Origin: Leisingera sp. JC1
GTDB lineage: Bacteria; Pseudomonadota; Alphaproteobacteria; Rhodobacterales; Rhodobacteraceae
NCBI RefSeq assembly: GCF_001679925.1
Contig: NZ_LYUZ01000105.1
Coordinates: forward strand, 1 to 35,770
Length of the DNA: 35,770 nucleotides
Direction: 5' to 3'
The translations under genes were made by a program, and so were the position numbers. The notes under the pieces were generated by a model. It saw nothing but the letters and a program-made list of their open reading frames with translations. It did no database searches and was not told where the DNA came from. Positions 1-35,770 of this stretch are shown in pieces. The stretch's first letter is position 1. Each line of letters starts with the position of its first letter.

Positions 1-249
1 TGGACCGACTGTTGCACCATGCCGTTGTGGTCCAGATCGAGGGCGCCAGCTACCGGTTGCGCAAACATGCTGACCTGATCCCCGAGCACACCCGCGCCCA
101 TGCCAACATTGCACCGCCGCTCCCGCCGAAACGGCGCGGCCGGCCACCAAAAAACGGAGGTGCCGATCACCATCGCGGCTGATCGCCGAACCCGCGAGGT
201 GGGGAAATTTGCGCCAGCACTTCCGGGGAAATTCAATCCAGCATTTACA
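1..249 (+). mobile_element. IS21-family insertion sequence, right end (partial)
   Basis: The window opens inside an IS21-type element. It contains the end of the istB gene and then a right end with two copies of GGGGAAATT, at 201-209 and 225-233, 24 bp apart. Repeated subterminal transposase-binding motifs of this kind are usual for IS21 ends. The element probably stops at the TTTACA that ends at 249, because an unrelated reading frame begins straight after it. The left end and istA lie outside the window, so the exact family member cannot be named. Confidence 0.7.
3..182 (+). CDS. istB: IstB-like ATP-binding transposition helper, C-terminal fragment
   Basis: This is the last 59 residues of an IstB-type AAA+ helper, which loads the IstA transposase on target DNA. 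Visible hallmarks are the segment LLHHAVVVQIEGASYRLR and the basic, proline-rich tail PPKRRGRPPK, both typical of IstB C-termini. The start and the Walker motifs lie before the window. The stop at 180-182 precedes the IS end by about 67 bp. An unrelated frame starting at 100 overlaps this gene, but its first 50 codons are IS sequence and probably not coding. Confidence 0.8.
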   Translation, partial: DRLLHHAVVVQIEGASYRLRKHADLIPEHTRAHANIAPPLPPKRRGRPPKNGGADHHRG

Positions 250-783
250 GAAGACATCGAACGTGCGGAGGTAAAGAGCCGGAAACCCGCTGAAGCCGCG
301 GTCAAAATGAACGAGCCGCAGCTTACGGATCCGGCGCCAGCCGTACCGGTTGGTCCTGCAGCCCAGCAGTCAAACCCGGAGGCCAGTGGAATCCCGGACA
401 AGGAACGGGAACAGCAGCCTGCCACCGATCGCCTGGAGGACCGCATACGCCACTTCGAGCCGGGCGACGAGCAGGTGAAAGGAGCCGCCAGCATCGTTGC
501 AAAGACAGATGCCGCACTGCGCCACGCCGGAGTGCCCGAAGAAGAACGGGAAACGGCCCTGTCCAATTTGGCGGGCAACCTTGCTGAAAGCCTGCGGGCC
601 GGGAAGACCTTCGACCTGCAAAAACTTCCCAATGTCACCAGGGAACAGGAAGCCGAAGCGGAGAAACTGGCCAAGGCTGGCCAGCAGACGAGCGCTGAGG
701 TGCGGCAGGCAAAGGTTCAGCAGCGAGGCCAAGGTGACCTAGAGGAACGGCAGCGTGAAGAGGCCCTCGGACAACACCGGTGA
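250..783 (+). pseudogene. 3' remnant of an unidentified gene interrupted by the IS21 element
   Basis: From the IS boundary at 250 a frame runs 177 codons to a TGA at 781-783. The product is hydrophilic and rich in Glu, Gln, Ala and Lys. A helical segment (about 420-660) is followed by a highly charged, coiled-coil-like tail that ends in repeated Glu/Arg/Gln. The apparent ATG at 100 lies inside the IS, so the native 5' part is missing. Composition recalls the C-terminal tails of relaxases or other conjugation proteins, but I recognise no family. Its position a few kilobases from a mobilisation block makes a plasmid-transfer origin possible. That is inference. Expression could occur by read-through from the IS. 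Confidence 0.45.
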
Positions 784-1129
784 TCCTGTTACAATCACCC
801 GGAGATGTCACATGCGGCGTGCAGATGGTGTGGCAACAAACACGCCATCAGGTGTGCGGCCGCCTCAAACCAGCAAGGACTGTATTGGCTGCCCGGTGAC
901 GCTTTCTGCCGGCGCGTCACGCTTCGCTCCGAGGTCGGCCGCACCGCTGGATAATAACGGATTCCAGGGGTGAAGTCTTGTCGGCCTCATCCTTGGTCTT
1001 CAAGAATTGTTCCCAACTGATCGGTCCTTGTGCCGCCCCTCAACGCGCAAGATTGCTTGCGTCTATGGGGCAAATTTGCGCCTAAGCTTGAGCCTTGCGG
1101 CTATTGATGTGATTTAGGAAAGCGCCTTT

Positions 1130-1144
1130 GTGGTCCCGGACCAC
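1130..1144. promoter_or_regulatory. Palindromic operator-like site, copy 1 (GTGGTCCCGGACCAC)
   Basis: Two 7-bp arms, GTGGTCC and GGACCAC, surround a central C. The same site recurs at 1255, 5904, 6026 (one mismatch) and 6168, always outside genes. A binding site for the KorB-like ParB encoded at 6322-7383 is the best guess from context. No binding evidence is visible in the sequence. Confidence 0.6.
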
Positions 1145-1254
1145 ACCCCGCAGTACGGCCCGTTGCACGTGGAGGACGACCCTGACTGCCGCCGCCGCCG
1201 CATTGGTAAAAACAGCGATTGGTCAAAACTGATTGTTCCGCAGGCCCTTTCTGT

Positions 1255-1269
1255 GTGGTCCCGGACCAC
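1255..1269. promoter_or_regulatory. Palindromic operator-like site, copy 2
   Basis: Identical to copy 1, with centres 125 bp apart. The arms extend to TGTGGTCC/GGACCACA. It is followed by ATTCCCCAAA and then a hairpin, the same order as at copy 5 (6168-6182). Confidence 0.6.
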
Positions 1270-1286
1270 ATTCCCCAAACTGTAAA

Positions 1287-1307
1287 CGCGCCACCTTCCG
1301 GGCAGCG
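1287..1307 (-). terminator. Possible terminator downstream of the nitrilase operon
   Basis: Read on the minus strand, CGCTGCC and GGTGGCG form a 7-bp stem with two G-U pairs around a CGGAA loop. Only a short T run (GTTTAC) follows. It lies about 115 bp past the nitrilase stop. It is a weaker copy of the terminator behind parB. Confidence 0.35.
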
Positions 1308-1423
1308 TTTTCGTTAACAACAGTGGCCATTCATGCACTGCGCGGCGAACTCACTGAATGAGCCCAAGAGTCACCGATGCTGCAAAGTGTCTGAACGGCG
1401 GCTTCGGTGATTTCTGCTAAGCA

Positions 1424-2413
1424 CTAGTCTTGGAAGTCAGCCTGCCCTTGGCGTTTCCTGTTCACCTTGAGGCGCAACACATCGGGACGCGCGTAATGCC
1501 CTGCTTGATCCAGATTTTGGCGCTCGCCTCGGACAACGCCTGCGTCGAGCTGCGCGACAATCAACGCCTCCTCATTCAGCACAGGGTCAATCATAAACGT
1601 CCCATCGGGAGCCACAATCGTTGACCCGCCGTTTGAGACGATCTCGGCACCGTCAGACAAAATGACCTCAAGGTCGGGCGTGTCTTCAGGGAAGTCCTGC
1701 GCGCGCATCAAACCCGAACAGGCGATCACATAGCTGCGGCTCTCTTTGGCAATGAACGCGGGCAGGTCCTGGGTGTTGTGCAACCCGCCCGGCCAGACCG
1801 AGACATGCAGGCTTTCGCCCTGCGCATAGAGAGCAGACCGCGCCAACGGCAACCAGTTTTCGTAGCAGTTCAGCCCCCCAACACGAAACGGGCCAAGATC
1901 ATGAACCCGCAAACCATGCCCATCTCCTTGCGCCCAGGCGAGGCGTTCTTCGTATGTCGGATGCAGTTTGCGGTGGACTGACTGGATCACGCCAGCCGCG
2001 TCAATGAAAACCAGCGTACAGTAGAGACTGTGCCCGCCACGATCCGGAGCGCGTTCCATCACACCAAGATAGACAGCGATTTTGTGGTCGCGGGCAAGCT
2101 GGGCGACTCCGTCCAAGTCACCCCGTTCGATGACCACGCCTTGGTCGACATAGCGTGCGTAGTGGTGTTTTTGGCGCGGATCATTAAAGCGGGCACCATC
2201 CGTGCGTTCAATCCAGAACGGATACCCGGGCACAAGCGCTTCACCAAAAGTGACCAAACTGCAGGCCTGTGCTGCAGCAAGTTCTATTGCCGCTTCGACC
2301 TTTGCCAATGTTGCTGACCTGTCCAGCCATACAGGCGCAATCTGGGCGACCCCAACGGTCAAACTATCTTCGTCTCGGGCGGCTTTGGATGCCGGTGTGT
2401 GTAATACCTGCAT
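1424..2413 (-). CDS. Nitrilase (carbon-nitrogen hydrolase family)
   Basis: A 329-residue enzyme of the nitrilase superfamily, branch 1 type, expected to hydrolyse an organic nitrile to its acid and ammonia. The catalytic triad is visible: Glu58 in TFGEALVPGYP, Lys149 in HRKLHPTYEE and Cys183 in GGLNCYENWLPL. The length is normal for nitrilases. I chose the ATG at 2413 because AAGGAG lies just upstream; the frame stays open a further 34 codons without a good start. Ten bases separate it from the VOC gene upstream, so the two should be co-transcribed, and the divergent LysR gene is the likely regulator. The substrate cannot be read from the sequence. Confidence 0.9.
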   Translation of the reverse strand: MQVLHTPASKAARDEDSLTVGVAQIAPVWLDRSATLAKVEAAIELAAAQACSLVTFGEALVPGYPFWIERTDGARFNDPRQKHHYARYVDQGVVIERGDLDGVAQLARDHKIAVYLGVMERAPDRGGHSLYCTLVFIDAAGVIQSVHRKLHPTYEERLAWAQGDGHGLRVHDLGPFRVGGLNCYENWLPLARSALYAQGESLHVSVWPGGLHNTQDLPAFIAKESRSYVIACSGLMRAQDFPEDTPDLEVILSDGAEIVSNGGSTIVAPDGTFMIDPVLNEEALIVAQLDAGVVRGERQNLDQAGHYARPDVLRLKVNRKRQGQADFQD

Positions 2414-2423
2414 GATGCTCTCC

Positions 2424-2840
2424 TTAATGCGCAAACAAGGCCGCGCGGTTTGCGAAGGCTTTGAATTCAATCCCGTTTCCCGATGGGTCGCGCACAAACA
2501 GGGTCGCTTGCTCACCCGGCTCTCCGATCATCCGGCGCTTTGGACGCATGATCCAATTGGTTAAAGCGTCTGCCTCCAGCCTGGCAGAAAGCGCGTCGAA
2601 TGTTTCCATGTCCAAAACGACCCCAAAATGCGGGATCGGCACGGCATCCCCATCAACAGCCCCCATGCCGGTTGCCGTGTCTGACGACTGCAAGTGGGCT
2701 GACATCTGGTGCCCGAAAAAATCGAAATCGAGCCATTCACCGACACTCTCTCGTCCTGGGGCGCAACCGAGCTTTTCGATAAAAAAGCGCCGTGTTTCCT
2801 CAAGATCAGTGACGGGGAACGCAAGATGAAACGGGTGCAT
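2424..2840 (-). CDS. VOC (glyoxalase/dioxygenase fold) family protein
   Basis: A 138-residue single-domain protein of the vicinal oxygen chelate superfamily. It begins HPFHLAFPVTDLEETRRFF, the usual first VOC strand and helix, and ends with DPSGNGIEFKAF, the characteristic final metal-ligand strand. Such proteins bind a divalent metal and act as lyases, dioxygenases or resistance proteins. The start at 2840 has AAAGGAT upstream; an in-frame start 16 codons earlier lacks this. It is the first gene of the VOC-nitrilase operon and may act on the nitrile or the acid product, which is inference. Confidence 0.85.
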   Translation of the reverse strand: MHPFHLAFPVTDLEETRRFFIEKLGCAPGRESVGEWLDFDFFGHQMSAHLQSSDTATGMGAVDGDAVPIPHFGVVLDMETFDALSARLEADALTNWIMRPKRRMIGEPGEQATLFVRDPSGNGIEFKAFANRAALFAH

Positions 2841-2932
2841 GTGTTTATCCTTTCGGCTTGGCGACAATTTCTTTATCTGCCCTTTCACGCATCAAACCGA
2901 AAATAAAGCGCAAGAGTACATGAGCCAAATGC
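2841..2932. promoter_or_regulatory. Divergent promoter region between the LysR and VOC genes
   Basis: Ninety-two bases separate the two start codons. LysR-type proteins normally bind in such a gap to repress their own gene and control the divergent operon. The stretch is AT-richer than its surroundings, but I cannot mark a specific T-N11-A box or -10/-35 pair with confidence. Confidence 0.45.
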
Positions 2933-3811
2933 ATGCAAAATGACGACCGCAAACTGGCGATTTTTGGGGCGCTGCCTGTTCTGGAAGCTGCAGTGCGCCA
3001 CAACAGTTTCACTAAAGCTGCCCGAGAGTTCGGCCTGACCCAAAGCGCGTTGTCGCGCCGCATCCAAGGGTTAGAGCGTGATCTTGGCGTCGTTCTGTTT
3101 TCCCGGCGCGGGCGTTCGATCACGTTGACGAAAGACGGGGCGCGTTTGGCTGATGCGGCGCGCGCATCGCTTGATTTGCTCGAAAATGCCCGGCATCAAT
3201 CGGAGGCAGGCCTAACCGGCACCTTGACAGTGGGCGTGCTGCCGTCTCTTGCGAGCTGTTGGCTGATACCGCGCTTGTCCGTCTTTTGTGCTGAACACCC
3301 CTACCTTCAGGTTCGAATTGAGACAATAGATGCGGATTTTCGAGACGATCACAAAGACCCGGTCACGTGGGATCCGTCATCGCTGGATGTCGTTGTGACG
3401 CGTGGACGAGGCGGGTGGCGATCCCTTGTTGCAACCAAACTCTTCGACGAAGCGATGATCGCCGTCAGATCGCCGGGATTTGATGTCAAGGAGCGCTTGG
3501 GTCATTCGACAAGAACCGGCGCATGGCAGGCCTACATTGATGAAACTGGCGTTGAGATTAACCTTTCCAGACCGGCTCTTGTCTTCGAACATTACTTCAT
3601 GGTGCGGGAAGCTGTACGGGTCGGGCACGGTGTCGGTTTACTACCGTCCGTTTTAGTGGAGAGAGATCTCGAAACGGGTGAACTCATCGCTTGCGGACCG
3701 TCAGCGCTTTCAGGTGCGGGTTACTATGCGATATCGACCGACCGAAATGCCAGCCGCCCGACCACAGCGGCATTTGTCAATTGGTTGTCTAAAGCGCCGC
3801 AAAACAGGTGA
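2933..3811 (+). CDS. LysR-family transcriptional regulator
   Basis: A 292-residue LysR-type regulator. The N-terminal winged helix-turn-helix spans about residues 12-50 (HNSFTKAAREFGLTQSALSR and what follows), including the family signature SALSRRIQGLERDLGVVLFSR. A type 2 periplasmic-binding-like effector domain starts near residue 80 (GTLTVGVLPSLAS). The closest named type is the GcvA-like group, with a short final helix. The gene is divergent from the VOC-nitrilase operon and most likely controls it in response to a substrate or product. Length and domain order are normal. Confidence 0.9.
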   Translation: MQNDDRKLAIFGALPVLEAAVRHNSFTKAAREFGLTQSALSRRIQGLERDLGVVLFSRRGRSITLTKDGARLADAARASLDLLENARHQSEAGLTGTLTVGVLPSLASCWLIPRLSVFCAEHPYLQVRIETIDADFRDDHKDPVTWDPSSLDVVVTRGRGGWRSLVATKLFDEAMIAVRSPGFDVKERLGHSTRTGAWQAYIDETGVEINLSRPALVFEHYFMVREAVRVGHGVGLLPSVLVERDLETGELIACGPSALSGAGYYAISTDRNASRPTTAAFVNWLSKAPQNR

Positions 3812-4062
3812 ACAATCGATAGCTGCCATTGGAGCATGTGCAGCGAACTCACACTATGTCCCGCATCTCGCCCATCGAAATTCCGGCATTGAAAGTCCGG
3901 TGTGTGTCAGAAATGCCTAGTGTTTAGACTGGAAAGGACTGACAGCCGCCATCGTCGAGACTATTGGTTCTCCGCCATCACAACGGCTGCAAGCCGTTTT
4001 CTTAGAGTGACTGATCCGGCCGTACCCCTGCGCATAACTCCAGCCACCTTTGCTGGGGGGCC

Positions 4063-5274
4063 TTACCGTTCACGCCCCCTGCCCGGCCGTGAGCGGTCTT
4101 CTTCCCCTCGCCCTGGCTTCGGGGATTGCTCCGCACCGCGGTGTCCGGTTGTACCGCCAGTACGGCCATGCGATTGCGGCATTTCCAGTGATCTGGCGAT
4201 CTCCGTCCGCTGCGTGGCCACCTCTGTCAGCCGGGAGGTAAAGCGCTCTGTCTCCTGTGCCAGGTCCCGGTCCGCGGGATCATCGGATTGCGCCAGTATC
4301 CGGACTGCTCCCGTATAGGTCCGCATGACCCTGTTCCGGCGATCAGCAATTGCCGCGTCCCAGGCATGGGTTGGAAGCACGCCGTTGTTGCGCTCCAGAT
4401 CCCGGCGCACCTCATTGCGCTTTTTCGCATCGATATAGGGTTTCCCGCCGCGCTGGCGGATCTTGTAAACCGGTGTGCTTTCGCCCCGACGGGTCTTGCC
4501 CCGGGCATGCCGCGGGGTGGATTCCGCCTCGATGCCGCGCTGGCGCAGCTTCTCTGCAAAGGTATCGCGCAGGTGCTGCAGATCAGCTTTGCGCAAGTTG
4601 AGTTTCACTCCGTCATGTCCAACCGTGCGCACTGTCAGGTGCACATGCGGATGCGGGGTGTCCGTGTGGAGCGCCATGGCGTAGTCGTGGCGGCCGCCGA
4701 ATTCCTGTTCCGCCAGCGCCCGCACCGCATCCCTTACACCGGTGGCATTTGTATTACCTGGCATTGAAAAAAGAATGCTCGTGGTGATCCTTGTGCGGTC
4801 CGACGCCATGCCCGCGGCCCGCGCATCGTCATGCTTCTCGATCCAGTCCCGGTATAGCTCTGTAGTAGCCTGCTTGCCCTTCAGCACCTCGCCAGCGGAA
4901 GTCTCTACCTCCAGCTTGCCGCTCCGGCTGATGTAGTTGATGTGCTCCGCAACGCGCCTCGCCTCGGTTCCCCGCGTGACCTTGATCGGGTTCCCGTGCT
5001 TGTCAGTTTTGGCTGGCTTGGTCACCTTCACCATGACCTCCGTCGTGCCTTGGACCACCCGCGCCAGCCGCGCCTTGTCAGCCGCAGAAATCGTCTGCCC
5101 GCCACGGGCAGATAACGTCGCCCGGTCTGCTTTTACGCTCGCCTTGGACTGCTGAGGGCTGCTGCGCCTTTCAGTCTCTTCAGCAAAAAAACCGGAAGCC
5201 GCATTCCGAACTATGCGGCCCTTCCGGGGTGGCCAGCAGTCCTGAAACCCGTAGGTGTCCTTGAAGTCGCTCAA
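4063..5274 (-). CDS. Relaxase/mobilisation nuclease (MobP, VirD2-like)
   Basis: A 403-residue relaxase that would nick oriT and stay covalently attached to the 5' end of the transferred strand. The likely nucleophile is Tyr114 in HINYISRSGK. The metal-binding motif is HTDTPHPHVHLTVR, with His203, His208, His210 and His212. An N-terminal extension of about 75 residues precedes the nuclease domain, and the C-terminus is basic and Arg/Gly-rich. The start codon overlaps the mobC stop by 4 bp, so translation is coupled. Class P is supported by the IncP-type nick motif in the gap upstream of mobC. No type IV secretion genes are present in the window, so the plasmid looks mobilisable rather than self-transmissible here. 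Confidence 0.88.
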   Translation of the reverse strand: MSDFKDTYGFQDCWPPRKGRIVRNAASGFFAEETERRSSPQQSKASVKADRATLSARGGQTISAADKARLARVVQGTTEVMVKVTKPAKTDKHGNPIKVTRGTEARRVAEHINYISRSGKLEVETSAGEVLKGKQATTELYRDWIEKHDDARAAGMASDRTRITTSILFSMPGNTNATGVRDAVRALAEQEFGGRHDYAMALHTDTPHPHVHLTVRTVGHDGVKLNLRKADLQHLRDTFAEKLRQRGIEAESTPRHARGKTRRGESTPVYKIRQRGGKPYIDAKKRNEVRRDLERNNGVLPTHAWDAAIADRRNRVMRTYTGAVRILAQSDDPADRDLAQETERFTSRLTEVATQRTEIARSLEMPQSHGRTGGTTGHRGAEQSPKPGRGEEDRSRPGRGRER

Positions 5275-5834
5275 TCCGCAAGCTCCTCTTCCTCAAGGCC
5301 AAGCTGAAACGCCAGCCGCCCCCGGGCGAAGTCGCGCACCTGCTGCCGAAGCTCTGCCACCTCACCGCGCAGCTGCGCCACCTCTTTCCTGGCAGGAGAA
5401 TAGCTATCCCCGGTGAAGACCCCGCGGTTCATCGCATAGGCGATCTGGTTCACGTTTGTGGCCAAGCCATGTATCTGCCGCAGACCTGACATGAACCGGC
5501 GGCGGTCGCGCGCCGTCGGCTGAGGGGCTGCGCAAAGCCGCGCGGTCAGCAGATTGGCCGCCCAGGTGGACGGTGTGACCCCGGCCCGCTCTGCTTCCCT
5601 TGACAGAGTGTCACGGGCATCAGAGGCCAGGCGGACTGTGACCTTGCACTCGCGGCGGGACCGCGAGGAAGGCGACTGAGGCTCTGTCCGGCCCTCCTCT
5701 TCTCCCAGAACGATATCGATGAGCTGGCCCAAAAATGCCGAAACGGTTTGCCCCTTGGCCCGTGCCACGGCTGCAAGCTGGGCATGGCGGTCTGGGGGCA
5801 AATAGGCCATCGCGGCTTTCTTTTGTGTCGGCAT
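5271..5834 (-). CDS. mobC: Plasmid mobilisation relaxosome protein MobC
   Basis: A 187-residue DNA-binding accessory protein expected to help the relaxase melt oriT. The N-terminal part looks like a ribbon-helix-helix (MAYLPPDRHAQLAAVARAKG). Around residues 120-140 it has LRQIHGLATNVNQIAYAMN, matching the MobC family signature with its NxNQIA core. A Glu/Arg-rich coiled coil follows at about 150-180. It overlaps the relaxase by 4 bp. The oriT lies directly upstream. Confidence 0.82.
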   Translation of the reverse strand: MPTQKKAAMAYLPPDRHAQLAAVARAKGQTVSAFLGQLIDIVLGEEEGRTEPQSPSSRSRRECKVTVRLASDARDTLSREAERAGVTPSTWAANLLTARLCAAPQPTARDRRRFMSGLRQIHGLATNVNQIAYAMNRGVFTGDSYSPARKEVAQLRGEVAELRQQVRDFARGRLAFQLGLEEEELAD

Positions 5835-5870
5835 TTCAATCTATGGTAATGTACTTGCTGGCGATACACC

Positions 5871-5878
5871 TATCCTGC
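5871..5878 (+). other. oriT: oriT nick region, IncP-type motif
   Basis: ACACCTATCCTGC contains TATCCTG followed by C, which matches the YATCCTG^Y nick consensus of RP4 TraI and VirD2-type relaxases. The predicted nick is between 5877 and 5878. It lies 37 bp upstream of mobC and 26 bp from operator-like palindrome copy 3, the normal place for a MobP oriT. The flanking hairpin CCTG-N11-CAGG is short. Confidence 0.7.
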
Positions 5879-5903
5879 ATTAGCTCTACAGGAAAGCAGA
5901 TTT

Positions 5904-5918
5904 GTGGTCCCGGACCAC
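5904..5918. promoter_or_regulatory. Palindromic operator-like site, copy 3, beside oriT
   Basis: Exact GTGGTCCCGGACCAC palindrome, 26 bp from the predicted nick. It could control the mobC-relaxase operon, which starts 70 bp away, or act as a partition site. Confidence 0.6.
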
Positions 5919-5953
5919 ACTTTGCGTTGCACCCTCAGTTAGGGACAGGCTGG

Positions 5954-5980
5954 ACCTCACCGCCCTAAAGGCGGTGAGGT
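5954..5980. other. Perfect 11-bp hairpin between oriT and parB
   Basis: ACCTCACCGCC and GGCGGTGAGGT form a perfect 11-bp stem with loop CTAAA. There is no T run on either strand, so it is not a classical terminator. It may be part of the oriT structure or a transcription barrier between the mob operon and parB. Confidence 0.5.
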
Positions 5981-6025
5981 GCTTCTGACGGTGTGCCATC
6001 TGCCGACGTCATTCCCGGAGGAAAT

Positions 6026-6040
6026 GTGGTCCCGGGCCAC
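6026..6040. promoter_or_regulatory. Palindromic operator-like site, copy 4 (one mismatch)
   Basis: GTGGTCCCGGGCCAC differs from the others at one position in the right arm. It lies 122 bp from copy 3 and 142 bp from copy 5. Confidence 0.5.
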
Positions 6041-6167
6041 GCGCTTGGCGCCGGGCGTGCGGCGCGATGGCCGAACCTCTTCACTCTGGCAGGAACAGGT
6101 ATTCCAAAGTTCCAGCCAGACCATTGGAAAAATTTTGGGCCTCCGGAACCCAACGGGATCCGTAAAT

Positions 6168-6182
6168 GTGGTCCCGGACCAC
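6168..6182. promoter_or_regulatory. Palindromic operator-like site, copy 5
   Basis: Exact copy with arms extended to TGTGGTCC/GGACCACA, followed by ATTCCCCAAAA and the parB terminator. Confidence 0.6.
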
Positions 6183-6187
6183 ATTCC

Positions 6188-6223
6188 CCAAAACCGAAAA
6201 CGCGCCACCCTCCGGGCAGCGCG
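6188..6223 (-). terminator. Rho-independent terminator of the parAB operon
   Basis: On the minus strand CGCGCTGCCC and GGGTGGCGCG form a 10-bp stem (two G-U pairs) with loop GGA, followed by TTTTCGGTTTT. It lies about 100 bp beyond the parB stop, in the right direction to end that operon. Confidence 0.7.
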
Positions 6224-6321
6224 TTGTTCAATGCTAAGATTTTCAGCAGCATTCACTTCGGGCGAAACCGCCCTGGCAAACGTACAGGCGGCGGGCTTCC
6301 TCGAAAAGCATACTGGAGCTT

Positions 6322-7383
6322 TTACAGCGCGACGACCTCGATCAGTTCCAGCTCCGACAAAGGAACCTCCTCCACCCGGCTCCCGTTTTCGAAACTCACC
6401 AGGATGGACTTCGGGCTCGAGGCAGTCCGGTCCGTTAGAAGACGGCCAATAGCATTGCCATGCTTGCAGATAATGGCTGCCCCCCTGCCCGCCTGTTTCT
6501 TCTGCGCGCCAGGCGTGCTTTGCACCTCCGGCGCTTTGACTTTTCCGACTTTGTCCAAGGATGCATGCTGGACGGCGACCGTATCGCCGCCCACTTGCAT
6601 TTCTGGGGTATCCATCTGATCTCTGTACCCGGCTGCTGCGCTCGCCACGGTGCGAGGAACCTGGACTGGGCCCGCGGCATCTTGGGCCAATCTGGAACGC
6701 AATCTCGCAACAGTCACCCGCGAAACATCCGCCGCATCGGAAGTCTGCACAAATTCTTCCACATCTTCCGGGTTCTTCTTCCAAAGCGCATAGAGGTCGG
6801 ACAAGGCCCGGACCGGGACATCCTGTTCCGCCAGCTGCTGCAGCGGCTCAGGCATGCCAAGGACAGCCGCAAACCGGGAGACTTCGCTTTCTCCCCACCC
6901 TAGCGCGCTGGCGATGTCGCTCCGGGACTTGCCAGCTTCGCGCATGGCTGACACGGCAGTGGCGATTTCAAAAGTGGTGAGGCCATCGCGCTGCACATTC
7001 TCGGTTAGCTGCGCCATGCGCAGCTCCTCGGTCATTTCCCGTTCTATGGCCGGGATCGACTGCAGGCCTGCCCGTTTCGCGGCGCGGTAGCGCCGCTCCC
7101 CCATGATGATCAAATGCCTGCCATCGCCGTTGAGCGGCTGGACGGTGATTGGCTGCAGGACGCCTTGCACGCTGATGCTGTCCGCCAGGGACGCCAGTTT
7201 TTCCTCGTCAAAATGTTTGCGCGGCTGGTCCGGATCCGGCCCGATTAAGTCGATGGGGATATCACGTGGGCTCCCCTGCCCTGCTGTCCGGGATGTGCGC
7301 ATCAGGTCATTGAGGGCACCGGCCTCTTTCAGAGAAGACAGCATGGACCTATTGACCCGGGAGTTAGAACCGCTGTCGTTCAT
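6322..7383 (-). CDS. parB: ParB/KorB-like partition and regulatory protein
   Basis: A 353-residue ParB-family DNA-binding protein. The N-terminal ParB/sulfiredoxin-like domain spans about 40-135, with the conserved GERRYRAAKRAG box and TENVQRDGL. The helix-turn-helix is at about 150-175 (KSRSDIASALGWGESEVSRF). The last ~50 residues (CKHGNAIGRLLTD through VEEVPLSELELIEV) look like the SH3-like dimerisation domain of KorB from IncP plasmids. KorB is both a partition protein and a global repressor, so the five palindromes nearby are candidate targets. The start overlaps the parA stop by 4 bp. This protein is unrelated in detail to RepB at 18682-19644, so the molecule carries two partition systems. 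Confidence 0.85.
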   Translation of the reverse strand: MNDSGSNSRVNRSMLSSLKEAGALNDLMRTSRTAGQGSPRDIPIDLIGPDPDQPRKHFDEEKLASLADSISVQGVLQPITVQPLNGDGRHLIIMGERRYRAAKRAGLQSIPAIEREMTEELRMAQLTENVQRDGLTTFEIATAVSAMREAGKSRSDIASALGWGESEVSRFAAVLGMPEPLQQLAEQDVPVRALSDLYALWKKNPEDVEEFVQTSDAADVSRVTVARLRSRLAQDAAGPVQVPRTVASAAAGYRDQMDTPEMQVGGDTVAVQHASLDKVGKVKAPEVQSTPGAQKKQAGRGAAIICKHGNAIGRLLTDRTASSPKSILVSFENGSRVEEVPLSELELIEVVAL

Positions 7384-8120
7384 TTATCTGCCCCGACATT
7401 TTCAAGGAACCATTCAAAGAAGGCCTGAAACTCGGCCGCGGCCTCGCGGCCGCTTCTGGTTGAAACTTCACTGACCGGCATGCCTTCCGCCTCGGCCTTT
7501 TCATAGGCTGTCCGGTTCCGGATCGCGTGCGGAATGATGAGCTGCGGAAACTCCGCCGCCATGACTCGCAAGGACTCTCGCTCCATCTCCTTCACCGCGT
7601 CAAAACGGGACGGCAGCAGCCCCAGGAACTTCACATCCGGGTTGATCTCCCGGACTTCGACCAGAGCTTTCAGCACGGTCTTGATCCCGTCTACGGAAAA
7701 CCGCTTCAGTTCAATGGGCGCAAGAATGTAGTCGGCTGCCAGCATCGCCCCATAGACGGTTGCGCTGTAGGTCGGCGGTGTGTCGATGATACAGAAGTCT
7801 GCCCCTTTCAGCGCCCGCAAAGTTCCGGCCGTGTTGCGTAGAATGGCATCGTCCCGGACGACCGGCATGTCGGCATGCCCCTCGATTAGCACCAGCTCGC
7901 CAGGGGCGGCCGAAAATTCAGGCGGGTTCCCCGCCTCCACCAAATCGAGCGCGTTGCCGGCCACCCGCTGAGCTGGCAGCGCAGTTGTGAGATTGCACTG
8001 GCTATCGAGATCAACTGCCACCGCGGAGTATCCCGCCAGCATCAAAGAATAAGCAAGCTGTGTGGCAACAGTCGTCTTACCGGTGCCGCCCTTGTTGTTT
8101 GTAATAACTATGGTTTTCAA
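7380..8120 (-). CDS. parA: ParA-family partition ATPase
   Basis: A 246-residue Walker-type partition ATPase (IncC/ParA group). The deviant Walker A is NNKGGTGKTTVATQ near the N-terminus, with the motif VDLDSQCNLT at about 37-46 and Walker B IIDTPP near residue 112. It has no N-terminal DNA-binding extension, so operon autoregulation would fall to ParB, as in IncC/KorB-type pairs. The start is a TTG preceded by AGGAAAG, and there is no better ATG. It is the first gene of the parAB operon and overlaps parB by 4 bp. Confidence 0.9.
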   Translation of the reverse strand: MKTIVITNNKGGTGKTTVATQLAYSLMLAGYSAVAVDLDSQCNLTTALPAQRVAGNALDLVEAGNPPEFSAAPGELVLIEGHADMPVVRDDAILRNTAGTLRALKGADFCIIDTPPTYSATVYGAMLAADYILAPIELKRFSVDGIKTVLKALVEVREINPDVKFLGLLPSRFDAVKEMERESLRVMAAEFPQLIIPHAIRNRTAYEKAEAEGMPVSEVSTRSGREAAAEFQAFFEWFLENVGADK

Positions 8121-8516
8121 TATTCAGTCTTTCCTCGCAGCGCTCGCCCACCCCTGAGGAACCCTGGCCGTCAAATGGCACCAGGCGGGTTCTTCTGGGG
8201 TTCAGCAATCACATCGGGCGCGGCGGCAATATTTGAATGCGTCTTGTTTCGGTCACCGGATCTTGCTGAAGGCCCTTCATCAGATAGAACCTGGCACAAG
8301 CACCGAGGCGGCGGTTGTTAAGGAATGCACGGCATATGAGAGGGTTCCGGACTTCCCCCGCGAGGCTCCAGAAAAGTATATTTTCCATGCAGGCCTCTCC
8401 CCTTGCGTGTCATCACCACCGGAGGTTGAGATATCTGTCACCTCGCAGGACATCAATCGCCAATGTGTGATCGCTCCTGCAGTTCTAAGCCACGCGGATC
8501 AGCGCGGTCCAATGCT
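8121..8516. other. Leader region of parAB; no gene recognised
   Basis: About 400 bases lie between the parA start and the end of the next gene. Near parA there is an inverted repeat GAACCC (8159-8164) and GGGTTC (8187-8192), with TGG/CCA extending the stem inward across a bulge. It would sit in the parAB 5' leader or promoter. The longest frame here overlaps the hypothetical gene antisense and has no support. Confidence 0.4.
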
Positions 8517-9032
8517 CTACCGCGCTTTGGCGATTATGCCATCTTTGCCAACAGCTGCGATGCTATCGGAAGTGCGGCGTGCCAGGTCCACCCCGTCGGC
8601 GGAGATGCTGGCTTCCGCGAACTCTGTCTTCTTCAGCACAGATCCGTCTGCCTCCACCCAGGTGGTCTCGCTGCTGCTTTCGCGAGTGATAGATCCATCA
8701 TGGCTGATCCGGATCGAAATGCCCGCCACCGCAACTGTTACTGAATCTTCCGTCACCAGAACCCCGTTCCAGGCATCCGGGAAATCGCGGCGCAGGACAA
8801 TCTTGTCCTGGCGCAGCTTGATTTGCACGTCCTGCTCCGTGTCCCCTGCTGCGCTTCTAACCACAACAAAGGCTTCCTGCTCGCTAGGATCATTGTGAAT
8901 ACTCGCACTGGCATTCTTCGGAGGCCACACCTTCGGGGCTGCGCGCCGCGCGCCTTTCTGGTCCCGGTGGAAACCAATATACAGCTGAGCAGAGCGCCAG
9001 GTTTGGCGCAGCGAATTCACAAGTTCAGACAT
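8517..9032 (-). CDS. Hypothetical protein with beta-rich repeats
   Basis: A 171-residue protein I cannot assign. GAGGA lies upstream of the ATG at 9032. The N-terminal third is basic. From about residue 50 the sequence alternates short hydrophobic strands with turns (QDVQIKLRQDKIVLRRDF, VTVAVAGISIRISHDGSITR), like the C-terminal beta-helix or needle repeats of phage and secretion spike proteins. That resemblance is weak. There is no signal peptide or membrane segment. It lies upstream of parA on the same strand with a 396-bp gap, so it is probably a separate unit. Confidence 0.6.
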   Translation of the reverse strand: MSELVNSLRQTWRSAQLYIGFHRDQKGARRAAPKVWPPKNASASIHNDPSEQEAFVVVRSAAGDTEQDVQIKLRQDKIVLRRDFPDAWNGVLVTEDSVTVAVAGISIRISHDGSITRESSSETTWVEADGSVLKKTEFAEASISADGVDLARRTSDSIAAVGKDGIIAKAR

Positions 9033-9220
9033 TGGGCTTAATCCTCAAAAGAATGTGCGCGCACCGGACCAAGTCGGGTCCTCCCAGCGCCGCTAGTTTT
9101 GCTCAAATTCATTGTTGCAGGCGTGCTGACTGACCTCGGCCAGTCAGCCGCCCAAAAGTTCATAGGGTATTGGCAGCACGGTTAGGACGGGCCCTTACCC
9201 CATGCAAGCCAAGGTTCGGC

Positions 9221-9583
9221 TTACGCCTGAATGGCACCGTGCAGACGCGCCTCCCGTGCGTAGTCCACAAGCGGTTTTGACGATGTCCAGTATAGGTCGC
9301 GTTCGATCCTCAATCCAAAGGGGCCGCGGACTGCCATCAGTTCCGGGATGTACACGCTGCCCAGTTCCGGGCAGCCCATACCCAGATCACACAGGCCGAA
9401 GGCGAGATTCCTGTCTTCAGGATCAATTTCGCTGATTAGCCAGGTTGCGGCACCCCAAGGTGTGAAAAGCTTCACCACTGGCTGCCGCGACATGTCCTCA
9501 GAAATCTCCCCTGCCCTCTCCTTTGCCGCGATTGCCCCGTTCTGCAGCAGCTTCTCAAATTGGTCTTCCGTAAACAGGTTCAT
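9221..9583 (-). CDS. DUF2958 domain protein
   Basis: A 120-residue protein matching DUF2958, a family common on alphaproteobacterial plasmids and phage-like elements and of unknown function. Diagnostic stretches are VVKLFTPWGAATWLISEIDP, GLCDLGMGCPELGSVYIPEL and IERDLYWTSSKPLVDYAREA. AAAGGAG precedes the ATG at 9583. The frame remains open 125 codons upstream, but that part is low-complexity and has no ribosome site, so the short form is preferred. In other plasmids DUF2958 genes sit among antirestriction and plasmid-maintenance genes, which fits here. Confidence 0.85.
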   Translation of the reverse strand: MNLFTEDQFEKLLQNGAIAAKERAGEISEDMSRQPVVKLFTPWGAATWLISEIDPEDRNLAFGLCDLGMGCPELGSVYIPELMAVRGPFGLRIERDLYWTSSKPLVDYAREARLHGAIQA

Positions 9584-9948
9584 ACCCAACGTCTCCTTTG
9601 TGTGATGGCCATCGGGAGGTCCCCTTTGGCTCTGGTTTTGAGCAGAGCCCTGCAAGGGCGCCGTCTCTAAAACCTGACCCGCTGGCGAAGCGTGGGGGGT
9701 AGCAACTGCAACTGGAAACCGATGGGAGTGGTGCGGCCCGCAGGCGCAGCCGAGGACACGGTCCCAGCGGTTTCCGGTTGCGGGCGCGTGGGGGCAAAGC
9801 CCCCTAGTAATCCGTCGCAGCGGCGTTCGGCTTACCCGAACCCCAAGACAAACAGGGAAAGCAGGTTTCTCAAAAGTCGGGCAAACTGGTCCTTCCGTTT
9901 TCTTGCAGCAACTTGGCGCCTTGCCAGCGTCATCACCGCAAAACTTGA
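9584..9948. other. Structured intergenic region with three successive hairpins
   Basis: No gene is seen. Three inverted repeats follow one another. At 9714-9775, GGAAACCG and CGGTTTCC enclose GGGA/TCCC across a 2x2 internal loop. At 9790-9804, GGGGGC-AAA-GCCCCC is perfect. At 9825-9841, GTTCGG-CTTAC-CCGAAC is perfect. This could be an origin, a transfer site remnant or a structured RNA. None has a clear T tract. Confidence 0.5.
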
Positions 9949-9980
9949 TTGTCAGCAATTTCTATACTATTTTCTGACAA
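9949..9980 (+). promoter_or_regulatory. Operator and promoter of the AbiE operon
   Basis: TTGTCAG (9949-9955) and CTGACAA (9974-9980) form a perfect inverted repeat with an 18-bp spacer. TATACT, a good -10 candidate, lies inside it at 9962-9967. AbiEi antitoxins repress their own operon through inverted repeats over the promoter, so this is the likely autoregulatory site. Confidence 0.55.
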
Positions 9981-9991
9981 GGAGATACGCC

Positions 9992-10588
9992 ATGATCATG
10001 TCCAAGATAAAACAACGCATCATCGGGAAAGGCCGCGGGTCAGTTTTCACGCCGACGGATTTTCTGGATATCGGATCCCGCGCGAGCGTGGACCAGGCTT
10101 TGTCGCGGCTGGCCGGCCAAGGTGTAATCCGCCGCCTGACCCGGGGACTCTACGACTACCCCAAGAAAAGCCAGCGCTTCGGTTTGCTGTCGCCGTCTGC
10201 TGATGACATTGCAAAGGCAATCGCTCGCAAGGACAATCAGATCCTTCAGCCCTCCCCTGCCATGGCCGCCAACCAGCTCGGCGTTTCCACGCAGGTGCCG
10301 TCCAAGCCGACTTATCTGACCGATGGCCCAACACGCACTAAGACAATCGGGCGGCAAGTGATCCAGTTTCGGAACGCTTGCTCCAAAACCCTTGTTGGAG
10401 CGGGCCAGAAGACCGGCGCGGTATTCCAGGCACTGCGCTATGTCGGGAAAGACCGGATCGATAACCACGTAATCGATAAACTGGCTCAGACGCTGAATAA
10501 CCGTGACCGGGCCCTGCTCTACAAACAAAGCAAGCACGTACCCGCCTGGATGCACCCTATCGTTCAGCAGATCGTCACGCAGGCCTAA
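9992..10588 (+). CDS. AbiEi-type antitoxin (DUF6088/AbiEi_4 family)
   Basis: A 198-residue antitoxin of the type IV AbiE system. The N-terminal winged helix (about 5-60) reads GSVFTPTDFLDIGSRASVDQ then LSRLAGQGVIRRLTRGLYDYP, the family signature. The C-terminal part is the antitoxicity domain. AAGGAG lies 7 bases before the ATG at 9992; the upstream extension of the frame is not supported. It should repress the operon through the inverted repeat just upstream and counteract the nucleotidyltransferase encoded next. This gene looks intact. Confidence 0.88.
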   Translation: MIMSKIKQRIIGKGRGSVFTPTDFLDIGSRASVDQALSRLAGQGVIRRLTRGLYDYPKKSQRFGLLSPSADDIAKAIARKDNQILQPSPAMAANQLGVSTQVPSKPTYLTDGPTRTKTIGRQVIQFRNACSKTLVGAGQKTGAVFQALRYVGKDRIDNHVIDKLAQTLNNRDRALLYKQSKHVPAWMHPIVQQIVTQA

Positions 10589-10592
10589 GAAT

Positions 10593-11600
10593 ATGGAGAA
10601 GTTTGCCAACGACGCACCTTAAAACCGGGACGAAGCCTTTCAGGAAACCGCCGCGCAGCTTGGATCGTCCAAGGCAATTGTCGAGAAGGATTTCTGGGTC
10701 TGCTGGTCTCTCAAACAGTTGTTCGCCCTGCCCACCTTTGGAGATCATATGATCTTCAAAGGCGGAACATCCCTTTTCAAAGCTTATGACGTAATCCACC
10801 GCTTTTCCGAAGATGTGGATCTGTCCCTCGACCGGACACAGTTTGGCTTTGACGGCGATCGGGATCCAGAAAACACTTACCTATCCGGCAAAAAACAAAA
10901 ACAGCTTCTCCAGGAACTGCAGGATGCGGCCGGAAAAATAGTCACCGGGCATCTTCTCGATGAAATCAAAACTGCATTTGATGCTGGTTTGGAGCAGGAG
11001 TTTTCACTGCAGGTTGACCGCAGTGATGCGCAAACACTGCTCTTCAGTTACCCATCAATCGCAGCATCGTCAGATAGTTACGTTAAACCTGCGGTTCGCT
11101 TCGAATTTGGTGCACGGGGTGTCCATCTGCCTGCCGAAGACCGGAAGATTTCCCCATACCTGCACCAGGCCTTTCCGGATCTGCTGGACACTGGCGAGAT
11201 CGAAGTGAAGGTTTTAGGTGTCGAGCGCACCTTCTGGGAAAAGGCAACAATCCTGCACATGCTCTACCATCAGGATACCGCCAAGCCACTCGCTGACCGC
11301 ATGTCTCGCCATTACTATGATATGGCTCAGCTTATCGGCCATGAGGCCAGGTCCCGGGCGCTCAGCAGCCTTGATCTCCTGGATCAAGTTGCGCATCACA
11401 AGTCGGTCTTCTTCAAGGCAGCCTGGGCCAATTATCAAGATGCAAAACCGGGCACGCTGCGATTGATGCCAAATAAAGAACTCACGACCGCATTGCGCAA
11501 GGACTACGCTGGAATGCAGGAAATGATCATCGGACAAGCCCCTGAATTCGATGAAATCCTGCACGCACTTGAAGGCTTCGAGGTTGAAATCAATAGCTGA
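10593..11600 (+). pseudogene. AbiEii-type nucleotidyltransferase toxin with a nonsense codon
   Basis: The natural frame starts at ATG 10593, five bases after the antitoxin stop, as MEKFANDAP, then meets TAA at 10620-10622. It then continues with family-typical sequence (IVEKDFWVCWSLKQLF). The catalytic region is intact: FKGGTSLFKAY with the GS core, then FSEDVDLSLD with the DxD metal pair. Translation could restart only at ATG 10719, which would lose about 42 N-terminal residues including the conserved VEKDFWV. The toxin is therefore probably inactive or weakly made, while the antitoxin is intact. A single-base sequencing error at 10620 is an alternative. Confidence 0.82.
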
Positions 11601-11709
11601 GTACAACGACTAAAGTCTGATTGAATTAGTATCCAGGTCAAAAGCCTGCCACTTGCCACAAATAACTTTATCTGCTTTGAGCAATTCAAACCGAAAACAC
11701 AGGTGAGAC

Positions 11710-12033
11710 ATGACAATAGATCTGAGCGGACTGAATGCGGCTGAACTCAATGCCCTGTCCAAGGAAATTGAAGACCGCAAAGTTGAAGTGGAAAAAGAAG
11801 CGAAGCAAAACGCCTATTCTGAAATGCTGGCCATCGCCGACAAACACGGTGTGCCCTTCGAAGAGGTAATTGCGCTTCATGGCGCTAAGGGCCGAAAGTC
11901 CGGCGCAAAAGCACCGGCCAAATACGCCAATCCAGAAGACGCATCCCAGACATGGAGCGGCCGCGGGCGAAAACCGGCTTGGGTTCACGAAGCATTGAAA
12001 GCTGGCAAGTCCATCGAGGACCTTGAGATCTGA
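11710..12033 (+). CDS. H-NS family nucleoid-associated protein
   Basis: A 107-residue H-NS-like protein. The N-terminal half is a coiled-coil oligomerisation region (LNALSKEIEDRKVEVEKEAK). The C-terminal DNA-binding domain has KYANPEDASQTWSGRGRKPA followed by WVHEALKAG, the H-NS/HvrA signature with the AT-hook-like SGRGRKP loop. Such proteins silence AT-rich acquired genes, and plasmid copies often lower the fitness cost of the plasmid. AGGTGAG precedes the ATG. A GC-rich hairpin follows the gene. Confidence 0.9.
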   Translation: MTIDLSGLNAAELNALSKEIEDRKVEVEKEAKQNAYSEMLAIADKHGVPFEEVIALHGAKGRKSGAKAPAKYANPEDASQTWSGRGRKPAWVHEALKAGKSIEDLEI

Positions 12034-12096
12034 AGATCCTAAGCCTTATTTGCGCCAACCTGCGCAACAATACATTGCTTCAAAAAGGCAGCGGGC

Positions 12097-12115
12097 CGGC
12101 GGCGTTCAGCCGCCG
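12097..12115. terminator. Hairpin between convergent genes
   Basis: CGGCGGC-GTTCA-GCCGCCG is a perfect 7-bp GC stem between the convergent H-NS and aminotransferase genes. On the minus strand it is followed at a distance by CCTTTTTG. It probably ends transcription from both sides. Confidence 0.55.
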
Positions 12116-12128
12116 CGCATCCTCTTGA

Positions 12129-13250
12129 CTACCCCTGTGCTGCCAAAAAGTCGGACACAAGACCCAACCCCTGCTTCAGGACTTCCGGCGCATTGGCATA
12201 GCCAATGCGCACATAGCCCTCCATGCCCAATGCCGAACCCGGCGTGAACATCACCCCTGTCTCCTTCAGCAGCGCTACGCAGAACTCCCGCGAGCTCATC
12301 GGCAAATCGTATTTCAGTAGCGCCGTGGTGCCGGATCGCGGCTTCACCCAGGAGATCCGCGGTTCCTGTTCCACCCACGCCTCCAGGATCGCCAGATTGC
12401 CGCGGGTGATCCGCTGGCTGCGCGCCAGCACCTGTTCGCGGTTTTCCAGAGCCAGCGCGGCAAAGTGATCGTCGATCATGCCCACCGAGATGGTGTCGTA
12501 ATCGCGGTGAATGGCCACCGCCTCAATCACCTCCCTCGGCCCGGCGATCCAGCCCAGCCGCAACCCGGCCAGCGAATATGCCTTCGACATACCGGCGGTG
12601 GAAATCCCCTTCTCATAGATATCCGCGATTGAGGCGGTCATCCCGTCCCCCTCCTGATCGGTACCGCGGTAAACCTCGTCACACAGGATCCAGGCACCCG
12701 CCTCGCTGGCAATGGCCGCGATCTCCTCCAGCATCGCCCGGTCCATCAGTGCACCGGTCGGGTTGTTGGGGTTGTTGATGGCAATCAGGTTCGTTTCCGG
12801 CGTCACCAGTGCCCGCAGCTCGTCCAAGTCAGGCAGAAATCCGTTCTCCTCGCGCAGGCGCAGCTGATGCCCATCCGCACCAATGCTCGCGGGGATCGAG
12901 TAATGCTGCTGATAGGTCGGCACCACCGCCACCACGCGGTCACCGTGCTCGACCAGCGCTTTGTGCACCAGCATGTTGGCGCCGATGGTGCCATGGGTGA
13001 CGATCACATTTTCCGGGCTTTGCCCCTTGTAGAGAGCCGCAATGGCATTACGCAGCCGGTCCGAGCCCTCGATCGCGCCATAAGTCATCTTCATCGCAAG
13101 AAGCTCGGACAAATCAGCAGAGTTTTTTCCCGCCAGCTGCAGCAGCTCCTCAATGGTCAGGCTTTCAACACAGGTCTCGGCGAGGTTCCATTCACATTTG
13201 GTCTCCCACTCGTTCATCCAGGTTTCGACGCCGAAAGGGTCTATATACAT
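12129..13250 (-). CDS. PLP-dependent aminotransferase, class I/II
   Basis: A 373-residue fold-type I aminotransferase. Lys223 in STAGMSKAYSLAGLRLGW is the PLP lysine; Asn and Pro of NNPNNPTG (160-166), Asp191 and Tyr194 in CDEVYRG are the cofactor contacts. The nearest named relatives I recall by pattern are capreomycidine-synthase-like enzymes, but substrate cannot be set from sequence. The gene lies 18 bp downstream of the ornithine-cyclodeaminase-family gene, so the pair forms an operon for amino acid turnover. The divergent LuxR-type gene upstream is the likely regulator. Confidence 0.88.
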   Translation of the reverse strand: MYIDPFGVETWMNEWETKCEWNLAETCVESLTIEELLQLAGKNSADLSELLAMKMTYGAIEGSDRLRNAIAALYKGQSPENVIVTHGTIGANMLVHKALVEHGDRVVAVVPTYQQHYSIPASIGADGHQLRLREENGFLPDLDELRALVTPETNLIAINNPNNPTGALMDRAMLEEIAAIASEAGAWILCDEVYRGTDQEGDGMTASIADIYEKGISTAGMSKAYSLAGLRLGWIAGPREVIEAVAIHRDYDTISVGMIDDHFAALALENREQVLARSQRITRGNLAILEAWVEQEPRISWVKPRSGTTALLKYDLPMSSREFCVALLKETGVMFTPGSALGMEGYVRIGYANAPEVLKQGLGLVSDFLAAQG

Positions 13251-13268
13251 GGGCCTCTCTCCTGTCTC

Positions 13269-14222
13269 TCAAGCGCTGGCGGCGCGGTAGATGGCATTCG
13301 CAATGGCGATATCCTCCAGCCCCAGTCCAATGGAACGGAACAACACTGGCCGCCCAGCTTCAGGCCCCTTGCAGGTTCCGGCAGCAAGCCCAGCCAGATC
13401 ACCCCGGACCTGATCCGCACTCCAGCCATAATCCCGCGCGGCCAGCACCATCTCCCCGGCGCTAGCCGGCGTGGTCTCGCGATAGTCGCAATAGACCTGC
13501 GCTGAAGCCAGGAAGGCGGGCGCAATTTCATGCGCCTCAGCCGCATTGGTGCTGATCGAGGTGACCAGCGCGTCGGGCGCCACCACGGTTGCATCCAGAA
13601 CCGGTGTCCCCGAAGAGGTGCAAAGCATCACCACATCCGCCCCCCGCGCGGCCTCTTCCGCATTGGCCGCAAACACCGCATCCGGGCAGATCCCGCGCCA
13701 CGCGGCCTGCTTGCCCGCATCCGTACCCAGGCCGGGCGAATAGACCCGCACCTCCTGCCAATCGCGCAGACCCTGCACATGCCGCCAATGCGCCTGCGCC
13801 ACGGCGCCGGAGCCGATCACGGCCACCCGCGCAGACCCCTCGCCTGCCAGCAGATCCACCGCCAGCGCCGTGGTGGCCGCGGAGCGTTCGTTCGTCAGCC
13901 GCCCGGAATCGCACAGCATCAGCGGCTGGCCTGTCTCCATCGACATCAACAGGGTCCAGGCGGTGATCACCGGCCGACCCTCGCGCGGCAGATAAGGCGA
14001 CAGCTTGGCGCCAAAAGTGCCCGCCCCTGAAGCGGCCCCCAGATAGGTGATGAAATCCCCCTGCCCTTCCGGAAACAGCGTCAATGTCTGCGCAGGCTGC
14101 ACCGCCTGACCGCGGCCCAGGTCTGCAAACAGCGCGCGCATTTCCTGCAGCACATCGACCTGCGGCAGCAGCTGCGCCACGGCTTCGGCATCCAACACAA
14201 TCGGGGTTTTCGTCATCGGCAA
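13269..14222 (-). CDS. Ornithine cyclodeaminase/mu-crystallin family protein
   Basis: A 317-residue protein of the OCD/mu-crystallin family, whose members are NAD(P)-dependent cyclodeaminases or imine reductases. The N-terminal part contains the substrate region (FGAKLSPYLPREGRP). The Rossmann fold starts at VAVIGSGAVAQAHWRHVQGL, and NAAEAHEI and DYRETTPASAGEM are usual family positions. It is the first gene of the OCD-aminotransferase operon. The initial ATG at 14222 is closely followed by another at 14216; neither has a strong ribosome site. The reaction could be deamination of ornithine or a related amino acid, which is not certain. Confidence 0.85.
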   Translation of the reverse strand: MPMTKTPIVLDAEAVAQLLPQVDVLQEMRALFADLGRGQAVQPAQTLTLFPEGQGDFITYLGAASGAGTFGAKLSPYLPREGRPVITAWTLLMSMETGQPLMLCDSGRLTNERSAATTALAVDLLAGEGSARVAVIGSGAVAQAHWRHVQGLRDWQEVRVYSPGLGTDAGKQAAWRGICPDAVFAANAEEAARGADVVMLCTSSGTPVLDATVVAPDALVTSISTNAAEAHEIAPAFLASAQVYCDYRETTPASAGEMVLAARDYGWSADQVRGDLAGLAAGTCKGPEAGRPVLFRSIGLGLEDIAIANAIYRAASA

Positions 14223-14332
14223 ATTCCTTCTATGTCCGAAGGGTAGCGGCCCCCCTGCACTGCCGCCATCATCCCCAAGGATGATGCATGCCTCCCCGCC
14301 GCGTGTTATGGCAGGCGGACCGGGAGGATAAC

Positions 14333-15141
14333 GTGGAATTTCAAGGCACTGACATTGCGGCTGCGAACAGCGCGCTGGCCAGCGTCATCAGCGGCCAGCG
14401 CGGCGCGGCCGGGCTGATCGCCGCCGCCCGCCCGCTTCTGCCTTTCACCGCCGCCTTCTGCGTTGTGAACCGCCCTGGCCAGCGCCCACACTACCTGGAT
14501 GACAGCTACCCGCAAGGTGCCGCCAAAGACGCGGTGCAGCTCTATGTTACCAGCACTTACATGCTGAACCCGGTCTATAACGCGCTGCTCGACGGGCCGC
14601 AGCCGGGGCTCTACCGGATGGCGGACCTGGCACCCGACAATTGGAACCCGGCGCCAGAGACCCCGGACATTCTGGTCGAGGACGCCGAGGAAATCGGCTA
14701 CCGCACCCCCGGCTGGCCCGCGGGGCTGGTGGAACTCACCCTGCTAACAGAACTGCCCGACGGAGCCATGGGCGAGGTCAGCTTTGCCCGTCCTGCGGCA
14801 GACGGCGGTTTTCCCGATGATCTGCTGGACCGGCTGCGCCCCTTTCTGCCGCTGTTCGGGGCGGCATTCGCCCGGCTCTGGTCCCGGCAGGCCCCTGACC
14901 TCAGCGCTGCCAAACCGGAACGGACGCTGCAGGACTTTGCCCGCAGCACCCTCTCCCCGCGGGAGGCGGAGATCGTGCAGATGATCCTCAAGGGCCATTC
15001 CAGCCTGTCGATCAGCCTAACCCTCGGGATTGCCCTGCCGACGGTCAAGACGCGCCGAAAGAACGCCTAACCAAACTGGGCATCAGCACCCAGCAGCAGC
15101 TGTTCAATGCCTTCCTGCAATGGCAGAGCAAGGCGTGCTAG
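14333..15141 (+). pseudogene. LuxR-family regulator with a 1-bp frameshift near its C-terminus
   Basis: An N-terminal PAS-like or autoinducer-like domain is followed by a LuxR helix-turn-helix (LSPREAEIVQMILKGHSSLS, then LTLGIALPTVKTRRKNA). The frame stops at TAA 15068-15070, right where relatives continue Y-x-KLGI. The next frame gives TKLGISTQQQLFNAFLQWQ and stops at 15141, so one base (probably a T after 15069) is missing. I chose GTG 14333, which has GGGAGGATAAC upstream, over ATG 14288. The gene is divergent from the OCD-aminotransferase operon. Loss of the last helix probably abolishes DNA binding, unless the shift is a sequencing error. Confidence 0.75.
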
Positions 15142-15525
15142 CAGCGGCATTCTTCCCAAGTTCTGAGACACCAGCTTAAACCTTGACGGCAATGACGATG
15201 ATTTTGAGTGTTTTGCCTAACAGTCTTTCGCTACGCGCGATCTCTTCAGGCCATGCAAAATGGCAAAGCGCCCCTAGCGGGCAAGAAGTCCAGTGAGAGC
15301 ACTGACCCGCTAGCACTCCAATCGAGTGCAGACTTACTCGGGCGCTGCCTCGAGCTTAAGCCAAGGCCCCATTCGAAGGTGACTTCCCTTATCTTGAAAA
15401 TGACAAGCCTTGCATCCGCGTCCACTTAGCACCGAGCCCAGCTGGATTGCAGTTGATCGATAGCATTGACCCCTATAGATCAAAATGTGACAATATTTGA
15501 GCTATAGGAAGGATCTCTATACCTC
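15142..15525. other. Intergenic region with a nested hairpin
   Basis: No gene is seen. At 15274-15313, CTAGCGGG and CCCGCTAG form a perfect outer stem that encloses a second one, CAGTG-AGAG-CACTG. Nearer the fic gene, TTGATC (15453-15458) and GATCAA (15478-15483) form an inverted repeat with promoter-like AT-rich sequence after it. Confidence 0.5.
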
Positions 15526-16638
15526 ATGCCATGGAATTGGAAAATGCCCGGGTGGCCAGGCTTTCGGTATGATGCCTCGGCTCTCGAGCCACTGGAACGG
15601 CAATTTCTGCTGTCTTCCGGCGAGATTCTCGGAGCCGTGCATCATGTCAGCCACTCAGAACGCGAGCAACTCCGCATCGAGCTACTTAGCGATGAGGCAA
15701 TGCAAACCAGTGCCATCGAAGGTGAGATTCTGGACCGGCTCAGCGTTCAGTCTTCGCTGCGCCGCCATCTGGGGCTGGCGCCTGACAGCTACCCAGCAAA
15801 GCCGCGGGAGCAAGGTGTCGCCGAGATGATGGTGGACGTCTATTCCAGCTTTGCAGGCCCGCTTTCTCACGAAACACTGTTTCGCTGGCACAATATGCTC
15901 CTGTCCCATGACCGCCGTCTTGAAGCCATCGGCGGCTACAGGCGGCACGCGGAAGCAATGCAAATCGTCTCCGGCCGACTTGACCGGCCGACAGTACATT
16001 TCGAAGCCCTGCCTTCGGGTCAGGTCCTGCGCGAGATGGAACGCTATGTTGGCTGGTTCAATACCACCGGGCCGGACGCTCCTGGGCCGCTCCCTGCCCT
16101 GACCCGGGCCGGGCTGAGCCATCTTTACTTCGAGAGCATTCACCCTTTCGAAGACGGGAACGGCCGTTTGGGCCGCGCCCTGGCCGAAAAATCTTTGGCG
16201 CAGAACCTTGGTCAACCAAGCCTCATTGCCCTTGCCTTCACCATAGAAAGGGAAAGGAGAGCCTATTACGACCAGCTCGAAGTGCACCAAAAAACGCTTG
16301 ATGTAACAGCCTGGCTTGTCTGGTTCGCTGAGATCGTGCTGAAGGCTCAGCAGGTCACACTTGACCGGGTCGGTTTCTTCATCGGCAAGGCGCGCTTCTA
16401 TGACAGGCACCGGGACCATTTGAACAGCCGGCAAGCCAAGGCAATCGCGCGGATGTTCAGAGAAGGCCCCGGAGGTTTCAAAGGCGGGCTGAGTGCTGAG
16501 AAGTACCTCAAGATCACCGGTACATCGCGGGCAACGGCAACCCGGGATCTGCAGGACCTCGTTGAAAAGAGCGCGCTCACCCGTACCGGTGAACGCCGCT
16601 ATACGCGATATTGGTTGAATCTGAACGAAAAGGCCTAG
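15526..16638 (+). CDS. Fic family protein (probable AMPylase)
   Basis: A 370-residue Fic-domain protein with an N-terminal DUF4172-like segment. The catalytic motif is HPFEDGNGRLGR, starting at His206. The self-inhibitory helix TSAIEGE lies upstream, at residues 61-67, as in class II Fic proteins, so activity should be held in check within the protein. A C-terminal winged helix (KITGTSRATATRDLQDL, with ALTRTGERRYTRYW) could bind DNA and repress the gene itself. AGGAAGGA lies upstream of the ATG. Such proteins transfer AMP to hydroxyl groups of target proteins. There is no separate antitoxin next to it. Confidence 0.88.
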   Translation: MPWNWKMPGWPGFRYDASALEPLERQFLLSSGEILGAVHHVSHSEREQLRIELLSDEAMQTSAIEGEILDRLSVQSSLRRHLGLAPDSYPAKPREQGVAEMMVDVYSSFAGPLSHETLFRWHNMLLSHDRRLEAIGGYRRHAEAMQIVSGRLDRPTVHFEALPSGQVLREMERYVGWFNTTGPDAPGPLPALTRAGLSHLYFESIHPFEDGNGRLGRALAEKSLAQNLGQPSLIALAFTIERERRAYYDQLEVHQKTLDVTAWLVWFAEIVLKAQQVTLDRVGFFIGKARFYDRHRDHLNSRQAKAIARMFREGPGGFKGGLSAEKYLKITGTSRATATRDLQDLVEKSALTRTGERRYTRYWLNLNEKA

Positions 16639-17028
16639 GACCACGGACCGGTTCCGCGGCCTCTGCTAGTCCGCTGTATTTCTCAGGTGGCCAGTGAAAG
16701 AAACGTCCAGTCCGGCTTTCGTTTCAGATCGTTCAGAATTCTGCTGGCGAGCCCGGTATTATTGTTATCGTCATGTTCGCCGGTGTTTCCCAGCCGTCGG
16801 ATGAATTCGAGAAACATGGGCTTGGACAAAAGATTGAAACTGATGCCCCCGGCGCCAACTGAGCCCAGGGCACTGCCTAAAAAATGCCCGCCCCGGCGAC
16901 CACGTGGATGTTGAGGTTTGGCCAATCAGCCTGGTGCCCGATATCTAGTTTAAGACCCAGTGAAAGATCAGCTCTGTTTCTCTCTACGGCGAATTGTAGC
17001 AAGTAGATGCAATCGAGCCTCGCTTAAA

Positions 17029-17044
17029 GTTGGCCACGGCCAAC
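17029..17044. promoter_or_regulatory. parS: parS-like centromere site 1 of the repABC replicon
   Basis: GTTGGCCACGGCCAAC fits the RepB-binding consensus GTTNNC-N4-GNNAAC known from repABC plasmids. The central dinucleotide breaks perfect symmetry. Confidence 0.7.
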
Positions 17045-17203
17045 TTCGCTATAAATGTCGGCATCGAGTTGTGATGCCTGGAGGTTAGAGCTGAAGAACT
17101 ATCGGAGGTGGTCAGTTGGCAAAGTTCTTTCATTTCAAAATCATCTTGGCTAGAACGGCAAACTCTGTCCCGACAATATCGAAGGTTCCAAACTGCGGAC
17201 TGA

Positions 17204-17219
17204 GTTGGCCATGGCCAAC
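17204..17219. promoter_or_regulatory. parS: parS-like centromere site 2 of the repABC replicon
   Basis: GTTGGCCATGGCCAAC is a perfect 16-bp palindrome and matches site 1 except at one central base. It lies 57 bp past the repC stop. Confidence 0.75.
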
Positions 17220-17275
17220 TGTTGCGTCACTTTTGATGCTTGGTTCACCACCAATCGCTGGAAGGAAGGAAATAA

Positions 17276-18442
17276 TTACGGTTGCAGCTGTCTTGTCTGA
17301 TGACCAGCAATGATCCTTGCCAAATATCCATCAGGGTTACGAATGCGACTGGCATTGCCTATCAGGTAATCGAGTGTTTTTAGCAGGTGGGTCCATCCCA
17401 TCGAGGCGATGGCCTTAGCCAAAGTTCTTTCACTCAAAGCAATAAACCTCCCAAGAAGGTAAACCGTTTCTTGAAGCTGTGACAGAGATTTAGGAATGTC
17501 GGGGAAGAAGGTAGATACATTTTCGAGTGAGAACCAAATGTCGGAGGCATCCTCGGTGCGCACAAAATCCTGTTTGTTGGCTTTAGTTTCTTTTTTTATT
17601 TCTATTTTGTATGTTTCTACTTGGCGGACATTTCGACCGTCTGCGCCGGACATACTAATAGTTTTGGTAACTTGGCTAGAAGATACCGTGTCCTCAGAAC
17701 GAAGTTCTTCGACCGTTGGGTTTGCTTTCGAAATGTTATCAGGTGAGCTGGACCGATTAGGGTAGGGGGCCTCCTTGGCAATTTCCAATAGCTGATGATG
17801 AACAGCACGGACGCCCTCCACTCCGAGCGTTACTCGCCGTAAGATCGTTTTGGCTCCTTCGACAACATCTATGGAGGCTTTGCCCAGTGTGTCGGCGCGG
17901 CGAAGGAGTTCTGCCCGCAGAGCCAATGCCTGTGCCCGCAGGCCGCGGATCTCTTCTTCTTCCGCTTTGATCTGCCGAGCCAGGCGGATAATCCGGTCCG
18001 CGGCCAACAGTAGCGGAGAAATGTCGATGCCATAGGCATCAATAATCTTTCCGCTTGCCCTAATTGGGAAACGCTTCCCAGTAGCGCTGTCTTTGCGTCT
18101 GACCAAACCAGCAGCCACGAGGCGATCGATATTTCGGCGAAGCTTCCGATCGCCCATACCATTTGCACGCTCGCAAATGGCGGCATTAGACGCAAATATG
18201 ACAAGCAGCATCTCGTGCGCTACAGGAACTTCTGCGCCGGTCATTTGGTCCTGGCAGGGTAGGAAGCTGAGAAGCGTCGCTAGGACGGAAACATTGGTGT
18301 CTGTCAGGCCCAAGCGTTTGCGCGCGATTTTGAGTGCAAGCAAAAGATCCTTGCGCAGAACTGGACGGAATTCTGCTGCTTGAGTTCGGGCACAATCCAA
18401 GTGTGCCCCGGCACGGGGTGCCGCGGTCATTTTGGTTTCCAT
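17276..18442 (-). CDS. repC: RepC replication initiator
   Basis: A 388-residue RepC, the initiator of repABC plasmids, acting at an origin inside its own gene. The N-terminal part (about 27-150, RKDLLLALKIARKRLGLTDT through NAAICERANGMGDRKLRRNI) is the winged-helix DNA-binding domain. A coiled coil follows at about 165-200, and the C-terminal region contains SERTLAKAIASMGW. METKMTA offers a second ATG at 18430; neither has a strong ribosome site, in keeping with control by antisense RNA. The long gap upstream carries that RNA and a parS site. Confidence 0.9.
   Translation of the reverse strand: METKMTAAPRAGAHLDCARTQAAEFRPVLRKDLLLALKIARKRLGLTDTNVSVLATLLSFLPCQDQMTGAEVPVAHEMLLVIFASNAAICERANGMGDRKLRRNIDRLVAAGLVRRKDSATGKRFPIRASGKIIDAYGIDISPLLLAADRIIRLARQIKAEEEEIRGLRAQALALRAELLRRADTLGKASIDVVEGAKTILRRVTLGVEGVRAVHHQLLEIAKEAPYPNRSSSPDNISKANPTVEELRSEDTVSSSQVTKTISMSGADGRNVRQVETYKIEIKKETKANKQDFVRTEDASDIWFSLENVSTFFPDIPKSLSQLQETVYLLGRFIALSERTLAKAIASMGWTHLLKTLDYLIGNASRIRNPDGYLARIIAGHQTRQLQP
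17581..17620. other. oriV: AT-rich stretch inside repC, candidate oriV
   Basis: Forty bases are nearly all A or T within an otherwise mixed gene (TTTCTTTTTTTATTTCTATT and onward). RepABC origins lie in an AT-rich part of repC, so this is the likely melting site. It is a placement by composition only. Confidence 0.45.
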
Positions 18443-18514
18443 GTCGTTTCAGACGGCAAAAAGAAACCGTTCACCGAATTCGGTGTTGCAGTGATTCGAT
18501 TTTGGAGGTACCAA

Positions 18515-18576
18515 GTAAGTGTCTAAGTTACAGGGACCCTCTGATAAGCTTCACCGCTGTCGGGGGGTTTCTTTTT
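18515..18576 (+). ncRNA. Candidate antisense RNA (ctRNA) of the repABC replicon
   Basis: RepABC operons carry a short RNA on the opposite strand between repB and repC that limits RepC. Here the plus strand of that gap ends in a strong terminator: ACCCTCTGATA pairs with TGTCGGGGGGT (18536-18567, with a few G-U pairs) around an 11-nt loop, then TTTCTTTTT. The RNA's 5' end is a guess from a weak promoter (TTGCAG near 18486, about 17 bp before TACCAA). A length near 60 nt fits known ctRNAs. Confidence 0.6.
18536..18576 (+). terminator. Terminator of the antisense RNA
   Basis: An eleven-pair stem including G-U pairs, loop AGCTTCACCGC, and the tail TTTCTTTTT. The hairpin would also form in the repABC leader on the other strand. 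Confidence 0.65.
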
Positions 18577-18618
18577 ACGCTCTGTCTGCCTCCTTGTGTT
18601 TCTGCTCGCTTTCATTAA

Positions 18619-18634
18619 GTTGGCCACGGACAAC
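18619..18634. promoter_or_regulatory. parS: parS-like centromere site 3, between repB and repC
   Basis: GTTGGCCACGGACAAC matches sites 1 and 2 with one arm mismatch. A palindrome in the repB-repC gap is common in repABC operons. Confidence 0.6.
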
Positions 18635-18681
18635 CTAATGAAAACAATTACTTAGCGCATTTTCCACTTTTTCAAACACGC

Positions 18682-19644
18682 CTATGTTCTAGTTTGGGTC
18701 CATTCTGAAAAAATCGTTTCAAGGTTTTCTTCAAGGAACCGAATGAATGCCTTACTGGACTTGTCGGCCTGTATTGTGATGCGGGCTTCCTTCGCTTTGA
18801 AGCTGACAGCGCCTCCGGAGATCTCTCCGCTCTGAGTAGGGGAGGGGGGGCGGCGAGCCGGTTGGCTGCCCTGGATCGCTTCAGCCTTCTGCATCGCCTT
18901 TATCAGGGCGATGAGGCGCTCGTTTGCATTAGTACAGCTTGATGGGATCATCTCGAGGATTGCGCCCTCTCCGAAACCGTTTTCGAGGGTCACCAGACGT
19001 CTCAGCTCATACCAAGGTCGGCGCCCGGAATCCCGGGCGGGTCCGATTGCACGGATCACAGAAGCCGGAACATCGCGTACAACGCTGATGAGCTTGCTGA
19101 GAGTGCCTTTGTCGACAACCAATGCTTCACAGATGTCCTGCCGGGTGAAACCTGCTTGCTCTAACTTGGCAGCAAAAACAGCTTGCTCAATAAAGCTACG
19201 CTGCAAGCGGGCTGAGTTTTCAAGCGCTTGAGATTTCAGGGCTTCCCGGAGATCCATATCCTTGATGAAGGCCTTGACCTTGATGCCAAGGGCGCGGCAT
19301 GCGGCAATTCGGCGGCGACCATAAACCACTTCGTATCGCGGTCCATCGCCACGGCGGTAACGCACGAGGACCGGAAGCTCTTGGCCGGAGTCCCGAATGG
19401 ATTCGACCAGGTCATCGAGGCCGTCCTGCACATCGAAGCGGTCAGCAATCTCGGAGTCAGCAATCTCGGAAACATCGATTTCCTGCGCTGATTGCGATGC
19501 AACCTGCGTCAGTACATCCGACATGTTTTTTAGCGACTTCGGCGCACCTTCTTTAGAAGGTGTAGGTGATGCCGCTGTAGAGTTATCTGCCGGTTTTTTC
19601 TCAGCCATTTGCTGTAGGCTTCTGGCAAGTAAATCACGCTTCAT
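18682..19644 (-). CDS. repB: RepB plasmid partition protein
   Basis: A 320-residue ParB-family protein of the RepABC system that binds parS. The ParB N-domain has VVYGRRRIAACRALGIKVKA and ALENSARLQRSFIEQAVFA; the helix-turn-helix follows at about 165-190 (FTRQDICEALVVDKGTLSKL). The N-terminus contains a tandem copy of DSEIA, encoded by a perfect 15-bp direct duplication at 19441-19470. It overlaps repA by 11 bp, as usual in these operons. Confidence 0.92.
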   Translation of the reverse strand: MKRDLLARSLQQMAEKKPADNSTAASPTPSKEGAPKSLKNMSDVLTQVASQSAQEIDVSEIADSEIADRFDVQDGLDDLVESIRDSGQELPVLVRYRRGDGPRYEVVYGRRRIAACRALGIKVKAFIKDMDLREALKSQALENSARLQRSFIEQAVFAAKLEQAGFTRQDICEALVVDKGTLSKLISVVRDVPASVIRAIGPARDSGRRPWYELRRLVTLENGFGEGAILEMIPSSCTNANERLIALIKAMQKAEAIQGSQPARRPPSPTQSGEISGGAVSFKAKEARITIQADKSSKAFIRFLEENLETIFSEWTQTRT

Positions 19645-20836
19645 CGTCTACCTCCCGTCCCCAGGCTGTCTGGATCTTGCGTTCGATATCGTCGGCAACG
19701 CCGATTATGGATTCGATTGCCCGGTCATATGTTTTTCTGTTTTTTGAACCACTTAAGTCGACCTCAAAAACAGTCTTTTGAGCGAGCCCTGCGTCACTGA
19801 CCGCAGAAGATTTCACGAACGGGGTCGGGATAACGCTGCTACCTAGGATTTCTTTAATCCATTCCGCAAGGTCTTGTTGAGCACTAATGGAGGTGTCGAA
19901 ACGGGTCAGCAAGTAAGTGAAGTTATCATACGCTCCGATACCCCCATTTGAATGGAGGACCTCAAGGACGCCCGACGCCATGTCCAGAAACTGGCTGGCA
20001 GATGCCAAATCGACCCGTTCCGGAATGATGGTCATGAGAAGGGAAGTCGAAGCGCAGACCGCCGACATGGTGAGATACCCGAGCTGAGGCGGGCAATCGA
20101 TCATCACAATATCATATTCATCCTCAACCTGGCGAAGCGCATCCCGGATTCGGTTGAAGAAGACTGGTTGCTCGCCACGACTCAATGCCGTAGGGGTTTC
20201 GGTTTCGAATTCAGACAGCATGATACCGCCAGGAACTAAATCCAGATTGGGAAAGTAGGACTTCCGCAGGACTTCTGTGATTGGAACGCGGTTTGTCTCG
20301 CCATCATTGTAACGGATGGCATCGTAGAGCGTCCCACCATGCCGGAAATCTAACTCAGGCTGGTAGCCAAAGAAGGTTGTGAGTGAAGCTTGCGGATCGG
20401 CATCGATAGCAAGGACTCTATATCCCCGAAGGGCCAAGCGCTGTACTAGATGTGCGGAAGTGGTCGTTTTACTGGACCCGCCCTTAAAATTTACTGTGGA
20501 CCAGATTTGGAGTTTGTCACCATCACGCCGACCCGGCAAAAAATGCAACGGATCCTTGGCATTTTGCGCAAGGATCTTCCTAATTTCGAGTATGTCTTCT
20601 GCGGTATAGGACCGTTTGTTACCAGGGCCTTGCTCGACCTCTGGTAGCTTGCCATCGAAATGAGACTTCCGGAGGTATCCGTCACTCACCCGAAGCAGAT
20701 GAGCCACCTCTGAGGAGGAGAACGTCCTGAGGTGTTTCTCTTCTTTAGGTGCTAGGAACAGCTTCGACATGGCGTCGAGTGCTTCCGAGAGCCTGCTGGC
20801 GTCCGCTCGAAGCTTGCTGTGCAATACTGCGTCCAT
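19634..20836 (-). CDS. repA: RepA plasmid partition ATPase
   Basis: A ParA-type ATPase of the RepABC system that drives plasmid segregation and represses the operon. An N-terminal DNA-binding part (FSSSEVAHLLRVSDGYLRK) precedes the Walker A motif FKGGSSKTTTSAHLVQRL, then AIDADPQASLTTFFG and MIDCPPQLG. I prefer ATG 20836 (400 residues); a GTG at 20896 would add 20 residues, rich in Lys and Gly. Neither start has a clear ribosome site. The upstream start would place two direct repeats inside the gene. Confidence 0.9.
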   Translation of the reverse strand: MDAVLHSKLRADASRLSEALDAMSKLFLAPKEEKHLRTFSSSEVAHLLRVSDGYLRKSHFDGKLPEVEQGPGNKRSYTAEDILEIRKILAQNAKDPLHFLPGRRDGDKLQIWSTVNFKGGSSKTTTSAHLVQRLALRGYRVLAIDADPQASLTTFFGYQPELDFRHGGTLYDAIRYNDGETNRVPITEVLRKSYFPNLDLVPGGIMLSEFETETPTALSRGEQPVFFNRIRDALRQVEDEYDIVMIDCPPQLGYLTMSAVCASTSLLMTIIPERVDLASASQFLDMASGVLEVLHSNGGIGAYDNFTYLLTRFDTSISAQQDLAEWIKEILGSSVIPTPFVKSSAVSDAGLAQKTVFEVDLSGSKNRKTYDRAIESIIGVADDIERKIQTAWGREVDDEA

Positions 20837-20837
20837 A

Positions 20838-20880
20838 GTTACTGCCCGTTTTTTGACCTTCTTAGTTCCGTTACTGCCCG
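20838..20880. promoter_or_regulatory. Direct repeats in front of repA
   Basis: GTTACTGCCCG occurs at 20838-20848 and again at 20870-20880, a 32-bp step of about three helical turns. If repA starts at 20836 they lie in its leader and may be RepA operators. Confidence 0.4.
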
Positions 20881-20896
20881 GTACGGGCTGATCCAC

Positions 20897-21696
20897 GAAG
20901 TGGAGAAACGGCAGTTGAGGCCATATTTGCTTTTTCTCGTTACAGCTATGACCTCATGGCACTCGAATCTCAAGGAAAAATTGGAGCGGTCTAAGATAGG
21001 AATACGCGGAAGTTCTGCCGACAACTGGTGGATCTCCTGCAGACTATAGTTGCAAGGTGATTGGTAAGGTGTTGATTTGGAGAAGAAAAGGCATCCACAG
21101 CTTATCCACAGGGTGGGCAGAGCTGGTAACTTCCCAGCTTGAGACCATCAGGTAGGGCTGTAACGCAAATAAGAGGCGTCCGTACGTAATACCAAAACAA
21201 CCGTGTCTCAGTTGCTACATGTTTCACTCAGTCTTAGGCCATGTCGAAATGGCTGAGTCAGGCCTAATTCCGTTTCGACGCCACGTCATTCTGCCTGGAT
21301 TCGGGCGGTACAGAAACGAAAAGGGGGCTGCCGGTTCATCCGGACGACAACCAAAGGTTCACTTGAGTACTGCCTGTCGCCCCCAAGTCCTCAATCTGGA
21401 CGAAGGTGGGCTAGGCATGGGGGAAAACACACGCTTAGTCGGTGAAGGGCATAGAAGGATTTTCTTGCCTCTTTAGAGGATACTTCATGGAGTTGTCCGA
21501 TCCAGGTCGATTTTCAGTTTGATGTGTCAGTTTCAAACGGAGGTTTGAAGGCGCGTGCGAATTTCAACCATTCGCCCGGGCTACCAGCTGTCCCCCTTGT
21601 TTCCTTGTTCCGGCCGGTGCGGCAGGGGCGGGTGCAGTGGCGCTGAGCGCAGTTCTCGCGCGGAGGCCCGCCGGGAAAGACGAAATCGCTTGAGTA
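20897..21696. other. Long region upstream of repA with a DnaA box
   Basis: Eight hundred bases carry no convincing gene. TTATCCACA (21102-21110) is a perfect DnaA box, preceded by a partial one. TTCAAAC-GGAG-GTTTGAA forms an inverted repeat at 21532-21549. The repABC promoter must lie near 20850-20960, but I cannot fix its -10 and -35. Confidence 0.45.
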
Positions 21697-21724
21697 ATGT
21701 GCAAAATGACTACAATTTGCACAT
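21697..21724 (+). promoter_or_regulatory. Perfect inverted repeat directly before the DUF1612 gene
   Basis: ATGTGCAAA (21697-21705) and TTTGCACAT (21716-21724) are perfect 9-bp arms with a 10-bp spacer, ending right at the ATG at 21725. TACAAT inside it is a -10 candidate, with TTGAGT 15 bp before, so the mRNA would be leaderless. It looks like an autoregulatory operator. Confidence 0.6.
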
Positions 21725-22779
21725 ATGATCCGGACCCTATCTGAAACCAAAGGCAGCGGCACAGATGCCGGAAAAGGCCCCTATGATGGTGAAACCGGGG
21801 AGGAGGACCTGTGGTTCCTGCCCGGACCGCCGGAGGAGGAGCCGGACTTTCTGCCGCCGCTGCCGCGCGCCGAGCCGGATGAGCGGGCGCAGGTCGCCAA
21901 GTGGCAACAGGCGCAGGCGGCGGAGGCGCTGCATCTGGCGCAGACGGCGGCGCGGTTCGGGGCGCTGGATGAGCGGTTGCGGCGCGGGCCCGAAGGCTGG
22001 CGCTTGCCGAGGCGTCCGGGCTCAGCTGGCTGTCCGGCGACCGGATCTCCCCCGACAGGCTGGGGCTGTGGCAGGCGATGCGGGTCAGCGCGGCCGGCGA
22101 TGATACCGCGGCGCTGCAGCGCACCGCCTGGGCGTTCCGCCGCCTGTCGGGCGGACCCGGCCCAGGGGCGGATATCGCCGGGTTTCTGGGCCGCCATGAC
22201 GCCCCGGGCGAAGATCCCTTGTCCGGCAGGATCGCCGGGTGGAATGCCATCATGAAAACCGCATCCGCCCTGCATCCGATCGTCCGCGCGTGCTTTGCCT
22301 TTCACCTCTGGCGGATGGCGGGGATCGGGCCAGAGGGCGACGTTCTGGAGGGCGCGGTGATCGCTGCGCGCATGTCGGCCGGCGAAGGGCAGGGCGGCGC
22401 CCTGTTTGCGCCGGTGCTGATGAGCGGGGCAGGGGGGCTGCGCGGCGGCGGCGAGCCGCAGGAGCGGCTGCACCGCTGGCTGCAGGCGGTGGACCAGGGG
22501 GTTCTCCGGGCAATGCGGCATCTGGATCAGCTGGACCAGTGGGAGAGCGACGCCCGCAGCCGCGCCAAATCCCTGTCGGGCCGTACACCGCCGCGATTGA
22601 TCGAGGTGTTCCGCAGCTGGCCGCTGGTAACAGCCCCGCTGGCCGAAGAACTGAGCGGCGCCAGCCGCGCCGCGGTGCAAAGGAACATTGCCTGGTTCGA
22701 GGCGAAGAACCTGGTGCAGGAGGTGACGGGGCAGGGGCGGTTCCGCGTCTGGCGGGCGTCCCTGAGCGGCGTGGCCTGA
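21725..22779 (+). pseudogene. DUF1612/helix-turn-helix protein, frameshifted
   Basis: Two adjacent frames make up one protein of the DUF1612 plus HTH type, which commonly neighbours repABC operons. The first frame runs from ATG 21725 to about 22000 (LWFLPGPPEEEPDFLPPLPR, then FGALDERLRRGPEGW). The second carries on with LALAEASGLSWLSGDRISPD to the stop at 22779, ending in a winged helix (PLAEELSGASRAAVQRNIAW). The total of 1055 bases is not a multiple of three, consistent with one missing base near 21990-22005. Function is unknown; it may be a transcriptional regulator. A sequencing error is possible. Confidence 0.7.
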
Positions 22780-22929
22780 GCGGGATTACGGGCTTGAGCG
22801 CCGCTGCTGCCCAACAGCACCGGATTTGGCTGCGAATTTCCAAGCCGCCGCAATGGCGGGTTTGTGCGGCCGGGCAGTGGGGCTGCACTATTGCGTTCCT
22901 TCGCCTTCTGAAAACCGCTATCGGCAGAT

Positions 22930-25446
22930 ATGGATACCTGGGTTGTCATCTCCTTCATTGCCGTGCTGTTCTTCCTGATCGGCACGGCGGAGCCTTTGGC
23001 CGCGCGGCTGCGGCTGCCGTACAGCGCCATCATTGCCGTGATCGGCATCGTGCTGGGCCTTGGCGCCAGCTTCTTTTTGCGCACCGAACTGACCGATGCG
23101 CTCAACCCCGTGGCGGAGGCGATCCTGGGGCTTCCGATCCAGGCCGAGATCTTTATCTATGTTTTCCTGCCGACCCTGCTGTTCCAGGCCACCATCGGAA
23201 TGGACCTGCGCGAGATGGTCGGTGACGGCGTGCCCATCATCGTTCTGGCGGTGATCGCCGTTGTGGCGGCGACCGGGCTGGTGGGCTATTCGCTGCACTG
23301 GGCGAGCAGCCTGCCGCTGACCGCCTGCCTGCTGGTCGGCTCCATCGTCTCGACCACCGACCCGTCGGCGGTGGTCAGCATCTTCCGCTCGATTGCCGCG
23401 CCACAGCGCCTGACCCGGATCGTCGAAGGCGAAAGCCTGCTGAACGATGCGGCGGCAATTGCGCTGTTTGGCCTGTTCCTCGGCTTCGTGATGGTCGGCG
23501 TTCCCGATCCCTCGATGCAGGAGGCGCTGGCTGGCTTTCCAATGCTGATCCTGGGCGGCGCGCTGACCGGCTGGCTGGCAACAAGGGCGGCGGTCTGGGT
23601 CATGAGCCTGTTTGCGGATTTTATACTGGCGCAGCTGTCGGTTTCGGTCGCCTTGCCCTATCTGGCCTATGTCATTGCCGAGCAGGTGCTGGGCGCCTCC
23701 GGGGTCATTGCGGTGGTGGCGGCGGGGCTGTCGCTGCATCTGGCGGCGCCGGGGCGGCTGACGCCGCAAGCCTGGACCAAGCTGTGCGAGAGCTGGGACC
23801 TGCTGGCGCATTGGGCGGGGGCGATGATCTTTGTGCTGGCGGCGCTGTTCATCCCGCGCCTGCTGCAGGAAATCCGGCTGACGGATTTCGGCCTGATTCT
23901 GGTGGTGATCGCGGCCGCCGTCGCGGCCCGCGCGCTGATCCTGTTTGTGCTGATGCCGGCACTGAGCTGGTCGCGGCTGTCGCCTGCCATCGACCGCAGC
24001 TACCGCGCAGCCATCCTGTGGGGCGGCCTGCGGGGGGCGCTGACGCTGGCGCTGGCGCTTGCGGTGACCGAAAACGCGCTGATCCCGCATGAGACCAAGC
24101 GCCTTGTTGGCATTCTCGCCACCGGCTTCGTCATGTTCACCCTGCTGGTTCAGGGCACGACCCTGCGCTGGGTGGTCGGCCGGCTCGGGCTGGACCGGCT
24201 CTCTGCCTTTGATGCGGCGCTGTCGCAGCAGGCGGTTGCGGTCGCACTGCAGACCGTGCGCGAAGAAGTGGCCGGCGTCACCCAAAGCTACCGGCTGAAC
24301 CATGAAACCGTGCGCGACGAGGCCAAGCAGTTCGGCACCTGGCTGGACGAGGCGGTGCGGGCGGCGGAGGAAACCACCGGCATTCTGGACAAGGACCGGG
24401 TCAAGCTGGGGCTGATTTCGCTGGCCGCGGCGGAGCGCGAAGCGGCGCTGCGCCAGCTGCGGGAGCGGCTGATTTCCGCCCGCGTGACGGAGCAGCTGAT
24501 CACCGGTGCCGACCGGCTGATCGAAGCCGTCCGGACCCAGGGCCGCTCCGGCTACCGCAGGCGTGCGCGGGGCATGCTGGCCTATGGCCGCGGCTTCCGC
24601 CTGGCACTGGCGCTGCACAACCGCCTGCGGGTGCCGGTGCTGCTGGACAGGCTGACGGCGGACCGGTTTGAATACATGCTGGCGCAGCGGGTCATTCTTG
24701 GCGACCTTGGCGCCTTTGTCGACAGCCGCATCCGCCGGATTCACGGAAAACGCGTGGCCCAGCTGCTGCACGGGATGCTGGCCCGGCGGTCGGAAGCGCT
24801 GGAGGCGGCCCTGGAGGGGCTGCGGCTGCAGTATCCCGGCTATGCCGAAGAGCTGGAGCGGCTGTTCATCCGGCGCGCGGCGCTGCGGTTTGAGGAGCGC
24901 GAGTACCGGACCCTGCATGAAGACGGGCTGATCGGCACCGAAGTGCTGACGGCCCTGCTGCAGGACCTGCTTGCCCGCCGGGCGCAGCTGGACAGCCGCC
25001 CGCGGCTGGACGTGGCGGTGCAGCGCACCGAGCTGATCCGCAGGCTTCCCTTCTTCGAAGCGCTGGACCGGCGCAGCCGCCGGCAGCTCCTGCGCAGCCT
25101 GAAGACCGTCCATGTCAATGCAGGCGGCCAGCTGCCGGACCAGGGCACCGGCAGCGTCTATTTCATCGCCTCCGGCGCGCTGGAGCTCAGGCGGGCAGGC
25201 CGGGTGACCCGGCTGGGGCGGGGCGACATGTTCGGCCATGCCGCGTTGCTGACCCCCGGTGCCCGCTTAGCCCAGGCGCAGGCCCGCGCCATCGCTCCGT
25301 CTGTGCTGCTGGAACTGCGCGAGACGGAGTTCCGCAAGCTGCTGGACCGCAGCGAGGCCTTGCGGGAGGCCGTGCAGGCGAGCCTGAGCGGTCAGAGGCC
25401 CGGCCCGGTTTTCCTGCCTGGCGCCGTTCAGAACCCGGCGGACTGA
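22930..25446 (+). CDS. CPA1 Na+/H+ antiporter with a cyclic-nucleotide-binding-like C-terminus
   Basis: An 838-residue antiporter. The first ~410 residues hold about 12 membrane segments with the CPA1 marks TTDPSAVVS (142-150) and GESLLNDAAAIALF, in which Asn172-Asp173 should carry ion exchange. A long cytosolic helical region follows, then a C-terminal beta roll from about 700 (FFEALDRRSRRQLLRSL, FIASGALELRRAGRVTRLGR). The layout is that of NhaP and SOS1-type antiporters. The ligand loop reads FGHAALLTPGARLAQAQ; the usual Glu is His, so binding of a cyclic nucleotide is doubtful. A cyclase and Crp gene lie nearby, so signalling links are tempting but unproved. Confidence 0.88.
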   Translation: MDTWVVISFIAVLFFLIGTAEPLAARLRLPYSAIIAVIGIVLGLGASFFLRTELTDALNPVAEAILGLPIQAEIFIYVFLPTLLFQATIGMDLREMVGDGVPIIVLAVIAVVAATGLVGYSLHWASSLPLTACLLVGSIVSTTDPSAVVSIFRSIAAPQRLTRIVEGESLLNDAAAIALFGLFLGFVMVGVPDPSMQEALAGFPMLILGGALTGWLATRAAVWVMSLFADFILAQLSVSVALPYLAYVIAEQVLGASGVIAVVAAGLSLHLAAPGRLTPQAWTKLCESWDLLAHWAGAMIFVLAALFIPRLLQEIRLTDFGLILVVIAAAVAARALILFVLMPALSWSRLSPAIDRSYRAAILWGGLRGALTLALALAVTENALIPHETKRLVGILATGFVMFTLLVQGTTLRWVVGRLGLDRLSAFDAALSQQAVAVALQTVREEVAGVTQSYRLNHETVRDEAKQFGTWLDEAVRAAEETTGILDKDRVKLGLISLAAAEREAALRQLRERLISARVTEQLITGADRLIEAVRTQGRSGYRRRARGMLAYGRGFRLALALHNRLRVPVLLDRLTADRFEYMLAQRVILGDLGAFVDSRIRRIHGKRVAQLLHGMLARRSEALEAALEGLRLQYPGYAEELERLFIRRAALRFEEREYRTLHEDGLIGTEVLTALLQDLLARRAQLDSRPRLDVAVQRTELIRRLPFFEALDRRSRRQLLRSLKTVHVNAGGQLPDQGTGSVYFIASGALELRRAGRVTRLGRGDMFGHAALLTPGARLAQAQARAIAPSVLLELRETEFRKLLDRSEALREAVQASLSGQRPGPVFLPGAVQNPAD

Positions 25447-25677
25447 CCGGCACGGACGCTTCAAAGCCTGGGACCGGGGCCTGCCGCGGCGGTTCCGCCA
25501 GAACGGCCACCTGTGCCCCCGGACGTGCGCCTGTCCGCTTTGCCAGCCCAATCATCCGGGCTAAGATTTGATCAGCGGGCCTTGGCGGCGGTTACGGGTT
25601 CGCATGGCCCGCCGCCGGGGGTCGCATGGCAGCAATTCATACCGGCCCCGGCTGGGCCTTTATTGCGGAGCGCCCCG

Positions 25678-26250
25678 ATGGCTAAGACCAAATACATTAT
25701 CGATACCGATATTCAGGCCAAGGCGAAGGTCACGATCATTGATCATGCCAAGCTGCAAAAGATGAGGAAGGGGGAGAAAGGCGTCCTGTTCGGAAAGCAC
25801 TCGCCGGATTTGAAGCTGATGAACGCCAGTTTCGAATGGGATATGGACGGGAAGACCAAGAAAGCCGTCGGCCTGTCTTCGGTCACCCTGTCGATCCGCT
25901 ACACCGGCCAGATCTACCTAAGCAAAGCCATAGATAAGAAATCCAAGTGCTTTTCCCTGGTCAAGGCGCATGAGGAGGAGCACCAGAAGATCTGCGTCAA
26001 GGGCGTCAAGGCGATGAATTCCGCCTGCCAGAAGATCCTGCAGAAACACACCGATGCGATGCTGCGCAAGTACAAGGGCGATTATGACGCCTTTGCCCAG
26101 GCCGAGGCGAAAGCCGCCCGGAAGGTGGCGATCGATGCCTACAAGGAAATCGATGACGGGCCGTTCTACAAGGTCGCCGTCAAGAGCCTGTCGATCGACA
26201 CCGCATCGAATTACGCCAAGATCTCGCCCCACTGCTCGCAATTCGGGTGA
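25678..26250 (+). CDS. Small HExxH protein (DUF922-like putative zinc protease)
   Basis: A 190-residue protein with HEEEH at 98-102 in LVKAHEEEHQKICVKGVKA, followed by a long helical stretch. A short beta-rich half precedes it (SFEWDMDGKTKKAVGLSSVT, LSIRYTGQIYL). The pattern of a beta region and HE-x2-H helix recalls the DUF922 family of predicted Zn-dependent proteases, but those are exported and this has no signal peptide. GGAG precedes the ATG; a longer upstream frame is not supported. It is convergent with the LysM gene. Either an intracellular peptidase or a cargo protein is possible. I did not identify further catalytic residues. Confidence 0.65.
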   Translation: MAKTKYIIDTDIQAKAKVTIIDHAKLQKMRKGEKGVLFGKHSPDLKLMNASFEWDMDGKTKKAVGLSSVTLSIRYTGQIYLSKAIDKKSKCFSLVKAHEEEHQKICVKGVKAMNSACQKILQKHTDAMLRKYKGDYDAFAQAEAKAARKVAIDAYKEIDDGPFYKVAVKSLSIDTASNYAKISPHCSQFG

Positions 26251-26344
26251 GGGTGCAGAGGACCGCGCCCGCGGCTGAGGGAGCCTGATGATGACCGGCC
26301 ATTCCGGCGGAACGCCGTGACCGGCCTGCAAAGCCTGGGAACGG

Positions 26345-27679
26345 TCATTCCCAGGTCTTGGCCTTCAGCCCCTTCCTGACCTCGGCGCGCAGTTCGCCCT
26401 CGATTTTCTTCACGTTGCTTCTGCAGAAGGTCTCGAAGGCCATATCAGTTACCGGATCGCGCTGCAGTAACTTGGCAATGCGTTCCCCAAGTTTTTTCTG
26501 GTCCATTTTCCCTTTGAGCGTGGTGGCATTCTGTTCGAGATACATGTGAACAGGTCTGCGACTGCTGTCAGACAGCAGGATCTTTTGGAGAATTTTGCTG
26601 GTTCCGCTGACGCCAGACCGCACGAACAGCTTGACCAGGACTTTGCTGGCGAGTTCCTTGTAAGCTTGCGAGGAAAACCGCTTCACCACGTTCTCGCCAA
26701 GCGCTTTAATCTCCTGCTCCAAGAGGCGGTCGGTCAATTTAGGTATCAGGGGCGATTTCGAGATCAGCCTCGTCGCCAATCTTGCTGCGACTCTGTTGCG
26801 GAGGATGTATTCAGCCAGTTTGGGAGCGACATATCCGCTGATGAACCTCGCAATAGTTGCGCCCGCACCGCCGGCGATTCCGCCCCGGAGCATGGCTTTG
26901 CCGATAGCCTTTGCTGAGCTCTTGTTGGTCACCGGGTCGCCAGCGATTACCTTGCCGATCTGGTTTGCACTCTCGGCAATGACCGCCGTGCCGGCGCCGA
27001 TTCCGGTGCCCCAGGCAACTGTCGCCACAGCGGTGGCCGGAGCGGCAAGGGTCATCGCCGCGGCGCCGAATATGACGAAATTGATGTCTCGCACGAGGGA
27101 AAGGCCGGTTTTCCAGCCTTCGGCGGTGCCAACCACATCACTGAGCCAGTTGCCGAGACCGGTGCGGTACATGTTGATCTGCTTTTCAGCAAGCTTCATG
27201 CTGAATTCGAAGTGCTTGTAATCCCGCCTTTTGACGGTTTTTTCCAGGTTGGCGACAGCGCCGTTGGCCATCGCCTGCAAGGCCACCGGGCCGTCGCCGG
27301 ACCGGATCAGGAACGAGATGATGAAATGCTCGTCGTCCAGGTCGTTTTGCATTTTGTGCCGGTATTTGGCGCTGTCCAGCTCCCGCTTCATCCGCTTCAG
27401 GCTCAGGTCCATGGCCCTGTTCAGCGCCGCTGTGGACTGCTTCCATTCCTTTTCGGACAGCGGGTACTGCTTGTTGCCGACCTTCATGACATAGCATTTC
27501 GCCTTTGGGTCCGGCGTATGCACGACCATGCCTTTCTTGAGCGGCTGCTTTTTCCGGTACGCCGCCGCCGCGGGTTTGTTCTTGGGGTGCTGGAGGAGGA
27601 CTTTCAGGTCCTTGACCTTGTACTTCTTTGCAATATCCTCGAGCGTTTCGCTTTCCTTGACTTTGTGCTGAATCCACAT
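26345..27679 (-). CDS. LysM-domain protein with a hydrophobic glycine-rich core
   Basis: A 444-residue protein with an N-terminal LysM-like domain at about 3-56 (HKVKESETLEDIAKKYKV to GMVVHTPD). A Lys/Arg-rich helical region follows, then a hydrophobic, Gly/Ala-rich zone at about 205-290 (FVIFGAAAMTLAAPATAVAT, GIGAGTAVIAES, GGIAGGAGATIARFISGYV). The C-terminus is basic and helical. There is no signal peptide. AAGGAG lies 7 bases before the ATG. LysM with a membrane-active-looking core and no signal peptide is a design seen in proteins delivered by contractile injection or type VI machines, but no such machine is in this window. Expression is probably governed by the Crp-like site 88 bp upstream. 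Confidence 0.7.
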   Translation of the reverse strand: MWIQHKVKESETLEDIAKKYKVKDLKVLLQHPKNKPAAAAYRKKQPLKKGMVVHTPDPKAKCYVMKVGNKQYPLSEKEWKQSTAALNRAMDLSLKRMKRELDSAKYRHKMQNDLDDEHFIISFLIRSGDGPVALQAMANGAVANLEKTVKRRDYKHFEFSMKLAEKQINMYRTGLGNWLSDVVGTAEGWKTGLSLVRDINFVIFGAAAMTLAAPATAVATVAWGTGIGAGTAVIAESANQIGKVIAGDPVTNKSSAKAIGKAMLRGGIAGGAGATIARFISGYVAPKLAEYILRNRVAARLATRLISKSPLIPKLTDRLLEQEIKALGENVVKRFSSQAYKELASKVLVKLFVRSGVSGTSKILQKILLSDSSRRPVHMYLEQNATTLKGKMDQKKLGERIAKLLQRDPVTDMAFETFCRSNVKKIEGELRAEVRKGLKAKTWE

Positions 27680-27766
27680 GACCGGGCTCCTTCCGCCGGC
27701 GGCTGACCGCTCTGCGGTACAGGAGGCCGCCGGGTCCGCAGTCTAGCCCCTTGGCGGCCGCGGGCC

Positions 27767-27782
27767 TGTGACGCGCGTCACA
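27767..27782. promoter_or_regulatory. Perfect Crp-type operator upstream of the LysM gene
   Basis: TGTGACGCGCGTCACA fits the E. coli Crp consensus TGTGA-N6-TCACA exactly. It lies 88 bp before the LysM start and 25 bp beyond the end of the Crp-like gene, the natural candidate to bind it. Binding is inferred. Confidence 0.65.
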
Positions 27783-27807
27783 GCGCGGGCATATGCGGAG
27801 AAGGGCG

Positions 27808-28500
27808 TCAGCCCGCCGCGGCAATTCTTGCCAGCCCGGCCGGGTCCAGAAGGATGATCCAGCCGTCAGCCAGGCCGATCAATCCCGCCTTCTGCCATTT
27901 GCGCAGGCAGCGGTTCACGTTCTCCCGCGATCCGCCGATCATGTCTGCGATCTCGGATTGCGACTGGGCCAGCCGTTTTGCCGGCCTGGCGCCGCCGCCG
28001 GACGCCAGGCGCAGCAGGGTCCGGGCCAGCCGGGGCGGCAGCTGGAGAAAGGCGATTTCCATCATCCGTTCGTCCGAGCGGCGCATCCGCGCGCACAGCA
28101 GTTCGATCAGCCTGACGGCCAGGTCCGGAGCGGTCTGCAGGACTTGCAGAAAGGCGTGCCGTTCGAGAATGAGCAGCGTGCAATTGGTCAGGGCATGCGC
28201 GTCTGCGCTGCGCCCGCCGCCGTCCAGCAGGGCGATTTCGCCGAAGACGTCGCCCTGGTTGAGATCGGTCAGGACGACATCGCGTGCGGTGGGCGCCATC
28301 GCGCTGATCCGCACGGTGCCGCGGGCGATCGCCATCATGCTGTCGCCTGGCGAGCCGCAGCGGAAGATCTGCGCGCCGGCCTCATGCCGGCGCAGATGCG
28401 CGCGGGCGGCCAGGCCGTGCAGCACCGTCCTGTCGAGCCCGGCAAACAGGGCGCTTTGTGCCAGCAGCGCAGCTTTGGCGGCGAGGCTTTCCTCCGTCAT
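27808..28500 (-). CDS. Crp/Fnr-family regulator
   Basis: About 230 residues with an N-terminal cyclic-nucleotide-binding fold (20-130). The ligand cassette is FGEIALLDGGGRSADAHA with the Glu and Arg that contact cNMP in Crp, so nucleotide binding is plausible. A dimerisation helix (VRLIELLCARMRRSDERMM) and the C-terminal winged helix with SQSEIADMIGGSRENVNRCL follow. No cysteines of Fnr type are present. I chose ATG 28500 over the GTG at 28509; neither has a strong ribosome site. It is divergent from the FecR-cyclase operon and upstream of LysM on the same strand. Confidence 0.9.
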   Translation of the reverse strand: MTEESLAAKAALLAQSALFAGLDRTVLHGLAARAHLRRHEAGAQIFRCGSPGDSMMAIARGTVRISAMAPTARDVVLTDLNQGDVFGEIALLDGGGRSADAHALTNCTLLILERHAFLQVLQTAPDLAVRLIELLCARMRRSDERMMEIAFLQLPPRLARTLLRLASGGGARPAKRLAQSQSEIADMIGGSRENVNRCLRKWQKAGLIGLADGWIILLDPAGLARIAAAG

Positions 28501-28632
28501 GGTCGTCACAATCCGCGTTTGGCGCCGGAAATCCGGCGATTCCGCATTTCATTTGGTCATCCCCTAAAACTAGGCCATTATGGGCATCTGATCATCATGC
28601 TGAAGCGGTCTTGGCGAAAACGCGGGGGGTGC

Positions 28633-29157
28633 ATGTTGAGGAAAGCGTTTCTGATTTTTGCCAGTGCTCTGGCTGCTGCCGTTGCGGTGAGCAGCGCAGC
28701 TGTGGGCCAGCAGGGTGGGTCCTGCCAAACAACCGAAGCGAGCGATCCGCCGCGGGTCATTCTGAGCTGCGCGAACGGGCTGGTCATTGAGGCGGAAGCC
28801 CCGGGCGCAGGCGCATCCGGATTCCGGCTGCCGGCCCTGCAGGCGCCGCCCGTGTCGGTCGATGTGACCAGCCGGGGCGTGTTGGTCACGCTGCCGCCCG
28901 GCAAGGGGCCATTTCAGATCATGACCCCGCACGCCATCGTTTCGGCGCGCGGCACCCTGTTCGTTGTGGACGTCACTGCAGCCGGCACGGCGGTTTTCGT
29001 CGTTGAAGGGCTGGTCGAAGTGCGCCGCCTGGATGGCAGCGATCCGGTGGAGCTGGGCGGGAGCGACGGGGTCACGGTGTCGGCGGGAACGCCGATGGAG
29101 GTGAAGCAATGGCCCGCTGAGAAGGTTTCGGCACTCCTGATGCGCTTTGGGCGATGA
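28633..29157 (+). CDS. FecR-domain exported protein
   Basis: A 174-residue protein with a signal peptide (MLRKAFLIFASALAAAVAVS, probable cleavage near AVG-QQ). The FecR-type beta repeats read FQIMTPHAIVSARGTLFVVD and AVFVVEGLVEVRRLDG. FecR domains are periplasmic sensors or scaffolds. It overlaps the CHASE2-cyclase gene by 4 bp (ATGA), so the two are made together, and the periplasmic part may act with the CHASE2 sensor of the cyclase. The frame extends far upstream, but that part is antisense to the Crp gene and not supported. Confidence 0.8.
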   Translation: MLRKAFLIFASALAAAVAVSSAAVGQQGGSCQTTEASDPPRVILSCANGLVIEAEAPGAGASGFRLPALQAPPVSVDVTSRGVLVTLPPGKGPFQIMTPHAIVSARGTLFVVDVTAAGTAVFVVEGLVEVRRLDGSDPVELGGSDGVTVSAGTPMEVKQWPAEKVSALLMRFGR

Positions 29158-30971
29158 AGTCGCGGCTGCCGCTTTGGGCTGCAGCGGCGGCGGTGATCGC
29201 CGCCTGGGCCTGGGCCGGGCTGCTGGGGGTTCACCATATCGCGGGGCGCGCCAGCGCCCTGGACCGGGCCGAGGCGGTGTTCGCCGACTGGCGGCTGCTG
29301 ATCGCCGGGCCGCGCCCCGCGCCCCGGGACGTGACGGTTGTTGCGCTGGATGATGCCACCGTGGCGGCGGCCGGCGGATACCCGGTCAGCCGCAGGGCGC
29401 TGGCGGAGCTGGTCCGCGCGATTGCAGCGGGCGGCGCCAGGATGGTGGCGCTGGACCTGCTGCTGGCCGACGGGACCGAAGCTGACGGCGAGCTGGCGCG
29501 GGCATTGGAGAGCCTTCCGGCGGTGATCGCGTCAGCCGGGCTGTTCGGCCCGGACGAAGCCGGCCGGTCGGCGGTGCCGAAGACCTCCGGTGAAATCAGG
29601 CCGCGGCCGGAGTTTGCCGCCGCCGCCTCGGTGGGGCTTGCCAATATCTCGGCCGATGCAGGCGGCACGCCGCGGCACCTGCCATTGGTGTTCGAAACTA
29701 GTGAAGGCCTTGCCCCGTCCTTTGTCCTGCAGGCGGTTTCGCTGTTCCTCGGCGATGCCGTGCCGCTGGTGCCAGGCGGCGCGCGGGTGGCGGGGGAGGT
29801 CCGGCCGATGGACATCGCCTGGCATCTGCCGCTCCGGTACTACGGGGCGCGCGGCACGGTCAGGACAGTCAGCGCGCAGGCGCTCTTGGACGGGGCGGAA
29901 GCCGGCCTGGACGGGCAGCTGGTGCTGCTGGGGGCGACGGCAACTGCGGTCGGCGACCGTTTCAGCGTGCCCTTTGACCAGGTCATGCCGGGGGTCGAGA
30001 TTCTGGCGACCGGCATTGCCAATTTGCTGCACGGCTCTCAGCTGGTGCGCGACGGCCGGGTGCGGCGGCTGGATGCGGCGGCCACGCTGGCGCTGGCGGC
30101 CTGCGGCGTTCTGGCGGTATCGCTGCTGCCGCTGGCGGCGGGAAGCACGGTTTTCCTGGGCCTGCTGGCGGGTTGGGCTGCTGCGGCCGCGCTCCTCTTC
30201 GGCAATGGCTACTGGTTCAGCCTGGCGCTGCCGCTTGCCGGTGCGGTGCCGCCGGTTTTGTGCCTGGTTCTGGTGCGCCAGATGTTCGACCGGAGGCAGG
30301 CCAAGCTGCAGGTGATGGCCCGGCAGGCCCTGGGCCTGTTTCACGCTCCGGCTCTGTCCCGCCGGATTGCAGATGATCCGGCCTTTCTCAAATCGCCGCG
30401 CGCGCAGGACGCCGCGATCATGTTCGTCGATCTGGGCGGGTTTACCGGCACCTCCGAGCGCCTCGGGCCGGCCGCGACCCGCGACCTGCTGAAGGAGTTT
30501 CACCAGCTTGTCGTGGAGGAAGCCGACCGGCTGGGCGGCGTTGTGCTGGATTTCATGGGCGACGGCGCCATGATCGGCTTTGGCATTCCGGACCCGGGGG
30601 CGGAGGATGCGGAGCAGGCGCTGCGGGCAAGCTTCGGCCTGGCAAGCCGTATCCGGTCCTGGATTGCGGATTCGCCGGAATGCGCAAGCCTGAAGGGAAT
30701 GCGGGTGGGGGTGCATTGCGGCCCAATCATCCTGTCGCGGCTGGGTCATGAACGGCAGCAGCAGATTTCGGCCTCCGGCGATTGCGTGAATGTGGCCAGC
30801 CGCCTCATGGAGGTCGGAAAAGCGCATGGGGCGGCGATCACCGCGTCGTCCCGCCTGCTGTCGCGTGCAGGCCGGACGGCGGCAGACCTGCCCCGGCCGG
30901 ATGTGACGAAGCCGGTCGAGATCCGGGGGCGCCGCGGAGACATCGAAGTTGTAATGTGGATGCCGGCCTAG
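29154..30971 (+). CDS. CHASE2 domain-containing nucleotide cyclase
   Basis: A 605-residue membrane signalling enzyme. An N-terminal membrane segment is followed by the extracellular CHASE2 sensor (about 30-290, with VTVVALDDATVAAAGGYPVS), three membrane helices at about 300-385, and the class III cyclase domain at about 410-600. Metal aspartates are in MFVDLGGFTG and FMGDGAMIGFG; the transition-state region is SASGDCVNVASRLMEV. The position usually held by the adenine-selecting lysine, three before GD, is Asp (LDFMGD), so nucleotide choice or activity is uncertain. It is translationally coupled to the FecR gene. Product is probably cAMP or cGMP for the Crp-type regulator. Confidence 0.88.
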   Translation: MKSRLPLWAAAAAVIAAWAWAGLLGVHHIAGRASALDRAEAVFADWRLLIAGPRPAPRDVTVVALDDATVAAAGGYPVSRRALAELVRAIAAGGARMVALDLLLADGTEADGELARALESLPAVIASAGLFGPDEAGRSAVPKTSGEIRPRPEFAAAASVGLANISADAGGTPRHLPLVFETSEGLAPSFVLQAVSLFLGDAVPLVPGGARVAGEVRPMDIAWHLPLRYYGARGTVRTVSAQALLDGAEAGLDGQLVLLGATATAVGDRFSVPFDQVMPGVEILATGIANLLHGSQLVRDGRVRRLDAAATLALAACGVLAVSLLPLAAGSTVFLGLLAGWAAAAALLFGNGYWFSLALPLAGAVPPVLCLVLVRQMFDRRQAKLQVMARQALGLFHAPALSRRIADDPAFLKSPRAQDAAIMFVDLGGFTGTSERLGPAATRDLLKEFHQLVVEEADRLGGVVLDFMGDGAMIGFGIPDPGAEDAEQALRASFGLASRIRSWIADSPECASLKGMRVGVHCGPIILSRLGHERQQQISASGDCVNVASRLMEVGKAHGAAITASSRLLSRAGRTAADLPRPDVTKPVEIRGRRGDIEVVMWMPA

Positions 30972-31191
30972 GATCAGGAATCATAACCAGTAGATGACGG
31001 TTGCTGCGAGGGCGATGGCTGAGAGGAAGACTTTCGGACAGCGGTCATAGCGGGTTGCCACGCGCCTCCAGTTCTTGAGCCTGCCGAACATGATCTCGAT
31101 GCGATTCCGCTTCTTGTACAGGTGCTTGTCATATTTGACCGGGATCTTGTGCTGCTTTCGGCCGGGGATGCAAGAGCGTATCCCTTTGTTT
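30972..31191 (-). mobile_element. IS5-family insertion sequence remnant
   Basis: Only the transposase C-terminus and one end remain, starting right after the cyclase stop at 30971. The other side is cut by the IS6-family element. Confidence 0.7.
30981..31191 (-). pseudogene. IS5-family transposase C-terminal fragment
   Basis: About 70 residues with YDKHLYKKRNRIEIMFGRLK, then NWRRVATRYDRCPKVFLSAI, the DDE-domain Glu region typical of IS5-group transposases (IS427-like). The N-terminal part with the first two acidic residues is gone. It cannot be active. Confidence 0.8.
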
Positions 31192-31973
31192 GGGATTGCC
31201 AACTTATTTGCGGATGATTGAAAAGTTGTGGGACCCTTGTCAATCAGGCGGCTATTTCAGTCGCATAGGTATTCCAGAGGTCGAAAGCATCGGTCCTGGC
31301 GTGGAGGTAAGAGATGGTGGAGAGTCGATAGCGGCGGGGGCGGAAGATCGTGTTGATTTGATCGTGAGCGGCGAGGAACCTCTGGGATTGCCCGGGTGAC
31401 GTGAAGCGGCCCATCAACTTCTCGCGTATCCGGGTTGGCCTGTGCGATCCCTCAATCCGGTTGTTCAGGCCCTTGTGCGCACGATGATCGGCACCCAATG
31501 CAAGGTCCTGGATCGGCTTGAAATAGCTGCGCAACTTGTCCGTGATTATGACACGCGCCTCACCGAACCGGTTGATCAGCCTTGCCAGAAACCGCCTTGC
31601 AGCCTTGGCGTTCCGCTGCGGCTGAACGAAAATGTCCAGCACGTCGCCGCTCGCGTCGATCGCCCGCCAGAGCCAGTATTTCCGGCCGCAGATCGGGATG
31701 ACCACCTCATCGAGATGCCATTTTTCGGCTGCACCGGGCCTGTCTCGCCGGATGCAATCGGCAAAATGGTGGCCAAAGCGGTTCAACCGTTGCCGGATTG
31801 TTTCCCGACTGACCAGCACGCACGTTCGGCGAGGAGATGCTCGACATCGGCAGTGCTGAGCGCAAAGCGATGGTAGACCCAGACGGCATAGGCGCTGATC
31901 TCGCGCGGGAAACGAAAACCCTTCATGCGTGAGGCGTAACCAGTTCAGAACGCGCAAAGAAGTTGGCAATCAC
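31192..31973 (-). mobile_element. IS6-family insertion sequence, copy 1 (defective)
   Basis: About 780 bp with ends GGGATTGCCAACTTATTTGC (left, from 31192) and GTGATTGCCAACTTCTTTGC (right, inverted, to 31973). It cuts the IS5 remnant on one side and an Mrp-type gene on the other. The flanking octamers differ, so no target duplication is seen, which fits recombination between IS6 copies. Confidence 0.75.
31244..31926 (-). pseudogene. IS6-family transposase with a frameshift
   Basis: Starting at ATG 31926 the frame reads MKGFRFPREISAYAVWVYHR and on to ADVEHLLAERA, then shifts. Near 31818-31824 one G is missing compared with the expected ERG-V-LVSRETIR. The rest continues in another frame with the DDE core (WHLDEVVIPICGRKYWLWRA, DKLRSYFKP, HKGLNNRIEGSHRPTR). 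The 1-bp loss makes it non-functional unless it is a sequencing error. Confidence 0.8.
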
Positions 31974-32108
31974 ACCAGCATCCACGATGCCGACAGACAG
32001 ACCAGCATCGGCCATGGCAACGGCGATGTTCGCGGTGACGGTGGATTTGCCTACGCCGCCCTTGCCGCTGCTGATGGGGATCATGCGGGGGGAGTGAGGT
32101 TTGTTCAC
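31974..32108 (-). pseudogene. Mrp/NBP35-type P-loop ATPase, N-terminal fragment
   Basis: The first ~45 residues of an Mrp-family ATPase with the deviant Walker A SSGKGGVGKSTVTANIAVAM, then LSVGIVDAG, cut off by the IS6 right end. Mrp proteins carry and insert iron-sulfur clusters. The start overlaps the MarR gene stop by 4 bp, so they formed one operon. The fragment cannot form a complete ATPase. Confidence 0.78.
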
Positions 32109-32707
32109 GTTGCGCCATGACGGTCTTCTTCATTCTGTGCGCCGAACGCCGGACCACGATAACTGCCACACAGCTTGTCGATATCAGCGTTTGCCAACTG
32201 CACCGCCATGCAGGCGCAATAGGCCGTGCCCCCTGAGGTCCCAAAGTGGCTGCAGTCCCGGCAAGTGCCAAACGCGGGCACACCCCTTTGGCCAGCCAGC
32301 GCGGAGGCCAGTCTCGACAGCGTGTCAAGAAACCGATCGCGCTCTGCAGTTTCCAATTGCTTGATCACGCCTACTAGATCGCGGAGCGGATCGTAGGCCA
32401 GCATCTCATAGGCCGTTTCGGTCAAGTCGAAGCACACGCTGCGGCCGTCTCTCTCCGAGCGCCGCCGCGTAATCAGACCCCGGCTCTCGAGCGACTTGAT
32501 GATCTGAGAGGCTGTGCCCCGCGTCGTCGCCTGGAAGCTGGCGAAGCTCGATGGGGTGCGCGTGCTGCCATTGGCACGCGCAAAGAAGCGTAAGCAGGTC
32601 CACTGCGCTGCTGTTAGTTCGGAGCGCCCATCTTCGATCCTTGTCGACCGGCCGACATGGGTTAGCAGTTCCGCAATGCGATCCGGTGTCTGGAACTCAT
32701 CAATCAT
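32105..32707 (-). CDS. MarR-family regulator with a C-terminal cysteine cluster
   Basis: A 200-residue winged-helix regulator. The DNA-binding part is LTAAQWTCLRFFARANGSTR, then TTRGTASQIIKSLESRGLIT and RRRSERDGRSVCFDLTE (about 30-100). The C-terminal extension has Cys149-x2-Cys152, Cys164-x-Cys166 and Cys180 (GTCRDCSHF, YCACM, LCGSY), likely binding zinc or an iron-sulfur cluster. It forms an operon with the truncated Mrp gene. The divergent sigma factor gene 84 bp away may be its target. A redox or metal signal is a reasonable guess. Confidence 0.85.
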   Translation of the reverse strand: MIDEFQTPDRIAELLTHVGRSTRIEDGRSELTAAQWTCLRFFARANGSTRTPSSFASFQATTRGTASQIIKSLESRGLITRRRSERDGRSVCFDLTETAYEMLAYDPLRDLVGVIKQLETAERDRFLDTLSRLASALAGQRGVPAFGTCRDCSHFGTSGGTAYCACMAVQLANADIDKLCGSYRGPAFGAQNEEDRHGAT

Positions 32708-32791
32708 GCCATACTGGTATCGAATCTAAACTATTTTGACAATAGCGATGCGGTTATAATAGTATCGTTTCAAAATCAATGACGGTAACCT
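32708..32791 (+). promoter_or_regulatory. Divergent promoter region of the MarR and sigma genes
   Basis: TTGACA (32736-32741) with TAGTAT 18 bp later (32760-32765), or TATAAT at 32755 with a short 13-bp spacer, could drive the sigma gene. CTATT-TTGAC-AATAG is an inverted repeat over the -35. GTATCG-N2-TC-N-AAA occurs twice, 45 bp apart, suggesting a regulator site. The owner could be the MarR protein. Confidence 0.45.
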
Positions 32792-33652
32792 ATGGACAAG
32801 CATATACGGAACTGGGGAAGCCGCGCGCACCGCGTACGTAGTACGGACATGCTGACTGCGGACGAGGAGCGCTATCTGGTCCGAGCCTGGCAGGAACATG
32901 GCGACAGCCGCGCGCGCGACAGGTTGATCAACGCTTTCGCGCCCATGGCTGCATCAGCTGCAAAGCGGTTTAAGCCGGGTTCCGGAGAGGCCGACCCGGA
33001 TTTGGTCCAGCAGGCAAACATTGGACTGTTGAAAGCCGCAGATCGCTTTGATCCTGATCGCGAAAATCGTTTCGCGACCTATGCGGTCTGGTGGGTGCGT
33101 GCGGAGGTGCAAGCCTACAAAAGGGCGAACATGTCTATTGTCAAGCCGCCCAATTCCCCGCAAATGCGCAGGGCGGCCGTACAAATTGCGGCCCTTGATG
33201 CGGAGACGGCAGCCAATCCCCGGATCGACCGCGCGGAAGCCGACGCGCGGCTCGCCGCTTCGCTTGGCGTCGACGCCAAGCGGGTGGATGAGTTGCGAGC
33301 ACAAGTCACGAGACGGGACCACTCCCTGAATGTCCCCACCTTCGGTGATGAGAGCGAGGATCGTATCGCCCTCCTGGTCGATCCGGAAAGTCTCCAAGAT
33401 CCGGCTCCCCTGCAGAGGTTGGAGACAGCGGTGCTGCGCCGCAAGCTCGTCGAATTGCTATCCGCCTTGCCAGATCGTGAACGCGACATCGTCGTCGCGA
33501 CGCAGCTCCACGACCCTCCTGCAACCTTGGAAAGTCTCAGTACGCGATACGGTATTTCGAGGGAACGCGTCCGGCAGCTGCGCGAACGTGGTTTCGAGAA
33601 ATTGCGGAAGGCCATGCGCCAACGAGACCTGACGCCGAAGAGCTTCTTGTAG
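32792..33652 (+). CDS. RpoH-like sigma-70 family factor
   Basis: A 286-residue sigma factor with region 2 at about 40-120 (LVQQANIGLLKAADRFDPDR, ENRFATYAVWWVRAEVQAYK) and region 4 at about 225-277 (LPDRERDIVVATQLHDP, GISRERVRQLRERGFEKLRK). It most resembles heat-shock-type RpoH, but the segment where RpoH has its QKxLFxNLR box reads PPNSPQMRRAAVQIAAL, so it is divergent or specialised. The stop TAG at 33650-33652 abuts the IS6 inverted repeat, so the native C-terminus may have been a little longer. The two core regions are complete. Confidence 0.85.
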   Translation: MDKHIRNWGSRAHRVRSTDMLTADEERYLVRAWQEHGDSRARDRLINAFAPMAASAAKRFKPGSGEADPDLVQQANIGLLKAADRFDPDRENRFATYAVWWVRAEVQAYKRANMSIVKPPNSPQMRRAAVQIAALDAETAANPRIDRAEADARLAASLGVDAKRVDELRAQVTRRDHSLNVPTFGDESEDRIALLVDPESLQDPAPLQRLETAVLRRKLVELLSALPDRERDIVVATQLHDPPATLESLSTRYGISRERVRQLRERGFEKLRKAMRQRDLTPKSFL

Positions 33653-34461
33653 GGGATTGCCAACTTGTTTGCAGAGCGGTGCCTGGTTAGGCGTTGAGTA
33701 TAAATATACCGTCCGCCATGCCCCGCCTGAAAGGCTACCGTTTTCCTCGTGAGGTCGTGGCATATGCCGTCTGGGTCTACCATCGCTTCGCGCTCAGCAC
33801 TGCGGATGTCGAGGATCTTCTCGCCGCTCGGGGTATGATGGTCAGCCGGGAAACGATCGGGTAATGGGTAAACCGTTTGGGGGTCCACTTCGCCGGTTGC
33901 ATCAGGCGTGACAGACCGGTCGCAGTCGACAAATGGCATCTCGATGAGGTCGTCATCCCGATCAATGGAAGAAAATACTGGCTCTAGCGGGCGATCGACG
34001 CGAGCGGCGACGTGCTGGACATTTTCGTTCAGCCGCAGCGGAACGCCAAGGCTGCAAGGCGGTTTCTGGCAAGGCTGATCAACCGGTTCGGTGAGGCGCG
34101 TGTCATGATCACGGACAAGTTGCGCAGCTATTTCAAGCCGATCCGGAACCTTACGCCGGGCGCGGATCATCGCGCACACAAGGGCTTGAACAACAGGGTC
34201 GAAGGATCGCATAGGCCAACACGATAACGCGAGAAGCTGGTGGAGCGGTTCAAATCGCCCCGACAAGCACAGAAATTTCTGGCTGCCCATGATCAGATCA
34301 ACACCGTCTTTCGCCCGCGCCGCTATCAACTCTCCGCCATCTCAGATCGCCATGCCAGGGCCGACGCGTTCGATCTCTGGCATGGCTATGCTGCCGAAAT
34401 GTTCGCCTGACAGGCAGAGCTCTCGCTCCTCTCAATCAGGAGAAAACAAGTTGGCAATCCC
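33653..34461 (+). mobile_element. IS6-family insertion sequence, copy 2 (defective)
   Basis: An 809-bp element with inverted ends GGGATTGCCAACTTGTTTGC and GGGATTGCCAACTTGTTTTC. It is oriented opposite to copy 1, and the two bracket the MarR-sigma segment. The flanking octamers (TCTTGTAG, TGGCTGAG) do not match, so no target duplication is visible. Confidence 0.8.
33718..34410 (+). pseudogene. IS6-family transposase with three stop codons
   Basis: From ATG 33718 one frame reads through to TGA 34408-34410 but has premature stops at 33862-33864, 33985-33987 and 34225-34227. The surrounding sequence (MPRLKGYRFPREVVAYAVWV, WHLDEVVIPINGRKYWL, HKGLNNRVEGSHRPTR) is clearly IS6-family with the DDE region preserved. 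Three separate substitutions mean long-term decay rather than error. Confidence 0.85.
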
Positions 34462-34515
34462 TGGCTGAGGTCGACGGGGTGCCGGGCAAGACGCGCTGCT
34501 GCGGGTGCAGCCGGG

Positions 34516-35514
34516 TCAGGCCGGGTTTCCGATGCGGATGACTTCCAGGTGTTCGGGCACCCGCGACGGGCGGCCCAGTTCATGCGCGAGACGCCGCCGG
34601 AGCGCGTCAGAGGCTTCGGGCTCGCCATGCGTCAGATATGTCATGGCAGGCGCCGGGCCAGAAGCCATCCAGCGCAGCAGCTCATCGGCGTCGGCATGGC
34701 CTGAGAAGGTCTGGAGCTGGGCGATCTGGGCACCGATGTGATAGTCCTGCCCGAATATGCGCAGGCGGCGCTCGCCTGCGGCCAGAGAGGCGCCGCGAGT
34801 GCCGCCCGCCTGATAGCCGGAAAGCACAATCATGGTCCGAAGGCGGCGGCCGAAGTTCACCACGTGATGCAGGATGCGCCCGCCGGTGATCATGCCGCTG
34901 GCCGAGATGATGACCATCGGGCCTTCGCGCGTGTTCAGTTCCCTGGACTGGGCTACTGAATTGATCCGGACAGGGAGCTGAACACGCGCGCAGTCCTGCT
35001 GGGCAATCCGGTGCTCGGCGCAGTGGCGGGCATAGATGTCCGTGGCATCCGTCGCCATCTGGCTGTCGAGGAATACGGGAACCCGCGGAATGCGGCCGGC
35101 CGTCATCAGACGGGAGAGCAAGTATATGATGCCCTGCGCGCGGCCGACGGCAAAGGCGGGGATCAGCACGATGCCCTTCTGCTTCAGAAACGGGGCCAGG
35201 ATACCAGCCAGTTCGTCTTCTGGGGAAATGGCAGGGTGCAGGCGGTCGCCGTAGGTCGACTCGCAGACCAGCACATCGGCGCCTGCAAAAGGTTCCGGCG
35301 GCGGCATCAGCGGATCGCGGTCCTGGCCGAGGTCGCCGCTGAAATGCACCGTCTTGCCGCCGGCCCTGACCCGGATCTGACCAGTCCCCAGCAGGTGGCC
35401 CGCCCGGATGAATTCGGCGCTCAGGCCGCCGCCGAGATCCAGTTGCTTGCCGAAGGGGTGGGCCCGGAACCGGCGCAGCGCCGCCCGGGCGTCCGCTTCA
35501 GTGTCAATGAGCGT
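34516..35514 (-). pseudogene. Beta-CASP metallo-beta-lactamase-fold RNA/DNA hydrolase, 5' truncated
   Basis: The remaining ~330 residues have HLLGTGQ, VHFSGDLGQDRD (metal motif), VCESTYGDR and the C-terminal SGHADADELLRW and LTHGEPEAS motifs of beta-CASP nucleases (YSH1/RNase J-like). The N-terminal HxHxDH motif is missing because the gene is cut at about 35510 by an ISL3-type element; in frame, a TGA appears at 35515-35517. A GTG at 35349 could restart a shorter protein without the catalytic metal site, so activity is unlikely. Confidence 0.8.
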
Positions 35515-35522
35515 TCAAAACT

Positions 35523-35770
35523 GGCTCTGACTCAGTTTTGGTGCAACTTCGGCCTCCCTCAGATCAGAGCGCTTGAACGAGCCGCGCTTTGAGCAGGTCG
35601 ATGTTCGCCCTTCCATACATCTGGCGTTTGAGCGTCTTGAGGCGGTTAATCTGCCCTTCAGTCTGCCCGTTCGACCATGGTTCCCGAAGCGCCGCGGCGA
35701 CGGCTGCCTGATCGCGCCGCAGCCCGCGGGCAAAGGCACCGAGCAGCCCGTCTTCCGCTTCATTCAGCCA
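35523..35770 (-). mobile_element. ISL3-family insertion sequence, one end (partial)
   Basis: The end begins near GGCTCTGACTCAGTTTTGG, in the style of ISL3 inverted repeats, and the transposase C-terminus lies inside. The element continues beyond the window. It interrupts the beta-CASP gene. Confidence 0.65.
35564..35770 (-). CDS. ISL3-family transposase, C-terminal fragment
   Basis: Sixty-eight residues to TGA at 35564-35566: the stretch REPWSNGQTEGQINRLKTLK, then RQMYGRANIDLLKARLVQAL is the C-terminal signature of ISL3-group transposases, including the catalytic Glu region. The remainder lies outside the window. Confidence 0.85.
   Translation of the reverse strand, partial: WLNEAEDGLLGAFARGLRRDQAAVAAALREPWSNGQTEGQINRLKTLKRQMYGRANIDLLKARLVQAL

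Follow-up and report, generated by a model that had tools for sequence, protein, structure and literature searches.

A FecR-CHASE2 cyclase-Crp signalling trio of known kind beside a putative type VI cargo gene on a Leisingera plasmid

Background

In Leisingera sp. JC1, a five-gene cassette adjoins the repABC genes on contig NZ_LYUZ01000105.1, of which a stretch of 35,770 nucleotides (the window) was analysed. In our preferred reading, to which we give roughly even credence, the cassette consists of two loosely coupled parts carried by a plasmid, namely a signalling trio of a known kind (FecR, CHASE2-cyclase and a Crp-type regulator) and a regulated LysM-headed cargo gene, with the gene of an HExxH protein as a separate passenger. 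What appears to be new, judging from sequence comparisons, is a roseobacter family of LysM/PG_binding_1-headed proteins tracking the TssCL type VI machine. Such a family, with two interchangeable published loading heads and a swapped payload half, would provide a short set of cargo candidates open to testing, and the cassette points to a way in which cargo of this sort could be placed under the control of envelope signals on a plasmid. Moreover, the existence of a FecR-linked cyclase clade that lacks the base-selecting lysine turns the identity of the cyclic nucleotide into a directly testable question.

Results and discussion

Gene content and spread of the cassette

The genes repA, repB and repC, for plasmid replication and partition, lie beside the cassette at 17276..20896 on the minus strand, and an IS240-type transposase is found just past the cyclase gene at its other end. 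Open reading frame positions and Pfam domains confirmed all five genes where the initial annotation had placed them, the LysM match being weak. Its interpretation, that the five genes form one undescribed functional module, is partly supported: the FecR-cyclase link and the operator stand, and the single five-gene unit is not supported. The full set is present in four of the 21 Leisingera genomes, in one of them with a broken cyclase, with the same gene order in all four (two are complete plasmids differing in length), and this order is not conserved beyond Leisingera. L. caerulea S216 and L. thetidis BMJM1 are among the isolates carrying the cassette. Elsewhere the LysM and HExxH genes are found separately: around LysM-headed homologues from three other genera, no match to HExxH, Crp, FecR or the cyclase lies within ~5 kb, and neither LysM nor HExxH turned up in the 14 FecR-cyclase loci searched for both. 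With just four genomes carrying it, the cassette gives too small a sample to reveal co-selection of the trio and the LysM gene.

A signalling half of known kind

The signalling half is of a known kind. The fecR gene (28633..29157, plus strand), encoding a 174-aa protein (Pfam FecR, E 3e-6) with a hydrophobic, signal-peptide-like N-terminus, overlaps by ATGA with the gene for a 605-aa CHASE2 and class III nucleotide cyclase protein (29154..30971, plus strand; CHASE2 E 4e-41, Guanylate_cyc E 3e-15). The coupling of both genes proposed earlier is borne out by this overlap and by the 28 loci outside the window, 26 of which have FecR upstream of and on the same strand as the cyclase; the pair is widespread in Alphaproteobacteria (at most three cyclase candidates were scored per genome in these class-wide searches). 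On the opposite strand, divergent from the pair as the initial annotation stated, lies the gene of a 233-aa Crp/Fnr-family regulator (27808..28509, minus strand, GTG start), with a cNMP_binding (E 2e-19) and an HTH_Crp_2 domain (E 6e-17) and a recognition helix, SRENVNR, resembling SRETVNK of the Crp/Fnr-family chain 4byy. A Crp gene was seen beside the FecR-cyclase pair in three of the 28 other loci, with only 1.5 kb of flank covered in 22 of the 28: in Paroceanicella, in Methylobacterium and in one further genome, where the arrangement is likewise divergent and a site with one mismatch lies in between. In the cyclase, Asp466 occupies the place of the base-selecting lysine found in many relatives, and the protein falls in a clade without this lysine, so the cyclic nucleotide made here may be cAMP or another one.

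The label 'undescribed' does not hold for this half, since a similar trio has been published for Sinorhizobium meliloti (PMC5498481). According to the sections of that paper and of PMC13001267 used here, the Crp-family regulator SMc02175, the CHASE2 cyclase SMc02176 (CyaD1) and the FecR gene SMc02177 are neighbours by locus number, Clr drives targets next door (smc02178), and the CHASE2 cyclases respond to an external signal relayed by an outer-membrane protein. Both systems share the CHASE2-class III cyclase fusion with fecR beside it, an adjacent Crp regulator and a palindrome ahead of a nearby gene. Unlike in the Clr cascade as these sections describe it, the circuit here has a plasmid-borne gene for a LysM-headed, cargo-like protein as its putative target, TGTGA-N6-TCACA serves as operator instead of the published Clr box, and the cyclase lacks the usual base-selecting lysine, usual referring to many relatives and not to CyaD1 itself. 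FecR is likewise paired with a CHASE2 sensor in Campylobacterota cyclase clusters (PMC9239204) and in the Burkholderia BiofilmReg operon (PMC5192318). However, the partners are a phosphodiesterase and a TPR protein in the former, and the latter consists of LysM fused to FecR, a CHASE2 histidine kinase and a response regulator; the relevant sections of either paper name no Crp neighbour. Pycsar defence was considered for the cyclase and rejected, as the PADLOC PycC matches span the cyclase domain only and the cNMP-binding neighbour is a regulator with an HTH domain; Pfam and PADLOC revealed no cNMP-gated TIR or membrane effector next to the cyclase.

A Crp-type operator ahead of the LysM gene

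The perfect palindrome TGTGACGCGCGTCACA (27767..27782, without strand) occupies the gap that separates the end of crp from the start of the LysM gene, 103 bp before the ATG of the latter; this confirms the perfect Crp-type operator reported initially. Its presence exceeds chance: TGTGA-N6-TCACA is expected 0.02 times in the window and was observed once, and it occurs at four places in the 5.19-Mb genome against none for the reversed control pattern. The palindrome also precedes the LysM gene in the remaining three cassette genomes. The idea that the operator recurs ahead of LysM homologues held in part. Counting sites with at most one mismatch within 350 bp upstream, we found them for 4 of 17 family members from other genera versus 2 of 117 control ORFs (p 0.002), among them a perfect site at -79 of the Ruegeria spongiae sister gene, but not for the other 13 of the 17, nor for 13 of the 15 sisters in Leisingera, among them the one in JC1 itself. 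The R. spongiae gene has no trio nearby, and another Crp-type protein may therefore serve such sites.

The LysM-headed protein and its family

The 444-aa product of the LysM-headed gene (26345..27679, minus strand) belongs to a cargo-like family of roseobacter solo genes headed by either LysM or PG_binding_1, in which the C-terminal part is helical and has no Pfam match above the family cut-off. Its own head matches Pfam LysM only weakly (E 0.031, 14.6 bits versus a cut-off of 20.9); in the predicted model, residues 1-110 have block pLDDT values of 73-89 and show the LysM-like order strand-helix-helix-strand, a likeness judged by eye. The designation 'pore-like', weaker than first stated, has behind it a single segment of moderate hydrophobicity (residues 201-221, Kyte-Doolittle 1.85), in a part where the model is unreliable. 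Relative to strain ANG59, codons 131 to the end (the last ~310) represent a foreign allele, with a dS of 0.10 in codons 1-130 versus 0.79 after, whereas the same comparison yields 0.06 for HExxH, 0.02 for Crp and 0.07 for FecR, and the two parts of the chromosomal sister differ by 0.17 and 0.11 between the same genomes. By these rates, the C-terminal part of the LysM gene was exchanged between strains and its neighbours were not.

The chromosomal sister is present in 19 of the 21 Leisingera genomes (one copy is cut by a contig end), with a dN of 0.006-0.034 in eight compared pairs. The own-genome sister lies 170 and 122 bp from its neighbours, leaving no space for an immunity gene, and at the LysM gene, flanked by crp and the HExxH gene, neither a vgrG locus nor an immunity gene was found. 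The solo genes and this lack of space make a classic antibacterial effector-immunity pair unlikely.

Association with TssCL type VI systems

LysM and PG_binding_1 are described as type VI loading domains (PMC10673891) and Tae17 as a type VI effector with a LysM region (PMC11796386); as far as the cited sections go, these effectors share with our family a head domain followed by another C-terminal part. In contrast, those of PMC10673891 are encoded at vgrG loci, where PG_binding_1 is reported for Gammaproteobacteria only and LysM mostly accompanies lysozyme-like, NlpD or NlpC/P60 domains, while the genes here stand alone and encode a helical C-terminal part. TssCL type VI systems were described in squid-associated and other roseobacters (PMC9515649), and a TssCL-like cluster, known here from its genes, is carried by the JC1 genome: a 1,677-aa VipA-VipB ORF with PAAR and ClpV-like genes. 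Contractile injection genes elsewhere in the genome, to which the initial annotation had alluded, are thus present, the type VI search having yielded sheath genes in 20 of the 21 Leisingera genomes, JC1 included.

Among 248 sampled genomes the family occurs in ten, nine of which carry VipB (p 1e-5), and in 1 of the 190 VipB-negative genomes. A VipB-bearing frame above 1,000 aa, a threshold picked after the table was seen, is present in 9 of the 10 family-positive genomes versus 10 of the 238 others (p ~1e-10, uncorrected for relatedness). Among the 58 VipB-positive genomes, the family was found in 9 of the 19 with a long frame and 0 of the 39 without (p 9e-6); genomes were classed from the table by hand, TssCL being assigned to JC1 (L147) via Pfam VipA and VipB, to G092 (L149) by its ORF start as judged by eye, and to the 17 further long-frame genomes by frame length alone. 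Within Leisingera, the only genome without VipB (G238) likewise has no family member, and G259 has VipB and no family match; genome G027 has five family matches and neither VipB nor TssK. The 39 effector predictions of PMC9515649, database-based, for one strain and, in the sections used here, without tested cargo, may overlap with the family.

The HExxH gene

The HExxH gene (25678..26250, plus strand) encodes 190 aa with the motif HEEEH at residues 98-102; H98, E99, H102 and four cysteines are invariant in 15 of 15 homologues. Of its description as zinc-protease-like, the conserved motif stands, but the DUF922 match is weak (E 0.044, 14.3 bits versus a cut-off of 27). No signal peptide was seen by eye. 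Co-occurrence with LysM, which the initial annotation proposed to check, is found in Leisingera, where all four LysM genomes are among the five HExxH genomes (21 genomes, p 8e-4), and in the 248-genome sample, where both HExxH genomes carry the LysM/PG_binding_1 family (p 1.5e-3), yet each gene is found apart elsewhere. The HExxH gene occurs without the other cassette genes in a prophage of L. methylohalidivorans and in R. spongiae, 5.8 kb from a PG_binding_1 member in the latter, and the stretches surrounding 16 other family members contain no HExxH match. In addition, HExxH kept 99% identity across the exchange that replaced the C-terminal part of LysM, and thus does not track the payload. 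The gene looks like an independent passenger and not a fixed partner of LysM.

Proposed mechanism and alternatives

In the preferred reading, the fecR-cyclase operon and the divergent regulator make up the first part. By their domains and the S. meliloti precedent, a periplasmic FecR protein and CHASE2 would pass envelope or surface cues to the production of a cytoplasmic cyclic nucleotide, which Crp would bind. A nucleotide-loaded Crp-type protein, most simply the neighbour, would then bind the palindrome and switch on the LysM gene, whose product most likely serves as cargo of the type VI system with the long TssCL sheath protein. The LysM head, PG_binding_1 in sisters, would attach the protein to the spike, with the variable, helical C-terminal part as payload. 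The exchange of heads and the co-occurrence are what was observed; type VI docking, delivery, payload activity and toxicity are our inference. The HExxH gene would be a separate mobile passenger, possibly accessory to the cargo family. A bolder version, which we hold to be unlikely, is that TssCL systems have dedicated solo, immunity-free cargo with LysM/PG_binding_1 docking heads and exchanged payloads, one plasmid copy having come under an envelope-sensing circuit whose cyclase, from a clade that lost the adenine-selecting lysine, might use a nucleotide different from cAMP as its signal.

The neighbourhood might also be fortuitous, with the trio regulating genes elsewhere, LysM and HExxH as separate insertions and the palindrome serving another Crp-type protein or unit. 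The homologues found apart from the trio, the 14 FecR-cyclase loci without LysM or HExxH, the trio-less R. spongiae site and the IS240-type transposase beyond the cyclase all fit this account, but the operator near the LysM start, the site excess in other genera over control ORFs and the shared order in four genomes, two of them plasmids of different length, render it rather doubtful. We are similarly sceptical that the family is envelope- or peptidoglycan-associated without a type VI role, its TssCL link stemming from shared ancestry of a roseobacter subclade. The solo genes, one in a core chromosomal position, the well-conserved sister in 19 of 21 Leisingera and G027, with the family and no type VI genes, are in its favour; however, no signal peptide was seen by eye in the LysM protein, which would have to be exported by a different route if it bound peptidoglycan, and the family is missing from all VipB-positive genomes without a long frame and nearly all VipB-negative ones. 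That LysM and HExxH are effector and partner, either immunity protein or processing protease, we consider quite improbable: the genes are adjacent and convergent in all four cassette genomes, co-occur in both genome sets and, in R. spongiae, the HExxH gene lies near a PG_binding_1 member, but HExxH stays constant across the LysM replacement, resides in a prophage and has no match around the 16 other family members.

Around the fecR start, Crp-type sites with at most one mismatch were found in 6 of 26 loci versus 0.22 expected from base shuffles; four of these six loci belong to one genus. A Na+/H+ exchanger gene (22930..25446, plus strand) adjoins the cassette in all four cassette genomes, although in ANG59 and L. 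thetidis the match to it is merely partial or split over several frames, and its product, with a C-terminal cNMP_binding domain, is a possible second reader of the cyclic nucleotide.

Results and discussion

Plasmid setting and conservation of the five-gene set

The window represents the complete contig C105 (35,770 bases) of the 5.19-Mb Leisingera sp. JC1 draft genome, and the five genes were confirmed where the initial annotation had placed them: HExxH (25678-26250, +), LysM (26345-27679, -), Crp (27808-28509, -), FecR (28633-29157, +) and CHASE2-cyclase (29154-30971, +). This cassette is adjoined by repA, repB and repC (17276-20896), by an IS240-type transposase gene and by a Na+/H+ exchanger gene (22930-25446), whose product has its own C-terminal cNMP_binding domain and is a possible direct target of the cassette's cyclic nucleotide. 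In both L. caerulea S216 (plasmid of 172,919 bp) and L. thetidis BMJM1 (plasmid of 109,966 bp) the same block adjoins repABC. A Fic family protein (DUF4172 + Fic) is encoded at 15526-16638, and annotation places Fic genes on both plasmids too.

Among 21 Leisingera genomes, four carry the full-length LysM gene, the same four carry the close cyclase, and the HExxH gene is found in these four plus one more. The order exchanger, HExxH, LysM, Crp, FecR, cyclase is kept in 4/4 cassette genomes, with an exchanger match that is partial in strain ANG59 and, in L. thetidis, spread over several frames. A TGA codon interrupts the cyclase frame of ANG59. Within 248 genomes sampled from the bacterial family, the HExxH gene was present in two, JC1 and Ruegeria spongiae. 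Around three LysM-headed homologues from three other genera (L134, L137 and L144; 24-29% identical), tblastn matched none of the other four proteins within approximately 5 kb. Because the full set is confined to 4/21 Leisingera genomes and homologues of LysM and HExxH occur elsewhere without the rest, it is a Leisingera plasmid arrangement and not a conserved module, an outcome that the initial annotation had itself named as refuting its proposal. The expected co-occurrence of LysM and HExxH holds in Leisingera, all four LysM genomes lying within the five HExxH genomes, but not at the three LysM-headed loci, which are without HExxH.

The LysM protein as candidate cargo of a type VI machine

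A single-sequence search with the LysM protein retrieved 4 homologues and a profile search including the Leisingera sister proteins 35, of which 4 are LysM-headed and 17 have a precomputed PG_binding_1 (PF01471) label, while most of the remainder are likewise about 550 aa long. The sister in the JC1 genome (548 aa) is situated between an aminotransferase gene and hisC (names assigned by eye), with gaps of just 170 and 122 bp that leave no room for an immunity gene. Two Leisingera genomes, G256 and G257, have extra PG_binding_1 family members of ~500-528 aa elsewhere in the genome (L027/L030, L012/L028, L013/L029).

The family profile matched 10/248 genomes and VipB, a type VI sheath family, 58/248, including 9/10 family-positive genomes (Fisher p 1e-5). 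An additional VipB match within a frame of >1,000 aa, a threshold picked after the data had been seen, occurs in 19/248 genomes, namely 9/10 family-positive ones versus 10/238 others (p 1e-10; 8/9 versus 10/238 and p 1e-9 with JC1 excluded), and among VipB-positive genomes the family is present in 9/19 with the long frame versus 0/39 without it (p 9e-6), all these p values ignoring shared ancestry. Two genomes depart from this pattern: G027 (L131-L135) has five LysM/PG_binding_1 family matches, yet VipB and TssK were not found, and Leisingera G259 has VipB with the family match absent. A search of the rest of the genome for contractile injection genes, as the initial annotation had suggested, was successful: in JC1 the long frame (L147:12503-18314, contig C107) is clustered with PAAR and ClpV-like genes and encodes a protein of 1,677 aa that contains both VipA and VipB domains, matching TssCL, the long sheath protein of roseobacters (1,684 aa; PMC9515649). 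Directly ahead of this ORF is a 261-aa Ion_trans channel-like gene, and a 283-aa gene takes the corresponding position in L149 of genome G092.

According to PMC10673891, LysM and PG_binding_1 belong to six head domains reported to help load type VI effectors, PG_binding_1 heads being seen in Gammaproteobacteria only, whereas the present family is from roseobacters. Taken together with the co-occurrence of the family and the long VipB frame, these loading heads make cargo of a TssCL-type machine the best single reading of the LysM protein, at moderate confidence; as candidate cargo, the LysM half is the interesting part of the locus. The family is not named in the accessible text of the matches listed for LysM type VI effectors, roseobacter type VI effectors and TssCL.

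Exchange of the LysM C-terminal part and a possible role of the HExxH protein

The synonymous divergence separating JC1 from ANG59 amounts to 0.06 in HExxH, 0.02 in Crp, 0.07 in FecR and 0.08 in the first 300 cyclase codons; in the LysM gene it is 0.10 over codons 1-130 and 0.79 from codon 131 to the end, and DNA identity returns to 96% in the spacer past the gene. The two corresponding parts of the chromosomal sister give 0.17 and 0.11, and none of seven other pairs of this sister displays the step. Given the high value after codon 130, the low neighbours and the sister without a step, the last ~310 LysM codons must have been replaced by a distant allele. Among three LysM alleles, differences are greatest around alignment columns 281-360.

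The HExxH protein had been suggested to act with the LysM protein, perhaps as its partner. All 15 homologues conserve its HExxH motif and four cysteines without change, and its structure model is confident (pLDDT 95), with no solved structure standing out in a fold comparison. Every whole genome with HExxH (5 Leisingera, 1 Ruegeria) also has the LysM/PG_binding_1 family, with p 8e-4 for co-occurrence with LysM in Leisingera and p 1.5e-3 with the family in the 248 genomes, and in R. spongiae the gene lies 5.8 kb from a PG_binding_1 sister, so that an accessory role towards this family may be considered. A dedicated partnership is disfavoured, since the HExxH gene did not change along with the exchanged LysM C-terminal part, and since in L. 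methylohalidivorans (L068:9170-12415) it adjoins prophage terminase and portal genes, on the strand opposite the head genes; the link to LysM is weak.

The signalling genes and predicted Crp-type sites

The FecR, cyclase and Crp trio was compared with 28 further CHASE2-cyclase loci, 22 of them retrieved by a class-wide search of 385 genomes (21 matched at E 1e-30 with JC1 counted, up to three candidates being scored in each genome) and six from a plasmid collection, these being six of the eight best matches outside Leisingera (H15 and H16 left out). The FecR-cyclase link stood firm, FecR lying upstream on the same strand in 26/28 loci. Crp adjoins the pair in 3/28, a count that may be too low because the flank was just 1.5 kb at the 22 genome loci; L087, one of these three, reproduces the divergent Crp/FecR arrangement seen in the window and carries TGTGACATGGTTCATA between the two genes. 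Around the fecR start, 6/26 loci have a Crp-type site (≤1 mismatch), whereas base shuffles predict 0.22 (one region was short); a single genus accounts for four of these six loci. The literature on CHASE2 and FecR, most subscription journals being outside the coverage, yielded three precedents: in S. meliloti Clr (SMc02175), CyaD1 (SMc02176), the FecR protein SMc02177 and the target smc02178 are close together (PMC5498481), a neighbourhood resembling that of Crp, cyclase and FecR in the window; Campylobacterota have FecR-CHASE2 clusters (PMC9239204); and in Burkholderia FecR is paired with a CHASE2 kinase (PMC5192318). In view of these precedents the signalling half is a further member of an already known arrangement, and the designation 'undescribed' no longer applies to it.

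Upstream of LysM, 103 bp from its ATG, lies the perfect palindrome TGTGACGCGCGTCACA, a pattern seen once in the window versus 0.02 expected and at four places genome-wide, the other three near ribosome hibernation-type protein, membrane-fusion-type protein and sigma factor genes (by eye). Its presence in the other three cassette genomes proves little, because the LysM-upstream spacers of the two aligned are nearly all identical (99%). Recurrence upstream of homologues was seen in part: in other genera a site (≤1 mismatch) lies within 350 bp upstream of 4/17 family members versus 2/117 ORFs of the same stretches (p 0.002), while it is absent from 13/15 Leisingera sisters, that of JC1 among them, the two positive ones sharing one site at the same position. 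As one of the four sites, in R. spongiae, is a perfect TGTGA-N6-TCACA (L005:16204-16219) 79 bp upstream of the PG_binding_1 sister, with no trio gene matched nearby, these predicted sites suggest that Crp-type regulation of the family could extend beyond a neighbouring trio.

Lysine at the base-selecting position of such cyclases usually selects adenine. Other Leisingera cyclases have DKY or DKH ahead of xGD (25/25 compared); the window cyclase reads LDFMGD, with Asp466 at the place of Lys. This cyclase and 14 relatives (L069-L074, L085-L092) make up a single clade (support 98/98), in all 15 members of which D, T, N, S, G, Q or H stands at the Lys position. The tree is compatible with, without demonstrating, a single origin of the loss that may include L103, which has Asp; among the remaining 14 loci (L096-L109) Lys is kept in 12, and L105 does not reach the residue. 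Two Sinorhizobium CHASE2 cyclases (L094, L095) retain Lys.
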